Below are positions 1 through 64,000 of a DNA stretch of 64,000 nucleotides, piece after piece. Origin of the DNA: Falsigemmobacter intermedius (GTDB lineage: Bacteria > Pseudomonadota > Alphaproteobacteria > Rhodobacterales > Rhodobacteraceae); the NCBI RefSeq assembly GCF_004054105.1, contig NZ_SBLC01000006.1:1-64000 (forward strand), read 5' to 3'. The translations under genes and the position numbers were made by a program. Numbering within the stretch: the first letter of the stretch is position 1; every line of letters starts with the position of its first letter. Under the pieces are notes generated by a model that saw only the letters and a list, made by a program, of their open reading frames with translations, ran no database searches and was not told the DNA's origin.

Positions 1-272
1 CCTCGATCGTACAGCGCCAACGGGGAGTATCGACGCAGGTCCCGTTACAGCATCTCATAACCAAAACATGACCGTTGCCGCGAGGATTATGGTGTGATTT
101 TCTGCGGAGAACTGACCCTGCCTCATCTAACCCGATAAACACAGTTGCTAATACCCCCCCCCCCCGCGCCTCCCCCCCTTCGGGGCTTTGGCTTGTTCAA
201 AATACTCCCGCCGGAGGCCGCGGCGCGCAGTGCCGCCCCTGAAAGACACCCAGGTCGTGACCACGCCGAAAG
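1..272. other. Intergenic region at window edge, no gene seen
   Basis: I see no credible gene here. The stretch holds a run of 13 C at about 155-167 and, read on the minus strand at about 190-225, a GC-rich segment ending in ggcgggagtattttgaacaa. That segment resembles the short extragenic motif often found downstream of genes in Rhodobacteraceae. The first 140 bases are less GC-rich and show no recognisable coding frame. They could be the end of an element lying outside the window, but nothing here proves that. Confidence 0.4.
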
Positions 273-297
273 AAAAACCCCGCCGCAGCGGGGGTTT
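273..297 (-). terminator. Rho-independent terminator of the lptF-rsmA operon
   Basis: Read on the minus strand this is a GC hairpin (CCCCGC, loop TGCG, GCGGGG) followed by TTTTTCTTT. It lies just downstream of the rsmA stop codon at 301. Confidence 0.8.
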
Positions 298-300
298 CTT

Positions 301-1140
301 TTACTTTGCCATCTCACGGGCGAGGGCACAAAAGCCCTCAAGCGGGATTTCTTCGGCGCGTCTGGTCGGCTCTATCCCGGCCGCGCGCAGCCGGTCTTCA
401 ATATCCGGCCCAAGGCTCTTCAGCGCAGAGCGCAGCATCTTGCGGCGCTGGTTAAAGGCCACAGCCGTCACCCGTTCCAGAACTTTCGGATCGGCCGGGA
501 AGCGCGGCTCGGGCAGGGCGGTCAGATGGACCACAGCCGAATGCACCTTGGGGGGCGGCGAAAAGGCCTCCGGCGGCAGCGACAGCACGATGCGGGCATC
601 GGTGCGCCACTGTGCCAGAATCGCCAGCCGCCCGTAGTGGTTCGAGCCGGGCTTTGCGACAATCCGCTCGGCGACCTCGCGCTGGAACATCAGCGTCAGG
701 CTCTGCCAGAAGGCAGGCCAGACCTTCGGTGTCAGCCAGCGCACCAGAAGCTCAGTGCCGACGTTATAAGGCAGGTTGGCGCAGATCCGCACCGGTGCCT
801 CAAGATGCTCCAGTACATTGACCTCAAGCGCATCGCCAAGGATGAACTCCAGCCGGCCCGGGTAATGCGCAGCGATCTCTTCCAGCGCCGGGATACAGCG
901 CGGGTCTTTCTCCACGGCCAGCACTTTGCGCGCGCCTTCAGCCAGCAGACCGCGGGTCAGACCACCGGGGCCGGGGCCCACCTCCAGCACGTCGCAGCCG
1001 GTCAGATCGCCGGCCGCGCGGGCGATTTTTGACGTCAGGTTCAGATCGAGCAGGAAGTTCTGCCCCAGTTGTTTCTTCGCCACCAACTCATGCGTGGCAA
1101 TCACCTCGCGCAGCGGGGGCAGGCCATCGAGAGCCGCCAT
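301..1140 (-). CDS. rsmA: 16S rRNA (adenine(1518)-N(6)/adenine(1519)-N(6))-dimethyltransferase
   Basis: RsmA/KsgA dimethylates the two adjacent adenosines in the 3'-terminal hairpin of 16S rRNA, using SAM, late in 30S assembly. The 279-residue protein is family length. It shows [11 protein letters not shown] near residues 22-32, the SAM-binding motif [12 protein letters not shown] (52-62) and the catalytic NLPY motif (122-125). The start is supported by AAAGGA about 7 bases upstream. It is the last gene of the lptF-lptG-lptD-surA-pdxA-rsmA run and is followed by a terminator. Confidence 0.96.
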
Positions 1141-1154
1141 CGGATATCCTTTCC

Positions 1155-2138
1155 TCAGCCCCGCCGGGCGGCACCGGCCATCTTCCAGGCCATGCGCAGC
1201 GCCGCGATCAGGGAGCCTGGTTCTGCAATGCCTTTACCGGCAATGTCAAACGCCGTCCCATGGTCCGGTGAGGTGCGGATGAAGGGAAGGCCCAGCGTCA
1301 CATTGACGCCCTCATCAAAGGCCAGGGTCTTGATGGGGATCAGCGCCTGATCGTGATAGGCGCAGACCGCCACATCATAACCCGCCCGCGCGCGGGCATG
1401 AAACATCGTATCCGCAGGCAGCGGGCCCTTGAGCTCCAGCCCCTCCGCCCGAAGCCGCGCAATCAGGGCGTTCATCCAGGACAGCTCCTCCCTGCCCATG
1501 GCGCCACCTTCCCCCGCATGGGGGTTCAGTCCGGCCACCGCAATCCGCGGCGAGGCAATGCCGAAATCACGGATCATCGCCGCATGGGTGATGCGGATCG
1601 TTGTCTCCAGCAGCTCCGGCGTCAGCGCCTGCGGCACCTCAGAGAGCGCGATATGGATCGTGGCGGGCACCACCTTCAAAGTATCAGAGGCCAGGCACAT
1701 CACCACATCGGCATCGCCGCCAAGGGCTGCCAGAAATTCGGTATGGCCGGGATAGGCAAAACCCGCACCGTCTTTCAGTGCCTTTTTGTGGATCGGTAAG
1801 GTGCAGACCGCAGAGGCGGCGCCGCTTTCGGCCAGCCGCACCGCCCGCTCGATTACCGAAATCACGCCCGCAGCATTGCGCGGATCGGGCTGTCCGGCGA
1901 CCGCATCGCCCAGAAATTCATGGGGCAGCACCGGCAGAGTATGGGGCGGCACATCATGCGCCTCTGCCATGCTGTCGAGCGCCTGCCAGCGGGTGCCGGG
2001 CGGCAGATGGCGCGGATCGCCGATCCAGGCGAAAGGCAGTTCCGCCCCCAGAAGCGCGCGGGCGCGGATGGCAAGTTCGGTGCCGATGCCTGCGGGTTCA
2101 CCGCAGGTCAGCGCGATCGGGGCAAGGGGGGCAGCCAT
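1155..2138 (-). CDS. pdxA: 4-hydroxythreonine-4-phosphate dehydrogenase
   Basis: PdxA oxidises 4-phosphohydroxy-L-threonine with NAD in the DXP-dependent route to pyridoxal phosphate; the product decarboxylates spontaneously. The 327-residue protein carries the family metal and substrate motifs: TCGEPAGIG at the N-terminus, YPGHTEFL (H132), NPHAGEGG and [12 protein letters not shown], followed by [15 protein letters not shown]. The start codon sits 3 bases after the surA stop and rsmA starts 14 bases downstream of its stop, so the three are almost certainly co-transcribed. Confidence 0.96.
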
Positions 2139-2141
2139 GGC

Positions 2142-3338
2142 TCAGGGACGACGGATATGCGCGTTGGAGCGCAGTTCCTGCAGATAAAGATCGGCCTGGC
2201 CACCAATACGGCGCTCTGCCAGACGGGTGCGCACGGTGTTGCGATCAGGCTCGCCTGCGCTTTTCACCCGGCTCGAGCAATGCATCAGCACGACCTGAAT
2301 ATTGCCCTGCTTATAAAAGCTCATCTCATTTTCATCGAGACCGGCAAGGCGGCCCGCCACATCGCGCGGCAGCGCGGATTTCGCCACCGTCTGACGGGTC
2401 AGCTCACCGCCGAAAGCGTTGAGATCGGTGCAGGTCATCACGCGCGCCTGCAGACTGGCCAGCGTGGCCTCAGTTGCCGGAGTTCCGGCACCGGGCAGGC
2501 GAAGAATGGCGTAATCCACGCCGGTCGCCGCCGGGGTCACGCTGTCTTTCTGCTCAATATTGCGCAGCAGATAAATCCCATAGCGCCCGTCCGAGAGACG
2601 CACCGGCGGCGAGACCTGTCCCGGCTGCAGCCCGTTCAGCGCGCCGAGCACCTGCTGCGGCATGGTGCCGACATCGCGCCAGTCGGTGCGCCCGCCGTCC
2701 TGAGCGGTCTCACCCAGTGACTGGCTGCGTGCGGCGGCGGCGAAAGCGGCTTCGCCCTTCAACCCGGCGGAAAGTTCCTGCGCTTTGACGCGTTTGTCGG
2801 CGGGTAGGATGATTTCGGACAAAAGCACCCGCGTGGTGCCGCGCAGCGCCAGCGTCGAGAGCGCCAGATCGACATCGGATTCATAGATCGAGGCCATGGC
2901 CGAGGGGCCGAATTTTGCGCCGACAACTTCACGCCAGGCCATGCCGGCATGCACAAAGTCGCGGAAGGTTTCGCGGGCCACTCCGTTCGCCCCCAGAATG
3001 GCGACGAACTGCTCAACCGGAAGCTCAAAACGGGCGGCAAATTCCGCCATGCCCTCATCGATCTGCTTTGCCGGAATGCGCAGCTTCATGCGGTCCGCTG
3101 CGATCAGACGCAGGCGGTCTTCAATCAGCGATTTCTCCGCCTCCTGGGCCGGATCGCCGGGGGCGTTCAGCAGACGCATGAAGCGCATGCGCTGATCAAA
3201 TTCGTAATAGGTAATAACCTTATCATCGACCAGCAGGCGGGGGGCAAAGGGCGAGGACTGCGCAGCAGCCGGTTGCAGCGGTGCGCTGACAAGGGCCAGG
3301 GCCAAAAGGGCGGTCGCTGCGGTGAAGGTCTGGCGCAT
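2142..3338 (-). CDS. surA: Periplasmic peptidyl-prolyl isomerase / chaperone SurA
   Basis: SurA is a periplasmic chaperone that escorts unfolded outer-membrane beta-barrel proteins to the BAM complex. The 398-residue product starts with a clear Sec signal peptide (MRQTFTAATALLALALV, cleavage near AAAQ). A SurA N-terminal chaperone domain follows, then a parvulin-like region (around GLQPGQVSPPVRLSDGRYGIYLL) and a C-terminal extension. I chose the Met at 3338 because it begins the signal peptide; an in-frame Met at 3383 would put 15 polar residues before it. It sits between lptD and pdxA, as in enterobacteria. Confidence 0.9.
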   Translation of the reverse strand: MRQTFTAATALLALALVSAPLQPAAAQSSPFAPRLLVDDKVITYYEFDQRMRFMRLLNAPGDPAQEAEKSLIEDRLRLIAADRMKLRIPAKQIDEGMAEFAARFELPVEQFVAILGANGVARETFRDFVHAGMAWREVVGAKFGPSAMASIYESDVDLALSTLALRGTTRVLLSEIILPADKRVKAQELSAGLKGEAAFAAAARSQSLGETAQDGGRTDWRDVGTMPQQVLGALNGLQPGQVSPPVRLSDGRYGIYLLRNIEQKDSVTPAATGVDYAILRLPGAGTPATEATLASLQARVMTCTDLNAFGGELTRQTVAKSALPRDVAGRLAGLDENEMSFYKQGNIQVVLMHCSSRVKSAGEPDRNTVRTRLAERRIGGQADLYLQELRSNAHIRRP

Positions 3339-3404
3339 CAGGATCTGTCCCGTTCCGTCTGTTCTGTCACTTATGTGCGTCATACGCGCTGCAAATACCA
3401 GCCC

Positions 3405-5537
3405 CTAGAAGCTGCAGCTGCGCGCAGCCGCCGATCCCGAGGGCCGTCCGCCAAAGCCCAGAAGATCCATCGAGAGGCTGAAGTTCGTCGAAGGGCGGAT
3501 CGCGGCGGTGCCCGAGAATTTCCGGGTCAGCGCCATCTGAACTTTCAGGCATTCATTCAGATATTCAAGGCCCAGACCCGCGCGGGTCGGCTCATTGACG
3601 CCAAAGTCATAGCGGCCTGACGCCATGGCAGTCCAGTTTGAGGCCAGCTTGACGCGGCCATCAACCGACCACTCAGAGGTGTCGACAGGGCGGTTCTCAG
3701 ACGGATCGGCATCCGCCCAGATCCAGGCAGCATCGAGGCCATAGCGCTCACGGCTGATCCCCATGCGCAGTTCTCCGCGCGAGAGATCAAAGCTGTCGTC
3801 AAAGGTCGCGCGGCCCTGAAAGCGCATGCCGCCCGCGGTCTGCAGATGGAGCGCACTGACCCAGCTCGACCGCCTGCCGTTCAACCCGCTGACGGGCGAG
3901 AACTGATTGTAATCGCTGAAGCGGAACACCCGGCCTGCGCTGGCGATCAGGCTGGTGCCGCCGGGGTAAATCCGGGTCCAGGAGAGGCCGGCATTGATGC
4001 GCCGTCCGCCCTCGCGGCGGTCATAGCCCGGAAAGCGGCTGAAGCCGAACAGATTGCCCTCATCAAATTCGACCAGGCCACTGTCGGAATTGGGAATTTG
4101 ATCGGCATTGTTCTGCCGCGACCAGACAAATTCCACCACCGGCTCGATCACATCCGAGATGCCGGTCGCGCCCATTCGGGCCCAGGGCCAGCGCAGTTCC
4201 GTGCGCAGCATCGGCGTCGAGGTATAGACGCGGCTGTTGTAGCGGCTGTCCTGTCCGATGCGGTTCAGGTCGACTGCGGTGCCAATCTCTGCCGCCGCGA
4301 GAATGCCGCGCCCGAGCAGCCAGTCGCGCCGCCAGAGCGCCGTAAACCGCGCCTGGGACATATCGAGGCCGAAGATATCTTCGTCGGAACTGCGGCGGTG
4401 GCCATGGATATTGATACCGAATGTCAGCCTGCCACCAATGCCCGGCGCATCAAAGCGGCGCATCCACTCAAGATCCGCGATCAGCTGGGGCAGGCGGGAA
4501 TTGCTTTCGCCGTCGCGGATCGAATGGCTGTGGCGCAGCCGCGCTTCGATCAGCTCATCCCGGCGGATCCGATTGACCTGCACCAGCGAATCGAGGCGGT
4601 CATCCTCAGAGAGGTCATAGTCACGCAGATAGGCGTCATCGGTGACCATACGACTGGTGAAATAAAGGCCAAAGCCGCGCGGCAGCGCGAAACTGCCGGT
4701 CACACCCAGCCAGCCGCGGCCCTGAGACATCGACTGGTCCCGGCTCAGCGCACCGCTGATTTCGATGTTTCCGGTGTTGAACGCCTGCCGGTAGCGCAGG
4801 CCCATCGACTGGACGTCTTTCGTGGCCAGAAGCGGCAGCAGCGTCAGATCCCGTGAGGGGCCGAGCGGGATGAAGTAGGGCACCTCAAGGCCGAACCCGA
4901 GCCGCGAGGTTGAGATCAGCCGGGGCGCCAGCACGCCGCGGGCGCGGTCGAGCGTGGGGTCCGGCATGCGGAAGTGCGGCAGCCAGGCCACCGGCACGCC
5001 GAACATGCGCAGCTGGGCATTGTCGAAATAGATCTGCCGCTCAAGCTCGTCGTGAATGATCCGCTGGGCGCGGATTTCCCAAAGCGGCGTCGGATCATCG
5101 GCGCAGATCTGACAGGAGGAGGCAACGGCGCGGCTGAGAACCGTGTGGCGGCCTTCCACGCGCTGCATTTCACTGGCGGCCAGCTGCAGCTGACGGTCCA
5201 TCACCACGCGGGCCGATTGCAAAAGGCCGTTGCGCAGATCGGCTGAAAGCTCAGCCGCGTTGGCCAGAACCACGGTGCCGCCCGGCTCGGTCAGAGTGAT
5301 CGGCCCCTGGATTTCAAGACCGCCGGTGGCGCGGTCGTAGCGCACCTCTGAGGCCCGCAGCACGGCGCCCTCATGGATCACCTCAACGCCGCCGCGCGCC
5401 ACAAGCTGGCTGGTGCCGTTCAGGCTGACCTGGTCGGCGACAAGCGTTGCAGGCGCGCTGTCCTGAGCCACGGCGGCAAAGGCGGTCGCTGCAACCAGCG
5501 CGCTCGAAAGGATAAGTCTGCGCAAAGCCGGCCGCAT
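3405..5537 (-). CDS. lptD: LPS-assembly outer-membrane protein LptD
   Basis: LptD forms the outer-membrane beta-barrel that, with LptE, inserts lipopolysaccharide into the outer leaflet. The 710-residue protein has a signal peptide (cleaved near AAVAQ), an OstA/LptA-like beta-jellyroll at about residues 35-150, and a long barrel rich in alternating aromatic and polar strands. Cysteines near SCQIC, in NECLK and near the C-terminus (RSCSF) are candidates for the disulfides known in the family, though the pattern is not the E. coli one. It overlaps the lptG stop by one base. Confidence 0.93.
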   Translation of the reverse strand: MRPALRRLILSSALVAATAFAAVAQDSAPATLVADQVSLNGTSQLVARGGVEVIHEGAVLRASEVRYDRATGGLEIQGPITLTEPGGTVVLANAAELSADLRNGLLQSARVVMDRQLQLAASEMQRVEGRHTVLSRAVASSCQICADDPTPLWEIRAQRIIHDELERQIYFDNAQLRMFGVPVAWLPHFRMPDPTLDRARGVLAPRLISTSRLGFGLEVPYFIPLGPSRDLTLLPLLATKDVQSMGLRYRQAFNTGNIEISGALSRDQSMSQGRGWLGVTGSFALPRGFGLYFTSRMVTDDAYLRDYDLSEDDRLDSLVQVNRIRRDELIEARLRHSHSIRDGESNSRLPQLIADLEWMRRFDAPGIGGRLTFGINIHGHRRSSDEDIFGLDMSQARFTALWRRDWLLGRGILAAAEIGTAVDLNRIGQDSRYNSRVYTSTPMLRTELRWPWARMGATGISDVIEPVVEFVWSRQNNADQIPNSDSGLVEFDEGNLFGFSRFPGYDRREGGRRINAGLSWTRIYPGGTSLIASAGRVFRFSDYNQFSPVSGLNGRRSSWVSALHLQTAGGMRFQGRATFDDSFDLSRGELRMGISRERYGLDAAWIWADADPSENRPVDTSEWSVDGRVKLASNWTAMASGRYDFGVNEPTRAGLGLEYLNECLKVQMALTRKFSGTAAIRPSTNFSLSMDLLGFGGRPSGSAAARSCSF

Positions 5538-6634
5538 CAGCCATCCTCCAGGTGCAACAGTAAACCAAGTGCTGCGAGAACAGCCACAGTGGGCGGTGCC
5601 CAGGCGGCAAGATCAACGGGGATCTGGCCATTCTCACCCAAAACCTGCGCGAAGTTGCGCAAAAAGAACAGTGCAAAGCCCGCCAGAACCGCCAGCAGGA
5701 CCCGCACCCCGGTGCGCCCGCCCCGGGTGTGGTGCATGGTAAAGCCCGCAGCAATCAGGACCATGGCCGCAAGCGTCAGGGGCAAAGCCAGTTCGCGCTG
5801 CAGCCAGACCTGATGCTTGCGCGCCGAAAATCCGGCCCGCTCCAGGCCCTCGATGAAACCGGGCAGGTCCCAGATGGCAATCGCATCTGGGGTGCTGAAG
5901 CTCTCGCGGATTTTGGCCGCGTCCAGGTCGGTGGCAAGCTCTGCCTCAGCGCGAATGCGGGCGTTTTTTTCAGGATTGGCCTCGCTGAAATGCCATTCTT
6001 TCAGATCGCGCAGCAGCCAGGAGCCGCGGCGCAGTTCTGCCTCACGGGCTTCAATGCGGCTGACGGGCAGCCCCTCGATATCGAAGGCCAGGAAAGAAAC
6101 GCCGTAAAGATGCGTGCCGTCATGGTTGGCGCGGTCGGCGCGGATCACGATCTGACCCTCCGCATTGCCCTGGCGCAGCCAGAGCCCTTCGCGGCTTACC
6201 GAAAGCACCGAAGGATTGCCGCCCGAGAGCCGGGTGATCAGCTCATCTGCCACCCGCGCCGTGGAGGCCACCATCGGGTTAAAAAGGGTGACGCAGATCA
6301 CCCCCAGCACCAGAGCCCCGAAAACCGGTGCCGCCACAGCCCGAAGGGCAGAGCGGCCTGCGGCACGGATGACCACCAGTTCAGAACTGCGTGCAAGGCT
6401 CAGAAACATCGAGATCGCGCCAAAGAGCGCCACCAGCGGCAGAATGCGGTAAAGCCCGCCCGACAGATTCAGCGCTGCGACCTCTGCCGCAGACCAGATG
6501 CCCGCAGCTTCCGTATCGGCGAGCTTGCGGATCTGCTCAACCATATCGATCAGCAGCAGGATGCCCGCAAAGACCGCGGTCACCAGCAAAAAGGACAGGA
6601 AAAACCGCCGAAGCAGATAAAGGCTCAGCGTCAT
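5537..6634 (-). CDS. lptG: LPS export ABC transporter permease LptG
   Basis: LptG is one of two inner-membrane permeases of the LptB2FG transporter, which extracts LPS and passes it to LptC. The 365-residue protein shows three N-terminal membrane segments (LYLLRRFFLSFLLVTAVFAGIL onward), a periplasmic beta-jellyroll region in the middle and three C-terminal membrane segments. The start at 6634 overlaps the lptF stop as ATGA, which indicates translational coupling. Upstream in-frame Met codons lie inside lptF and are unlikely starts. Confidence 0.92.
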   Translation of the reverse strand: MTLSLYLLRRFFLSFLLVTAVFAGILLLIDMVEQIRKLADTEAAGIWSAAEVAALNLSGGLYRILPLVALFGAISMFLSLARSSELVVIRAAGRSALRAVAAPVFGALVLGVICVTLFNPMVASTARVADELITRLSGGNPSVLSVSREGLWLRQGNAEGQIVIRADRANHDGTHLYGVSFLAFDIEGLPVSRIEAREAELRRGSWLLRDLKEWHFSEANPEKNARIRAEAELATDLDAAKIRESFSTPDAIAIWDLPGFIEGLERAGFSARKHQVWLQRELALPLTLAAMVLIAAGFTMHHTRGGRTGVRVLLAVLAGFALFFLRNFAQVLGENGQIPVDLAAWAPPTVAVLAALGLLLHLEDG

Positions 6635-7770
6635 GCCGCGGCCCTCCGCGGGCGTGTCTCGCGCTGCGACCACCAGAGCAGAACAGCAGAGAGTGCAAGA
6701 CCCGTCAGCGGCGCAGCCCAGACCAGCGGCCAGAGGCGCGCATCACGGATGCCGATGGATTCCGCACCATTGGCGATCATCTGCACCAGGACCAGGCCGA
6801 CAGAGCCGCCCAGAAGCTGCCGCCAGAGGCCAAAGCGCGAGAAGGCCCCGATCAGCAGGGCCGAAAAACCGATGAGTGCAGCCGCCGTCGCAAGGAAGGG
6901 CTGCGCCAGACGGTTATGACCTTCCCAGATCAGCAGCGAGAGGCTGCGACCGGTCTCACTCGCAAGGGCCTGATCGGCGGTCAGAAGTTCCCAGGTAGAG
7001 AGGGTGCCGTCATCGCGCCGCGCGCCGCCGCCCGGCCCGAAGAGGCTGTCGAGATCATAGGTGAAATCGGCGAAATGTGTCACCGCAAGGCGCATCCCCT
7101 GGTGGCTCAGCGTCTGCGCCATGCCATCGACCAGAACCAGCTTCGGCCCGGAGACATTTTTCGACAGATAGCCGCGCTTTGAGGTGTAGGAGGTCCGCGC
7201 CTCAGGGTTGCGGGCATCGGCGAGATAAATGTCGCGCAATTCCCCGGTCTCGGTGATGTCGCGGATGTAGAGGGTGATCCCCTCAACCGGGAACTGAAAC
7301 ACCCCGGGCCGCAGCATACGCGAGGTGACGTTCTCGGTGATCGCTGCCTGACGCTCGCTCAGGGCCTGCCGGCTGGCGGGCACCAGGACATTGACAAGGA
7401 CCATCATGATCATCGCCACGATCAGCCCGAAATAAAGCACCGGACGCGCCAGACGGAAGGAGGAAAACCCGGTGGCCTGCATCACCACCAGCTCCGACTC
7501 GCGGCTGAGGCGGTTCGTGACATAGGCCGAGGCCGCAAAGGCTGCGACCGGCAGAACCATACGGATCACATTGGGCAGCGTCAGCACGGTCATTTCCAGA
7601 AAGACCAGCGCAGACTGCCCGTCTCCGATCAGCCGGTCAAAAAGCGACACCGCACGGTTGACCCAATAGACCGCCACCAGGATCAGCGCGAAGAACCCGA
7701 ACAGCATCAGAAACTGTGACAGCAGATATCTGTCGAATCGGGACAAAGCAGGCATCCTGGTGAAGGGCAT
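6631..7770 (-). CDS. lptF: LPS export ABC transporter permease LptF
   Basis: LptF pairs with LptG as the membrane part of the LPS exporter. The 379-residue protein has the YjgP/YjgQ architecture: FDRYLLSQFLMLFGFFALILVAVYW at the start, two further membrane segments, a soluble periplasmic domain, and three closing membrane helices. It is the first gene of the minus-strand envelope operon. It diverges from pepA, the arrangement also known from E. coli. A second Met five codons in is a possible alternative start. Confidence 0.92.
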   Translation of the reverse strand: MPFTRMPALSRFDRYLLSQFLMLFGFFALILVAVYWVNRAVSLFDRLIGDGQSALVFLEMTVLTLPNVIRMVLPVAAFAASAYVTNRLSRESELVVMQATGFSSFRLARPVLYFGLIVAMIMMVLVNVLVPASRQALSERQAAITENVTSRMLRPGVFQFPVEGITLYIRDITETGELRDIYLADARNPEARTSYTSKRGYLSKNVSGPKLVLVDGMAQTLSHQGMRLAVTHFADFTYDLDSLFGPGGGARRDDGTLSTWELLTADQALASETGRSLSLLIWEGHNRLAQPFLATAAALIGFSALLIGAFSRFGLWRQLLGGSVGLVLVQMIANGAESIGIRDARLWPLVWAAPLTGLALSAVLLWWSQRETRPRRAAA

Positions 7771-7787
7771 AGGTCTCGCTTTTCTAG

Positions 7788-7818
7788 ACCGGAACCCCCT
7801 CGGGGGAAACCGGTTTTT
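7788..7818 (+). terminator. Hairpin with T-run between lptF and pepA
   Basis: ACCGG-aa-CCCCC, a short loop, then GGGGG-aaa-CCGGT and TTTT reads as an intrinsic terminator in the plus direction. No plus-strand gene precedes it. It lies about 110 bases upstream of pepA, so it could attenuate a pepA transcript that starts inside lptF or stop antisense transcription. Confidence 0.45.
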
Positions 7819-7928
7819 CCATCTGAATCACCGCATCGGCAAGGGGTCGCAGGGGGGGCGTCCCGCAGGCTCTGGTCAAGCTTTGGGCGCGGCGTTAGGC
7901 TCCGCCCCGAACCGATCCGGAGCGTGAT

Positions 7929-9392
7929 ATGACCACACCAGTTGCCATTCAGTTTGATGCCTTTGACCCTGAGACCCTTGCCGGTGTTACCGGGCGTCTC
8001 GTCCTGCTTTGCGGCACGGAAATCAAAGGCACGGCTGCGAAAAAGCTTGCCCGCCTGATGAAGGGCCAGCTTGAGCGCGCTGTCAGCTCTGAGGCCTATG
8101 CAAAACTCAAAGGCGGCGAGGCGCTGGAGATCCGCTTTCCGGCCGGGCTGGCCTGCGATGTGCTGCAGCTGGTGAAGCTTGAGCCAAAGGCCGATGTCGC
8201 CACCGCGCGCCGGGCCGGTGCGACCATCGGGGCCGCGCTGGATCAGCGCCCGACGACCGTGATCGCGGTCGGGGTGCAGCGCGCGGCAGAGGTCTCTTTC
8301 GGGCTGGCGCTGCGGGCCTATAAATTCACCGAGCGCAAATCGACGGAGGCCGCAGAGGCGGGCGCGGTGCGCGTGCTCGTCACCGAGCCTGAGGCAGTGG
8401 CGGCCCAGGCGGCGCCCTTTGCTGCGGTGACTGAAGGGGTCTTCTTCACCCGCGACCTGGTGTCCGAGCCTGCCAATATCCTGACCACCAATGATTTCGC
8501 CGCCCGTCTGGCCGCGATGCAGGAGCTGGGCCTTGAGGTCGAGATCCTGGAAGAGGAGGAGCTGCGCGCCCTTGGCATGCACACGCTGCTGGCGGTGGGC
8601 ATGGGTTCTGAAAGCCCCTCTAAGGTCGTGATTATGACCTGGAAGGGCAAGGGCGAAGGTGCACCGCTGGCGCTGGTCGGCAAGGGCGTCTGCTTTGATT
8701 CGGGCGGCATTTCTCTGAAGCCCGGCGCGGGCATGGAAGAGATGACCATGGATATGGGCGGCGCGGCCGTCGTCTCGGGCGTGATGCGGGCGCTGGCTTT
8801 GCGTAAATCTCCCTCGCATGTCGTGGGCATTGTGGGGCTTGTCGAAAACATGCCCTCGGGTCGTGCGCAGCGTCCGGGTGACATTGTCACCTCGATGAAG
8901 GGCACCACAATTGAGGTGACCAATACCGACGCTGAAGGCCGCCTCGTGCTGGCCGATGTGCTCTGGTACACCCAGCAGCGGTTTAAGCCCTCGGCCATCA
9001 TTGATCTGGCGACCCTGACCGGGGCGGTCATGGTGGCGCTTGGCATGGACAACACCGGCGTCTTCTCCAACAACGATGCCTTCTGTGATGAGTTCATGGC
9101 GGCCGCAAAGGCCGAGCAGGAGCCGGCATGGCGTCTGCCGCTGGATGAAAAGCTTGACGCCACGCTGAAGTCCGATCTGGCGGATATCCGCAACTCCACC
9201 GGCTCGCGCTACGGCGGCGCAGGCCTTGCAGCCTGCTTCCTGCAGCGCTTCATTGAGCCGGAGATGCCCTGGATCCACCTCGATATCGCCGGTACCACGC
9301 TGACCAAGACCGGCACCGATTACTCGGGCAAGGGCGCGACGGGCTGGGGCGTTCGCGCGATCAACCGGCTGATCGCCGCCCGTGAGGGCTGA
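7929..9392 (+). CDS. pepA: Leucyl aminopeptidase (M17 family)
   Basis: PepA is a cytosolic two-metal hexameric aminopeptidase that removes N-terminal residues; some members also bind DNA. The 487-residue protein has an N-terminal macro-like domain and the M17 catalytic domain with VGKGVCFDSGGISLKPG and the signature NTDAEGRL at residues 332-339, which supply the metal ligands and catalytic Arg. It is divergent from lptF, and holC starts 3 bases after its stop. Confidence 0.95.
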   Translation: MTTPVAIQFDAFDPETLAGVTGRLVLLCGTEIKGTAAKKLARLMKGQLERAVSSEAYAKLKGGEALEIRFPAGLACDVLQLVKLEPKADVATARRAGATIGAALDQRPTTVIAVGVQRAAEVSFGLALRAYKFTERKSTEAAEAGAVRVLVTEPEAVAAQAAPFAAVTEGVFFTRDLVSEPANILTTNDFAARLAAMQELGLEVEILEEEELRALGMHTLLAVGMGSESPSKVVIMTWKGKGEGAPLALVGKGVCFDSGGISLKPGAGMEEMTMDMGGAAVVSGVMRALALRKSPSHVVGIVGLVENMPSGRAQRPGDIVTSMKGTTIEVTNTDAEGRLVLADVLWYTQQRFKPSAIIDLATLTGAVMVALGMDNTGVFSNNDAFCDEFMAAAKAEQEPAWRLPLDEKLDATLKSDLADIRNSTGSRYGGAGLAACFLQRFIEPEMPWIHLDIAGTTLTKTGTDYSGKGATGWGVRAINRLIAAREG

Positions 9393-9395
9393 GCC

Positions 9396-9863
9396 TTGGG
9401 CTATGCGCTGTTTTTCCGGCTCTCACACACCCCCGTGGAAGAGCTGGTGCGCATCAACACCACCCGCGCGCTGGCCCAGGGCTGGCGCGTGGTGATCCGG
9501 GGGCGCGATATCGGCGCCCTCGACCGTCTGGATGAGGCGCTCTGGCGCGATCCTGCGGATGGATTTCTGCCTCATGGCGTCGCGGGCGGGCCGCATGATG
9601 CGGCGCAGCCCGTGCTGCTGACGCTGGGGGCGGAGCGGCCCAATGGCGCTCAGGCCCTCATCGCGCTGGAGGGGGCGGAGGTCACGCCCGGCGAGATTGC
9701 GGAACTGGAACGCGTCTGGATCGTCTTTGACGGCAATGATGAGCTGGCCCTGCAGGTCGCGCGCAGCCAGTGGCGTGCGCTGACCGGCGCGGGGGCAGAG
9801 GCGGAATTCTGGTCTGAAGCCTCAGGCCAGTGGCGCAAAGAGGCGGACAACCGCAAATCCTGA
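9396..9863 (+). CDS. holC: DNA polymerase III subunit chi
   Basis: Chi links the clamp-loader complex to single-strand DNA-binding protein during replication. The 155-residue protein starts GYALFFRLSHTPVEELV, matching the family N-terminus, and contains the typical GWRVVIRGRD and FLPHG segments. The start must be TTG at 9396: the first nearby ATG is out of frame, and GAGG lies at a suitable distance. The pepA-holC order is conserved widely in proteobacteria. Confidence 0.88.
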   Translation: MGYALFFRLSHTPVEELVRINTTRALAQGWRVVIRGRDIGALDRLDEALWRDPADGFLPHGVAGGPHDAAQPVLLTLGAERPNGAQALIALEGAEVTPGEIAELERVWIVFDGNDELALQVARSQWRALTGAGAEAEFWSEASGQWRKEADNRKS

Positions 9864-9873
9864 GGAGGATGGC

Positions 9874-10179
9874 ATGAAGGCGTTTTGGGGTCTGACTTTG
9901 GCGGCAGGGCTCAGCGCCTCGCCCGCGGCTGCTGCCCTCTCGGGCTGGTATGACAGCGCCGAAAAGATCGCCGTGATCCTGGCTGACGCCGCGATTGCCG
10001 ATCAGCACCGCCAGATGCCGCTGCGCGGGATCGAAAACATTGGCACCAATAAAGACGGCGCCGATCTGTGGCAGGTGGAAAGCCAGGAGTGCCGGATGCA
10101 GGTGGCGCTGCGGGCTGTGCCGCCCAAAGGGGTCGGGAAAACCACCTATGAAGTGGCGGGCCGCAGCGCCTGCGATTAA
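9874..10179 (+). CDS. Small secreted hypothetical protein
   Basis: I do not recognise a family. The 101-residue product begins with a signal peptide (MKAFWGLTLAAGLSASPAAAA), so a mature periplasmic protein of about 80 residues is likely. It contains two cysteines (ECRM and the C-terminal SACD) that could form one disulfide. GGAGG precedes the ATG. It lies 10 bases after holC and overlaps the convergent MFS gene by 4 bases. Confidence 0.7.
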   Translation: MKAFWGLTLAAGLSASPAAAALSGWYDSAEKIAVILADAAIADQHRQMPLRGIENIGTNKDGADLWQVESQECRMQVALRAVPPKGVGKTTYEVAGRSACD

Positions 10180-11399
10180 CGCCGCTCGCGGCCCGGGTCT
10201 TTGACGGCGACCAGATAGATCACCAGCGCCAGCGCCAGCACGGCGGAGGAGAGGAAAAATCCGGCATCCGGCGTGCGGATCGGGGCCGCCGGAGACATGA
10301 AATAGCTGAACATCTGCGTGAAAGTCACCGTGCCTGCCAGCATCGCCAGATTGGTCAGCGCGGCGATGCCGCCCTGCAACTCCCCTTGGGCGTTATCCGG
10401 CACCATCCGCGTCATCCGCGCCATCAGCATGGGCTGCACAAAGCCCTCCGGCCCGTGGACGAACATCAGCAGCACCACACCCCACATCGTGCCGGTGATG
10501 CCATAGCAGGCTGCCGCGACGATCCCGCAGATCAGCCCGATCATCGCCACCCGATGCTCTCCCAGGCGGCGCACGGAAATGCCGGTCAGACCGCCCTGGA
10601 AGCCCGCAAGGATCAGACCGAAGATCGCCAGCGTCAGACCGATCGTGGCCTCAGTCCAGCCGAATTTCGCCATGCCCCAGAAGGGCCAGATGGCCGGGTA
10701 AACGGCAGAGCCGAAATAAAAGGTCACCAGCACCGCACAGATCGGGATCACGCCGGGATAGGTGGTGAAGACGCGGAAGGCACCGAAGGGATTGGCCCGC
10801 TTCCACTCAAAGCGGCGGCGTTTGCGTTTGGGCAGGGTTTCGGGCAGCACAAACCAGCCATAGGCGCAGTTGGCAAAAGAAATCGCCGCGGCGACCCAGA
10901 AGGGCACCCTGGGGCCGAGTTCGCCGAGCAGCCCGCCGATGGCCGGGCCGATCACAAAACCCGTGCCGAATGCCGCGCCCATCAGGCCATAGGCCTTCGC
11001 GCGGTTCGCGGGCGTGGTCACATCAGCAATATAGGCATTGGCAATAACCCAGCTTGACCCGCAGATCCCCGCCAGAAGCCGCCCGACAAAGAGCCAGAAC
11101 AGCGTCGGCGCAACTGCAGAGAGCAGATAATCCATCCCCAGACCGAAAATCGCCAGCAGCAGCATGGGGCGGCGGCCGTAGCGATCCGACAGATTGCCCA
11201 TGATCGGCGCGAAGAGAAACTGCGCCATGGAATAGACGAAATACATCCACCCCGCGATCACCGCGGCATCCTCAAGGCCAAGGCGGCCCACCTCTTCCAC
11301 CAGCGCGGGCAGGACAGGGATAATAATCCCAAAGCCGATCATATCGATCAGAACCGTGATCAGCACGAAACCGAAGGCGGGGGCGATGGGGGTCTTCAT
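10176..11399 (-). CDS. MFS transporter, TetA-like drug:H+ antiporter family
   Basis: The 407-residue protein has about 12 hydrophobic helices. It carries the MFS loop 2-3 signature GNLSDRYGRRPMLL near residue 73 and the drug-antiporter motif C region GPAIGGLLGELGPRVPF. The family exports small compounds by proton exchange. The overall look is that of the chromosomal TetA/DHA1-type proteins common in Rhodobacteraceae; the substrate cannot be inferred and tetracycline resistance should not be assumed. gph is 4 bases upstream, so they may be co-transcribed. Confidence 0.85.
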   Translation of the reverse strand: MKTPIAPAFGFVLITVLIDMIGFGIIIPVLPALVEEVGRLGLEDAAVIAGWMYFVYSMAQFLFAPIMGNLSDRYGRRPMLLLAIFGLGMDYLLSAVAPTLFWLFVGRLLAGICGSSWVIANAYIADVTTPANRAKAYGLMGAAFGTGFVIGPAIGGLLGELGPRVPFWVAAAISFANCAYGWFVLPETLPKRKRRRFEWKRANPFGAFRVFTTYPGVIPICAVLVTFYFGSAVYPAIWPFWGMAKFGWTEATIGLTLAIFGLILAGFQGGLTGISVRRLGEHRVAMIGLICGIVAAACYGITGTMWGVVLLMFVHGPEGFVQPMLMARMTRMVPDNAQGELQGGIAALTNLAMLAGTVTFTQMFSYFMSPAAPIRTPDAGFFLSSAVLALALVIYLVAVKDPGRERR

Positions 11400-11403
11400 C
11401 TGC

Positions 11404-12072
11404 TCAGGCCGCGGGACAAAGCTGCGACAGAAGGGCAGGCAGGTCAGGGTAGGCTGAGACGACGCCGTCGGGGTTCATCCCGCGCACCAGATCCCCCTCC
11501 GGCCCGAGGGTGACAAGGATCACCGGGACCCCGGCATTCTCAGCGGTCTTGCGATCGGTAATGGTGTCGCCCACCAGCACCGAACGCTCGCGACGCCCGC
11601 CGGCAAGCTCAATCGCATGCCACAAAGGCGCGGGGTCGGGCTTGCGCACAGGCAGGCTGCCCGCGCCGACCAGAGCGTCGAACAGATCCAGAGTGCCAAG
11701 CGCGCGCAGAAGTTTCTCTGCCAGATCAACGGGTTTGTTGGTGCAAATGCCAACCCGCCAGCCATCGCGCTTCAGCGCTTCGATGGTTTCAACCGCCTCC
11801 GGGAAGAAGCGGGTTTCGCGGCAGATATCGGCCTCATAGGCCCCCAGCAGCACCGGCTGCCAGCGATCGAGATCACTCTCCCCCCAACCGAGGTTCATGA
11901 TCTCAGACCCGCGACGCAGCATGGCCCGGCTGCCGAATCCCGCAACGGGCGCATCTTTTGCGGTCAGCGGACGGCCATGCCCGGCCTTCTCAAAGGCGTG
12001 ATTGGCCGCAGCGAGCAGATCCGCTGCCGTATCCGCCAGCGTACCGTCGAGGTCAAAAATGACTGAGCGCAT
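11404..12072 (-). CDS. gph: Phosphoglycolate phosphatase, HAD superfamily
   Basis: Gph removes phosphate from 2-phosphoglycolate, a product of Rubisco oxygenation or DNA 3'-end repair. The 222-residue protein opens with HAD motif I FDLDGTLADT (nucleophile D of FDLDG). It has the helical cap, motif II ICTNKP, and motifs III/IV around VRKPDP and LVGDTITD. I start it at the Met immediately before RSVIFDLDG; longer in-frame reading upstream is non-coding in character. Specificity within the HAD family is inferred from similarity only. Confidence 0.85.
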   Translation of the reverse strand: MRSVIFDLDGTLADTAADLLAAANHAFEKAGHGRPLTAKDAPVAGFGSRAMLRRGSEIMNLGWGESDLDRWQPVLLGAYEADICRETRFFPEAVETIEALKRDGWRVGICTNKPVDLAEKLLRALGTLDLFDALVGAGSLPVRKPDPAPLWHAIELAGGRRERSVLVGDTITDRKTAENAGVPVILVTLGPEGDLVRGMNPDGVVSAYPDLPALLSQLCPAA

Positions 12073-12290
12073 GGAAAGTCCTGTCGCTTTAGCTGTCGCG
12101 CGGGCTGCGCCTGGCGCAGGGCGTACCCCTGCCGAACCCGTTTGAAAAGCAGTTTCTGAACCGATGGTTCCGCTTGTGGCCGCCGCGCCATAGCGACGCG
12201 GGCGGATTTCGCGCTTGTGACCCGGGCTCTGCGGCTTTACCGAAGCGGTTTCTGCCGGTATCCCGGCCTGAACCGGACACGGAGAGTGAT

Positions 12291-12974
12291 ATGCTGGCTG
12301 AAGACGCGCTTGAGCATCTGAAAACCCTTGGTGATGTGCAAAAAGCCGCCGAAGCTGCCGCCTGGCACAAGGTGGACCGCCCCTATCTGGGCATCGCACC
12401 GGCTGTGATCGACGGGCTGGCCCGCGAATGGCGGCAAAGCCTGAGCCTGGAAGAGCGTCTGGCGCTGGCCGATGGCCTTTGGCAGAGCGGTGTTCACGAC
12501 GCGATGATGGCGGCGGCAAAACTGCTTGAGCAGGCGCGCATCCGTCCCTCCGATGAAGAGGCTTTCGCGCTGATTCTTGCCTGGCTGCCCGGTGTTGAAG
12601 GGGCCGCGCTCTCCGATCAGCTGGCGGTGGCCGGGGCGAAGCGGCTGCTGGCAGATCCTTCGCGTGTGGAGGCGCTGGAGCCCTTCGTCACCGCTGAGAA
12701 CCGCTGGGCGCGGCGCTCGGTTCTGCTGATGCTGAGCCCTTGGGCGAAGATGAACAACCCGAAGGAAGCGGATCTGGCGATCCGTGACCGCGCGCTGCTT
12801 TGGGCCGGAACTTTAATTTCGGACCGCAACTGGTTCATTCAGAAAGCTGTTTCGGGTTGGATTGCGGATCTTTCGCGCCACGACGAGGCCCGCGCCCGCG
12901 CCTTTATCGACGCTCATGGCGCTGCGCTGAAGAGCTATGCGCTGAAGGAATCCGGGCGTTTCCTGAAAGACTAA
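12291..12974 (+). CDS. AlkD-like DNA alkylation repair protein (HEAT repeats)
   Basis: The 227-residue, mostly helical protein has features of the AlkC/AlkD family of HEAT-repeat DNA glycosylases that excise N3- and N7-alkylpurines. These are ENRWARRSVLLML and the later ISDRNWFIQKAVSGWI, which carry the conserved Trp/Arg and Asp/Trp positions. GGAGAG precedes the ATG at 12291. It diverges from gph and overlaps the convergent next gene by 4 bases. Function is inferred from family likeness. Confidence 0.8.
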   Translation: MLAEDALEHLKTLGDVQKAAEAAAWHKVDRPYLGIAPAVIDGLAREWRQSLSLEERLALADGLWQSGVHDAMMAAAKLLEQARIRPSDEEAFALILAWLPGVEGAALSDQLAVAGAKRLLADPSRVEALEPFVTAENRWARRSVLLMLSPWAKMNNPKEADLAIRDRALLWAGTLISDRNWFIQKAVSGWIADLSRHDEARARAFIDAHGAALKSYALKESGRFLKD

Positions 12975-13762
12975 GGGTGCAGCGCCCGAAACGCCTTCAA
13001 GGCCTCGGGCGCGACCTGATCGACATGCACCACGGTGGTGTGGATCGAAAACACCACGGCGCGCGACTTCGGCAGGCGCAGCAGGGCCTGCCGCTCTGAG
13101 CGCAGATAGGGCCTGCTGGCGGGTTTGGGGCGCATCTCACCCTCGCGGCGCGGCTGAAACAGCGCCGGGCCTTCATAAAGCAGAGCATTCGAGCGCCAGA
13201 GCGGCTGGCCGGGCCGAATGGCATCAAAGAGACGCTGCACCCGCGCTGCGAGATTTTCGTCATACTCCGGCACCGGGCGGTGGATCCCGCTCAGCGGCCT
13301 GCCGATCTTTTCGCTCAGCGTCCAGCTGGCGGGAAAGCACAGGATCGCCGCTTTCATCACATGCTCGCGCCCCTCGGGCAGATGGATGACAAAATCCTCC
13401 TGGACAAGCCTGCCAAGCGTGATCAGAGGTTCGTCAAATTTAATCGGAATCCGGCAGTTGTCTGGTCGGGTTACCGCATCTTTTTCAAATAGATATGAGC
13501 CGTTCTTCATCAAAAGGCTGAGCGTCTCTGACAGCAGTTCCTGCGTCGCGTCAAAGGCCTCTGGCAGCAGTGCATGCACAGTGGAGCGCTGCCGCTCAAT
13601 CAGCCCATCGCGCAGCCGCATCTGTCCCGCGAAGGCTTCGTCCTGAAAGATCCAGTCCTCAGGCGCAAGCGGACGGATGCCCGGCAGCTTCGCGCTGACC
13701 GGATCCATCCAGGGCATGTGGACCAGTCGGTCCTGAAGGACCGGAACCGGGCTCACTCCCAC
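12971..13762 (-). CDS. DUF3445 / haem-dependent oxidative N-demethylase-like protein
   Basis: The 263-residue protein matches the DUF3445 family in layout: an N-terminal RPLAPEDWIFQDEAFAGQMRLR region, a central LTLGRLVQEDFVIHLPEG and FPASWTLSEKIGRPLSGIHRPVPEY, and a C-terminal YLRSERQALLRLP. Family members bind haem and some oxidatively demethylate small amines such as dimethylamine. The substrate here is unknown. It starts inside the end of mfd (10-base overlap) and so is probably in the mfd transcript. Confidence 0.75.
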   Translation of the reverse strand: MGVSPVPVLQDRLVHMPWMDPVSAKLPGIRPLAPEDWIFQDEAFAGQMRLRDGLIERQRSTVHALLPEAFDATQELLSETLSLLMKNGSYLFEKDAVTRPDNCRIPIKFDEPLITLGRLVQEDFVIHLPEGREHVMKAAILCFPASWTLSEKIGRPLSGIHRPVPEYDENLAARVQRLFDAIRPGQPLWRSNALLYEGPALFQPRREGEMRPKPASRPYLRSERQALLRLPKSRAVVFSIHTTVVHVDQVAPEALKAFRALHP

Positions 13763-16700
13763 CGTTTCGGACCCTTGCCGCGCGGCAGGGGCCGACGCTC
13801 AACCGGAACGCGGCGCAGCGGGGTGGCCGGTGCTTTCGGGGGCGGCGCGGGTTTGTGGATCGGCGGCGGCACGGCTTTTGGCGGCGCTTTCGGCGCGGCG
13901 GAGGAGGGCTTGGCCTTCTCCGCCAGATCGCGGGCAATGGCGAAGCTGCCTTTGATCTTCTCGGCGTCATTGGGCCAGTCGCGGGCGATGATCAGCTTGT
14001 TGTCTTTCAGCTTCACATTATGCGGATCGGCCTGCAGATATTCGACCAGACCGCCCGGATTGGGGAATTTATCGGCGTGGAACTGCACCGTGGCCCCTTT
14101 GGGCCCGGCGTCCAGCCGTCCGATCCCGGCGCGTTTGCACATCGCTTTGATCCGCATGACCAGCAGCAGCGTGTTCACCTCTTTCGGCACCGGGCCGAAG
14201 CGGTCGATCAATTCAGCCGCAAAGCCTTCAAGCTCAACCTTGCCCGAGAGCCCCGACAGGCGGCGGTAGAGCCCGAGACGCACGTCGAGATCGGGGATAT
14301 AGGCTTCGGGGATCAGCACCGGCACGCCAAGGTTAATCTGCGGTGCCCAGTCGCTGTCGAGCGACTGCGGCCCCTCAATCTCGCCCGAGCGGATCTTGGC
14401 GATCGTCTCTTCCAGCATGTGCTGGTAAAGCTCAAAGCCCACTTCTTTAATGTGACCCGACTGCTCCTCGCCCAGGAGGTTGCCCGCACCGCGCTGGTCA
14501 AGGTCATGGGAGGCGAGGTTAAAGCCCGCACCCAGACTGTCGAAACTGGCCAGGAGTTTCAGCCGCCGTTCCGCCTGGGGTGTCAGCGGGCTGCGGGGTT
14601 TGGTGGTCAGGTAGCAATAAGCGCGGGTTTTCGAACGGCCCACCCGGCCACGGATCTGGTAAAGCTGGCTCAGGCCGAACATATCAGCGCGGTGGATGAT
14701 CATCGTATTCGCGGTGGGGATGTCGAGGCCGGATTCCACGATTGTGGTGGCCAGCAGCACATCGGCCTTGCCGTCGTAAAAATCGTTCATCCGCTGGTCG
14801 AGCTCACCCGCCGCAAGTTGGCCATTGGCGACGATGAAGCTCACCTCCGGGACCTGATCGCGCAGGAACTCTTCCATATCCGGCAGATCCGAGATGCGCG
14901 GCACCACGAAGAAGCTTTGCCCGCCGCGGTATTTCTCGCGCAAAAGCGCTTCGCGGATCGTGACGCCGTCAAATTCCGAGACATAGGTGCGGATCGCCAG
15001 GCGATCGACCGGGGGCGTCGCGATGACCGAGAGATCGCGCACGCCCGATAGCGAAAGTTGCAGCGTGCGCGGGATCGGCGTTGCGGTCAGCGTCAGCACG
15101 TGGATGTCAGAGCGCAGTTCCTTCAGCCGCTCTTTATGTGTCACGCCGAAGTGCTGCTCTTCGTCGATGATGAGCAGGCCAAGGTTTTTGAACTTCACCG
15201 CCTGGGCCAGGACCGCATGGGTGCCGACGACGATATCCACCGAGCCATCGGCCAGACCTTCACGGGTTTTCGCGGCCTCTTTGGCCGTCACGAAGCGCGA
15301 GAGTGGTTTAACATTCAGCGGGAAACCTTTGAAACGGGCCTCAAAACTGCGGAAGTGCTGCCGCGCGAGCAGGGTGGTCGGGGCGACCACGGCGACCTGC
15401 ATCCCGGACATCGCCGCGACAAAGGCGGCGCGCATCGCCACTTCGGTTTTACCAAAGCCCACGTCGCCTACGACCAGGCGGTCCATCGGGCTGCCCTGGC
15501 CGAGATCTTCCAGAACGGCGGCGATGGAGGCGAGCTGATCGTCGGTCTCCACATAGGGGAACCTTGCGCAGAAGGCATCCCAAAGCCCCTCCGGCGGGGT
15601 GAGGATCGGGGCGGCGCGCAGGGTGCGCTCTGCCGCGACCCGCATCAGGCGGTCGGCGATTTCGCGGATCCGCTCTTTCAGTTTCGCCTTGCGGGCCTGC
15701 CAGGCACCGCCGCCGAGCTTGTCGAGAAGCCCCTCCTCATGGCCATAGCGTGAGAGCAGCTCGATGTTTTCGACCGGCAGATAAAGTCGGTCACCACCTG
15801 CGTATTCCAGCGCCAGACAGTCATGCGGCGCGCCGAGGGCATTGATGGTCTCAAGCCCCTTAAAGCGCCCGATGCCATGCTCAATATGCACCACCAGATC
15901 GCCCGGGGTGAGCGATGTGGTGCTTTGCAGGAAGTTTTCGGCCTTCTTCTTGCGGCGCGGGCGGCCGATCATCCGGTCGCCTAAGATGTCCTGCTCGGAA
16001 ATGACTGTCAGGCCCGGGGCCTCAAAGCCCTCTTCCAGGCCCCAGATCACCAGGAAAAGCTGGCCCTTGCCCTTTTTATACTCGGGCAGCGCGCGCAGAT
16101 CGGCCACCGCTTCCGCGCCGGTCAGCCCCTGATCGGCCAGAAGCCCGGCCATCCGCTCCCGCGAACCCTCTGAGTGATGGGTCAGCACCACATGGCCGTG
16201 CTGGCGACGCGCCCGGATATGATCGGCGAGGGCCCCAAAGAGGTTCAGCCCCTCGGTCTGACGCTCAATGGCGAAGTTTTTGCCTCTGCGGGCACCGGCA
16301 TCGATCACACCGGGCCCGGGCGGCTGCGGCGCGCCGTGGAAGCGCACCACGCGGCGGTCCGCAATGGCTGCGAGCCAGGCCTCTTCGTCGAGATAGAGAA
16401 GTCCGGGAGGCGCGGGCTTATAGGGGCTGTCGAGCCGTGCCTTATTGCTCAGCGCTTCGCGGCGGGCGTCATATTGCTCAGAGATCTGATGCCAGCGGGC
16501 GTCGCGCACGGCGTCAAGCTGGTCGTCCATGGTGACGGTGGCACCCGGCAGGAAATCAAAGAGCGTGGCGAGGCTTTCATGGAAAAAGCCCATCCAATGC
16601 TCCATGCCGGCGTACTTGCGCCCCGCACTCACCGCCTCATAGAGCGGGTCGTCCTGACCCCCGGTGCCGAACTCCACCCGGTAATTCTGGCGGAACCGCG

Positions 16701-17343
16701 CGATGGCCGCCTCATCCAGGATGATCTCAGAGACCGGCGAGAGATCCACGGAGGTCAGCCGCTCGCCCGAGCGTTGGGTCTCGGCGTCAAAGCGGCGGAT
16801 GCTGTCGAGCTGATCGCCGAAGAAATCAAGCCGCACCGGGCCCTCATGGCCGGGGGGCCAGATATCCACGATGCCACCGCGGATGGCGCAGTCGCCGGGC
16901 TCCGTCACCGTGGGGGAATGCGAAAAGCCCGCACGCACAAGGAAGGCCCGCAGGGCCGCCTCGTCCACGCGGTCACCGACCTGGGCGATAAAGCTTGCGC
17001 GCAGCACGGTCTCGCGGGTGGGCACGCGTTGCATGGCGGCCGAAAGGGTGGTGACCACGATGGGTGGCACCGGCAGGCCATGGCTCAGCGCCGCGAGCAC
17101 CGACATCCGCATGGCCGAAAGCTCGGGGTTGGGCGAGATCCGGTCATAGGGCAGGCAGTCCCAGGCCGGGAAATGAAGCACTACCCGGGCGGGATCGAGC
17201 ACCGAAAGCGCCTCAATCATCGCAGCCGCGCGTTTGTCGTCGCGCGCAATATGCAGCACCGGTCCATTGGCACGGTCAGCTTCAAGAAGAACGCGGGTGG
17301 CGTCAAAACCCTCGGGCGCACCGCCCGTCAGCAAAAGAGGCAT
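13753..17343 (-). CDS. mfd: Transcription-repair coupling factor
   Basis: Mfd pushes stalled RNA polymerase off DNA lesions and recruits UvrA. The 1196-residue protein has the UvrB-like N-terminal modules, the RNAP-interaction domain around GDLVVHIEHGIGRFKGLE, and the RecG-like motor with Walker A VGDVGFGKTE and DEEQ box. It also has motif III LTATPIPRTL, the QIRGRVGRSKTRAY helicase motif VI and the C-terminal TRCF domain. An unusual tail of about 60 residues follows, rich in Pro, Ala and Lys, ending PRGKGPKRWE. Confidence 0.96.
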   Translation of the reverse strand: MPLLLTGGAPEGFDATRVLLEADRANGPVLHIARDDKRAAAMIEALSVLDPARVVLHFPAWDCLPYDRISPNPELSAMRMSVLAALSHGLPVPPIVVTTLSAAMQRVPTRETVLRASFIAQVGDRVDEAALRAFLVRAGFSHSPTVTEPGDCAIRGGIVDIWPPGHEGPVRLDFFGDQLDSIRRFDAETQRSGERLTSVDLSPVSEIILDEAAIARFRQNYRVEFGTGGQDDPLYEAVSAGRKYAGMEHWMGFFHESLATLFDFLPGATVTMDDQLDAVRDARWHQISEQYDARREALSNKARLDSPYKPAPPGLLYLDEEAWLAAIADRRVVRFHGAPQPPGPGVIDAGARRGKNFAIERQTEGLNLFGALADHIRARRQHGHVVLTHHSEGSRERMAGLLADQGLTGAEAVADLRALPEYKKGKGQLFLVIWGLEEGFEAPGLTVISEQDILGDRMIGRPRRKKKAENFLQSTTSLTPGDLVVHIEHGIGRFKGLETINALGAPHDCLALEYAGGDRLYLPVENIELLSRYGHEEGLLDKLGGGAWQARKAKLKERIREIADRLMRVAAERTLRAAPILTPPEGLWDAFCARFPYVETDDQLASIAAVLEDLGQGSPMDRLVVGDVGFGKTEVAMRAAFVAAMSGMQVAVVAPTTLLARQHFRSFEARFKGFPLNVKPLSRFVTAKEAAKTREGLADGSVDIVVGTHAVLAQAVKFKNLGLLIIDEEQHFGVTHKERLKELRSDIHVLTLTATPIPRTLQLSLSGVRDLSVIATPPVDRLAIRTYVSEFDGVTIREALLREKYRGGQSFFVVPRISDLPDMEEFLRDQVPEVSFIVANGQLAAGELDQRMNDFYDGKADVLLATTIVESGLDIPTANTMIIHRADMFGLSQLYQIRGRVGRSKTRAYCYLTTKPRSPLTPQAERRLKLLASFDSLGAGFNLASHDLDQRGAGNLLGEEQSGHIKEVGFELYQHMLEETIAKIRSGEIEGPQSLDSDWAPQINLGVPVLIPEAYIPDLDVRLGLYRRLSGLSGKVELEGFAAELIDRFGPVPKEVNTLLLVMRIKAMCKRAGIGRLDAGPKGATVQFHADKFPNPGGLVEYLQADPHNVKLKDNKLIIARDWPNDAEKIKGSFAIARDLAEKAKPSSAAPKAPPKAVPPPIHKPAPPPKAPATPLRRVPVERRPLPRGKGPKRWE

Positions 17344-17346
17344 GGG

Positions 17347-17874
17347 TCAGTTTCCCAAAAACGAGGCGGAGAGATTTTGATACATCCCCCACATGGAAGT
17401 CACAAAGATCGCAATCATCCCGATCAGCTGCACGAAGAAGCGGTGCCGCGCGATCAGGGCGAAGGTCTCTTCAGGGCCGGGCTGCTGTTCGATGCGCAGG
17501 CAGGCGCGGCGGGAAAGGGCCGCAATCAGCATGGCGGGCACCAGCAAAAGCGCCAGAGCCTGCGCGAGATGCAGCCCGTAATGAAAGCCCAGCACCACCA
17601 GCAGGCTCAGGGCGCAGAAGACGGCGCCGGTCAGAAGCGTGCCACCGGTCCGGGTGATATGGCCGATGCGGCGGGCATGGATGGCGGCCAGGGTGCAGAC
17701 ATCGCGGATGACCTGCGGGTCCTGGCTTCTGCGCGCCCGTGCCACCAGATCCCAGGGCACACCCAGCACGAAATGGCTGGCCCGCGACCACATGACCGCC
17801 AGGGCTATCCAGAACCAGAGGTTGGAGAAGCTGTAGAAGTCGATGATCTGTGGCAGCAGGCGCAGGATGTCCAC
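17347..17874 (-). CDS. Small membrane protein of unknown function
   Basis: The 175-residue protein has hydrophobic segments at about residues 17-40 (SNLWFWIALAVMWSRASHF), 80-120 and near 150-165, separated by basic stretches. It resembles a rhodobacteral family labelled 'component of SufBCD complex' in automatic annotation, but nothing in the sequence or the neighbourhood supports a role in Fe-S assembly. It ends 3 bases before mfd, so the two are likely co-transcribed. Confidence 0.65.
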   Translation of the reverse strand: MDILRLLPQIIDFYSFSNLWFWIALAVMWSRASHFVLGVPWDLVARARRSQDPQVIRDVCTLAAIHARRIGHITRTGGTLLTGAVFCALSLLVVLGFHYGLHLAQALALLLVPAMLIAALSRRACLRIEQQPGPEETFALIARHRFFVQLIGMIAIFVTSMWGMYQNLSASFLGN

Positions 17875-18033
17875 CCGGGGTCAGGCTCCGTCTGAAAGGC
17901 TCTGCATCTGTCTAGCGCTGCAGGGGCGGTTTGCCCAGAGAGTTCGGGCAGGCTGCGCCGTGCGGGTCTTCAGGCTTGAGCGGGGGGGCAGATCATGGCA
18001 GGACAGGGCATCTTTGTTGATGGGAAGCCCGCT

Positions 18034-19026
18034 ATGACCTTCGCAGATTACCCTGCCACCCGCTTTCGCCGCCTGCGCCGCACGCCGGCACTTCGCGATC
18101 TGGTGCAGGAGCACCGTCTGTCTGCGGCGGATCTGATCTGGCCGGTGTTCATCCGTGAAGGCCACAACACCGAAGAGCCCATCGCTTCGATGCCTGGTGT
18201 CTCGCGTCTGACGTTGGACCGTTTGCTGGTGCGCGCCACCGAGGCCCATGAGGCCGGCGTTCAGGTGATCTGTCTTTTCCCCTATACCGACCAGTCGCTG
18301 CGCACTGAGGATTGTGCCGAGGCCTGGAGCCCCGAGAACCTGACCAACCGCGCGATCCGCATGCTGAAAAAGGAGCTGCCCTCGCTGGCGGTGATGACGG
18401 ATATTGCGCTCGATCCCTATAATGCCAATGGCCATGACGGCTTTGTGGTCGACGGCGTCATCGTCAATGATGAAACCGTTGAGGCGCTGGTCAAAATGGC
18501 GCTGGCTCAGGCCGAAGCGGGGGCCGATATTCTGGGGCCGTCGGATATGATGGACGGTCGCATTGGTGCCATGCGCGCGGCGCTGGAGGAGAATGGCCAT
18601 CAGGATGTGACCATCATGTCCTATTCGGCGAAATATGCCTCCTGCTTCTATGGCCCTTTCCGCGATGCGGTTGGCGCTTCGGGCCGTCTGGTCGGCGATA
18701 AAAAGACCTATCAGATGAACCCCGGCAATTCCGATGAGGCGCTGCGCCTCGTTGCCCGCGACCTGGCTGAGGGCGCGGATATGGTCATGGTGAAACCGGG
18801 CATGCCCTATCTCGATATCTGCACCCGCGTGAAGCGCGAGCTGCAGGTGCCGACCTTCGCCTACCAGGTCTCGGGTGAATATGCGATGCTGAAGGGCGCT
18901 GCGCAGAATGGCTGGATCGATGGGGAGAAATCCATGCTCGAGAGCCTTTTGTGCTTCAAGCGCGCGGGCTGCGACGGGATTCTCACCTATTTCGCGGTAG
19001 ATGTTGCAAAATATCTGAAGGGCTGA
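18034..19026 (+). CDS. hemB: Delta-aminolevulinic acid dehydratase (porphobilinogen synthase)
   Basis: HemB condenses two 5-aminolevulinates to porphobilinogen in tetrapyrrole synthesis. The 330-residue protein has both active-site lysines, in SYSAKYAS and VMVKPGMPYLD. At the metal site it reads DIALDPYNANGHDG, with Asp in place of the Cys found in zinc enzymes, so it belongs to the Mg/K-type or metal-independent class. I chose ATG 18034 (GGAAG upstream). An in-frame ATG at 17995 would add 13 residues not typical of the family. Confidence 0.94.
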   Translation: MTFADYPATRFRRLRRTPALRDLVQEHRLSAADLIWPVFIREGHNTEEPIASMPGVSRLTLDRLLVRATEAHEAGVQVICLFPYTDQSLRTEDCAEAWSPENLTNRAIRMLKKELPSLAVMTDIALDPYNANGHDGFVVDGVIVNDETVEALVKMALAQAEAGADILGPSDMMDGRIGAMRAALEENGHQDVTIMSYSAKYASCFYGPFRDAVGASGRLVGDKKTYQMNPGNSDEALRLVARDLAEGADMVMVKPGMPYLDICTRVKRELQVPTFAYQVSGEYAMLKGAAQNGWIDGEKSMLESLLCFKRAGCDGILTYFAVDVAKYLKG

Positions 19027-19040
19027 TCAGCGCCACTTCG

Positions 19041-19072
19041 CCGTTCTGTCGCCCTGCGGGGTGACAGAACGG
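19041..19072 (+). terminator. Perfect inverted repeat after hemB
   Basis: CCGTTCTGTC and GACAGAACGG form a 10-bp perfect stem around a GC-rich centre, followed by AAATTT. It sits 15 bases after the hemB stop. It may end hemB transcription, but the T-run is poor, so an operator for the next gene is an alternative. Confidence 0.5.
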
Positions 19073-19136
19073 AAATTTCTGCCTAGTGTGTCAGGCAATA
19101 AGCGGGAACAACCCCGCACAAAGGCGGAGCAGACAG

Positions 19137-19700
19137 ATGACAGCCACCACCCTTCTGCAGCGGCGCGGGCTTCTTATGGGGCTCGGGGCGAGTTTTGGTC
19201 TCGCAGCCTGTGCCAATGGCATCGGCTCGACCGGGGGCGCTACGATTGATGCACGGGTCGATGCGACCCGCGACTACCTTTACAACCGCTATCCCGGCAC
19301 CCGCGATCTGGCGATGAAAGCCGTGGGCATCCTTTATATGCCGCTGATCACCGAGGCCGGTTTCGGCTTTGGCGCAGGCTTCGGGCAGGGCGCTTTGCGC
19401 ATCAACGATATTACCGTTGATTACTACTCAGCTACCCGCGCCACCGTCGGTTTTCAGATCGGCGCACAGCAATACGCCCATGCGCTTTTCTTTATGACCG
19501 AGCAGGCGCTTGGAGAATTCCGCCAGAACCACGGCTGGGCGGTGGGTGCGGATGCCCGTTACGCGCTGCCCGATCAGGGCGGATCGATCGGCAAGGAAAG
19601 CACTGAAAACGCGCCGGTCGTGGCCCTGGTCTTCGGGCAGTCCGGTCTGATCGCCGGTGCAACCCTCGCCGGGATCAAATACACCCGCATTATTCCGTGA
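19137..19700 (+). CDS. SYLF/YSC84-family lipoprotein
   Basis: The 187-residue protein starts with a basic signal region and lipobox LAAC (Cys25), so the mature protein is probably lipid-anchored. The rest, with repeated glycine-rich hydrophobic strands such as AGFGFGAGFGQGALRI and the ending GATLAGIKYTRI, matches the SYLF (YSC84-like) domain, which binds phosphoinositides in eukaryotes; bacterial roles are unclear. ATG 19137 has GGCGGAG upstream. It forms its own unit between an inverted repeat and a terminator. Confidence 0.75.
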   Translation: MTATTLLQRRGLLMGLGASFGLAACANGIGSTGGATIDARVDATRDYLYNRYPGTRDLAMKAVGILYMPLITEAGFGFGAGFGQGALRINDITVDYYSATRATVGFQIGAQQYAHALFFMTEQALGEFRQNHGWAVGADARYALPDQGGSIGKESTENAPVVALVFGQSGLIAGATLAGIKYTRIIP

Positions 19701-19730
19701 TCCCGAGGGGTCATTTGCATTAAATCGCAA

Positions 19731-19758
19731 AGGCGGCCCGCTGAGGGGCCGCCTTTTG
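19731..19758 (+). terminator. Rho-independent terminator after the SYLF gene
   Basis: GGCGGCCC, short loop, GGGCCGCC, TTTT. It lies 30 bases after the stop codon and ahead of gyrA. Confidence 0.8.
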
Positions 19759-19874
19759 TGTCCTGTGGACCCCTACAGGGCGACGCTTCGCTTGCTCCTG
19801 CGGCAGCAGGTGGCTATAGTCCGGGGCAATGATATCCAGGGTGCCCGCACCCCAAATCCAGAGATCGAGCAAAC

Positions 19875-22679
19875 GTGAGCGACCTTCCGGAAGACACCGA
19901 TACCTCCGCCGAACTGCCTGAACGTCCGGTCCATTCCGGTCCTCAGGTCGATATCTCGGCAGAGATGAAAACGGCCTATCTCGACTATGCGATGTCGGTC
20001 ATCGTCTCGCGCGCGATCCCGGATCTGCGCGACGGGCTGAAGCCGGTCCACCGCCGCATCCTTTATGCGATGAATGAGGTGGGCAATACTTTCGATAAAC
20101 CCTATCGGAAGTCCTCGCGCCCGGTGGCCGATACCATGGGGAAATATCACCCGCATGGCGACTCGGCGATCTATGACGCGCTGGTGCGGATGGCGCAGCC
20201 CTTCTCGATGAGCCTCGTTCTGCTCGACGGTCAGGGCAACTTCGGCTCGATGGACGGCGATCCGGCCGCAGCCTTCCGTTACACGGAAGTGCGGATGGCC
20301 AAGACCGCAAACTTCCTGCTGGCTGATATCGACAAAGATACCGTCGATTTCCAGGACAACTACGACGGCAAAGACCAGGAGCCGGTGGTTCTGCCCGCCC
20401 GCTACCCGAACATGCTCGTCAACGGGGCAGAGGGGATCGCGGTCGGTATGGCGACCCGTATCCCGCCGCATAACCTGGGCGAAGTGATCGACGGCACGCT
20501 GGCGCTGATCGAAAACCCCGACCTCTCGACTGAGCGTCTGATGGAGATCATCCCGGCACCGGACTTCCCGACGGGTGGTCTGATCCTTGGCCGGGCCGGG
20601 GCGCGCAAAGCCTATCTGGAAGGCCGCGGCTCGATCATCATCCGCGCCAGGACCCATATCGAAGAGATCCGCAAAGACCGCTACGCCATCGTGGTCGACG
20701 AAATTCCCTATCAGGTGAACAAAGCCACCATGATTGAGAAGATCGCCGAACTGGTGCGCGACAAGCGCCTCGAGGGCATCTCCGGTGTGGCCGACGAATC
20801 CGACCGGATCGGCGTGCGTGTAGTGATTGAACTCAAGCGCGACGCAACGCCGGATGTGGTTCTGAACCAGCTCTTCCGTTTTACGCCGATGCAGGTGAGC
20901 TTCGGCGCGAATATGCTGGCGCTGAACGGCGGCCGCCCGGAAACGCTCGCGCTGCGCGATTTCCTGACGCATTTCCTGCATTTCCGCGAAGAAGTCGTGG
21001 TGCGCCGCACCGCCTTTGAGCTGAACAAAGCCCGTGACCGCAGCCATATTCTTTGCGGTCTGGCTGTCGCCGTCTCCAACGTCGATGAGGTGGTGCGGAC
21101 CATCCGTGCCTCGTCTGATGCGGCAGAGGCGCGTGAAAAGCTGATGACCCGGCGCTGGCCGGCGGCTGAGATTGAGGTCTATATCCGCCTTGTCGATGAT
21201 CCGTCGCATAAGATGAATGACGACGGCACCTATAACCTGTCGGAAACTCAGGCCCGCGCGATCCTCGATCTGCGCCTGCAGCGTCTGACGCAGCTGGGTG
21301 TGTCGGAAGTCACCGGCGAGCTTGAAGAGCTGGCCGCAAAGATCAAAGAATTCCTGACGATCCTTGGTTCGCGTGAGCGCATCCTCGGCATCATCTCGGA
21401 TGAGCTGCGCGAAGTGAAAGAGCTTTTCGCCGTGCCGCGTCGCACCGAGATCGCCGAATGGGGCGGCGACATGGAAGACGAGGATCTGATCGAGCGCGAG
21501 GATATGGTCGTGACCATCACCTCGGGCGGCTATATCAAGCGCACGCCGCTGGCCGAATTCCGCGCCCAGCGTCGCGGCGGCAAGGGTCTGTCGTCGATGG
21601 CGACGAAGGAAGACGATGTGGTGACCACGCTCTTTGTGGCCAATACCCACACGGCGCTTCTCTTCTTCACCACCACCGGCATGGTCTATCAGCTGAAGAC
21701 CTGGCGTCTGCCGCTGGCGGGCCGCACCGCCAAGGGCAAAGCCATCGTCAACATCCTGCCGATCGAGCCGGGTGTCTCGGTCGCAGCGCTGATGCCGGTC
21801 GATGCGCCTGAGTTGGAGTGGGATAACCTTCAGGTCGTCTTCGCGACCTCGGAAGGCGATGTGCGCCGCAACGCGCTGTCGGATTTCACCAATATCATGC
21901 GCAACGGCAAAATCGCGATGAAGCTGCCCGAGGGCGTGACCCTCGTGAACGCCCGCATCGCCGATGAGAACGATGACGTTCTGCTGGTGACCCGTATGGG
22001 CCGCGCGATCCGCTTCCCGACCACCGATGTGCGCGTCTTTAAGGGCCGCGATTCGACCGGGGTGCGCGGTGTGAAACTGGCCGAAGGCGATGAGGTCGTC
22101 TCGATGGCCGTGATCCGCCATACCGAAGCCACGCCGGAAGAGCGCGTTGCCTATATCCGCATGAAACGCGCGATGGAGGGCCAGGTTGAGGAAGATCAGG
22201 CTGAGGTCGCGGATGACGAAGATGGCGTTGAAGCCGGTTCGCTCAGCACCGAGCGCTATGCCGAGATGTCGGCGCTGGAAGATCTGCTGCTGACCGTGAC
22301 CTCGAAGGGTCTGGGCAAGCTGACGTCGAGCTATGATTATCCGGTGCGCGGTCGCGGCGGTATGGGCGTGCGCGCCACCGATGCGGCGATGCGTGGCGGC
22401 CCGCTGGTTGCCGTCTTCCCGGTGGAGCGCTCGGATCAGGTCATGCTGGTGACTTCGTCGGGGCAGTCGATCCGTATTCCGGTTGAAGGCATCCGTTTCA
22501 TGGCCCGTTCGGGCGGTGGGGTCCGGGTTCTGAACCTGTCCGGCTCGGAAGAAGAGATCGTTTCGGTCGCGCGGATTGCAGAGGCGGCGGAAGAGGACGT
22601 GATCGGCGCGGAGGCCACGGCAGAGACGGCGGCTCCGGAGGGCTCAAGCCCGCCTGACGCAGGTGCTATGGACGCGTAA
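19875..22679 (+). CDS. gyrA: DNA gyrase subunit A
   Basis: GyrA cuts and rejoins DNA during supercoiling. The 934-residue protein begins at GTG. It has the [17 protein letters not shown] segment, quinolone-region [12 protein letters not shown] with Ser97 and Asp101 (the usual susceptible-type residues), and catalytic Tyr136 in AAFRYTE. The GyrA box QRRGGKG in the C-terminal pinwheel separates it from ParC. The C-terminal tail is long and acidic ([13 protein letters not shown] and a Glu/Ala-rich end), longer than E. coli's. Its partner gyrB is not in the window. Confidence 0.97.
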
Positions 22680-22686
22680 CGGCTGA

Positions 22687-22713
22687 GGGCCGGCCCGGAA
22701 AGGGCCGGCCCTT
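22687..22713 (+). terminator. Terminator-like hairpin after gyrA
   Basis: GGGCCGGCCC, loop ggaaa, GGGCCGGCCC then TTGTG. The stem is strong but the T-run is short. It lies 8 bases after the gyrA stop. Confidence 0.6.
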
Positions 22714-22730
22714 GTGCTGAGGGAAGGCCG

Positions 22731-23312
22731 ATGTTTGAAGACGATCTGGGACGCTTGATTTATCTGGTGCTTCTGCTTGGCGCCCTGGGCGGATGGGCGC
22801 TGGTTGAATCGCGCGGCCGTTTTGGTCAGTTCACCCGCCAGGCGCTGGCCTGGCTGATGATCTTCGGCGCGATGGCCGCCGGTTACGGCCTTTACAAAGA
22901 CATGGGGTTCGGCAGCCAGCAGACCCTGGTCAGCGATGCAGGTCTGCCCCGGCTGGAGCTGAAGCGCAGCGGGGACGGGCATTATTATCTGGCCCTCGCG
23001 GTGGATGGCGTGCCTTTGCGCTTTATGGTGGATACCGGCGCCAGCAGCATCGTGCTCTCAGATCGTGACACCGATCGGCTGAACATTGACCGCACGAAAC
23101 TGGCTTATCTGGGTCAGGCGCGCACCGCCAATGGCACTATCCGCACCGCTCAGGTGACCCTGCGCAACGTCACCCTTGAGGGGCAGCCGATGGGGGATCT
23201 TCAGGCCTCGGTCGGGGACGGGCCTTTGGGGGTGTCGCTTCTGGGCATGGATTTCCTTAACCGCTTCTCAAAGGTTGAGATTGCCCGCGACAGGCTGATC
23301 CTGACGCCCTGA
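22731..23312 (+). CDS. Membrane-anchored retropepsin-like aspartic protease (TIGR02281 type)
   Basis: The 193-residue protein has two N-terminal membrane segments (about 8-25 and 38-55). A soluble retropepsin-fold domain follows, with the active-site motif FMVDTGASS (Asp101), a GQARTANG flap-like region and LLGMDFLNRF near the end. Single-Asp proteases of this kind act as dimers. The substrate is unknown. GGGAAGG precedes the ATG. Confidence 0.8.
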   Translation: MFEDDLGRLIYLVLLLGALGGWALVESRGRFGQFTRQALAWLMIFGAMAAGYGLYKDMGFGSQQTLVSDAGLPRLELKRSGDGHYYLALAVDGVPLRFMVDTGASSIVLSDRDTDRLNIDRTKLAYLGQARTANGTIRTAQVTLRNVTLEGQPMGDLQASVGDGPLGVSLLGMDFLNRFSKVEIARDRLILTP

Positions 23313-23332
23313 CGGGGCTGTGACTTGATCAC

Positions 23333-23369
23333 GTTCGTGAAATGTTCCAGACATGTTCCATGTCTGAAC
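23333..23369 (+). promoter_or_regulatory. Array of LexA-type half-sites (GTTC-N7 x3, GAAC)
   Basis: GTTC occurs at 23333, 23344 and 23355 and GAAC at 23366, each separated by exactly 7 bases. GTTC-N7-GTTC is the SOS operator known from Rhodobacter and other alphaproteobacteria. Two overlapping such sites plus a palindromic GTTC-N7-GAAC lie across the start of the radical SAM gene, which points to LexA repression. The periodic spacing makes chance unlikely. Confidence 0.75.
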
Positions 23370-24448
23370 CGGATCCGACCCTGCCATCTCATCTGCGACT
23401 GCGTGCGCGCGGAACTGCGTCCAACGCCGCGGGGCGCTTTGAGCGTGAAACGCGCGAGCGTTTTGACGATGGCTGGGATCTGACAGAGGAAGAGCGCCTG
23501 CTGCGCACCGAGGTGCGGGAGGAGGTGCCTCGCTCAGCCCTTACCTATAACCGCTCGCCCGATCTGCCCTTTGACCGCTCGGTCAATCCCTATCGGGGGT
23601 GCGAGCATGGCTGCGTCTATTGTTTTGCCCGGCCCAGCCATGCCTTTCTGGGGCTTTCCCCGGGGCTTGATTTTGAGACCCGGCTGATCGCGCGGCCAGG
23701 CATTGCCGATGTGCTGGCGCGGGAACTGCGGGCGAAATCCTATCAGCCGGGCGTCATCGCTTTGGGCACGAATACCGATCCCTATCAGCCTGTCGAGGCA
23801 CGCTACGGGTTGATGCGGCAGATTTTGCAGGTGCTCTGCGATCATCATCATCCCGTGGCCGTTACGACCAAAGGAACCTTGGTTGAGCGCGATATTGATC
23901 TGCTCTCGGTCATGGCCGCGCGGGTGCAGGCGGGGGTGGGCGTCTCGCTGACCACGCTCGACCCCGATCTCGCGCGGCGGATGGAGCCGCGCTGCCCCTC
24001 TCCCGCGCGGCGGCTGCAGACCATCCGCAGGCTGGCCGATGCCGGGATCCCGGTGCGGGTGATGATCTCGCCACTGGTGCCGGGGCTGAGCGATCATGAG
24101 GCGGAGGCGATCTTAGAGGCGGCCTATGAGGCCGGGGCGCGGCGCGCGACCTGCATTCCGCTGCGTCTGCCGCGAGAGGTCTCGGGGCTCTTTCAGGCCT
24201 GGCTGAGCCATCACTACCCTGACCGTGCGGCGCATGTGATGAACCGGGTGCGGGAGATGCACGGCGGGCGTGATTACGACCCCGACTTCGGCCGCAGGAT
24301 GCGCGGGCAGGGGCTTTGGGCGGATCTGCTGAAGGCGCGGATCAATGTTGCCTTAACCCGGCTGGGCTATGACCGGAGCCCGATCCCGCTGAGCCTTGAG
24401 GGGTTTCGCCTGCCCTCACGACCCGGCGATCAGCTGAGCCTGTTTTAG
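23360..24448 (+). CDS. SPL-like radical SAM protein (PA0069 / Rv2578c type)
   Basis: The 362-residue protein has the radical SAM cluster motif RGCEHGCVYCFARPSH (Cys81, Cys85, Cys88). It also has RGTASNAAGRFE near the N-terminus and the PYQPVE and TKGTLVERD segments typical of the PA0069 family. This family is often labelled a DNA repair photolyase because of distant likeness to spore photoproduct lyase; no member's substrate is known to me. In-frame ATGs at 23342 and 23351 also exist, and all lie within the LexA-like array, so the true start is uncertain. Confidence 0.82.
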   Translation: MSEPDPTLPSHLRLRARGTASNAAGRFERETRERFDDGWDLTEEERLLRTEVREEVPRSALTYNRSPDLPFDRSVNPYRGCEHGCVYCFARPSHAFLGLSPGLDFETRLIARPGIADVLARELRAKSYQPGVIALGTNTDPYQPVEARYGLMRQILQVLCDHHHPVAVTTKGTLVERDIDLLSVMAARVQAGVGVSLTTLDPDLARRMEPRCPSPARRLQTIRRLADAGIPVRVMISPLVPGLSDHEAEAILEAAYEAGARRATCIPLRLPREVSGLFQAWLSHHYPDRAAHVMNRVREMHGGRDYDPDFGRRMRGQGLWADLLKARINVALTRLGYDRSPIPLSLEGFRLPSRPGDQLSLF

Positions 24449-24503
24449 CCCGGAAAGGCTGAGCGCCGCCTGTCACTGCGGATTGATGCGGGCTTGCTTT
24501 GAC

Positions 24504-24532
24504 CAGGGGCGGAGGGGCGTGTAAAGGGGAGA
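24504..24532 (+). promoter_or_regulatory. Candidate sigma-70 promoter for the PBP1A gene
   Basis: TTGACC, 17 bases, TAAAGG, ending about 25 bases before the GTG start. The -35 match is good and the -10 fair. Located by eye only. Confidence 0.35.
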
Positions 24533-24557
24533 CTCGGACCACAAAGGACTCGGCGGC

Positions 24558-27098
24558 GTGATCAGATTCATTACCTCGTTCTTCGGGGCGATTTTCACAT
24601 TCCTGACGCTGGGCGCTCTGATCGGTGTGCTCGCCGTGGGGGGTGTCCTTTGGTTTTATTCCCGCGATCTGCCCAGCCATGAATCGCTGGCGCAATATAC
24701 CCCTGCCACCATCAGCCGGATCTATTCGACTGAGGGGCAGATCATTGATGAATTTGCGCATGAGCGCCGCCTTTACGTCCCCATTGAGGATGTGCCGGCC
24801 ATCGTGAAACAGGCCTTTATCGCGGCAGAAGATCAGAACTTCTACACCCACAAAGGCTATGATGCCAAAGGCATGGCAGCCGCTTTCGTGGAAGCGGTGG
24901 TCAGCCGTGGTCAGCGGGTGCGCGGTGCATCGACCATCACCCAGCAGGTGATGAAGAACTTCCTTCTCGGCGGCGAGAAGACCGGCGAGCGCAAGATCAA
25001 AGAACTGATCCTTGCAACCCGCATTGAAGAGACGCTGTCGAAAGACAAGATCCTTGAACTTTATCTCAATGAGATCTTCCTCGGACAGAACTCTTATGGC
25101 GTGGCGGCTGCCGCGCAGACCTATTTCAATAAGCCGCTTCACGCCCTTGCGATTGAAGAGGCCGCGGTTCTGGCCTCGCTGCCGACGCAGCCGTCGAACT
25201 TCCACCCCGTCCGTGGCCGTGAAAAGCTGCTGGAGCGGCGCGCCTATGTGCTGCGCCGGATGATGGAAGACGGCTATATCACGCGCGTTCAGCACGATCA
25301 GGCCGTTCTGGCCCCGCTGCGGACCGTTCAGGGCGGGGATTATGTCTCTTTCCGTCAGGCGCTGCCGCCGCGTGATTACTTCACCGATGAAATCCGCCGT
25401 CAGCTGTCGTCGAGCTTTGGCGAGAAAGAGTTTTTCGGGGGTGGTCTGACTATCCGTGCCACCGTCGATCCGGAGTTGCAGCAGATCGCGGCGAAAGCTC
25501 TGCGCGACGGGCTTGAGAAATATGACCGGGGTCTGGGCATCTGGCGCGGCACCCGCAAGTCGCTTGAGCCTGCGGCACTTGCCTCAGAAGCCGGCTGGCG
25601 CGATGCGCTCGCGCGGCTGGAACTGCCGCGTGATGTCGAAGGCTGGTTCCCCGCCGTCGTGCTGGAACTGACCCGCAACACCGCCCGGATCGGCATTGAG
25701 GGGCAGGAGGGCGCGGATCATGAGATCCCGGCCGCCGATGTCACCTGGGCGCGCAAGCGCCTTGAGAACGGCCGTCTGGGACCGAAGGCCAAAGTGCCTG
25801 CCGATCTGCTTGAGGTCGGGGATGTGGTTCTGGTGCGCGCGGTCACCAAAGACGGGGCCTTCCAGCGCTGGTCGCTGCGTCAGGTGCCCGAGATCCAGGG
25901 CGCTTTCATGGCCATGGACGTCAACAACGGCCGCGTGATTTCCATGCAGGGCGGCTTCTCCTACCAGGATACCGTCTTTAACCGCGCCACCCAGGCCCAG
26001 CGTCAGCCGGGCTCGAGCTTCAAGCCCTTCGTTTACGCCGCCGCCCTCGACAATGGCTTCAGCCCCGCGACCATCGTCGTTGACGCGCCGATTGAGGTGA
26101 ATACGCCCCAGGGGATCTGGAAGCCGAAGAACGCCTCCAACCGCTTCTATGGCCCGACCCCGGTGCGGACCGGGATTGAGCAGTCGCGCAACCTGATGAC
26201 TGTGCGGATCGCGCAGGAAATCGGCATGGATGTCGTGGCCGAATATGCCGAACGCTTTGGCGTTTATAAGAACATGGGTCACTTCCTGTCGAACTCGCTC
26301 GGCTCGGAAGAGACCACGCTGGCCAAGATGGTCGCCGCCTATGCCATGTTCGCCAATGGTGGCGAGCGGGTGGAGCCGACGCTTGTGGACCGCGTGCAGG
26401 ACCGCTGGGGCCGCACGATCTATCGCCACGATCAGCGCAAATGCGAGAACTGCTCGGTGGCGACGCTCGGGCGCGGTGAGGTGCCGAAGATTGACACCCG
26501 GCGTGAGCGGGTCATGGACCCGATCACCGCCTATCAGCTGACCTCGATGATGGAGGGCGTGGTGCTGCGCGGCACCGGGCGGGGCATTTCCGTCGGCGCG
26601 CCCGTGGCGGGTAAAACCGGTACGACCAATGACGCGAAAGACGTCTGGTTCGTCGGCTATACCTCAAATATCGCGGCGGGCTGCTACATCGGCTATGACA
26701 CCCCGCGCAGCCTTGGCTCGGCCTCGGGCGGCGGCATGTGTGGTCCGGTTTTCCAGGCCTTCATGCGCGAAGCGGTGAAGAAATACGGCAGCGGCAAATT
26801 CAAAGTACCGCCGGGGGGCTATTGGGTCAAAATCGACCGCCACACCGGCATGCGCCTTGATGACAGCGCCAGCGGCGAGAATGTGATCTCGGAATACTTC
26901 CGCGAAGGTCAGGAAGACCTTTACGGCTTTGGCTCTTTCGTCGACGGCGGTTTCGCCATGGGCTCGAACCTGCCGCTTTTCGCCTATGGTGAAAGCGATG
27001 GCAGCGACACGACCACCATGACGACCGCCACCGGTGAGACGAGGGCGATCCCGAAAAAGGCTGATTTCGGAACCGTTTCCTCGGGCGGCCTTTATTAA
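24558..27098 (+). CDS. mrcA: Penicillin-binding protein 1A (bifunctional glycosyltransferase/transpeptidase)
   Basis: Class A PBPs polymerise and cross-link peptidoglycan in the periplasm. The 846-residue protein has one N-terminal membrane anchor and the GT51 domain with EDQNFYTHKGYD, RGASTITQQVMKN and LYLNEIFLGQNSYGV. An inserted OB-like domain comes next, then the transpeptidase with SSFK (Ser486-Lys489), SRN and KTGTTNDAKDVWFVGY. The start is GTG with AAAGGA upstream. The insert and length match PBP1A (Pon1) of alphaproteobacteria. Confidence 0.95.
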   Translation: MIRFITSFFGAIFTFLTLGALIGVLAVGGVLWFYSRDLPSHESLAQYTPATISRIYSTEGQIIDEFAHERRLYVPIEDVPAIVKQAFIAAEDQNFYTHKGYDAKGMAAAFVEAVVSRGQRVRGASTITQQVMKNFLLGGEKTGERKIKELILATRIEETLSKDKILELYLNEIFLGQNSYGVAAAAQTYFNKPLHALAIEEAAVLASLPTQPSNFHPVRGREKLLERRAYVLRRMMEDGYITRVQHDQAVLAPLRTVQGGDYVSFRQALPPRDYFTDEIRRQLSSSFGEKEFFGGGLTIRATVDPELQQIAAKALRDGLEKYDRGLGIWRGTRKSLEPAALASEAGWRDALARLELPRDVEGWFPAVVLELTRNTARIGIEGQEGADHEIPAADVTWARKRLENGRLGPKAKVPADLLEVGDVVLVRAVTKDGAFQRWSLRQVPEIQGAFMAMDVNNGRVISMQGGFSYQDTVFNRATQAQRQPGSSFKPFVYAAALDNGFSPATIVVDAPIEVNTPQGIWKPKNASNRFYGPTPVRTGIEQSRNLMTVRIAQEIGMDVVAEYAERFGVYKNMGHFLSNSLGSEETTLAKMVAAYAMFANGGERVEPTLVDRVQDRWGRTIYRHDQRKCENCSVATLGRGEVPKIDTRRERVMDPITAYQLTSMMEGVVLRGTGRGISVGAPVAGKTGTTNDAKDVWFVGYTSNIAAGCYIGYDTPRSLGSASGGGMCGPVFQAFMREAVKKYGSGKFKVPPGGYWVKIDRHTGMRLDDSASGENVISEYFREGQEDLYGFGSFVDGGFAMGSNLPLFAYGESDGSDTTTMTTATGETRAIPKKADFGTVSSGGLY

Positions 27099-27209
27099 AC
27101 CTGGTGCCGCAGCCCGGGCAGAGGCCTGGCTTGCGGCATCTGAAACGCTTGCTCTCAGGCTCCGATGGTGTATTTCGGGGCCTGACCTTTTCGTTGTGGA
27201 AGAACCCCT

Positions 27210-28337
27210 GTGCGCGCCGAAACTCAGAACCATGTCTCTGCCATCGAGAAATCGCTGAAGCTTCTTGCGCAGCGGATGGACTGGGAAACTGCTCCGCATC
27301 GTCTGGAGGAATTCGACGCTCTGATCGAAGCTCCGGATCTGTGGAACGATCCCGCCAAGGCCCAGAAACTGATGCGCGAGCGTCAGGCGCTGATCGATGC
27401 CGTGGCCACCTACAAGCGCATCGAGGCCGGGCTGAAAGACAATGTCGAGCTGATCGAGCTTGGCGAGATGGAAGATGATGAAGAGATCATCCGTGAGGCG
27501 GAAGCCGCGCTGAAAGACCTCGTCGCGGATGCTGCTGAGAAAGAGCTTGAAGCGCTTCTCGACGGCGAAGCCGACAGCAACGACACCTTCCTCGAGATCA
27601 ACGCCGGGGCAGGTGGGACGGAGAGCTGTGACTGGGCCTCGATCCTTGCCCGGATGTATGTCCGCTGGGCGGAGAAAAAGGGATATACGGTCGAGCTTCA
27701 GTCGGAAACTGCGGGCGATGAAGCGGGCATCCGTTCGGTCGCTTATAAGATTTCGGGTCACAATGCCTATGGCTGGCTGAAGTCGGAATCGGGCGTGCAC
27801 CGTCTGGTCCGCATCTCGCCGTTCGATTCGGCAGCGCGTCGTCACACCTCCTTCTCCTCGGTCTGGGTTTACCCGGTCGTCGACGACAACATCGAGATCG
27901 TGATCCCCGACAATGAGATCCGTATCGACACCTACCGCTCCTCGGGCGCGGGTGGTCAGCACGTGAACACCACCGACTCGGCAGTGCGGATTACCCACTT
28001 GCCGACCAATATCGTCGTAACCTCTTCGATGAAGTCGCAGCACCAGAACCGTGAAGCGGCGATGAACGCGCTGAAGGCCCGTCTTTACCAGATGGAGCTC
28101 GATCGCCGGAACGCCGCCGTCAACGCCCAGCACGCCTCTAAGGGCGATGCCGGCTGGGGCAACCAGATCCGCTCCTATGTTCTGCAGCCCTATCAGATGG
28201 TGAAAGATCTGCGCACCGGGGTGGAAACCTCGGACACCCAAGGGGTGCTGGACGGCGATCTCGATCAGTTCATGGCGGCCACGCTGGCTCAGGACGTGGT
28301 CGGCAAGACCCGCGCAGAGGCGCAGGGCGAAGATTGA
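27210..28337 (+). CDS. prfB: Peptide chain release factor 2
   Basis: RF2 ends translation at UGA and UAA. The 375-residue protein has the stop-codon recognition tripeptide in [15 protein letters not shown] and the catalytic GGQ at residues 248-250. The reading frame is continuous from the GTG start: there is no internal UGA or Shine-Dalgarno-like stretch near codon 26, so the autoregulatory +1 frameshift found in E. coli prfB is absent. Confidence 0.96.
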
Positions 28338-28371
28338 TCTGACCGGGCCTCTCAGGCGCGTTGAGAGCAAA

Positions 28372-28399
28372 AGCCCCGCCGGGAACGGCGGGGTTTTTT
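28372..28399 (+). terminator. Rho-independent terminator of prfB
   Basis: CCCCGCCG, GGAA, CGGCGGGG followed by six T. It lies 35 bases after the stop. Confidence 0.88.
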
Positions 28400-28436
28400 G
28401 CACCGTGACCTGATCGCGGTGTTCCGGCGGCAGGCA

Positions 28437-28468
28437 AAGAAAAGCCCCCGTGCCATGGGCAGGGGGCC
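28437..28468 (-). terminator. Terminator of the M23-bactofilin operon
   Basis: On the minus strand, GCCCCCtGCC-cat-GGCaCGGGGGC is followed by TTTTCTTT. It is 23 bases past the bactofilin stop and faces the prfB terminator. Confidence 0.8.
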
Positions 28469-28490
28469 TTTGAAACGCAAAGCTGCCGGA

Positions 28491-28973
28491 TCAGCCGGGC
28501 ACGAAGCCCGAACCGCTGGCACCGGTTTGAAGCGGATCGTCCTGACGCTGGACCGAACCCTCAAAATGCGCGCCGCTTTCGATGGCGATGGTTTTGTGGA
28601 CGATGTCCCCCTCAACACGCGCGGTCGAGGTCAGGCGCACTTTCAGACCGCGCACGCGGCCAATAACGCGGCCGTTGATGACGATGTCATCTGCCACGAT
28701 CTCGCCGCGGATCGTGGCGCTTTCGCCCACGGTCAGCAGATGGGCGCGGATATCGCCCTCAACCACGCCCTCGACCTGAATGTCGCCGGTGGTTTTCAGA
28801 TTGCCCACCACCGTCAGATCGGCGGACAGGATCGATGCTGCCGGCTTGGAGCGCGGAGCGCCGCCGGGATAGGTCGTCTGGGGAGCGCCGCTGGCAGCCA
28901 TATCGGTCGATTTCTTCTCAGGCTCGGTCGACTTGGGGCCGGGCTCATTAATCCTGGATTTAGAAAACATCAC
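28491..28973 (-). CDS. Bactofilin family protein
   Basis: Bactofilins are bacterial cytoskeletal proteins that polymerise without nucleotide through a right-handed beta-helix. The 160-residue product has a disordered N-terminus (about 50 residues, Pro/Ser/Lys-rich), then the repeated beta-strand core starting SKPAASILSADLTVVGNLKTTGDIQVEGVV, with regular glycine turns. A short C-terminal tail closes it. It overlaps the upstream M23 peptidase gene by 14 bases, a pairing known for bactofilin/LytM-peptidase morphogenesis modules. Confidence 0.88.
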   Translation of the reverse strand: MMFSKSRINEPGPKSTEPEKKSTDMAASGAPQTTYPGGAPRSKPAASILSADLTVVGNLKTTGDIQVEGVVEGDIRAHLLTVGESATIRGEIVADDIVINGRVIGRVRGLKVRLTSTARVEGDIVHKTIAIESGAHFEGSVQRQDDPLQTGASGSGFVPG

Positions 28974-30300
28974 TCGCTGCCTTGATGTAAGTCATCGGAT
29001 TTGTGGGTCGTCCGTTCACATGCACTTCGTAATGCAAATGGTTGCCGGTAGACCGCCCAGTACTGCCCATATCACCGATTCTGTCCCCGCGCGAGACTGT
29101 TTGTCCGGTTTTGACCCGGATTTGGGACAGATGCGCATAGAGAGTTTCGACGCCAAAGGCGTGGCGGATCACCACCGTATTTCCATAGCCGCCCTGCCAG
29201 CCGGCCTTGATAACCGTGCCGTCACCTGCGGCACTGATCGGCGTGCCGCGCGGCCCGGCGAAATCGGTGCCCGAGTGCATCCGGCGTCCCGCACCTTTGG
29301 GATCCCGGCGATAGCCGAAAGGCGAGGTGAAGCGGAAATTGCCGCGCACCGGCATGGCGAAGGGCAGTTTGGAGGCGGCGATTTTATAAAGCGCCATGCG
29401 GTCCAGGCCTTCGAGGATGGCATTGGCCCGGTCTTCATCCTCCGAGATCTCATGGCCGCGCGTCGAGATCCGGAGTGCCCCTAAAGGGCCGCCCTGTCCC
29501 GAATAGCCGGAGCGGATCGAGCGCAGCACATCATCCGGTTTCAACCCCGCGTTGCGGAACATCCGGTTCAGAGGCTCCATCGAGACGGTGACGGCCTCTT
29601 CGAGGCGGCGGAAAATCTGATCGTTGCGCTGCTCGAGCTTTTTCTTTTCCTCGGCAACAGTGCGCACATCGGCGCGCGCTTCTTCGGCCGTGGTGACCAT
29701 CAGATCGCGCTGCAGGGCGGTCGACGAAAGGGTCGAGGCCAGCATATCAAGCGTGGCCTCGCTTTCGCGGGCGCGGTCTTCGGGCGAAATGCCGTCGCCG
29801 CCCTGGGCCACCAGATCGGTCTGCAGCGCGGCCACTTCCGCCCGCGCCTCATCGCGCTCGCGCAGGGTGCGGCGCAGAGTGTGCTGCACGACATCAAGAC
29901 CGGTCTCGACCTCTTTGCGGCGGTCCTCGCTGGCCAGCAGCAGGCTTTGCATCTCAGAGACTTTGGAGAGCGCCTGGTTGAATCGTTCCTGCGCCCGGAT
30001 CGCTTCAAGCGCGCGCTCATCGCGTTCCCGCGACAGGCTGTCGAGACGACGCTCCAGATCTGCGACCGAGCGTTCAACCTGCTCGCGGGCATTTCCGGCG
30101 CTCAGGTGGTCAATCATTACGATGGAGGTGGCGGTGATCATCCAGCCCACGGCAGCCACCGAGACCGCCAGGATGGCGGCCTGGGTCAGCGGGCGAAACC
30201 GAATGAACCGCGTGTCGCGGTCCGACTTCAGGAAAAGCCGTTGTTCAGGGAACCGCTGCTCGAGGGCATGGTTCACCCGTTGCAAAAGGCGTTGCGGCAT
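28960..30300 (-). CDS. Membrane-anchored M23 (LytM) metallopeptidase
   Basis: The 446-residue protein has one membrane segment at about 36-58 (QAAILAVSVAAVGWMITATSI). A long coiled coil of Glu/Arg-rich heptads follows at about 70-230, then a C-terminal LytM domain with HSGTDFAG and HLHYE, the zinc ligands of active M23 endopeptidases. Both motifs are intact, so it should cut peptidoglycan cross-bridges. With the overlapping bactofilin gene downstream it probably forms a cell-shape module: the scaffold would locate the hydrolase through its cytoplasmic N-terminus. Confidence 0.88.
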   Translation of the reverse strand: MPQRLLQRVNHALEQRFPEQRLFLKSDRDTRFIRFRPLTQAAILAVSVAAVGWMITATSIVMIDHLSAGNAREQVERSVADLERRLDSLSRERDERALEAIRAQERFNQALSKVSEMQSLLLASEDRRKEVETGLDVVQHTLRRTLRERDEARAEVAALQTDLVAQGGDGISPEDRARESEATLDMLASTLSSTALQRDLMVTTAEEARADVRTVAEEKKKLEQRNDQIFRRLEEAVTVSMEPLNRMFRNAGLKPDDVLRSIRSGYSGQGGPLGALRISTRGHEISEDEDRANAILEGLDRMALYKIAASKLPFAMPVRGNFRFTSPFGYRRDPKGAGRRMHSGTDFAGPRGTPISAAGDGTVIKAGWQGGYGNTVVIRHAFGVETLYAHLSQIRVKTGQTVSRGDRIGDMGSTGRSTGNHLHYEVHVNGRPTNPMTYIKAASDVF

Positions 30301-30490
30301 TGGCCGGCAGTCTCCGTCTGACAGGCGCTGGTGCCGCGCCCGGTTCCGTCCCGGCCTGCCGCCTGCGGCATGACCTCTCCCCGGCGAAGATTTACCCGCG
30401 CCCTCCGTCCTGGTGCAACCGCTTTAGGGTCACAGAGACCGGCAGAGGGCAGGATGCTGCCGATTCAGGCAGGAACCCGCCGAAGCAAGT

Positions 30491-31096
30491 TCAGGTTGTG
30501 AGAGCGCGGTCGGGGTTCAGGGCTTCGATTTCCGCGATGCGGAGTGTGGCTGCGTTCAAAGCTTTTGCCGCCAGAAATTCGATATCGATTGCCTCGTTCC
30601 ACTCCAGGCCACGGCGCGGACCCAGCATCATCTTTTGGTCCGTCTGCGAAATACGGCTATGTGCGGTCCTGAGAATTGCATCGATTTCGGAAACTGGCTG
30701 GCTGACTGCTGGTACGCATTGCGCTACAACACAACCGACAAAGCCTGCGTTCAACGGCGGAGGCCGGAGGGCTTCATGATATCTATGACTGCGGAGTTTG
30801 GTGTACTTAGGGATTTCCTTTAGAATAACGTGCAGCGTCTCGAGTTCTCTGCGAAAGCTCAGATAGTGGTTCCGACGGTGCTGGCCCTCGCCTTGGCGCA
30901 GTTGCATGTAAGCGATCATCAGTCCGCCACCAGCGACAGTCCCGGCAATTAGCGTCTGATACCTGTTCAACCAATATTCAAACGCCCCATGGGGTTGCCG
31001 CTCGTTATGCGGCACCTCCCACACGCCGCCGATCAGCACACCCAGCATCAGTGCCGCCAGAACGATAAACCCCCAGACGGCGCTGTGCGGTTTCAA
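30491..31096 (-). CDS. Hypothetical membrane protein
   Basis: I do not recognise this 201-residue protein. It has two N-terminal hydrophobic segments (about 9-27 and 48-66, YQTLIAGTVAGGGLMIAYMQL), then a hydrophilic, mostly helical domain with two cysteines (FVGCVVAQC). The start appears to be TTG, preceded by a strong GGGGAGAGGA. Its base composition looks less GC-rich than its neighbours, which may mean later acquisition. The layout recalls small phage-defence-adjacent or stress membrane proteins, but there is no motif to support a function. Confidence 0.6.
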   Translation of the reverse strand: MKPHSAVWGFIVLAALMLGVLIGGVWEVPHNERQPHGAFEYWLNRYQTLIAGTVAGGGLMIAYMQLRQGEGQHRRNHYLSFRRELETLHVILKEIPKYTKLRSHRYHEALRPPPLNAGFVGCVVAQCVPAVSQPVSEIDAILRTAHSRISQTDQKMMLGPRRGLEWNEAIDIEFLAAKALNAATLRIAEIEALNPDRALTT

Positions 31097-31119
31097 GTCC
31101 TCTCCCCGATTCCCTCGCC

Positions 31120-31938
31120 TTAAAGTTGCCCTGCTTCATCCGCCAGGGGCCAGTAGAAATCCGGGGGCAGGCCCGCTTCCGCGCGCTTTTCCTCATTGAA
31201 GGGGGGCTTCAGCTGGCCGTGGAAATAGCGCCGCACGAGGGCGTGGAAGACATCCTTCGGGTCCTCATTCGTGCGCCCGCACATGAAGTTAAACCACTTT
31301 GAGCCATAGGCCACATGGCCGACTTCTTCGGCATAGATGACCTCAAGGGCCGCTGCCGCGCCCTCATCGCCCGCCTTGCGAAAAACCTCGAGCATCTGGG
31401 GCGTCACATCAAGGCCGCGGGCTTCCAGCACCATCGGCACCACGGCAAGGCGGCCCAGAAAATCATCCCGCGTGTCGGCTGCGGCCTGCCACATGCCGGC
31501 ATGGGCGGGCAGGGCGCCGTAATGGCTGCCATGGGCCTCGAGGCAATCACAGAGCAGGTTGAAATGCTTGCACTCTTCGTCGGCCGCTTTCACCCAGTCA
31601 TCGTAAAAACCCGGCGGCATCGGGATATGGGTGAAGCGGGCGATGATGTCCCAATGCAGATCGACGGCGTTCAGCTCAATATGGGCCACCGCATGCAAAA
31701 GCGCGAGGCGTCCGGCCAGCGTCCCGGTGCGGCGGCGCGGCATATCGCGCGGCGCCAGCAGTTCCGGCAGCGCGGGGCGGGCAGGGCGGTCGGGCGGCGT
31801 GGCGCTGCCGATCTCCAGCGGCTGACCGGCAGCGCGGGAGGCGAACCACTCTGCGGCATAGCGCCGTCCAAGCGCGGTCTTCCCGCGTCCGTCGGCGGTG
31901 TTCAGAACCTCAACGGCCATTTCTGCCAGGGTTTTCAT
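31120..31938 (-). CDS. DUF455 ferritin-like protein
   Basis: The 272-residue, mainly helical protein has carboxylate/His motifs spaced as in ferritin-like di-iron proteins: HIELNAVDLHWD, DEECKHFNLLCDCLEAHGSHYG, EARGLDVTPQM and YAEEVGHVAYG. These match DUF455. Members have no settled function; some are described as oxygenase-like. It stands alone, followed closely by the hypothetical membrane protein on the same strand. Confidence 0.8.
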   Translation of the reverse strand: MKTLAEMAVEVLNTADGRGKTALGRRYAAEWFASRAAGQPLEIGSATPPDRPARPALPELLAPRDMPRRRTGTLAGRLALLHAVAHIELNAVDLHWDIIARFTHIPMPPGFYDDWVKAADEECKHFNLLCDCLEAHGSHYGALPAHAGMWQAAADTRDDFLGRLAVVPMVLEARGLDVTPQMLEVFRKAGDEGAAAALEVIYAEEVGHVAYGSKWFNFMCGRTNEDPKDVFHALVRRYFHGQLKPPFNEEKRAEAGLPPDFYWPLADEAGQL

Positions 31939-32004
31939 CCGGATCTCCCCTTTGATTTCGCCTCAGCGATAGCGCTCTGTCGCGGAAGTGGGAAGACCGA
32001 TGCA

Positions 32005-32044
32005 CAGGTCGGTGGCCCCCTGGGGAGGGGCCACCGACCTGTTT
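32005..32044 (+). terminator. 15-bp perfect inverted repeat, terminator-like
   Basis: CAGGTCGGTGGCCCC, seven-base loop, GGGGCCACCGACCTG, then TTTAAC in the plus direction. No plus-strand gene precedes it. In the minus direction it would lie in the leader of the DUF455 gene. Confidence 0.45.
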
Positions 32045-32175
32045 AACAGGGCCACTGGTTACCATACGAGGGTTGCCAACGGCATAAGCCTATCCTGTGT
32101 GAGCGCGGCGCATATACCCGGTTCGGGGTAAACTGCTGCCTCGCGGGGCGCTGGCGCGGCGCGGGGGCAGAGATG

Positions 32176-32216
32176 AAAAAAGGGTGATGGAAACAGCTTC
32201 CATCACCCCGTTTTTT
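32176..32216 (-). terminator. Bidirectional terminator hairpin
   Basis: GGGTGATGGAA, loop acagc, TTCCATCACCC, flanked by AAAAAA and TTTTTT, so it can end transcription from either side. For the minus-strand LuxR-hydrolase gene it lies about 165 bases after the stop. Confidence 0.7.
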
Positions 32217-32381
32217 GAAAAATAGTCATATGAATAGCGCTGACGAAGGTCTTGGCTCTATTGCTTCAATTTGCCGCAGATGGGGTCAGGGGACATACCC
32301 CATACGGAGTAATACAGGCCATTTTTTGCCGGTATTTGCAGAAATCTGCGCCTGTTTATGCCGATCTGCGGCTCGCAGACA

Positions 32382-34100
32382 TCACGGGTGAGTGATCTTA
32401 TGGCGCAGGGCGTCAAGCGCGCTGAAGACTTCCTGCCAGTGGGTGAACATCAGCAGATGGCCGGCCTGGGGGATCTGCTGCACGCGCACCTCTCTGCCTG
32501 TGCGCAGCGGATGGGTCAGGGCGCCGGGAGGGGCGAAGGGATCCTCGCTGCCCTGAAGAAGCGTCAGCGGAACCTGGCTTTGTGACAAAAGGCTGCCCCA
32601 GTCGCTTTCGGTGCCGCAAAGCCCCCGGGCCAGCGCCGCGGCCCCGCAGAGCTCATTGTACAGAAGGCTCTGCGCCAGTCCGGCCTGCATCGCTGCGCGC
32701 ATCTCAGGATCAGTTGCCACAATCCGGTCAGGGCCCTGGGCGCAGAGGGCTGCCTGTGGCAGGCTGCGCCGCGCCGCCCGGGACAGCATCGCCCGGGCCA
32801 CGAGCGGCATCAGCCCCGGCGTAAAGCGCGCGTTCGATCTGAGCCAGCCCGGCCAGCCGCTCAGGGAGGCCGCCTCATGGGCGTCATGAAGCGGAAGGAG
32901 CGGCGCAGCCCCGAGGACAGCCGCCACAAGATCCGGCCGGCGGTGCGCCAGATGCAGCGCGAAGCGCAGATCGCCGCCCATGCTGAGCACGATCACCTCA
33001 GTCAGGCCGAGCGTGTCGAGCAGGGCGGCAAGATCGGCGCTGACCCCTTCGACCGCATCTGCCCCCTCGGGCAGTGGACTGCTCGCGCCATAGCCAGCGC
33101 GCAGGGGCACGAGGATTCGCAGCCCCCGCGCCGCCGCCGCTGCCTCTGCCCGCGCGGGTAACCGGGTCAGCCCCCAGTCCGAGTGCAGATAAAGGACCGC
33201 GACGCCTTTGGGATCACCGAACTCCAGATAATCCATCCGCCGTCCGGCGCTCAGCCGCAGAGAGGTGGAGAGCCGGGGAAGCGCTGCCGTGCTTTCCGGC
33301 TGCGCCAGGCGGTCCTCGGGCAGGCAGGCGCCCTGTAAAAGGGTCAGCGCAACCCGCACCAGATCGCTTTGACCATGGGTTTCGGTCTTGGTCAGGATGG
33401 TGCGCAGCTGGGTGCGGACCGTCTCGGCAGAGCGGCCCCGCTGTTCGGCGATCTCGGTCAGGCTTTGTCCGCGACTGATGGCGCGGGTGATATCCACTTC
33501 AGCCGGCGAGAGGCCAAAGGCCGCGCGCAGGCTGCGGGTCAGACCCTCGGTCCAGTTCAGTTCCGACGTCACGATCAGCGCGAGTGGCGACAGGGCGGCG
33601 CCCGGGGACTTCGAGACGCGGCAGATCAAAAGCCCGCCGCTGCCCTGATGACGAAGCCGAAGGGTGATCGGCCCCTCCATGCGGCCTTCCGCGACCAGAC
33701 GGGTCATCTGCCGCAGCTTATTGAGATCTGCGCCATCGAGGGGCAGGCGGGAGATCCCGGCCCCGTCATAAAGGGCGAGCGTGTCCATGGCCGCAGGATT
33801 GACCTTTGCAATCTGCGGCCCGCCATCTGCCAAAAAGGCGGCAACTGCGGGGTAGAGATCAAGGACGCACTGGTCCGCCCCCCCGACTGAACAGCGGTCC
33901 AGAAGCTCGGCTGCGAGCGCGAAATGAGCCTCCGGCCAGGAGCGGGCCCCGGGGGGCAAAAGCCGCTGAGGTGCGGCCCAGGTCTCCCAAAGGCTCAGAA
34001 AAGAGGCCAGCCCCTCAGGGCGTGCCGCCAGATCGTAAAGGGCATGCAGGATCTCTTGCGCAAGAGAGGCTGCCTGTGCTGGACCTCCCGCTTCATTCAT
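32382..34100 (-). CDS. LuxR-type HTH regulator fused to an alpha/beta hydrolase
   Basis: The 572-residue protein has three parts. The N-terminal ~190 residues look like a PAS-type sensor. Residues about 196-240 form a LuxR/GerE helix-turn-helix (LSPAEVDITRAISRGQSLTE...AETVRTQL). From about 285 to the end is an alpha/beta hydrolase with nucleophile Ser373 in VLSMGG, Asp520 in GSEDPF and His548 in AGHLLMF, so the triad seems intact. The first Gly of the usual GxSxG is Val. It faces a GST gene. The start is uncertain: ATG 34100 or TTG 34166. Confidence 0.78.
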   Translation of the reverse strand: MNEAGGPAQAASLAQEILHALYDLAARPEGLASFLSLWETWAAPQRLLPPGARSWPEAHFALAAELLDRCSVGGADQCVLDLYPAVAAFLADGGPQIAKVNPAAMDTLALYDGAGISRLPLDGADLNKLRQMTRLVAEGRMEGPITLRLRHQGSGGLLICRVSKSPGAALSPLALIVTSELNWTEGLTRSLRAAFGLSPAEVDITRAISRGQSLTEIAEQRGRSAETVRTQLRTILTKTETHGQSDLVRVALTLLQGACLPEDRLAQPESTAALPRLSTSLRLSAGRRMDYLEFGDPKGVAVLYLHSDWGLTRLPARAEAAAAARGLRILVPLRAGYGASSPLPEGADAVEGVSADLAALLDTLGLTEVIVLSMGGDLRFALHLAHRRPDLVAAVLGAAPLLPLHDAHEAASLSGWPGWLRSNARFTPGLMPLVARAMLSRAARRSLPQAALCAQGPDRIVATDPEMRAAMQAGLAQSLLYNELCGAAALARGLCGTESDWGSLLSQSQVPLTLLQGSEDPFAPPGALTHPLRTGREVRVQQIPQAGHLLMFTHWQEVFSALDALRHKITHP

Positions 34101-34236
34101 GCTCCAAATCCGCCTGATATTGCTAAGGGGCAAACCCAGAGTGCCGCTGTAGTCGTCATCTGGCAATCCTGCATTGATCGTGAATTTCTACCTATAGTTG
34201 AATTTTAATCACCACGAAGAGAGGGAGAGACGAAAT

Positions 34237-34896
34237 ATGATCCGCCTGTACGGAGTCGCGCGTTCACGGGCCACGCGCCCGCTTTGGGTTCTTTATGAAA
34301 CAGGGATGGCGTTTGAGCAGATCCCTGTCGTGCAGGCTTATCGGCTGGCCGACCCGCTGGCGGCCGATGCGCCGCTGAACACGGCCTCCCCGGAGTTTCT
34401 CGCCGTCAACGCCCAGGGGCTGGTTCCGGCTTTGCGCGACGGGGATCTGGTGATGACTGAATCGCTGGCCATCAGCTGGTATCTGGCGCGGGCCTATGGC
34501 GGCGATCTCGCCCCGCAGACGCCGCAGGAAGAAGCGATGGCGCTCCAATGGGCCTTCGTGGGCGGCACCGCTGTTGAGGATGCCGGTCTCAGGATTACAA
34601 AGGCCATCACCGCAGATGGCTATGAGGCCGCGATGCAGCAGCCTGCCGTTCAGGCGGATATCGCTGCGCTGCGTCGCCCCTTCGCGCTGATTGAAGCGGG
34701 GCTTGAGGGGCGGGACTGGCTGCTGGGCGCGCGCTTTACGGTTGCAGACATCATGCTGGCAGAATGCGTGCGCTACGCACAGCCGGCAAAGGATCTGCTG
34801 GCTGACTATCCGCGCCTTTCCGCCTGGCTGGCGCGTGCGCAAAACCGTCCGGCTTTCGCCAGAGTGATGGCCGATCGCGCCGCCGAACCCGCCTGA
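34237..34896 (+). CDS. Glutathione S-transferase family protein
   Basis: The 219-residue protein has a thioredoxin-like N-terminal half (MIRLYGVARSRATRPLWVLYE, then the cis-Pro/ES segment GLVPALRDGDLVMTESLAISWYL). An all-helical C-terminal half with FTVADIMLAECVRYA follows. Glutathione transferases detoxify or isomerise electrophiles; the substrate is unknown. GAGAGGGAGAG precedes the ATG. It is divergent from the LuxR-hydrolase gene with about 140 bases between them, which may be its regulator. Confidence 0.87.
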   Translation: MIRLYGVARSRATRPLWVLYETGMAFEQIPVVQAYRLADPLAADAPLNTASPEFLAVNAQGLVPALRDGDLVMTESLAISWYLARAYGGDLAPQTPQEEAMALQWAFVGGTAVEDAGLRITKAITADGYEAAMQQPAVQADIAALRRPFALIEAGLEGRDWLLGARFTVADIMLAECVRYAQPAKDLLADYPRLSAWLARAQNRPAFARVMADRAAEPA

Positions 34897-34910
34897 GCCG
34901 GAGGCGGTGA

Positions 34911-34944
34911 TCCGCCCGCGCTGCATGGTCGCGGCGCGGGCGGA
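34911..34944 (+). terminator. GC-rich hairpin after the GST gene
   Basis: TCCGCCCGCGC and GCGCGGGCGGA form an 11-bp perfect stem 15 bases after the stop, with only CGGCTTTC after it. It probably ends the GST transcript or blocks readthrough. Confidence 0.5.
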
Positions 34945-35032
34945 CGGCTTTCGCAGGGATGCGACCTTGCGAGCGGCGGCGCAGAGTGGTCTATTGCGGC
35001 CTTAAGAAACCAATCGAGCGTGCAGGGTATTT

Positions 35033-36991
35033 ATGTCCGACCTTCTGAACCAACAGCCCGAGACTTATGACGCCTCTTCGATTGAGGTGCTTGAGGGGCT
35101 TGAGGCGGTCCGCAAGCGCCCGGGCATGTATATCGGTGGCACCGATGAACGTGCGCTTCACCATATGGTGGCGGAAATCCTCGACAACTCGATGGACGAG
35201 GCCGTGGCCGGTCACGCCACCCGCATTGAGGTCGAGCTGCATGAGGACGGCTCGGTCACCGTGCGCGACAACGGGCGCGGCATCCCGGTCGATCCCCATC
35301 CGAAATTCCCCGATAAATCCGCGCTGGAGGTGATCCTCTGCACCCTGCACGCGGGCGGCAAATTCTCAAACAAAGCCTATTCGACTTCGGGCGGCCTGAA
35401 CGGCGTGGGCTCATCGGTCGTTAACGCATTGTCGGATCTGATGCGGGTGGAGGTGGCGCGCAACCGCGAGCTTTTCGTCCAGGAATTCAGCCGCGGTAAA
35501 CCGAAGGGTCCGGTGGCAAAAGTGGGCTCCGCCCCGAACCGCCGCGGCACGGCGGTCACCTTCCACGCGGACCCTGAGATCTTCGGGAGCCAGCATCTGA
35601 AGCCTGCGCGGCTTTACAAGATGGTGCGCTCAAAAGCCTATCTTTTCTCAGGCGTTGAGATCCGCTGGAAAACGGCCGTCAATGACGGCGAGACGCCGCT
35701 TGAGGCGACGTTCCATTATCCCGGCGGTCTGGCGCAATATCTCGTCGAGAGCATGGGCAATACCATGACCTATGCCGAGAAGCCCTTTGCCGGCAAAGTC
35801 TCTTTTGAAGAGAAATACGGCGTGCCGGGCTCAGTGGAATGGGCGGTGAACTGGACGCCGATGCGCGACGGCTTCATTCATTCCTACACCAATACCGTGC
35901 CGACGCCTGATGGCGGCACCCATGAATCGGGCTTCTGGGCAGCGATCTACAAAGGCGTGCGGGCCTACGGCGAGCTGATCAAGAACCGCAAAGCCGAGCT
36001 GATCACCCGGGATGATCTGATGACCGGCGGCTGTGCGCTGTTGTCGATCTTTATCCGTGAGCCGAGCTTCGTGGGCCAGACCAAGGACCGTCTGTCGACC
36101 GAAGAAGCGGCGAAATGGGTCGAAGGCGCTGTGCGCGATCACTTCGACAACTGGCTGGCGGCCGATCCGAAATCGGCAGGCGCGATCATGGACTTCCTGG
36201 TCCTGCGCGCCGAAGAGCGCCTGCGCCGCCGTCAGGAAAAAGAGACGCAACGCAAATCAGCCACCAAACGTCTGCGCCTGCCGGGGAAACTTGTCGACTG
36301 CTCGGCCACCAACCGCGAAGGCACGGAGCTGTTCATCGTCGAGGGCGACTCGGCGGGCGGCTCGGCCAAAATGGCGCGGGATCGTCACAAACAGGCCGTG
36401 ATGCCCATCCGTGGCAAGATCCTGAACGTCCTTGGTGCGGCGGGCGCAAAGCTCGGCTCCAACCAGGAAATCAGCGATCTTTGTCAGGCGCTTGGCGTGC
36501 AGATGGGGTCGAAATTCAATGCTGAGGATCTGCGCTACGACAAGATCGTCATCATGACCGATGCGGATGTCGACGGCGCGCATATCGCCTCGCTGCTGAT
36601 GACCTTTTTCTTCACCCAGATGCGCCCGCTGATCGACAAGGGGCACCTCTATCTGGCCTGTCCGCCGCTTTTCCGGCTCACCCAGGGCGCGCGCCGCGTC
36701 TATTGCATCGATGAGGCCGAGAAGAACGAATGGCTGAAAAAGGGCCTGGGCGGCAAGGGTAAGATCGAAGTGAGCCGCTTTAAGGGCCTTGGAGAAATGG
36801 ACGCCAAGGACCTGAAAGAGACCACCATGAGCCCGGCCACGCGCCAGCTGATCCGCGTGACCATCGATGAGGATGCCCCCGGCGAAACCGGCGATCTGGT
36901 CGAACGTCTGATGGGGAAAAAGCCGGAATTGCGCTTCCAGTATATCCAGGAGAATGCCCGCTTCGTCGATGCCGAAGACGTCGATGTCTGA
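35033..36991 (+). CDS. parE: DNA topoisomerase IV subunit B
   Basis: ParE is the ATPase half of topoisomerase IV, which unlinks daughter chromosomes. The 652-residue protein has the GHKL ATP site (EILDNSMDEAVAG, DNGRGIPVD, GGLNGVGSSVVNAL), the transducer domain with QTKDRLST, and the Toprim domain EGDSAGGSAKMARDR with DADVDGAHI. The RLPGKLVDCSA segment and the lack of the GyrB-type insert indicate ParE rather than GyrB. Its partner parC is not in the window. Confidence 0.9.
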   Translation: MSDLLNQQPETYDASSIEVLEGLEAVRKRPGMYIGGTDERALHHMVAEILDNSMDEAVAGHATRIEVELHEDGSVTVRDNGRGIPVDPHPKFPDKSALEVILCTLHAGGKFSNKAYSTSGGLNGVGSSVVNALSDLMRVEVARNRELFVQEFSRGKPKGPVAKVGSAPNRRGTAVTFHADPEIFGSQHLKPARLYKMVRSKAYLFSGVEIRWKTAVNDGETPLEATFHYPGGLAQYLVESMGNTMTYAEKPFAGKVSFEEKYGVPGSVEWAVNWTPMRDGFIHSYTNTVPTPDGGTHESGFWAAIYKGVRAYGELIKNRKAELITRDDLMTGGCALLSIFIREPSFVGQTKDRLSTEEAAKWVEGAVRDHFDNWLAADPKSAGAIMDFLVLRAEERLRRRQEKETQRKSATKRLRLPGKLVDCSATNREGTELFIVEGDSAGGSAKMARDRHKQAVMPIRGKILNVLGAAGAKLGSNQEISDLCQALGVQMGSKFNAEDLRYDKIVIMTDADVDGAHIASLLMTFFFTQMRPLIDKGHLYLACPPLFRLTQGARRVYCIDEAEKNEWLKKGLGGKGKIEVSRFKGLGEMDAKDLKETTMSPATRQLIRVTIDEDAPGETGDLVERLMGKKPELRFQYIQENARFVDAEDVDV

Positions 36992-37015
36992 GGCTCTCTG
37001 AAGACCGGTCTGCAA

Positions 37016-37043
37016 AGCCCCGCCCTCACCGGCGGGGCTTTTT
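37016..37043 (+). terminator. Rho-independent terminator of parE
   Basis: AGCCCCGCC, loop, GGCGGGGCT and five T, 25 bases after the stop codon. Confidence 0.88.
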
Positions 37044-37148
37044 CATGGGCGCATTACATCAGGAGATCCGGTGCGCGGTCTGCGCCGGCTCCAAACGGCC
37101 AAAGAGCCGCTGCGGAACGGGGACTGCGGCTGGCGATGTGGTGAAAGC

Positions 37149-37224
37149 TGGTGCCCCCAGACGGAATCGAACCGCCGACCTTCTGATTACAAATCAGTTG
37201 CTCTACCTGCTGAGCTATAGGGGC
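37149..37224 (-). tRNA. tRNA-Thr (anticodon TGT)
   Basis: The minus strand folds into a standard 76-base cloverleaf: acceptor GCCCCTA / TGGGGGC, D-arm AGCTCAGC...GAGC, anticodon loop TTTGTAA (TGT, reading ACA), T-arm GGCGG-TTCGATTC, A73 and an encoded CCA. It lies between parE and a small gene, on the opposite strand to both. Confidence 0.95.
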
Positions 37225-37372
37225 ACGAGGACTGGATAGCGCCAGCGAAGCTGCAGGTAAAGCCATTTTGCGAAAAAATTCCGTCCGTTAACCCATCCCG
37301 GACCGCATGATGCTACCTGAAGAGGAGGGAGGTCAGTCGCCTGTCGGGCATTTGCGTTATGCGCGAATATCT

Positions 37373-37398
37373 ATACCAATGCACAACCTTAGGTATAA
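37373..37398. promoter_or_regulatory. Inverted repeat upstream of the small Cys-rich gene
   Basis: CTATACC and GGTATA face each other over 14 bases within an AT-rich stretch unlike the surrounding DNA. It lies about 105 bases before the small gene's ATG and may be an operator or part of the promoter. Nothing identifies the protein that would bind. Confidence 0.3.
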
Positions 37399-37501
37399 AT
37401 TTTTCGTTGTTTTAAGGGGCGGGATTTGGTTTCGTGGGGACAGACAAATCATTTTCTTTCTTTTTCTTTTCAGCCCCGAACCTGAATTTTCGGAGAGGAC
37501 T

Positions 37502-37675
37502 ATGCCAGAGATCCGTTTCTTTGAATGTTCCTGTGGTCACAAGCTGCGCTTCGGCTCAGCCAGATGTGGGTGGTGTTATGAACGAACCACCCTCGTCAAT
37601 CGCCGTGAGTTCTGGCTGGCCTCCGGCCTCGGTCTGGGTGTCAGCGCCTTTGCCCTGTTTGCCGCGCTGAACTGA
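37502..37675 (+). CDS. Tiny Cys-rich single-pass membrane protein
   Basis: I do not recognise this 57-residue protein. It has a CSC pair (MPEIRFFECSCGHKL) and a CGWC pair (ARCGWCYE) that could bind one zinc as a ribbon. One hydrophobic C-terminal helix follows (EFWLASGLGLGVSAFALFAAL). GGAGAGGA precedes the ATG at good spacing, and the cysteine pairs are arranged as in real zinc ribbons, which supports expression. It lies between tRNA-Thr and tRNA-His in an AT-rich patch. Confidence 0.6.
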   Translation: MPEIRFFECSCGHKLRFGSARCGWCYERTTLVNRREFWLASGLGLGVSAFALFAALN

Positions 37676-37745
37676 CGACGCCGGCTTCGGGCAGGGCAGC
37701 CGGAGGGCGCGCCGGCCATGGACCTTCTGCCGGTGGCAGACGCAA

Positions 37746-37784
37746 AAGAAAACGGCCCGCTGCGAAAGCAACGGGCCGTTTTCT
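37746..37784 (-). terminator. Terminator after tRNA-His, usable both ways
   Basis: AAAACGGCCCG, a small internal stem-loop, CGGGCCGTTTTC TTTTGC on the minus strand, 3 bases past the tRNA-His CCA end. The plus direction also has a T-run, so it can serve the small gene as well. Confidence 0.75.
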
Positions 37785-37786
37785 TC

Positions 37787-37863
37787 TGGTACCGCCTCCC
37801 CGGCTCGAACGGGGGACCTCCGGATCCACAATCCGGCGCTCTAACCAACTGAGCTAAGGCGGC
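37787..37863 (-). tRNA. tRNA-His (anticodon GTG), alphaproteobacterial type
   Basis: The 77-base minus-strand gene has the anticodon loop TTGTGGA (GTG) with stem CCGGA/TCCGG and an encoded CCA. The acceptor stem is GCCGCCT / AGGCGGT, which gives a G1:U72 wobble with A73. The base before G1 is T, so no G-1 is encoded, and a C73 partner for it is missing too. This is the alphaproteobacterial form of tRNA-His that lacks the otherwise universal G-1:C73. Confidence 0.94.
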
Positions 37864-37978
37864 ACTGAGGGCTGTTTAGCCTCAGCGGCGGGGGGATGCA
37901 AGAGCAACTTGTGGAAATTCAGGGCTGACTGTCAAAATTCCTGCCTGAAGAACCGGCGATAACCTTCTGAGACAGAAA

Positions 37979-38009
37979 GAAAAACGGCACCGCAATCGCG
38001 GTGCCGTTT
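37979..38009 (-). terminator. Rho-independent terminator of tig
   Basis: On the minus strand, AAACGGCACCGC, loop gatt, GCGGTGCCGTTT, then TT C TTTCTG; a 12-bp perfect stem 30 bases past the tig stop. Confidence 0.88.
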
Positions 38010-38039
38010 CCCTTAAACCGGATCTGCCGGAAAGGCGGA

Positions 38040-39374
38040 TCAGAGTTCGTCCAGAGCTTCAACAGCTTTGGTCAGATCGTCTTTCGAGACTTCTTTGTCA
38101 GCGACTTTGGCAGCCGAGAGGATGTGGTCAACGACCTTGTCCTCGAAGATCGGTGCGCGCAGCTGCTGCTGAGCCTGCGGGTTCTTCTGGATGAATTCGA
38201 AGAACTGACGCTCCTGGCCCGGGTACTGACGTGCCTGGTTCAGAACGGCCTGGGTCAGCTCTGCATCGGTGACCTGAACGTCGGCTTTGCGGCCGATTTC
38301 AGCGAGCAGGAGGCCCAGACGCACGCGGCGCTCAGCGAGAGCTTTGTGCTCGTCCGAAACTTCGATCGCACCGTGGTTGTGATCGTGGACGTGCGGGTTC
38401 TCTTCGTGCCAGAGCTGGTGAGCGATCTGGTTGGCTTCGGCTTCCACCAGCGAGGGCGGCAGGTCGAATTTCACCAGAGCGTCGAGCTGGTCGAGCAGGC
38501 CACGCTTCAGCACAGCGCGCGACGCGCCGGTGTATTCAGCTTCCAGGCGCTCAGCGACCTGTTTTTTCAGCGCTTCGAGCGACTCGGCACCGAATTTGGT
38601 GGCCAGTTCGTCGTTGATCTCAGCTTCTTTCGCAGTCTTCACCGCCTTCACGGTGCAGGCGAAAACAGCGGCTTTGCCAGCGAGGTGCTGTGCGCCGTAG
38701 TTTTCCGGGAAGGAAACGTTCACGGCAACTTCGTCACCGGCTTTTGCGCCGACGAGCTGCTCTTCGAAGCCCGGAATGAACGAGCCCGAACCCAGGGTCA
38801 GCGGGTAGTCTTCGCCGGCGCCGCCTTCGAATTCCACGCCGTCGATCGAGCCTTTGAAGTCGATGACAACCTGATCGCCATTGGCGGCCGCGGTGCCCTC
38901 AGCAGCGTCTTCAAAGTTTTTCGCCGATTTCGCGAGGTTCGCGAGAGCCTCGTCGATGGCTGCGTCGTCAGCTTTGACAACCAGACGCTCCAGCGAAACG
39001 CCCGAGAGATCTGCTTCCGGGATTTCCGGCAGAGCTTCATAGGTCATCGAAACAACCAGCTCATCGCCTTCTTTCCAGGTTTCGCCGTTCTGCATCTCGA
39101 CTTTCGGCTGCAGAGCCGGACGGTCACCCGATTTCTCGAAGTGCTCGTTCATGGCGGCGTCGATGGCATCCTGCATCGCATCGCCAAGCAGACGCTGGCC
39201 GAACTGCTTGCGCAGAATCGCCATCGGTACTTTGCCCTTACGGAAACCTTTGACCTCGACGTCGGGCTGGGCTTCGAGCAGTTTCGCCTCGACCTTCGCG
39301 TCGAGTTCAGCCGCGGTCACGGTGATCGTGTAGCCGCGCTTCAGGCCTTCATTCAGGGTCTCAGTGACCTGCAT
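38040..39374 (-). CDS. tig: Trigger factor (ribosome-bound chaperone/PPIase)
   Basis: Trigger factor binds the ribosome exit site and shields nascent chains. The 444-residue protein begins [17 protein letters not shown] and has the ribosome-binding signature GFRKGKVPM. The FKBP-type PPIase domain is around [17 protein letters not shown], followed by a long helical C-terminal domain. I start at 39374 because AAGGA lies 6 bases before it. The frame stays open further upstream only by running into the tRNA-Leu gene, which is 22 bases away and probably in the same transcript. Confidence 0.95.
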
Positions 39375-39396
39375 GGTGCGTCCTTCTATATCCATA

Positions 39397-39481
39397 TGGT
39401 GCGGGTGGAGGGACTTGAACCCCCACGCCTTGCGGCGCCGGAACCTAAATCCGGTGCGTCTGCCAATTCCGCCACACCCGC
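39397..39481 (-). tRNA. tRNA-Leu (anticodon TAG)
   Basis: The 85-base minus-strand gene has acceptor GCGGGTG / CACCCGC, a class II long variable arm (GCGCCGCAAGGCGT), anticodon loop TTTAGGT within CCGGA/TCCGG (TAG, reading CUA/CUG-type codons), and an encoded CCA. It is 22 bases upstream of the tig start. Confidence 0.95.
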
Positions 39482-39597
39482 ATCGTTCATAAAGGCAGGG
39501 CCGTCCCAAGGGGCGGCCCCGCATTCCGCGCTCTTCTAGCAAAGCCACGACGCGGATGCGAGAGGAAAATCGGGCTTATCGCCCGGCAATGCATCAC

Positions 39598-40488
39598 TTA
39601 GCGCTGCACCCCGGGGGGCAGGGCGCGGATGGCCTTCAGGATCAGCTGCCGGATGGGGCCCAGGGCCGCGTCCGACCAGATCATGCGCCGCCCCTTATGA
39701 TCCACGATCAATGCGCCTTCGGGGGCCGCCAGCAGGGCCTCGGGTTTCACTGCGTCACCGGGCAGGGTGATCGCGGTCAGCCCGGCGCGTCTGCGCCGCA
39801 CCCAGGGCAGCGCGCCAAGTGCGCGGCTCGCCCAGGTCCAGGGCAGCATGAACTCGGTGGGCATCTTTACCGCAAGACGGCCGGGGATTTCACGGATAAC
39901 ATCCTGCGCGGCCCAGCTGATAAAGCGCTCATCCGCCCGCATCGGATGAAAGGTGCAGTCCGGCCAGTCTTTCAAAAGCGCCTGAAAGCGCGCGGCGATA
40001 TAAGCGGTTTCTGCGGGGTGAAACACCACCAGCGAGGAATTGCCCCGCGCATAGCGCCGCCCCTTTGTCAGCCGGAAGGCCAGTCGCCCCGGCCAGCCAA
40101 AGCGCAGCGGCGTGCTGCGAAAGAGCGCGACCGTCTGCGGCGTTTCCATCAGATCGATCAAGGCCGCCGGATCTTTCAGAAACAGCGTGTCGAGATCGCT
40201 GAAAAGCGCGGGCATATCCGTCGGGATCAGACCTTCGGTAAACATCGCAAGCTTGGCCTGGCAGCCGGAGCGCAGGAGCTGCGGCAAAAGCCAGCCCTCA
40301 GGGAAGGGGCGTTGCAGAACAGGTTCCGGCAGTCCGTCGCGCGGGCGGTCGGTGATGACCACCACCCGTGCAAGGCTCGGTGAGAGGGCGCGGGCCGCAA
40401 GAATGATGCGGCTGAGGTCACCGCCGCCGTATTTGGTGCCCCAGACAATCAGGACAAGTTGCCAGGGACGGGCTGGGGGCCTGTTCAT
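39598..40488 (-). CDS. Putative glycosyltransferase-like protein
   Basis: The 296-residue protein (start ATG 40488) has a Rossmann-like beginning (WQLVLIVWGTKYGGGDLSR, then ARVVVITDRP) and the acidic FSDLDTLFL, which resembles the DXD nucleotide-sugar site of GT-A transferases. An aromatic, basic C-terminal half follows, with a DERFISW motif. That makes it a likely sugar transferase acting on an envelope polysaccharide or glycolipid. The donor, acceptor and family are not clear to me. It is a lone gene between tRNA-Leu and the fba gene. Confidence 0.6.
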   Translation of the reverse strand: MNRPPARPWQLVLIVWGTKYGGGDLSRIILAARALSPSLARVVVITDRPRDGLPEPVLQRPFPEGWLLPQLLRSGCQAKLAMFTEGLIPTDMPALFSDLDTLFLKDPAALIDLMETPQTVALFRSTPLRFGWPGRLAFRLTKGRRYARGNSSLVVFHPAETAYIAARFQALLKDWPDCTFHPMRADERFISWAAQDVIREIPGRLAVKMPTEFMLPWTWASRALGALPWVRRRRAGLTAITLPGDAVKPEALLAAPEGALIVDHKGRRMIWSDAALGPIRQLILKAIRALPPGVQR

Positions 40489-40862
40489 TACGCGCTCCGG
40501 AACATCACACGAACTGACTCTCACCTAGACCTCATCTCTGTAAAACGCCATGGGGCAGCGCGCTGCGAGCGGTTCTGTTTGCGGGATGGTCTCATCTTCG
40601 GTCGCACCCATCTGCGCCTCTTCAGGGGGCAGATGCCCTGGGCGGGCAGTCCGCTGTCCTATTGATGCGACCATCTTTTCCACGCGGCGGCGGCAATCTG
40701 CTGCGGGGCTGTTTCGTGCCCGCACCGGCTTCCGTTTTCATTGGCCCTGAGCAGGGCTTCGCTCTGTGACAGAGATGTTAACGCAATCATCATAGACAGA
40801 GGGAGCGGTGCACCCTAAAGGGAGCGCAGACCTCATCCTCCCCCCAAGATCAGGGATCCGAC
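40489..40862. other. Intergenic region before the aldolase gene
   Basis: No convincing gene in 374 bases; short frames on both strands lack ribosome sites and family features. It contains a hairpin CATCTGC...GCAGATG near 40609-40635 of unknown role. The divergent promoters for the glycosyltransferase-like gene and for the aldolase must lie here, the latter probably near 40770-40800. Confidence 0.4.
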
Positions 40863-41792
40863 ATGCGCGCGACGAAAACCGTCCAGAAAATTCTTGCGAA
40901 TTACGAAGGCGAAACCCCCGGCGTGAAAGCCAACCTCTGCCGCATGCTGATGACCGGCAAGCTGGCAGGCACCGGTAAGATGATCATTCTGCCGGTGGAC
41001 CAGGGCTTTGAGCATGGCCCGGCCCGTTCCTTTGCCGCCAACCCGGCCGGCTACGACCCCCATTATCACTACCAGCTGGCAATCGATGCAGGCCTCAACG
41101 CCTATGCAGCGCCGCTCGGCCCGCTGGAAGCCGGTGCAGACACTTTCGCAGGTCAGATCCCGACCATTCTGAAAGTGAACTCGGCCAACTCGCTGATGTC
41201 GGGCACCGCCGGTAAAAACCAGGCGATCACCGCTTCGGTCGATGACGCGCTGCGTCTGGGCTGCTCGGCCATCGGTTTCACCATCTATCCGGGCTCGGAC
41301 TGCCAGCTCGATATGTATGAAGAAATCGTTGAGATGCGCAAAGAGGCTGCGGCCAAAGGCGTGGCTACTGTGATCTGGTCCTACCCGCGTGGTGAAGCTG
41401 TCACCAAAGACGGCGAACTGGCGATCGACGTGGCGGCCTATGCGGCGCATATCGCGGCACTGCTGGGCGCACATATCATCAAGATCAAACTCTCGACCGA
41501 CCATCTGATGCTGCCGGAAGCGAAGAAGGTCTATGAAGAGAAACAGATCGACATTGCGACCCTTGAGGCCCGCGTGCGTCACTGCGTGCAGTCCTCGTTC
41601 AACGGCCGTCGTCTGATCGTCTTCTCGGGCGGCGCTGCAAAAGGCACTGACGCTGTTTATGACGACGCCCGCGCGATTCTCGCAGGCGGCGGCAACGGCT
41701 CGATCATCGGCCGTAACTCCTTCCAGCGTTCGCGCGAAGATGCGCTGGCCATGCTGCAAAAGCTGGTCGACATCTACAAGGGCAAAGCCTGA
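40863..41792 (+). CDS. fbaB: Fructose-bisphosphate aldolase class I (DhnA/FbaB type)
   Basis: Class I aldolase reversibly splits fructose-1,6-bisphosphate through a Schiff-base lysine and needs no metal. The 309-residue protein has IILPVDQGFEHGPARSF, GCSAIGFTIYPGSD, and HIIKIKLSTDHL, which contains the likely Schiff-base Lys. The DhnA/FbaB family is of archaeal-bacterial type, distinct from the class II zinc enzymes, and is common in Rhodobacteraceae. It is monocistronic, ended by a strong terminator. Confidence 0.92.
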   Translation: MRATKTVQKILANYEGETPGVKANLCRMLMTGKLAGTGKMIILPVDQGFEHGPARSFAANPAGYDPHYHYQLAIDAGLNAYAAPLGPLEAGADTFAGQIPTILKVNSANSLMSGTAGKNQAITASVDDALRLGCSAIGFTIYPGSDCQLDMYEEIVEMRKEAAAKGVATVIWSYPRGEAVTKDGELAIDVAAYAAHIAALLGAHIIKIKLSTDHLMLPEAKKVYEEKQIDIATLEARVRHCVQSSFNGRRLIVFSGGAAKGTDAVYDDARAILAGGGNGSIIGRNSFQRSREDALAMLQKLVDIYKGKA

Positions 41793-41830
41793 TCCCTTCG
41801 GCGCCCTTGGGCGCCGGAGTGAAATTTTTG

Positions 41831-41861
41831 AAGGCAGCACCCCCGAGGTGCTGCCTTTTTT
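41831..41861 (+). terminator. Rho-independent terminator of the aldolase gene
   Basis: GGCAGCACC, loop cccga, GGTGCTGCC followed by six T, 40 bases after the stop. Confidence 0.9.
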
Positions 41862-41969
41862 CATTATTTCCAGGCAGTCTGATCTGATGCACAGATCCTG
41901 TGCGATCGCGGCTCTCGTCCAAAGGGGATGCGGTGAGGCAGATGTCGGGCAAAGGTTACGGGGATTGAA

Positions 41970-43175
41970 ATGTCTTTAAAGAATACGCCGCGCAGTTACG
42001 GAAGCCTGGCCCGGGGGCTTCACTGGGCCACGGCCCTGCTGATTCTGACCACCTTTCCGATGGGCTGGTATGCCGAAAGCCTGCCCTACGACAGCTCTGA
42101 GGCGCTGGCCTATAAAGCGCAGGTCTTTTCGCTGCATAAAACGCTCGGGATTGCGGCCTTTTTTGTCGGCCTCATCCGCATTCTCTGGGCGCTGACCCAG
42201 GTGCATCCGGTCGCGGTTAACCCGGAGCATCGGGCCGCCAACTGGCTGGCGGCTGTGGTGCATTACGGACTTTACGCAGCGCTCCTGCTGGTGCCGCTGG
42301 CCGGCTGGGTGCATCACGCGGCGTCGGAGGGCTTTGCCCCGATTCTCTGGCCCTTCGGCCAGTCGCTGCCCATGGTGCCGAAGTCACTGGCTCTGGCTGA
42401 GGCTGCGGGTCTGGCCCATGTGACGGCCACCTGGGTGCTTCTGGGCTTTGTCGGGCTGCATGTCGCCGGTGCGCTGAAACATGCGGTCATCGACCGGGAC
42501 GGCACGCTGGCGCGGATGCTGACCGGTCGCGCCGCCGGGCAGGACGGCCCCAAAGCGCAGGGCGCAGCCGTTGCGGCCGTGGCAATCTGGGGCGTGGCCG
42601 CGGCCGTCGCCTGGACGACCTCGGGCGAGCGCGGGGCCACGCCTGTGGCCGAAGCGGTCCCGCAGGTGGTTGCGACAGCGGCTCCCGGCTTCTGGCAGGT
42701 CACGGAAGGCAGCCTGAAGATCGCCGTGGTTCAGATGGGCACCCGCGTTGAGGGGGAATTTGCCTCCTGGGATGCCGCGATCCGCTTTGATCCCGAAGCC
42801 ACGGAGGGCAATGAGGCGGATGTGCGGATCGCGCTGGCCTCGCTGAAACTCGGGGCGGTTTCGGACCAGGCCACGGGCCCGGATTTTCTGAACGCCGCAG
42901 CTTTTGCGGAAAGCCGCTACACCGCGCGTCTGATCCCGCAGGGAGATGCCTGGCTCGCGCAGGGAGAACTCACCCTCAACGGACGCAGCCTGCCCCTTGA
43001 TATGCCCTTCACCCTCACCCCCCGGGGGGAGGTGACACAAATGTCCGGGCGCACCACCATTGACCGGCGTAATTTTGGGATTGGTGAGAAATATCCTGAC
43101 GAGGCCAGTGTCGGATACCTTGTTGAAGTTCTGGTCGATCTGACGGCCCGTCCGTCGGCTGAGGCGGAGCGTTAA
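41970..43175 (+). CDS. Cytochrome b561 domain fused to a YceI-like domain
   Basis: The 401-residue protein starts with a four-helix cytochrome b561 membrane domain (GLHWATALLILTTFPMGWY, HKTLGIAAFFVGLIRILWAL, HYGLYAALLLVPLAGWVHH, LLGFVGLHVAGALKH) with the haem-ligand histidines. After a linker helix near 200 comes a YceI-like beta-barrel from about 225 (FWQVTEGSLKIAVVQMG to VEVLVDLTARP). b561 proteins move electrons from quinol. YceI domains bind isoprenoid or quinone-like lipids, so the fusion may handle quinones in the periplasm. The HWE kinase gene follows closely. Confidence 0.87.
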   Translation: MSLKNTPRSYGSLARGLHWATALLILTTFPMGWYAESLPYDSSEALAYKAQVFSLHKTLGIAAFFVGLIRILWALTQVHPVAVNPEHRAANWLAAVVHYGLYAALLLVPLAGWVHHAASEGFAPILWPFGQSLPMVPKSLALAEAAGLAHVTATWVLLGFVGLHVAGALKHAVIDRDGTLARMLTGRAAGQDGPKAQGAAVAAVAIWGVAAAVAWTTSGERGATPVAEAVPQVVATAAPGFWQVTEGSLKIAVVQMGTRVEGEFASWDAAIRFDPEATEGNEADVRIALASLKLGAVSDQATGPDFLNAAAFAESRYTARLIPQGDAWLAQGELTLNGRSLPLDMPFTLTPRGEVTQMSGRTTIDRRNFGIGEKYPDEASVGYLVEVLVDLTARPSAEAER

Positions 43176-43218
43176 TCAGTTTTAACTGTTGCTCTACGGG
43201 ATTCGCCGTATTGTTCTG

Positions 43219-44907
43219 ATGTCAGGATCCGGACAGGGATGGCAGAGGAACTCTCCGGCAGGGGGTGGCCGGACAGGCGAAAGGGCGGGCTCGGTGAGCA
43301 AACGGGCAGAGGGTGGACTGAGGGCTTATAAGATCCCCCTTTTGACAGTAGGGGTGGGGCTGCTTCTTGCGGCCTCGCTCACGAATCTGGTCTATCGCTA
43401 TGAAACCGACCGTCTGCGCCACAGCGCTGAGCGGCGGCTCTCCGACATCGCCTTTCACATCGCGAGCCGCATAGACCGCATCAATGTGGTCCTGCAGGTC
43501 TCGCGCGCCTTTCTGGAGAGCCGCAGCGGCAATGCCATTACCCGTGAGCGGTTTCAGCGGTTCCACCTGCACCTGCAGGAGGCGGGCATGCTGGAAGGCA
43601 TGCAGGGCCTGGGCTTTGCCGCGCTGCTTTCGCCCGGTGATGTGGCGACGGTAGAAAACCGCATTGCGCAGGACTACGGCCTGCCCCGCAGGCTCTGGCC
43701 CGCCCCTGCGGGGGGGCGTCTCCATTCTGCGATCATGCTGCTTGAACCTGCGGATGAGCCGAACCTTGCGGCCCTTGGCTTTGACATGATGTCAGAGGAC
43801 CAGCGCCGCACGGCCATGGAAGCCGCGATGCTGAGCGATCAGCCGCAGCTGACGGGCCCGGTCACTCTGGTTCAGCAGCTTGACGATCCGCGACGGGCAG
43901 GGGCACTGATGTATCTCTACGTCAACAGCGACAGAAACGCTGATCTGCCGGGGTTTCTCTACGCGCCGCTGCGGCTTGAGGCCTTGCTGGCGACGGTGCT
44001 GGAAGGGCGCTACGAAGGTTATGCCATGCGCATCACCGATGTGGAAATGCCGCAGACGGCGGTTTATGAGACGGCTGGCTATCAGGAGACGCAGGAACAT
44101 CGCGGCGCCGCGTCCCGCCGTCTTGAGGCCGCGGGCCGCATCTGGCAGCTGAACCTGCGCGATCCGCGGATGGCCAATCTGGTGACCAGCCTGCCGATGA
44201 CCTTTGTGGTGGGCGCGCTTGCGCTGATCTCGGCGATGCTGGCGGGGGCGGCGACCCATTCGCTCCAGGCCTATCTGCGCAACGCCCGCGAGCTGGGGCG
44301 GGTGCAGCGCCGCATGCTGGCGCAGAAAGATCTTCACCTCCGGGAGATGTCGCACCGGCTGAAGAATGTTCTGGCGCGGGTTTCGGCCATCGCGCGTCAG
44401 ACTGCCAACCGCTCTGAAGATCGCGGTGAATTTCTGAAATCCTTTAACGGTCGTCTGCAGGCCATGGCGGCGGCGCAGGATCTGCTGACCCGCGCCGTGC
44501 CTGCGGGCACCTCGCTGCGCGCCCTGATGACGGCAGAGTTGAACCAGCTTTACGACGACAGCCCCTCGAATGTCTCCATCGAGGGGGAGGACATCCACCT
44601 GACGAGCGAGCAGACCGAGGCCCTTGGGCTTTGCATCCATGAGATGGCCACCAATGCGCTGAAATATGGCGCGGGCACCATGCCTGGAGGGCAGATTGCC
44701 ATCCGCTGGGATCTTGACGGTCAGATGCTGCATCTGGTCTGGGATGAGGCGACCACAGCGCCGGTTGCGCGGCCTGCCAAACCGGGTTTTGGCACCCGTC
44801 TGATGGAAAGCTGCGTGCAGGGAACGCTGAACGGAACCCTTGGTGGGGAATTCCGCACCCACGGGCTGACGATCAGAATTTCTTTTCCGTTACAGAGCGT
44901 TAGCTAA
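43219..44907 (+). CDS. Membrane sensor histidine kinase, HWE family, CHASE-type sensor
   Basis: The protein (about 562 residues) has a first membrane helix (IPLLTVGVGLLLAASLTNLVY) and a CHASE-like periplasmic domain of about 270 residues. A second helix (MTFVVGALALISAMLAGAA) precedes an HWE kinase core: H box EMSHRLKNVLARV (His379), N box CIHEMATNALKYGA and the WDE motif. HWE kinases often feed the PhyR/NepR/EcfG general stress response. No response regulator is adjacent. The start is uncertain: ATG 43219, TTG 43189 or GTG 43294. Confidence 0.88.
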   Translation: MSGSGQGWQRNSPAGGGRTGERAGSVSKRAEGGLRAYKIPLLTVGVGLLLAASLTNLVYRYETDRLRHSAERRLSDIAFHIASRIDRINVVLQVSRAFLESRSGNAITRERFQRFHLHLQEAGMLEGMQGLGFAALLSPGDVATVENRIAQDYGLPRRLWPAPAGGRLHSAIMLLEPADEPNLAALGFDMMSEDQRRTAMEAAMLSDQPQLTGPVTLVQQLDDPRRAGALMYLYVNSDRNADLPGFLYAPLRLEALLATVLEGRYEGYAMRITDVEMPQTAVYETAGYQETQEHRGAASRRLEAAGRIWQLNLRDPRMANLVTSLPMTFVVGALALISAMLAGAATHSLQAYLRNARELGRVQRRMLAQKDLHLREMSHRLKNVLARVSAIARQTANRSEDRGEFLKSFNGRLQAMAAAQDLLTRAVPAGTSLRALMTAELNQLYDDSPSNVSIEGEDIHLTSEQTEALGLCIHEMATNALKYGAGTMPGGQIAIRWDLDGQMLHLVWDEATTAPVARPAKPGFGTRLMESCVQGTLNGTLGGEFRTHGLTIRISFPLQSVS

Positions 44908-44928
44908 ATCTGTCTTTCGCAGATTTCG

Positions 44929-44954
44929 GGAACCCGCAGCCTCTTTGCTGCGTT
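44929..44954 (+). promoter_or_regulatory. EcfG-like promoter motif (GGAAC-N17-CGTT)
   Basis: GGAAC at 44929-44933, 17 bases, CGTT at 44951-44954: an exact match to the alphaproteobacterial general-stress sigma factor consensus. A single such match is expected by chance roughly once in a window of this size, so position (just behind an HWE kinase) is the main support. Confidence 0.4.
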
Positions 44955-45132
44955 ATCTCATTGTGAATGTAAGAGTTTTCCTCTGCAGGCAAGGGTTCCG
45001 GGCGTCGTTGCCTCGTGGTTCGGGATCTGCGTCCGCAGCGGGCGGTCCGACCTTCTGTTTCGGGTCGGAGATGGTGTTTGGCGTGCTCCGGATGTTTCCC
45101 GGATAGTGGGGTAAGAGTGCTTCTGCCCGTGT

Positions 45133-45172
45133 CCTGCGAGTGGGGCCCTGCGAGTGGGGCTGCGAGTGGGGC
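45133..45172 (+). repeat. Triple tandem repeat, 14/14/12 bp
   Basis: Two perfect copies of cctgcgagtggggc are followed by tgcgagtggggc. A partial fourth copy (tgcgagtg) appears near 45292. It lies inside the candidate RNA region. Confidence 0.85.
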
Positions 45173-45301
45173 AAGGAAAGGTCTTTACACATTTTTAACG
45201 GTTTCTGGGTTTACTCTCAGGTGAACGGCCGTCCGGCCCTCGCCTGAGGGCGTTGTTCCACGCTCAGGCAAAGCCTGTCGGGATAGTATGGTGCGAGTGA
45301 C

Positions 45302-45329
45302 GGGTCTGCCTTCGGGCGGACCCTTTTTT
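45302..45329 (+). terminator. Orphan rho-independent terminator
   Basis: GGGTCtGCC, TTCG, GGCgGACCC and six T. A UUCG-type tetraloop and long T-run make it strong. No coding gene lies within 390 bases upstream. Confidence 0.85.
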
Positions 45330-45412
45330 GTTTCGCAGTGCCCTTTGCAAATTCGCTCTGCGCAAAGACGCATCCCGGCCGCACCGCCCGCGCAGCCGGG
45401 GCGTGAAAGGCG

Positions 45413-45438
45413 GGAACCTCTTTCTCCGGACGGGGGTT
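45413..45438 (+). promoter_or_regulatory. EcfG-like promoter motif before the YqjD-like operon
   Basis: GGAAC at 45413-45417, 17 bases, GGTT at 45435-45438, about 110 bases before the first gene of the operon. The -10 half differs from CGTT at one base. Operons of this type belong to the general stress regulon in some alphaproteobacteria. Confidence 0.4.
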
Positions 45439-45548
45439 GAGACTGTGCAGCCCCGCAGCGTGCGCCGGCATATCAGGCGCATTTCGCGGGGAGGGGGCGT
45501 CCCGAATTGCACGATCAGCAGGCCCGCGACGGGCAGGAGAGGTAAAGA

Positions 45549-46139
45549 ATGTCTAAGAGCGACGAGTTGAAGGCAGATCTGAAAGACGCGGCGAAGGATG
45601 TACGCGAGGGCGCGCAGGACGCCAAAGAGCGCGTGACCAGCGCGGCGAAAGACGCCGTGGCCGAAGGCAAAGAGGCGGTCGCCGCCGGTAAAGCCAAGGC
45701 GGCGGAGCTTGCGGATCAGGCCTCCGATGCGGCCGAAGATCTGGCAGGCCGTGCCTCTGACGCGGCAGGCTCGGTCGCAGACAGCCTGCGCAGCGCCGCC
45801 GGGCAGGGTGCGGATATGGCCAAAGATGTGCTCGCCGGCACCCGCGAAGCGCTGAACGCCACCGGTGAGAAGGTTGCCGATACGCTGCGGTCTGCCCGCG
45901 ATCATGCGGATCTGAAGGCGGTTCAGGACAAAGTCACCGATGTCGTCGCCGCCACGGCTGAGGCGCTTCGCGACACCCGGCTGAGCGATGTTGCGGGCGA
46001 TCTGCGCGAATCCGCGCGCCGCAATCCCGGCATGTTCATCCTTGGCGCCGCCGTTGCCGGTTTTGCGCTTGGCTGCTGGATGCAAAGCTCGGCCACCCGG
46101 TCGCGCAGCGATGATCTGATCCGGAGGCTGCGCTCGTGA
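45549..46139 (+). CDS. YqjD/ElaB-like membrane-anchored stress protein
   Basis: The 196-residue protein is a long amphipathic helix rich in Ala, Lys, Asp and Glu with LEA-like repeats (about residues 1-150). It ends in a glycine-rich membrane segment (NPGMFILGAAVAGFALGCWM) and a short basic tail. This matches the YqjD/ElaB layout; those proteins tether ribosomes to the membrane in stationary-phase E. coli. GGAGAGG precedes the ATG. It is the first of three overlapping genes equivalent to yqjD-yqjE-yqjK. Confidence 0.75.
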   Translation: MSKSDELKADLKDAAKDVREGAQDAKERVTSAAKDAVAEGKEAVAAGKAKAAELADQASDAAEDLAGRASDAAGSVADSLRSAAGQGADMAKDVLAGTREALNATGEKVADTLRSARDHADLKAVQDKVTDVVAATAEALRDTRLSDVAGDLRESARRNPGMFILGAAVAGFALGCWMQSSATRSRSDDLIRRLRS

Positions 46140-46561
46140 CCCAATCCGGCCGGGATCCGCGGCTGTCGGGCCTGGTCGGGCCCTTCGTCGCGCTCTTTCG
46201 TGTGGTGACGGCGGCAGGGGGGCTGCTCTCGACAGAGGCAGCCCTTGCGAAGGCCGAAGCAAAACAGGCAGCGGGCGATGTTGTTCGGGGCCTGGTCATA
46301 GTGCTGGTCGCCGCTGTCATTAGTATGGTGGCGCTGAATATGCTGGCCATGGCCGGGGTCGATGCGCTGATCTGGGCGGGCCTCTCGCCGGGGTGGGCAC
46401 GCTTTGCGATGGGCGGCGGTCTGCTGCTGCTGGCGCTGATCCTCGTCTCGGTGGCGAAGGGGCGTTTCAATGCTTCGCAGCGCATGTCCGGGCATATCGG
46501 CGAGCGGGTGAACAGCAATGTGGCGCTGCTGCGCCGGGAAATGGGGCCGCGCGATGTCTGA
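46136..46561 (+). CDS. YqjE-like holin-superfamily membrane protein
   Basis: The 141-residue protein has two membrane helices (GLVIVLVAAVISMVALNMLAMAG and FAMGGGLLLLALILVSVAKG) after an N-terminal amphipathic stretch, the layout of the phage-holin III-like YqjE family. Its role is unknown; it is not a phage gene here. It overlaps both neighbours by a few bases, so the three are translated together. Confidence 0.75.
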   Translation: MTQSGRDPRLSGLVGPFVALFRVVTAAGGLLSTEAALAKAEAKQAAGDVVRGLVIVLVAAVISMVALNMLAMAGVDALIWAGLSPGWARFAMGGGLLLLALILVSVAKGRFNASQRMSGHIGERVNSNVALLRREMGPRDV

Positions 46562-47624
46562 AAAAGCCCGCCTGGAACTTGAAGCCCGCCAGCGGCAGGC
46601 CGAACTCAGCGCGGCTCTGGCAGAGCTGCGCGGAACCATCGAGCCGGCTGTCCATCTGGTTGAAAAGGGCGCCGAAATGGCCGGAGCCGGGATCGACCGG
46701 GGCGCGAAGCTCCTTGGCGCAGTCGGCTCTGCGGGTGGCACGGTTGCGGGCACCGCTCAGGCGGCCGCACAAAAGCTGAGCGATGCCGCCGCGACCCTGA
46801 CCGGCCATGCGCCTGGTGAGGAGAAGACCGCTCAGGTCGCCGGGGCCGCCGGGGCCGCGGGTCTTGCCGGTGTGGCACTCTGGGGCGTGAAGCGGCTGTT
46901 GTCGAAAGGCGACAACGCTGAGCCGGTGCCGGAAGGGCCCCTGCCGGCCGTTCTGAACGCCCTTTTGCCGCGCAGCTCGTCAGAGCTGACCGACAGGGGC
47001 GGCGAATGGCTGAGTGAAGCCGACAGCCTTCGCCGCGAGGCAGATCGCCAGCTCAATAAAATTGAGCGGGCTCTGGCGCGCGGCCGTGGTGATCCGGATG
47101 ATCTGATCGCGCACCGCGATGAGGTGCTGGAGACCCTGACCAACGGGCTGAAGATCGCCTTTGCACGCGGGCTGGAAAAGCTTGATCCGGCGACCCGTGC
47201 CCATGTCCTGAAAAAACGCGGCGAGGATTATGCCGCCCATCTGGCGCAGCTTGAGGCTGAGGCGGGCGGCGGCGGTCTGACCGGCGCGCTGCGGCGTCAC
47301 CCGCTGCTCGCGGGCGGTGCCGTTCTGGTGGCGGGGGCTGCTGCGGCCTATCTGCTGCCGCGTGGTGCGGTGACGGCAGCCGCAGGCAAAGCCGCACCCG
47401 TGGTCGCCTCGCTTGCAAAGGATGTGGCGCTCGGCGCGGTCAGCCGGACCGGGCTTTGGGGCAGCCTTGCGGGTTTTGCCCTCAAGCGCATGATGACCAG
47501 GCGCGAGGAGGACGCGCCGGATGCGCAGGCACCGGCGCAGACGAGCCTGCTGTCCTCAGACCTTCCCGCCCCCTCCCGCTCCCCTCTGGTGCTCGATCAA
47601 TATGGGGCGCCGGCGCAGCGCTGA
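46554..47624 (+). CDS. DUF3618-like / YqjK-like Ala-rich membrane protein
   Basis: The 356-residue protein starts with a DUF3618-like segment (LEARQRQAELSAALAELRGTIEPAVHL) and has Ala/Gly-rich hydrophobic stretches near 85-105 and 250-275. A central acidic/basic helical domain and a disordered C-terminus complete it. It overlaps the YqjE-like gene by 8 bases and ends the operon before a shared terminator. The function is unknown; the setting suggests envelope stress tolerance. Confidence 0.65.
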   Translation: MSEKARLELEARQRQAELSAALAELRGTIEPAVHLVEKGAEMAGAGIDRGAKLLGAVGSAGGTVAGTAQAAAQKLSDAAATLTGHAPGEEKTAQVAGAAGAAGLAGVALWGVKRLLSKGDNAEPVPEGPLPAVLNALLPRSSSELTDRGGEWLSEADSLRREADRQLNKIERALARGRGDPDDLIAHRDEVLETLTNGLKIAFARGLEKLDPATRAHVLKKRGEDYAAHLAQLEAEAGGGGLTGALRRHPLLAGGAVLVAGAAAAYLLPRGAVTAAAGKAAPVVASLAKDVALGAVSRTGLWGSLAGFALKRMMTRREEDAPDAQAPAQTSLLSSDLPAPSRSPLVLDQYGAPAQR

Positions 47625-47627
47625 CTG

Positions 47628-47657
47628 AAAAAGCCCCGGAGCGATCCGGGGCTTTTT
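47628..47657. terminator. Bidirectional terminator between the stress operon and fliG
   Basis: AAAAAGCCCCGG, loop, CCGGGGCTTTTT: perfectly symmetric, so it can stop both convergent transcripts. Confidence 0.9.
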
Positions 47658-47658
47658 G

Positions 47659-48684
47659 TCAGAATTCGCCTTCGGTCAGCAGCGGATCATCTTCGCTGGG
47701 CAGGCGGATGATGTTCTGCCGCGCCAGATCATTGGCGAGATCAATCAGCTTATCCTGGGCGTCACGCGCATCCCTTGCACGCACCGGCCCAAGGGCGGCC
47801 ATCTCTTCGAGCAGCATCTCGCGCGCGCGGACGGTCAGGGCCTCGATGAACCGGTCGCGAATGCCCTTCTTTGCGCCACGCAGCGCCAGCGGCACCACCG
47901 GTCCCTCGGCCGAGCGGATAAGCCGTGAGAGAGAGTTCTGATCGAGGCGGGCCAGATCGTCGAAGGTGAACATCTTCTGTTTGATCGCCGCGAAAGCCTG
48001 GGGGCTTTCTGCCGCCAGGGTGCCCGAGATTTCCTCGAAAAGCCCGCTGTCGAGTTTGTTGAACATATCGGCAATCCGCTGGTGCGGATCGGGCCCTGTC
48101 CTGCGCGAGACCGAGCGCAGGAAGTCTTTTTCGAGCGTTTCTTCCAGCACTTCCACCGAGAAGCGGGGCAGGGTTTCCAGCGCGATCATCCGCCCCACAA
48201 TCCCGGTCATCCGGTCGCGCTCAAAAAGCGGCATAACGCGGGCGGCGACATCGGGTTTCACCCGGCTGAGGATGGCGGCGATGGTCTGATCCGTCTCACC
48301 CGAGAGATAGGTGTGGATCATCTGCTCATTGAGGGTGGCGAAGGTCTCCCAGATATTGCGCCCCGAGGCCGGGCCGCGGATCTCGGCCATGATCTCGCCA
48401 ACCTTCTGCTTGGGCAAAAAGCCCGCAAGCATCCGCTCGGCGATTTCAAACGAGCCGACCACGCCGCTTGCGCCCACGATCCCGGCCTGAAACTCTACCA
48501 GCACCTCTTCCACGGCCGAAGCCGGAATGGTCCCCAGAAGCGCCATGGCCTGGGTGATCTGCTGGATCTCAGCCTCATCAAGCTGGCTCATCAGCTCAGA
48601 GCCGCGCTCTTCGCCAACGCAGAGAAACAGCACAGCCGCTTTTTCGACGCCACGCAGCGAGACATATTCGGGGGTATATTTCAT
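47659..48684 (-). CDS. fliG: Flagellar motor switch protein FliG
   Basis: FliG is the rotor protein that meets the stator and sets torque direction. The 341-residue protein has the N-terminal FliF-binding domain (GVEKAAVLFLCVGEERGSELM), the middle domain (SGETDQTIAAILSRVKPDVAARVM) and a C-terminal domain with the charged helix RDRFIEALTVRAREMLLEEMAALGPV. In this helix Glu-Glu takes the place of E. coli Asp288-Asp289. It is the last gene of the minus-strand fli operon. Confidence 0.9.
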   Translation of the reverse strand: MKYTPEYVSLRGVEKAAVLFLCVGEERGSELMSQLDEAEIQQITQAMALLGTIPASAVEEVLVEFQAGIVGASGVVGSFEIAERMLAGFLPKQKVGEIMAEIRGPASGRNIWETFATLNEQMIHTYLSGETDQTIAAILSRVKPDVAARVMPLFERDRMTGIVGRMIALETLPRFSVEVLEETLEKDFLRSVSRRTGPDPHQRIADMFNKLDSGLFEEISGTLAAESPQAFAAIKQKMFTFDDLARLDQNSLSRLIRSAEGPVVPLALRGAKKGIRDRFIEALTVRAREMLLEEMAALGPVRARDARDAQDKLIDLANDLARQNIIRLPSEDDPLLTEGEF

Positions 48685-48687
48685 GCG

Positions 48688-49476
48688 TCAGGAGCCTGCA
48701 TAGGATTGCATGAGCGAGCCGGCCAGCATGTACCAGCCATCGATCAGCACAAAGAAAATCACCTTAAACGGCAGCGAGATCATCACCGGCGGCAGCATCA
48801 TCATCCCCGCGCCCATCAGCACCGAGGAGACGACAAGGTCGATGGCGATAAAGGGCAGGAAGATCAGAAATCCGATGGTAAAGGCGCGGCGCAGCTCGGA
48901 AATCATAAAGGCCGGAACCAGAACCGACCAGGGGGTCTCGTCGCTGATCGTGACCTGCGGGCGCTCTTCGCCGCTGCGGGTGGCATTGATGCTCAGGAAG
49001 AGATCAATGTCTTTCTCGCGGGTATTGGCGGCCATGAACTTATGGAAAGGCGCAATGATGCGGGGAAAGGCGGTTTCCTCATCCAGCGTGCCTTCGATCA
49101 TGGGGGCCAGGCCGTCGTCCCAGGCAGTCTGAAACACCGGCTGCATCACAAAAAGCGTCATGAAAAAAGCCAGCGCCGTGATGACCATATTGGGCGGCGA
49201 CTGCTGCAGCCCGAGCGCCATGCGCAGCATGGAAAAGACGATTACAAAGCGGGTGAAAGAGGTCATCACCACCAGCATGCCCGGCGCCAGTGACAGCGCC
49301 GTCATCACCCCGATCAGCTGGATCACCCGACCCGACAGCGGTGCCGTGTCGGTGCCCGGCTCAGCCAGGGTGCCCGACAGCCCCTGCAACAGGCCCGAGA
49401 GGTCCTGCGCAACAGCAGCCGGCGCGATCAGCGAAAGCCCGGCTGCAAGGATCGGCAGAAGACGGCGGATCTGCAT
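48688..49476 (-). CDS. fliP: Flagellar type III export protein FliP
   Basis: FliP forms, with FliQ and FliR, the export gate of the flagellar secretion system. The 262-residue protein has a cleavable-type N-terminal signal (MQIRRLLPILAAGLSLIAPAAVA) and the signature RFVIVFSMLRMALGLQQSPPNMV. Further membrane helices follow, ending with VLIDGWYMLAGSLMQSYAGS. It lies 3 bases from both fliN and fliG, so this is one tight transcript. Confidence 0.94.
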   Translation of the reverse strand: MQIRRLLPILAAGLSLIAPAAVAQDLSGLLQGLSGTLAEPGTDTAPLSGRVIQLIGVMTALSLAPGMLVVMTSFTRFVIVFSMLRMALGLQQSPPNMVITALAFFMTLFVMQPVFQTAWDDGLAPMIEGTLDEETAFPRIIAPFHKFMAANTREKDIDLFLSINATRSGEERPQVTISDETPWSVLVPAFMISELRRAFTIGFLIFLPFIAIDLVVSSVLMGAGMMMLPPVMISLPFKVIFFVLIDGWYMLAGSLMQSYAGS

Positions 49477-49479
49477 GGG

Positions 49480-49800
49480 TTAAAGCTGCGAGAGGTAGTC
49501 TTTGACGATCTCGGTCAGCGTGACGCCAATCCGGTTTTCGCCGACTTTCACGAGATCGCCACGGGCGACCAGGCGGTCGTTGATCATCACATCCACCGGC
49601 TCGCCGATCTTTTTGTCCAGCTCAATCACCGAGCCGCGTGAGAGCGCCAGAAGCTGATTGATCGGCATCCGCGAGCGGCCCAGCACGATCTGGACGTCGA
49701 GATTGACGTTCAGCATGGCGCGGATGCTGCTGTCTTCGGCTTTGCCGCTCTCACCCGCACCCAGAAGCTGGGCCATGAATTCAGGGTTGTCCGTGGTCAT
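49480..49800 (-). CDS. fliN: Flagellar motor switch protein FliN
   Basis: FliN stacks in the C-ring and helps in switching and export. The 106-residue protein is a SpoA/SurA-of-switch domain: LNVNLDVQIVLGRSRMPINQLL, GSVIELDKKIGEPVDVMINDRLVARGDLVKVGENRIGVTLTEIV. It starts at ATG 49800, inside the 3' end of fliH (20-base overlap). Confidence 0.92.
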   Translation of the reverse strand: MTTDNPEFMAQLLGAGESGKAEDSSIRAMLNVNLDVQIVLGRSRMPINQLLALSRGSVIELDKKIGEPVDVMINDRLVARGDLVKVGENRIGVTLTEIVKDYLSQL

Positions 49801-50464
49801 CTGATCCCTCCGTCGTGGCCTGCGCCGCATCCCGCGACAGCAGATCCAGGGTTGCGAGGATCTCACTCATGAGCGCCTCGGGGTGAAAATGGGCCTCGCC
49901 TCCGCTCCAGCGGGCGCGGGCTGCGCCCTCTGCCAGATCGGGCGCGGCGATGAGATGCACGGCCGCGCCGGTCCCGGTGAGCGCCTCGCGGAAGTCCGCC
50001 TGAAGAGGCTCAAGCGCGGCCGGCGGCACCTCCAGCGTCAGCCCGCCGGGGCCTTCGGCCAGCAGGAGGGCGCGGCGGCAGAAGGCCGCAAGGCGGCGCG
50101 GCGCAAAGCGTGCAGCGATCTCGGGCAAAAGCCGGGCCGCCAGGGCCTGGGTCAGCCGGATCAGATCGCGCTCCCGCGCCGCGCGGTAACGGCTGAGATC
50201 GCCCTCCAGCGCGCTGATCTGCGGCACGAGGGCTGCAAGGCTTTCGCGCGCGCGGGCCGCGCCATCCTCCTGCGCCAGGTGCTGCCCCTCGGCCAGGCCC
50301 TCGGCGTGGCCCTGCGCATAGCCTTCCTCGCGCGCCGCCTGAAGTTTCGCCGCAAGTTCCTCGGCCGTCAGGCTGAGGGGCGCGGGCTTTGCATCGGGGC
50401 GCGGCGCAGGGATCAGCCCTGCGGCGGCTTCGGCATCAAAATCACGGTCAAACAGAAAGGACAT
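49781..50464 (-). CDS. fliH: Flagellar assembly protein FliH-like
   Basis: FliH holds the export ATPase FliI in check and links it to the C-ring. The 227-residue protein has the FliH hallmarks: a disordered N-terminus, a Glu/Gln/Gly-rich coil with GxxxG periodicity (REEGYAQGHAEGLAEGQ), a helical region rich in Arg and Ala, and a compact C-terminal domain. fliI is not adjacent in this window. The fit rests on layout and position. Confidence 0.75.
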   Translation of the reverse strand: MSFLFDRDFDAEAAAGLIPAPRPDAKPAPLSLTAEELAAKLQAAREEGYAQGHAEGLAEGQHLAQEDGAARARESLAALVPQISALEGDLSRYRAARERDLIRLTQALAARLLPEIAARFAPRRLAAFCRRALLLAEGPGGLTLEVPPAALEPLQADFREALTGTGAAVHLIAAPDLAEGAARARWSGGEAHFHPEALMSEILATLDLLSRDAAQATTEGSDDHGQP

Positions 50465-50471
50465 GGCGGCC

Positions 50472-52127
50472 TTAATGCTTCTGATTCAGCCAGATGCGAA
50501 TCTGGCGAAGTGCCGCTTCGCTGTCTTTTTCGACCAGACGGCCAAGCTCCTCGATCTTCTGGCGGGTGACGCCGCCGCGCACCGAAGAGATGGCGACGAA
50601 GTCACTCTCCTGCGTGTCCTCATCGGTGCGATTGTCCGGCGAGCCGGTTTCATCGCCGGTGCTCTCACCCGCCGATGCGGCTTCCGCCTCGGTCGTTGCC
50701 GCCGTTGCCGCAGAGGCGGGAAGGGGGGCGGGGTCCGCTTCAGCCGCTGCCGCCGCGGGGCGTCCGGTAAAGCGGTTGATGAGCGGGCGCAGACCGAAGA
50801 CCAGGATCGCCACCATCAACAGCGCCACGATCCAGCGCATCATGGCCGGGATATGGCCCAGCAGCGATTCCGCGACACTGGCCTCAGGCGCATTGGGGAG
50901 AATGCCGCCGTCTTCAATGAAGCGCAGGCTGTCCACCGTCAGGCTGTCGCCGCGATCTTCATCAAAGCCCATGGTTGAGCGCACAAGCTGCGTCAGCCGC
51001 TCAAGCTCTTCAGGGGTGCGGTCGCGGTAGCCGTTTTCATCGCTGGTGCCATTGACCAGAACGGCGACCGACAGACGGCGCAACCCGCCCGGCTCAATCA
51101 CGGTCTCGGACCGGGTCGAGCCGATCTCAAAACGGGTCTCATCCTCTTCACGGCTGCGGTCTTCAGAGCGTCCGGCCCCGCCGTCCGCGCCGCCTGCAGC
51201 GCCGGGAAGATTGTTCAGCACATCAAGGCTTTGCGCCGATTTTTCGCTGTTTTTGGCATTCTCGCTCACTGAGCGGGTCTGGCGGGCCACACGGCCTTCC
51301 GGATCAAAACTCTCGCGCAGGATCACTTCACGGGTGGTGGCGAGTTCGGCTGCCACCCGCACGCGGACGTTTCCGGCACCGACACGGGCCGAGAGGATCT
51401 GTTCGATATTGCGCACAAGGCGCTCTTCCATGGCGATCCGGGTGCCATGAAGCGCGGCGCTGCCATCGGTGCCTTCGCCATCTGCCGCAAGGATCGTCTC
51501 ACCGGAGGCTGAAAGCACTGTCACCCGTTCAGGCGAGAGGCCGGGCAGGGCGGCTGCCACCAGGCTGCGGACCGACAGAGCCTGCTTGCGCTCAAGTGTC
51601 GCACCACGGCGGGTGCGGATGATGACGGCGGCCGAAGGCTCCGGGCGCTCGGCGGAAAAGGCTTCGCGCTCGGGCAGGACCAGATGAACGCGGGCCGCTT
51701 CGACGACATCCAGCGTCTGGACCGAGCGCGACAGCTCACCCTCCAGAGCGCGCAGGCGGTTCACCTGCTGCAGGAAGGTGTTCATGCCAAGGCCGCTTTG
51801 ATTGTCAAAAAGTTCCCAGCCCGGCACGCCCTGGGCCGCGACACCAGCCTCCGCCAGCGCCATGCGGGCGCGGGCAATATCGGTTTCCGGCAGGCTCACC
51901 AGCGTGCCATCGGGCGAGACGCGGGGGGTAAATCCGGCCTGTTCCAGCGCACGGACCATGGCTGCGCCTTCCGAGGCTGACAGATCGCCCGCCAGCGGCC
52001 GATAGACCGGTGCCAGAACAACGCTCAGCCCGAAGAGCACCGCCGCCATAACGGCAAGCCCGGTTGCGCCAAGCGCGATCAGACGACCGCGACCGAGGGA
52101 TGCGAGATTGGCAAGGATCTGCTTCAT
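50472..52127 (-). CDS. fliF: Flagellar MS-ring protein FliF
   Basis: FliF forms the inner-membrane ring on which the flagellum is built. The 551-residue protein has a first helix (GRLIALGATGLAVMAAVLFGLS), the YscJ/FliF ring domains with GVPGWELFDNQSGLGMNTFLQQVNRLRALEGELSRSVQTLDVVEAARVH, a disordered region, a second helix (MMRWIVALLMVAILVFGL), and an acidic C-terminal tail for FliG. It is the first gene of the minus-strand operon, divergent from fliL. Confidence 0.95.
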   Translation of the reverse strand: MKQILANLASLGRGRLIALGATGLAVMAAVLFGLSVVLAPVYRPLAGDLSASEGAAMVRALEQAGFTPRVSPDGTLVSLPETDIARARMALAEAGVAAQGVPGWELFDNQSGLGMNTFLQQVNRLRALEGELSRSVQTLDVVEAARVHLVLPEREAFSAERPEPSAAVIIRTRRGATLERKQALSVRSLVAAALPGLSPERVTVLSASGETILAADGEGTDGSAALHGTRIAMEERLVRNIEQILSARVGAGNVRVRVAAELATTREVILRESFDPEGRVARQTRSVSENAKNSEKSAQSLDVLNNLPGAAGGADGGAGRSEDRSREEDETRFEIGSTRSETVIEPGGLRRLSVAVLVNGTSDENGYRDRTPEELERLTQLVRSTMGFDEDRGDSLTVDSLRFIEDGGILPNAPEASVAESLLGHIPAMMRWIVALLMVAILVFGLRPLINRFTGRPAAAAAEADPAPLPASAATAATTEAEAASAGESTGDETGSPDNRTDEDTQESDFVAISSVRGGVTRQKIEELGRLVEKDSEAALRQIRIWLNQKH

Positions 52128-52141
52128 GCCCGATATCCCCC

Positions 52142-52218
52142 TGTCATGTATAAGTTCCTCTCGGCGGTACTTGTCATGTATAGTCTAAAACTGCGGCTTG
52201 CTATTCTTGTTATTCTTG
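52142..52218. promoter_or_regulatory. Divergent flagellar promoter region with direct repeats
   Basis: Two identical 11-mers TGTCATGTATA start at 52142 and 52172 (30 bases apart, same face of the helix). Two TATTCTTG copies at 52202 and 52211 follow. This AT-rich 130-base gap separates fliF from fliL, so it must contain both promoters. I see no sigma-28, sigma-54 or CtrA consensus site. Confidence 0.5.
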
Positions 52219-52257
52219 ATCTAAGCGAGAGTAAATAGACGGTTAAAGGAGTGGTGC

Positions 52258-52779
52258 ATGGCGACCGGACAGCCGGCAACGGATCAGAAGGGCAAAGGCG
52301 CCGGTGGCAGGAACCGCATGCGGTGGGTGCTGCTGGGGGCTTTGGCCATTCTGGTGGTGGGGATTGCAGCCGGCGCGGGCATCTGGCGCATGCAGCAGCC
52401 TGCGACAGTCTCTGAGGGCCAGACCATCAGCGCTGCGCGTCCGGGCAACGGCCAGGTTCTTCTGCCGATCGGTCGCATTACGGTGAATGTCGCTGCCAGC
52501 GGGCTTACCGGCGATCGTCGCACGCGCTTTCTCGTGATCGAGCCGACGCTCCTTTATGACGCGGCCTTTGATGCGGTGGCTGAAGGGCGGAAGATGGCGG
52601 AACTTCAGCCCGCTCTGCGCGACAGCTTCATCGAATATCTGTCGCAGCTCCATGAAGACGACGCCTACGGCAGCGCCGGTCTGGCGGATCTGCGCCATGA
52701 ACTGCTGCGCCGCGCCCGCCTTGTGACCGCCTCTGAGGCGCCGATCAGCATTCTGCTTCAGGACTTCGTGCTGCAATGA
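52258..52779 (+). CDS. fliL: Flagellar basal body-associated protein FliL
   Basis: FliL is a single-pass membrane protein near the stator that stabilises the motor under load. The 173-residue protein has a short basic N-terminus, one membrane helix (MRWVLLGALAILVVGIAAGAGIWRM) and a periplasmic domain with LPIGRITVNVA and RDSFIEYLSQL. AAAGGAG precedes the ATG. Its stop overlaps the fliM start (ATGA). Confidence 0.87.
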   Translation: MATGQPATDQKGKGAGGRNRMRWVLLGALAILVVGIAAGAGIWRMQQPATVSEGQTISAARPGNGQVLLPIGRITVNVAASGLTGDRRTRFLVIEPTLLYDAAFDAVAEGRKMAELQPALRDSFIEYLSQLHEDDAYGSAGLADLRHELLRRARLVTASEAPISILLQDFVLQ

Positions 52780-53771
52780 CCGACGACACCCGCCTGGAAG
52801 AGCCTTTGTCGGAACCTGCTGATGACAGCGGCTTTGAGCCGATGGGCCTGAGCCCGAAGCGGCCGCTTGAAGAAGAGATCATCGCCCGCGCCTCGGCCAA
52901 TCATGAGCCGCTGCCTATGCTTGATGTGATCTGCGCGCGCATCGCCGCAGGTCTCAGCCCGATGCTGAAAAGCCAGAACGGCTTTCTGAGCGAGACCGAG
53001 GCAGAGGCGCCGCATTATGACGCCTGGGGCCGCGCGCTCGGAACGCTGCACCGCGACAGCTGTGCGGTGATCGGCCAGTCGAGCTGGGGCGGGCCGGTTC
53101 TTTTTGCGCTGGATCCACGGCTTCTGCATGCGGTGCTCTCGGTGATGCTGGGGGGCGCCGCCGGACGTGACGCACCGCCGCAGCGGGCACCGACGGCCAT
53201 CGAAAAGGCCTTCGCCTCCCGCCTTCTGGCGCAGGTTGCGCGTGAGGCGGAACATCATTTCAGCCGGATCACCGAAGTCAGCTTCCGGCTTGAGCCGATC
53301 GAAAGCCCGGTGCAGATCGCCTCGCTTCTGGCGGCCGGCGCTCAGGTCGCGGTCTTTGAGATGCGGGTGACGCTCGGGGGGGTGACCGGGTTGATGAGCA
53401 TGCTTTTGCCGCTCGACACGCTGGAGCCGGCGCGCGCGCATCTGGGCAAGATGTTCCTTGGCGAGCGCCTGGGTGGCGATGCCTCCTGGCGCGACCATTT
53501 CGCCGGGCAGATCGGCACCGCGACCCTGCAGGTTGAGGCAGAGCTGCACCGCCTGCCGCTGCCGCTGGCGGAGGTTCTGGCCTGGAAGCCTGGCGTAACG
53601 ATCGATCTTGGCATCACGCTGGGGGCAGAGGCCACGCTGCGCTGCTCGGATCGGGCGATTTTGCATGGGGTAACGGGACGGCGCAAAAACGGCCGGGTGG
53701 CGGTGAAGATCACCCGCGAGGCCGGAGAGCCGCTGCCGCCGGGAGATGATGATGATCTCCTGGGCGATTGA
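52776..53771 (+). CDS. fliM: Flagellar motor switch protein FliM
   Basis: FliM links FliG and FliN in the C-ring and normally receives CheY-P. The 331-residue protein has the middle CheC-like domain (PVLFALDPRLLHAVLSVMLGG; IEKAFASRLLAQVAREAEHHFS) and a C-terminal SpoA domain (ATLQVEAELHRLPLPLAEVLAWKPGVTIDLG). The N-terminal 30 residues are acidic and lack the LSQxEIDALL motif used by CheY-P. It is coupled to fliL and overlaps the next gene by 26 bases. Confidence 0.85.
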   Translation: MTDDTRLEEPLSEPADDSGFEPMGLSPKRPLEEEIIARASANHEPLPMLDVICARIAAGLSPMLKSQNGFLSETEAEAPHYDAWGRALGTLHRDSCAVIGQSSWGGPVLFALDPRLLHAVLSVMLGGAAGRDAPPQRAPTAIEKAFASRLLAQVAREAEHHFSRITEVSFRLEPIESPVQIASLLAAGAQVAVFEMRVTLGGVTGLMSMLLPLDTLEPARAHLGKMFLGERLGGDASWRDHFAGQIGTATLQVEAELHRLPLPLAEVLAWKPGVTIDLGITLGAEATLRCSDRAILHGVTGRRKNGRVAVKITREAGEPLPPGDDDDLLGD

Positions 53772-54066
53772 CGGGCTGATCCTGCTGCTGCTCTTCGCAG
53801 CGCTTGGCTATGGCCTGGTGCTGGGGCGGCGGATCGCGCGGCTGCAGGCGGTGCTGCTGGAGCTCGCCCCGGTTCTGCAGGCCTTCTCAGATGCGGTCGA
53901 TCAGTCTGAGCAGTCTCTCGACGCTTTGCGCAGTGAGGCGGACCGGTTGGAGCGGGCCGCAAGACAGCTGCCGGATGAGCCGCCGGTAAGGAAAGCGCCT
54001 CAGGACGACCGCAGCGCTCTGGTGCGTTCGTTTTTTGAGACAGCCCGAAGAAAGGCCCGCGGATGA
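53746..54066 (+). CDS. Small membrane protein of the flagellar operon (DUF6468-like)
   Basis: The 106-residue protein has one N-terminal helix (AIDGLILLLLFAALGYGLVLG) followed by a coiled coil (LQAVLLELAPVLQAFSDAVDQSEQSLDALRSEADRLERAAR) and a basic tail. Three possible ATG starts are clustered at 53746-53754. Its position between fliM and motE, with overlaps to both, marks it as part of the flagellar unit. The domain name DUF6468 is from memory of the alphaproteobacterial family and not certain. Confidence 0.65.
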   Translation: MMMISWAIDGLILLLLFAALGYGLVLGRRIARLQAVLLELAPVLQAFSDAVDQSEQSLDALRSEADRLERAARQLPDEPPVRKAPQDDRSALVRSFFETARRKARG

Positions 54067-54674
54067 AGCGTGTTTTGTTCCCCGCAGTCGTCATGGCCGC
54101 GCTTTTGCCCGCAGCGACCGGCGCGCAGAGCCCGGCTCCGGTGGTGGTTCAGGATGGGGCTGTGCAAAATAACATGTCGGCGCTCGACGGCGCTCCGGCA
54201 CCAAAAGCCGATCCGCAGCAGTCGCGCATTGCCCAGGAGCCGGGTCTTGCCGGAGAGCTTCTGGCGGCCATTGCCGCAGAGCGACAGGCGCTGAAAGACC
54301 GCACAGAGGCTCTGAATCTGCGCGAATCCGAGATAAATTTTGCCTCCGCCGCTCTGGCAGAGCAGGAGCGTCAGCTGACCGCGCTGAAGGAAGAGATCCA
54401 TCAGCTTCTCGGTCTGGCAGAGACCCGTCACAGCGAAGATATCACCCGCCTCGTCCAGATGTACCGCGCCATGAAGCCCGCAGAGGCGGCAGCGATCCTC
54501 TCCAACGCCGATCTGGAAGTGACTGTTCTGGTCATCGCAGCCATGCCGGAACGCGACTCCGGTCCGATCCTTGCGCGGATGAACATGACCCGCGCTCAGG
54601 CGGTCTCGAAGATTATTCTTGAGCGCTCCCGCCTGCCGGGGGACCAGCGGCTTCTTAATCTGAAGATCAACTGA
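54063..54674 (+). CDS. motE: MotE-like periplasmic chaperone of the flagellar motor
   Basis: MotE helps fold the stator protein MotC in rhizobia. The 203-residue protein has a signal peptide (MKRVLFPAVVMAALLPAATGA), a coiled coil (AAIAAERQALKDRTEALNLRE), and a C-terminal MgtE_N-like domain with VQMYRAMKPAEAAAILSNADLEVTVLVIAAMPERDSGPILARM. It overlaps the gene before by 4 bases and is followed by a terminator. Confidence 0.78.
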   Translation: MKRVLFPAVVMAALLPAATGAQSPAPVVVQDGAVQNNMSALDGAPAPKADPQQSRIAQEPGLAGELLAAIAAERQALKDRTEALNLRESEINFASAALAEQERQLTALKEEIHQLLGLAETRHSEDITRLVQMYRAMKPAEAAAILSNADLEVTVLVIAAMPERDSGPILARMNMTRAQAVSKIILERSRLPGDQRLLNLKIN

Positions 54675-54699
54675 ACCGCTCAGCGGGGCGGAGAACCTG

Positions 54700-54732
54700 A
54701 AGCCGCAGGGACCTGGTGCCTGCGGCTTTTTA
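54700..54732 (+). terminator. Rho-independent terminator of fliL-motE
   Basis: AAGCCGCAGG, loop, CCTGCGGCTT and TTTAT, 26 bases after the motE stop. Confidence 0.85.
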
Positions 54733-54804
54733 TGCGCTCAGGTCACGCCAGATATTCTGCGGCTGTGACCCACGCGTTCCTTCAGACGAGCGCGGAGACC
54801 CATA

Positions 54805-54837
54805 GCAAAACGCCCCCGCAGGATCTGCGGGGGCGTT
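54805..54837 (-). terminator. Rho-independent terminator of dctA
   Basis: On the minus strand AACGCCCCCGCAG, loop atc, CTGCGGGGGCGTT then TTGC, 23 bases past the dctA stop. Confidence 0.8.
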
Positions 54838-54860
54838 GCTCAGACCGGAGTTCTCAGATC

Positions 54861-56225
54861 TCAGTCCGCGGAGGCTTCACCAAGGCGCAGGCCGGCGGGC
54901 GCTCCGCTCAGCGCGGGTGCCGCCACAGCGGGAGCGGCGCTTCCCTTCATCACGGCATCGAACTGCTCTTTATCAAGGGCGTTCTCCCAGCGGCTGACGA
55001 CGACGGTGGCGACGGCATTCCCGATGAAATTGGTGATCGAGCGGCATTCGGACATGAAGCGGTCCACACCAAGGATCAGCGCCATACCGGCGAGCGGCAC
55101 GCTCGGCACCACCGAAAGCGTGGCAGCGAGGGTAATGAAGCCCGCACCGGTCACACCCGCTGCCCCCTTAGAGGAGAGCATCGCCACCGCCAGAAGGGTG
55201 AGCTGCTGGCCAAGGGTCAGATCGGTATTGGTGGCCTGAGCGATAAACAGCGCCGCCAGCGTCATATAGATATTGGTGCCGTCGAGGTTGAAGGAATAAC
55301 CGGTCGGAACCACCATCCCCACCACCGGCCGCGCACAGCCTGCTTTCTCCATCTTCTCCATCAGGCGCGGCAGAGCCGATTCCGAGGAGGAAGTGCCCAG
55401 CACCAGCAGGATCTCTTCTTTGAGATAGCGGATCAGCGCAAGGATCGAGAAGCCATTGACGCGGGCCACCGCGCCAAGGATCACCAGCACGAAGATGGCA
55501 GAGGTGATATAGAAGGTCAGCACCAGTTCCGCGAGGTTCATCACCGAGCCGATGCCATATTTGCCGATGGTGAAGGCAAAGGCTCCGAAGGCACCGATGG
55601 GGGCCAGCTTCATCAGGATATCGACCACGCGGAAGATGATCTGACCGGCGGCTTCAAAGAGGCGAATGACCGGCTTTGCAGGCTCGCCCACCAGAATGAC
55701 GCCCACGCCAAAGAGGATCGCCACAAAGAGGACCTGCAGGATATTGCCCTCGGTGAAGGCTGAAATCAGCGTGGTCGGGATGATCTCCATCATGAAACCG
55801 GTCAGGGTGGATTCGTGGGCTTTGGCCGCATAACCCTGAACCGCTGCCGGATCGAGAGTGGCGGGATCAATGTTCATGCCCGTGCCCGGCTGCACCACAT
55901 TGGCCACGATCAGGCCGACGACCAGCGCCAGGGTCGAGAACACAAAGAAATAGCCAAAGGCTTTGCCCGCGACCGAGCCCACGCCCTTCAGATCCCCCAT
56001 GCCCGCAAGGCCGGTCACAATGGTGATGAAGATCACCGGCGCGATGATCATCTTCACCAGTTTGATGAAGGCATCGCCAAGCGGTTTGAGGTCGGCGCCA
56101 AGCTGCGGCCAGAAATGGCCGATCACTGCGCCGAGGATGATCGCCATGATCACCTGGATATAGAGAACGCGGTAAAAGGGTTTGCGGGCCGGTGTCCCGG
56201 CTCCGGCTTGGGGATTGAACTGCAT
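54861..56225 (-). CDS. dctA: C4-dicarboxylate:cation symporter DctA
   Basis: DctA imports succinate, fumarate and malate with protons or sodium. The 454-residue protein has the SLC1 fold with eight or so helices, the serine-rich hairpin ([20 protein letters not shown]) and the substrate/ion segment [25 protein letters not shown]. The late [19 protein letters not shown] and [27 protein letters not shown] complete it. ATG 56225 has GGAGGAG upstream. dctBD lies divergently, as expected for its regulators. Confidence 0.92.
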
Positions 56226-56355
56226 GGGGGGCTCCTCCGGGCGCCAATACGTCACTGGCGCCAGGATAGTGATTCCGGGAGGACGCCCCAGTTTTGCCTG
56301 AATTTTCACCAGCGCCTTATTTTCATGGGCATTTTTGTCGTGTCTGGCTGCCAGG

Positions 56356-56375
56356 ATGTGTGGTTTTCCACACAT
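56356..56375. promoter_or_regulatory. Perfect 20-base palindrome between dctA and dctB
   Basis: ATGTGTGG-tttt-CCACACAT lies about 130 bases upstream of dctA and 36-57 upstream of the dctB start options. An imperfect repeat GTTTC...GAAAC follows at about 56389. Its position suits a DctD operator controlling dctA. No -24/-12 (GG-N10-GC) promoter was seen nearby on either strand. Confidence 0.55.
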
Positions 56376-56410
56376 GCCGGATCTGCTAGTTTCGGATCTG
56401 AAACAGTTTT

Positions 56411-58090
56411 GTGACGAGGTCGCGGCCCAGCATGCCCCGAAGATTTTCCCCTCTTAGGCGGCTGATGCCGCGGGCGCTGATCTTTACGGGGGCCTGTCTT
56501 GCGGTGGTCGCGGCCTTTGAGGTCAGCCGCCGCACCGTGCGGGCGACCCTGTTGAATGAGGCGCAGATCACCGCGCAATCGCGGGTGCAGACGCTTGAGA
56601 GTATTCTCGCGGTGCAGCGTGCGGTGGCGGGCACCCTCGCCGATGACGGTCTGGCACGGGCGGCGCTTGTCAGCGGTGATACGGATCTGGCCGAGCAGGT
56701 CTCGCGGAAGCTCGAGTATCTGCGCGCAGAGACCGGCAGCACGATCATCTATCTGATCGACACCGAAGGGCTGACGATCTCAGCCTCGAACTGGCAGGAG
56801 CCGGTCAGTTTTGTCGGCGGCAATTACGCCTTTCGGGAGTATTTCCGCAAAGCGGTGACCGAGGGGCGGGCGCTGGAATATGCGCTTGGCCGCAACAGCG
56901 GCCGCCCCGGGCTCTATCTCTCCCATGACATCCGGGCAGAGGGTGAGCTTGTCGGGATCATCGTCGTGAAAATGGAATTTGAGGCTATGGAGGCGGGTTG
57001 GGCCCGCAGCGCGGCCCCGAGCCATGTCACCGATCCGACGGGGCAGGTTGTGCTGGCCTCGGACCCCTCGCTGCGCTTCAGCCAGCCTCCGGCGGCAGCG
57101 GGGCGGCTGGCGGTGCATGAGGCGGTGGCCGGTGCGCCGGGCTGGCAGCTGACGCTATATACCTCGGCTGCGGCCTCCTGGCGCGCGGGCATCGGCGGGG
57201 GGCTGGTGATGTCGGCGGTCCTTGCGCTGGTCTTCGCGCTCGGGCGCAGGCGCAGGAGGATCATTGAGGCGCGCCGCGCCGTCAAAGAGGCGGCTTTGCA
57301 GTATCAGCGCGACCTTGAGCAGGCGGTGGAAGACCGCACCCGCCTTCTGAAAGCTGAGGTCGAAGAGCGCCGCAATGCCGAGGAGCGTCTGGCCCATATG
57401 CAGGGCGAACTGGTGCAGGCCAATAAACTCGCCACCCTCGGGCAGGTCACCGCCGGACTTGCCCATGAGGTGAACCAGCCGCTGGCCACCATTCGCCTTC
57501 TGGCCGACAACGGGGTTGCGCTTCTCGATGATGACCCGGAAGAGACGCGCGCCAATCTGCGCCAGATCGCGGGCATGACGGAACGCATCGACCGCATCAC
57601 CACCCAGCTGCGCGGCTTTGCCCGCAAGGCCACCGGTGAGCTGAAGGCGGTGCCGGTGCGGGAGGTGATTGAGGCCTCAGTGCTGCTGACCGCCTCGCGC
57701 CGCAGGGCGCGGGGGGCGCAACTGGTCATTCGCGGGGATGATCCTGACCTGAAAGTCCGGGCAGAGGCCGTGCGGCTGGAGCAGGTTCTGGTGAATCTCA
57801 TCCAGAACGCCCAGGAGGCGCTGCATGATACCGCCGATCCGGTCATCACCCTGACGGTGACGGCGGATGCCACAACGGTCACTTTTGATCTGCGCGACAA
57901 CGGCCCCGGCATAGAGCCTGCCATGGTCGGCCAGTTGTTCATGCCCTTTGCTACCTCGAAAAGCGAAGGCCTGGGGCTTGGGCTGGTGATCGCCCGCGAT
58001 ATTGCGCGCGATCTGGGCGGCGAGTTAAGCCTTGCCCCGCCCGAGCCCGGGCAGGGCGCGCATTTCATTTTAAGGCTGCAACGCGCATGA
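56411..58090 (+). CDS. dctB: C4-dicarboxylate sensor histidine kinase DctB
   Basis: DctB senses periplasmic dicarboxylates and phosphorylates DctD. The 559-residue protein has two membrane helices (about 17-35 and 260-280) around a double-Cache sensor domain, a coiled linker, and a kinase core with H box [14 protein letters not shown] (His352), N box [12 protein letters not shown], and [10 protein letters not shown] and [15 protein letters not shown]-binding boxes. The start is GTG 56411 or ATG 56432; neither has a good ribosome site. It overlaps dctD by 4 bases. Confidence 0.9.
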
Positions 58091-59430
58091 GTGAAAAATT
58101 CCTGGTCCGCCTTGTCGACGACGATGAAGATCTTCTGGCTGCCGAGCTTCAGAGCCTGAAGATCGCGGGCTTTCGCGCGGAAGGTTTCAGTGACCCGCGC
58201 AAAGCCCTGGAAGGGATCACCCCGGACTATCCCGGCGTGATCCTCTCGGATGTGCGGATGCCCGGCATGGACGGTTTTGAATTTCACCGCCAGATCCGGG
58301 CCATTGACGAGGATCTGCCGGTGATCCTGCTGACCGGCCACGGCGATGTGCCCATGGCGGTTGAGGCGATGCGGGCCGGGGCCTGGGATTTTCTGACCAA
58401 GCCGGTCTCGCTTGATCAGCTGACCGCCGCCCTGCGCCGCGCGGCTCAGGCCCGCGCTCTGGTGCTGGAGAACCGCAGCCTGCGGCAGATGAGGGCGCAG
58501 CCGCTGCCGGTGCGCGGCGATCTGCTGGGCGTCAGCCCGGCGGTCACGCGCCTGCGCGATGCGGCGGCGCGGATCGGGGAGGCGGGGATTGATGCCCTCA
58601 TCACCGGCCCCACGGGCGCGGGCAAGGAGGCGCTGGCCCATGCGATCCACAGGCTTGGCAGCCGCGCAAACCGGCCCTTCGTGCATGTGGCCTGCGACAC
58701 CCTGAATGAGGGCCGCTTCGACAGCGAGTTCTTTGGCGCCGAAGCGGGCCACCCTGATGCGCCGCGTCACAGCCGCCTTGTGGGGCGGATTGAGAAGGCG
58801 CACCGCGGCACGCTTTATCTCGACCGCGTCGAGATGCTGACCGCGCCTTTGCAGGCAAGGCTTCTGCATGCCATTGAAACCCGGTCGTTCTGGGCGGCGG
58901 GGGCCACCAGTGCGCGGCCGCTCGATCTGCATGTCCTGGCCTCGACCTCTGCCGATCTGGGGGAACTGGCGCGGCAGGGCAGCTTTCACGCCGATCTTTA
59001 CTACCGCCTCTCCGGCGTCACCCTGCATGTCCCGCCGCTGGCGGAGCGGCGCGGAGACATCCCGGTTCTCTTCCGCGCCTTTCTGATTGAGGCCTGCCAG
59101 CGTTATAATCTGGCCGTGCCGGAGATCACGCCCCTGGTGCGGGCGCGGCTCGACAGCCACGACTGGCCCGGCAACGGACGGGAGCTGCGCCAGTTCGCTG
59201 AAGCCCAGGCCCTTGGTCTGACGGAAGATGAGCAGGGCGACGCGGGCGGCCCTTCTGACCTTGCCGGACTGATGGCCCGCTATGAGGCGGGGCTTTTGCG
59301 TGATGCGCTCAGGGCCACGAAAGGCAATGTCACCCGGGCCATGGCGCAGCTCAATCTGCCGCGCAAAACCTTTTACGACAAACTGGCCAGACATGGCCTT
59401 CAGGCCGAGAGTTTCCGCGAACGGGGTTGA
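58087..59430 (+). CDS. dctD: DctD-like response regulator with a degenerate AAA+ domain
   Basis: The 447-residue protein has a receiver domain (Asp55 in LSDVRMPGMDG, Lys105), an AAA+ domain and a Fis-type HTH (NVTRAMAQLNLPRKTFYDKLARHG). Walker A is intact (GPTGAGKE, 174-181). However, the GAFTGA loop is replaced by GHPDAP after FFGAEA (about 221-226). Walker B reads LYLDRVE with Arg247 instead of Glu, and the first Arg of FREDL is His. It probably cannot remodel sigma-54 polymerase, and may act on sigma-70 promoters like R. capsulatus NtrC. Confidence 0.88.
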   Translation: MSEKFLVRLVDDDEDLLAAELQSLKIAGFRAEGFSDPRKALEGITPDYPGVILSDVRMPGMDGFEFHRQIRAIDEDLPVILLTGHGDVPMAVEAMRAGAWDFLTKPVSLDQLTAALRRAAQARALVLENRSLRQMRAQPLPVRGDLLGVSPAVTRLRDAAARIGEAGIDALITGPTGAGKEALAHAIHRLGSRANRPFVHVACDTLNEGRFDSEFFGAEAGHPDAPRHSRLVGRIEKAHRGTLYLDRVEMLTAPLQARLLHAIETRSFWAAGATSARPLDLHVLASTSADLGELARQGSFHADLYYRLSGVTLHVPPLAERRGDIPVLFRAFLIEACQRYNLAVPEITPLVRARLDSHDWPGNGRELRQFAEAQALGLTEDEQGDAGGPSDLAGLMARYEAGLLRDALRATKGNVTRAMAQLNLPRKTFYDKLARHGLQAESFRERG

Positions 59431-59519
59431 GACAGCGGGCCTCAGCCCTTGCGCTTGCCCAGCAAGCCCGCATCCGCTAAGCCCTTTCTGCCAGACACGA
59501 AGGCAGATGAGGCCAGAAG

Positions 59520-61010
59520 ATGACCAGGGAAAAAGCCCCCCGCCGCCCGCGCGCTGAGACCCCCAAAGGGTTTCGCGACTATTTCGGCGCGGAAGTGACC
59601 GAACGCAAAGCCATGCTCGATGCCATTGCCGAGGTCTATCATCTTCACGGCTTCGAAGCCCTTGAGACCTCTGCGGTGGAAACCGTTGAAGCGCTTGGCA
59701 AATTCCTGCCCGATGTCGACCGCCCGAATGAGGGTGTGTTCGCCTGGCAGGAAGACGAAAAAGACTGGCTGGCGCTGCGCTATGACCTGACCGCGCCGCT
59801 CGCGCGGGTCGCGGCGCAATACCGCAACGATCTGGCCTCGCCCTATCGCCGCTATGCGATGGGGCCGGTCTGGCGCAATGAAAAGCCGGGACCCGGCCGT
59901 TTCCGTCAGTTCTATCAGTGCGATGCCGATACCGTGGGCGCGCCCTCGGTCGCGGCAGATGCGGAAATCTGCGCCATGCTCGCCAATGCGCTGGAGCGTG
60001 TGGGCATTCCGCGTGGCGATTACGTCGTGAAGGTCAACAACCGCAAAGTGCTGAACGGCGTGATGGAAGTCGCGGGGGTTCTCGACCCCTCGGACCCGTC
60101 GAAGTTTGAAAACGAACGCGGCATCGTGCTGCGCGCGATCGATAAGATCGACCGTCTGGGCGATGCGGGTGTGCGTCTGCTGCTCGGCGAAGGCCGCAAA
60201 GACGACTCTGGTGATTTCACCAAAGGCGCGGGCCTCTCGGCAGAGCAGGCGGAAGTGGTCATGGGCTTTGTCTCGGCCAAACGCGCGACCGGTGCGGCCA
60301 CGGTTGCGCGTCTGCGCGAACTGGTGGGCAATTCGGTGCTCGGCGCAGAAGGCGTGAATGAGCTGGAAACCATCGCCACGCTGCTCGACGCCCAAGGGTT
60401 CGGTGCTGACCGCATTGAGCTCGACCCCGGCGTTGTGCGCGGCCTTGGCTATTACACCGGCCCGGTCTTTGAAGCGGAACTCACCTTCGAGATCCTCGAT
60501 GAGAAGGGCAATAAGCGCCAGTTCGGCTCGGTCTCGGGCGGCGGTCGTTATGATGATCTGGTGAAGCGCTTCACCGGTCAGGCGGTGCCCGCAACCGGCG
60601 TCTCGATCGGTGTGGACCGACTGCTCGCCGCCCTGCGCGCCAAGGGCCGCATGGGAGCAGAGGCTGCAGGTCCGGTCGTGGTGACCGTGATGGACCGCGA
60701 CCGCATGTCGGATTATTTCGCCATGGCGGCGGACCTGCGCAATGCGGGCATCCGCGCCGAAGTCTATCTCGGCAATCCCAAGCAGTTCGGTAACCAGCTG
60801 AAATATGCAGACAAACGCCAGTCGCCCATCGCGGTCATTCAGGGCTCCGATGAGGCTGCCCGTGGTGTTGTCGTGCTGAAAGACCTGATCCTGGGCGCGA
60901 AGATCGCTGAAAACGCCACGCTGGAGGAATGGAAAGACCGTCCCGCACAGCGTGAAGTGGCCCGTGGCGATCTGGTCGACACCGTGCGTCAGATGCTGGC
61001 CGAAGGGTAA
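59520..61010 (+). CDS. hisS: Histidyl-tRNA synthetase
   Basis: HisRS charges tRNA-His. The 496-residue protein has class II motif 2 [24 protein letters not shown], the [16 protein letters not shown] segment and the histidine loop [14 protein letters not shown], plus the anticodon-binding domain near the end. It is longer than E. coli's enzyme (about 424) and looks like the alphaproteobacterial/eukaryote-like group that recognises tRNA-His lacking G-1. The tRNA-His gene at 37787-37863 has the matching features. hisZ starts 3 bases after the stop. Confidence 0.94.
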
Positions 61011-61013
61011 CTC

Positions 61014-62117
61014 ATGCCGATTTCCCCCGCCGCCCGCCGCGAAGCCGCCCGTCTGAAAGCCGCCTTTGAGGCGGCGGGGGCTCTGCCGGTTGAGGCAGAT
61101 ACACTGCTGCCCGCCGATACGCTTCTTGATCTTTACGGCGAAGACATTCGCGGCCGCGCCTATGTCACCCAGGACCCGCTTCTGGGTGAGATGATGCTGC
61201 GCCCGGATTTCACCGTCCCGGTGGTGCAGATGCACATGGCCCATGGGGCAGAGCCTGCGCGTTATTGCTATTCGGGTGAAGTCTTCCGCCGTCAGGACCG
61301 CGATGAGGGGCGGGCACGCGAATATCTGCAGACCGGCTATGAGGTTTTCGCCCGCGAGAACCCCGCCGAGTCGGATGCCGAAGTTTTTGCGATGTTCTCG
61401 CAGCTTCTGGTGCCGCTGAAACTGCGTGCGGTGATCGGCGACATCGGTCTGCTGCTGGCGGCGGTCAATGGCCTTACCACCTCGGAAACCCGCAAGGCGG
61501 CGCTGCGCCGTCATGTCTGGCGTCCCAAACGCTTCCGGGCGCTGCTTGACCGCTTCTCGGGTGCCGCGCCTGTCGCTCCGGCGCGGGTGAAGCTTCTGGA
61601 AAAACTCGCCACCGGTTCTGCCGAGGCGCTGATGCAGGAGGCCGGCCCTTTCATCGGCCAGCGCAGCCCGGCTGAGGTTGAGGCCCGCGCCCAGGCGCTT
61701 CTGGAAGATGCAGGCACCCGCCATATCCCCACCCGTGAGGCGGATCTCCTCGATGATCTGCTGCGCGTCGAAGGCGCCGCGCCTGAGGCGCTGAAGCGGC
61801 TTGAGGATATCGGGACGGAGCTTTCCTCCATCCGTCCGGCCATCGCGCTGATGGAGGCGCGGCTTGAGGCGCTGTCCGAGCATGGCATCAATGTCGACCG
61901 TCTGGGCTTTGAGGCCAGCCATGGCCGCACCACGATGGAATATTACGACGGCTTCGTCTTTTCCTTCATGGCCGATCAGGAGGGTCTGCCCCCGGTCGCC
62001 AATGGCGGGCGCTATGACGCGCTGACCCGGGTTCTGGGGCAGGGCCGTGAAATTCCGGCGGTCGGCGGCATCATCCGCCCCGGCCTGCTGGCGCAGCTGA
62101 AGGAGGCCCGGGTATGA
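61014..62117 (+). CDS. hisZ: ATP phosphoribosyltransferase regulatory subunit HisZ
   Basis: HisZ is a HisRS paralogue without tRNA charging that activates short-form HisG and allows feedback by histidine. The 367-residue protein has the HisRS-like core (RPDFTVPVVQMHM, RYCYSGEVFRRQD, GRTTMEYYDGFVFSF, NGGRYDAL) but no anticodon-binding domain. It lies directly after hisS and overlaps hisG by 4 bases, so the three form one operon. Confidence 0.92.
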   Translation: MPISPAARREAARLKAAFEAAGALPVEADTLLPADTLLDLYGEDIRGRAYVTQDPLLGEMMLRPDFTVPVVQMHMAHGAEPARYCYSGEVFRRQDRDEGRAREYLQTGYEVFARENPAESDAEVFAMFSQLLVPLKLRAVIGDIGLLLAAVNGLTTSETRKAALRRHVWRPKRFRALLDRFSGAAPVAPARVKLLEKLATGSAEALMQEAGPFIGQRSPAEVEARAQALLEDAGTRHIPTREADLLDDLLRVEGAAPEALKRLEDIGTELSSIRPAIALMEARLEALSEHGINVDRLGFEASHGRTTMEYYDGFVFSFMADQEGLPPVANGGRYDALTRVLGQGREIPAVGGIIRPGLLAQLKEARV

Positions 62118-62821
62118 GCCTTCGTATCGGGGTGCCGTCCAAGGGGCGGCTGATGGAAAAGACTTTCGAGTGGTTTGGCGCGCGCGGCGTGACCATGGCG
62201 CGCTCGGGTGACGACCGGGAGTATTCCGGCCATGTCAGCGGCATCGGCGGCGTGCATCTGGTGCTGCTCTCGGCCGGTGAGATCCCGCGCGAACTCTCGG
62301 CCGGGCGCATTCACCTGGGCGTGACCGGGACCGATCTCATCCGCGAAAAGCTCGCCGGCTGGGACACCCGGGTCGCCGAAGTCGCGCCTCTGGGCTTTGG
62401 TTTTGCTGATCTCATCATCGCCGTGCCGAACGCCTGGATCGATGTGGACACGCTCGATGATCTGGATGCGGTCGCCGCGCAGTTCCGGGCCGCCCATGGC
62501 CACCGCCTGCGGATTGCGACCAAATACCACCGTTTGGTGCGGGAGTTCCTGCAAAGCGCAGGGGTTGCGGAATACCGTCTCGTCGACAGCCAGGGCGCGA
62601 CGGAGGGCACCATCCGCAATATGACCGCAGAGGCGGTGGCGGATATCACCTCCTCGGGCGATACGCTCAGGGCGAACCATCTGAAGATCCTCTCGGATGG
62701 TCTGGTGCTGAAATCCCAGGCCGAGCTTTTCGCCTCGCGCCGCGCCAATTGGGATGCGATCACCCTCGCGCGATTGAACGAGCTTTGCGCAAAACTCGGG
62801 GTTGAAGCGCCCGCGCTTTAA
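62114..62821 (+). CDS. hisG: ATP phosphoribosyltransferase, short form (HisG-S)
   Basis: HisG carries out the first step of histidine synthesis, joining ATP and PRPP. The 235-residue protein is the short form: [11 protein letters not shown] at the start, [12 protein letters not shown], and the PRPP-binding loop [25 protein letters not shown]. It lacks the C-terminal regulatory ACT-like domain of E. coli HisG, which agrees with the presence of HisZ next door. Confidence 0.94.
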
Positions 62822-62937
62822 CCCTTGGGTCAGGGCCGCTCTCACCATGGCGCGAGCGGCCCAGCAGCCTTGAAGTTAAGGCTTGCAAGGCCCCCCGATT
62901 GGGGCGAAAAACGCCCCCGAAAACAGGGAGCTGCGCC

Positions 62938-63966
62938 ATGACCCACCGTATCGCCATCCTCGGAGCCTCGGGCTATACCGGAGCCGAACTTGTCCGCCTG
63001 ATCGCGACCCATCCTGAGATGGAAATCGTGGCGCTGTCAGCCGATCGTAAGGCCGGGCAGGATATGGCGGAGGTCTTTCCCTTCCTGCGCCATCTGACGC
63101 TGCCGAAGCTGGTGAAGATCGAGGAGATCGATTTCTCGCAGGTCGATCTGGCCTTCTGCGCGCTGCCGCACGCCACCACCCAGAAGGTCGTAGCGGCCCT
63201 GCCGAAAGATCTGAAGATCGTTGATCTGTCGGCGGACTTCCGTCTGCGCGATGTGGCGGATTATGAGAAATGGTACGGCCAGCCGCATTTCGCGCCGGAG
63301 CTGCAGCCCGAAGCCGTTTACGGCCTGACCGAGTTTTACCGCGAAGAGATCCGCAACGCGCGTCTGGTGGCAGGCACGGGCTGCAATGCGGCGACCGGGC
63401 AATATGCGCTTCGCCCGCTGATCTCGGCAGGTGTGATCGATCTTGACCGCATCGTGCTTGATCTGAAGGCCGGTGTCTCGGGCGCGGGCCGCTCGCTGAA
63501 AGAGAACCTGCTGCATGCAGAGCTTTCAGAGGGCACCCACAGCTATTCGGCGGGCGGAAAGCACCGTCACCTCGGTGAATTTGACCAGGAGTTCTCGAAA
63601 CTTGCCGGTCGTCCGGTCCATGTGCAGTTCACGCCGCATCTGATGCCCTTTAACCGTGGCATTCTGATGACCGTTTATGTTGACGGTGATCCGGCGGTCA
63701 TCCATCAGACCCTGGCTGATGCCTATAAGGATGAGACCTTTATCCAGGTGCTTCCTTTTGGCGCACTGCCGTCAACCCGGGATGTGCGCGGCTCGAACTT
63801 CTGCCATATTGGCGTGACCGGCGACCGTGTGCCGGGCCGTGCGACCATCGTGGCGGTGCTCGATAACCTGACGAAAGGCTCGTCGGGTCAGGCGCTGCAG
63901 AACGCCAACCTGATGCTGGGTATTGAAGAGACCACCGGCCTGATGCTGGCTCCGGTCTTCCCGTAA
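62938..63966 (+). CDS. argC: N-acetyl-gamma-glutamyl-phosphate reductase
   Basis: ArgC reduces N-acetylglutamyl phosphate to the semialdehyde in arginine synthesis, using NADPH. The 342-residue protein has the dinucleotide fold [19 protein letters not shown] and catalytic Cys149 in [17 protein letters not shown]. The later [10 protein letters not shown] and [10 protein letters not shown] segments are also typical. I start at ATG 62938 (GGGAG upstream). It is followed at once by a probable ccmE, a neighbour pair seen in other Rhodobacteraceae. Confidence 0.95.
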
Positions 63967-63969
63967 GAT

Positions 63970-64000
63970 ATGAAAACGCTTAAGAAACGCCGCCGTATTC
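63970..64000 (+). CDS. ccmE: Probable cytochrome c maturation protein CcmE (5' end only)
   Basis: The window ends ten codons into a frame reading MKTLKKRRRI, which matches the usual basic start of CcmE just before its membrane anchor. CcmE is the periplasmic haem chaperone of the system I cytochrome c assembly pathway. It begins 3 bases after argC. No clear ribosome site is visible, so coupling to argC is likely. The rest lies outside the window. Confidence 0.6.
   Translation, partial: MKTLKKRRRI

Follow-up and report, generated by a model that had tools for sequence, protein, structure and literature searches.

Could the short repeats at the start of this radical SAM gene be binding sites for LexA, and if so, do they form one operator or an array of overlapping ones? 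In the window (the whole 64 kb stretch of DNA that was analyzed), GTTC occurs at 23333–23336, 23344–23347 and 23355–23358, and GAAC occurs at 23366–23369. The gap between successive copies is always 7 bases, and the three direct GTTC half-sites repeat with a period of 11 bp. An earlier note had described them as a triple or quadruple array of LexA half-sites spanning the gene start, in which overlapping operators would allow tight or graded control. The motif it relied on, GTTC-N7-GTTC as the alphaproteobacterial SOS operator, matches the one published in a passage of PMC9578287. The features of the locus are as follows.

22731–23312, + strand: co-directional upstream gene for a clan AA aspartic protease (TIGR02281), with its stop codon 47 nt before the start of the radical SAM gene
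23325–23330, + strand: −35-like hexamer TTGATC, aligned with TTGCAA of the orthologues
23333–23347, + strand: box 1, GTTC-N7-GTTC, predicted conserved LexA operator, exact in most orthologous loci
23344–23358, + strand: box 2, an overlapping GTTC-N7-GTTC formed by the third half-site at 23355, most likely fortuitous
23348–23353, + strand: −10-like CAGACA, 17 nt after the −35-like hexamer, a weak copy of the orthologue consensus TAnnnT
23360–24448, + strand: PA0069-family radical SAM gene, 362 aa (NF033668, PF04055), with a start supported by orthologues
23366–23369, + strand: GAAC, part of the codons GAA CCG (Glu-Pro) and opposite in orientation to the direct repeat; no operator half-site

The start of the gene and the half-sites around it

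The start best supported by the orthologues is the ATG at 23360, 12 nt past box 1. An alternative start at ATG 23342, inside box 1, is disfavored, as the orthologues begin at the position equivalent to 23360. Box 1 is therefore entirely upstream of the coding sequence, and only the third half-site reaches the ATG. The four half-sites at 7-base gaps are thus present as described in the earlier note, but box 1 does not span the gene start. A quadruple array was ruled out, since the GAAC copy is inverted relative to the other three and codes for part of the N-terminus MSEPD (codons GAA-CC). A homologue search found one such radical SAM gene in the organism's own genome.

Conservation of box 1 and its promoter setting

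To what extent is box 1 kept at the same position in other genomes? The search of the family returned a match to the radical SAM gene in 219 of 295 genomes, from which we assembled a family set of 70 loci including the focal one (the 30 best matches and 40 picked by hand from the matches listed). A named set comprised the best 80 loci among the matches listed, nearly all of which are alphaproteobacterial. Some loci are shared between the two sets (e.g., the contigs of L072 and L138 are both 188,342 bases long); therefore, their counts were not pooled as independent. In each locus, the target region ran from 200 bases upstream to 25 bases downstream of the expected start. An exact GTTC-N7-GTTC was found there on either strand in 66 of 70 family loci and in 70 of 80 named loci; on the coding strand, the counts were 65 of 70 and 65 of 80, with 1 and 5 more loci carrying the box on the other strand only. 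As a control, the same loci contained 138 boxes in 33,900 bp of target region compared with 8 in 356,740 bp elsewhere.

The four family loci that lack an exact box (L070, L077, L113 and L133) all have a one-mismatch version, as do 6 of the 10 such named loci; the other named loci, L168, L196, L199 and L205, have not even a one-mismatch box. L070 (genome G234) belongs to another species of the same genus and keeps the gene, with the inexact site GTTC-N7-GTTT. The earlier note had regarded relatives that keep the gene and lack the motif as evidence against its reading; this is what L070 shows in part, while most orthologues keep the exact box. When scored with a matrix derived from 129 orthologous boxes, box 1 reached 20.3, with only 7 of the 129 scoring lower, which is low but within their range; by its inner bases alone, 25 of the 129 scored lower. 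Separately, the orthologue region of L205 (1001–2086, from a metagenome-assembled genome) contains two in-frame stops as read, which could reflect a frameshift, recoding or a damaged copy.

The position of the box relative to the promoter is also conserved. Across 92 aligned promoters, TTGCAA stands 8 bases before the box, TAnnnT begins at +15 and the ATG is at +27, so that the box fills the 17-nt spacer between the two conserved elements. The −35-like columns showed T in 87%, T in 58%, G in 75% and C in 66% of the promoters, and the −10-like columns from +15 to +20 showed T in 72% and A in 84%, with the last T in 72%. Since a generic sigma-70 scan of 23200–23500 found nothing, the promoter reading for the focal gene rests on this alignment of orthologues. 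Among 136 boxed loci, the nearest downstream in-frame ATG or GTG, which may differ from the true start, was exactly 12 nt away in 55 and 11–15 nt away in 70; it was 23–25 nt away in 25, 0–9 nt away in 24 and elsewhere in the remaining 17. This common layout of box and ATG predicts a transcription start at or near the ATG.

Furthermore, a wider search, in which 173 of 398 genomes matched, allowed us to pick by hand 25 loci from other alphaproteobacterial families and 21 from other classes of the phylum. The exact GTTC-N7-GTTC was present in 22 of the 25, compared with none of the 21. Instead, the E. coli-type LexA site CTGT-N8-ACAG (e.g., CTGTATATATGTACAG) occurred in 14 of the 21 other-class loci (11 of 18 placed by tblastn and 3 of 3 placed by coordinates), and 7 had neither motif in exact form. 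The 18 loci placed by tblastn contained no CTGT-N8-ACAG in the 11,277 bp elsewhere. These results indicate that a LexA-type site has been kept while the operator itself has changed, which strongly supports LexA control. This association is the strongest evidence here and is independent of any single sequence. In the named set, L211, which is labeled Hydrogenophaga, has no GTTC-N7-GTTC and carries CTGTATCTGTGTACAG just before the start, in agreement with the other classes.

Does the focal genome have an SOS regulon to which the gene could belong? It encodes LexA (TIGR00498, 195.4 bits), and exact boxes lie near lexA, uvrA, a Y-family polymerase gene, a PcrA/UvrD-like helicase gene and a deoxyribodipyrimidine-photolyase-like gene. 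Another exact box (L061:1543–1557) stands upstream of a second radical SAM gene, rSAM_link_UDG (TIGR03916, 592 bits). Several of the 20 genes next to boxes that we scanned against Pfam were unrelated to repair. The scan suggested in the earlier note thus found exact sites at uvrA, lexA and most orthologues; at recA, the 560 bases read contained no exact box and only one-mismatch versions, including GTTT-N7-GTTC upstream on the minus strand.

Taken together, the conserved box and the CTGT-N8-ACAG site in other classes strongly support LexA (SOS) control of the radical SAM gene, as the earlier note had proposed. Box 1 is very probably a single alphaproteobacterial LexA operator located in the promoter spacer of a PA0069/SplB-type radical SAM gene. 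Some observations count against this reading: the inexact site at L070, the lack of an exact box at recA, the poor −10-like element and the low box 1 score of the focal copy, the 7 of 21 other-class loci without either motif and the four named loci (L168, L196, L199 and L205) without a one-mismatch box. From the comparisons, we infer that LexA bound to box 1 would block RNA polymerase. Upon DNA damage, RecA-stimulated self-cleavage of LexA would free the promoter, and the enzyme, which probably acts in DNA repair, would be induced. Transcription would probably start at, or a few bases from, the ATG at 23360, so that the mRNA would have no leader or almost none. The third half-site and the GAAC would be coincidental, or at most make an accessory contact.

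The third half-site

Could the third half-site nevertheless turn the locus into an array? In such an array, two LexA dimers, placed on the same face of the helix by the 11-bp spacing, would bind the three direct half-sites cooperatively, repressing more tightly than one dimer and with the possibility of graded control, and they would extend over the promoter as far as the start codon. The triple pattern, although picked out by eye, is exact and occurs once in the window compared with 0 in 100 shuffles of it. When the 70 exact pairs of the focal genome were ranked by the orthologue matrix, box 1 was 8th and box 2 was still 10th. Furthermore, 294 genomes contained 212 triples compared with 133 matches to the reversed control pattern, and 14 of 30 triple loci that we fetched had the triple upstream of lexA, at distances of some tens to about 245 bases. 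Genome G023 was set aside from these counts; it had 46 matches to the triple pattern and 0 to the control, presumably because of a repeat element. The lexA triples (L221, L222, L225, L226, L228, L234, L236, L237, L239–L243 and L246) lie on the strand opposite lexA. The excess over the control and the recurrence at lexA suggest that triple arrays are probably real in this bacterial family, but at lexA.

On the other hand, at the orthologues of the radical SAM gene the triple was found in the focal copy only, among the loci examined. A third GTTC in register occurred at 0 of the 136 other boxes, compared with about 1.4 expected by chance (a GTTC rate of 0.0051 per position, on two sides), and the relative from the same genus lacks it. 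The sequence of box 2 is atypical as well: its whole score of 16.4 is above only 1 of the 129 orthologous boxes, its C at inner position 8 occurs in 0 of the 129, and all 129 exceed it in inner-base score. The overlapping operators suggested in the earlier note, and the tight or graded control that they would provide, are therefore not borne out, and the pattern fits chance. In Caulobacter, the passages of PMC12700426 report that early and late SOS genes cannot be told apart by the sequence of the LexA box, and the title of that paper attributes the order of the SOS response to intrinsic promoter strength, which makes it less likely that additional operator copies would set a graded timing. 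We conclude that the array at the radical SAM gene is most likely fortuitous, and a cooperative or graded array at this promoter seems quite improbable.

A triple array was also observed at the start of a deoxyribodipyrimidine-photolyase-like gene (L022:1501–1526), and nearly identical arrays recur in other genomes, one of them confirmed at phr (L244). The L022 array was not counted as independent, because its last half-sites encode the N-terminus MDVLVWF.

The broader idea that the focal promoter has two working operators, as a cooperative array of the kind found at lexA or as a stage in operator turnover, is unlikely in our estimate. Five Ruegeria loci (L140, L144, L150, L155 and L164) and L101 carry an inverted box, GAAC-N7-GAAC, and Ruegeria marisrubri (L152) carries both the usual and the inverted box, as if in the middle of operator turnover. 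With both orientations in L152 and only the inverted one in the five Ruegeria loci, LexA control may persist while operators are gained, flipped and lost.

Could the half-sites have arisen by chance, with no role for LexA? Exact pairs are not rare: the reversed control pattern has 28 matches in the genome, and the window contains 3 GTTC-N7-GTTC pairs compared with 1.24 expected (at least 3 in 9 of 100 shuffles), so that the pair is only mildly over-represented. However, the whole genome has 70 exact pairs compared with the 28 reversed controls, which suggests that many exact pairs are probably genuine sites; above all, the conservation of the same position across the class, and its replacement by CTGT-N8-ACAG in other classes, make chance alone a very poor explanation of box 1. 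Elsewhere in the window, an exact pair at 40500–40514 on the minus strand lies 11 nt upstream of the ATG at 40488 of a minus-strand ORF (39598–40488); this ORF had no NCBIfam match, and a longer ORF there had no Pfam match at 1e-8. Just as hard to credit is an RNA hairpin at the start codon, in which the arms of the inverted repeat CAGACATG-TTC-CATGTCTG would pair and make the AUG inaccessible in transcripts that read through. The sequence does contain this 8-bp stem, the core of which is also present in the predicted fold, but we ruled the hairpin out because the fold is no better than that of shuffled sequences (z = 0.77; 155 of 200 at least as stable) and a perfect stem of at least 8 bp at the expected start occurs in only 3 of 150 loci including the focal one, and it would be absent from a leaderless mRNA.

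The enzyme and its place in the SOS response

What might an operator of this kind control? The protein scored 463.5 bits against NCBIfam NF033668 (cut-off 360), which places it in the PA0069 family, and it matched Pfam PF04055. Its CxxxCxxC cluster motif (C81, C85 and C88) is invariant across 26 sequences. The closest solved fold to its predicted structure is that of spore photoproduct lyase (SPL; PDB 4fhc), also a radical SAM enzyme, with a TM score of 0.51, an rmsd of 7.1 and 13% identity, for a model with a mean pLDDT of 74.1 and poor quality around the cluster loop. The five NCBIfam families matched at E up to 0.001 included no SPL model, and no SPL chain was among the 14 matches of a PDB sequence search at E up to 1. 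The only matches of that search, UVR8 and NifB chains at E 0.0037 and above, were regarded as spurious.

In SPL, a cysteine beyond those of the cluster acts as the hydrogen donor, and C140 is the residue mutated in the SPL structures. No fourth conserved cysteine was found in the 26 sequences (at most 10 of the 26 have Cys in any other column), so that only the three cluster cysteines are conserved and C140 has no conserved counterpart. Because of this, and because no SPL family model matched, the SPL label is a lead about the fold, and photoproduct-lyase activity is unproven.

PA0069 belongs to the LexA regulon of P. aeruginosa. Our literature search pairing PA0069 or Rv2578c with LexA found nothing, and the passages found on PA0069 did not deal with its regulation. 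A link between LexA and an SPL-like gene, by which the earlier note would place this poorly understood family in the DNA-damage response, was already predicted in 2012: according to passages of PMC3323433, the SPL-homologous splB is under predicted LexA control in both alpha- and betaproteobacteria, under differing LexA motifs. The legend of Figure 4 in that paper names Rhodobacter sphaeroides and Paracoccus denitrificans among the species compared. That splB shares the class of LexA motif and the homology to SPL with the focal gene, and it is probably exactly this orthologue; the focal copy has the extra overlapping half-site. Passages of PMC8565304 place SplB (COG1533) in LexA-like networks of Bacteroidetes, and in passages of PMC7739468 the LexA networks of Gram-positives and Balneolaeota include a radical SAM protein that is given no name. 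In both cases, SplB or a radical SAM gene is among the conserved LexA targets under different LexA motifs; however, the phyla and operators are others. LexA sites have also been predicted in Dinoroseobacter shibae, in passages of PMC6473078 that do not name the radical SAM gene.

The focal site is a predicted LexA operator of an ordinary kind, well supported, in front of a gene from a family already known as part of the SOS response. What it offers is a radical SAM family of unproven chemistry tied to the DNA-damage response by dense comparative evidence. As the same gene is found under GTTC-N7-GTTC and under CTGT-N8-ACAG, damage-inducible repair would be the first hypothesis for the enzymology of the PA0069 family.
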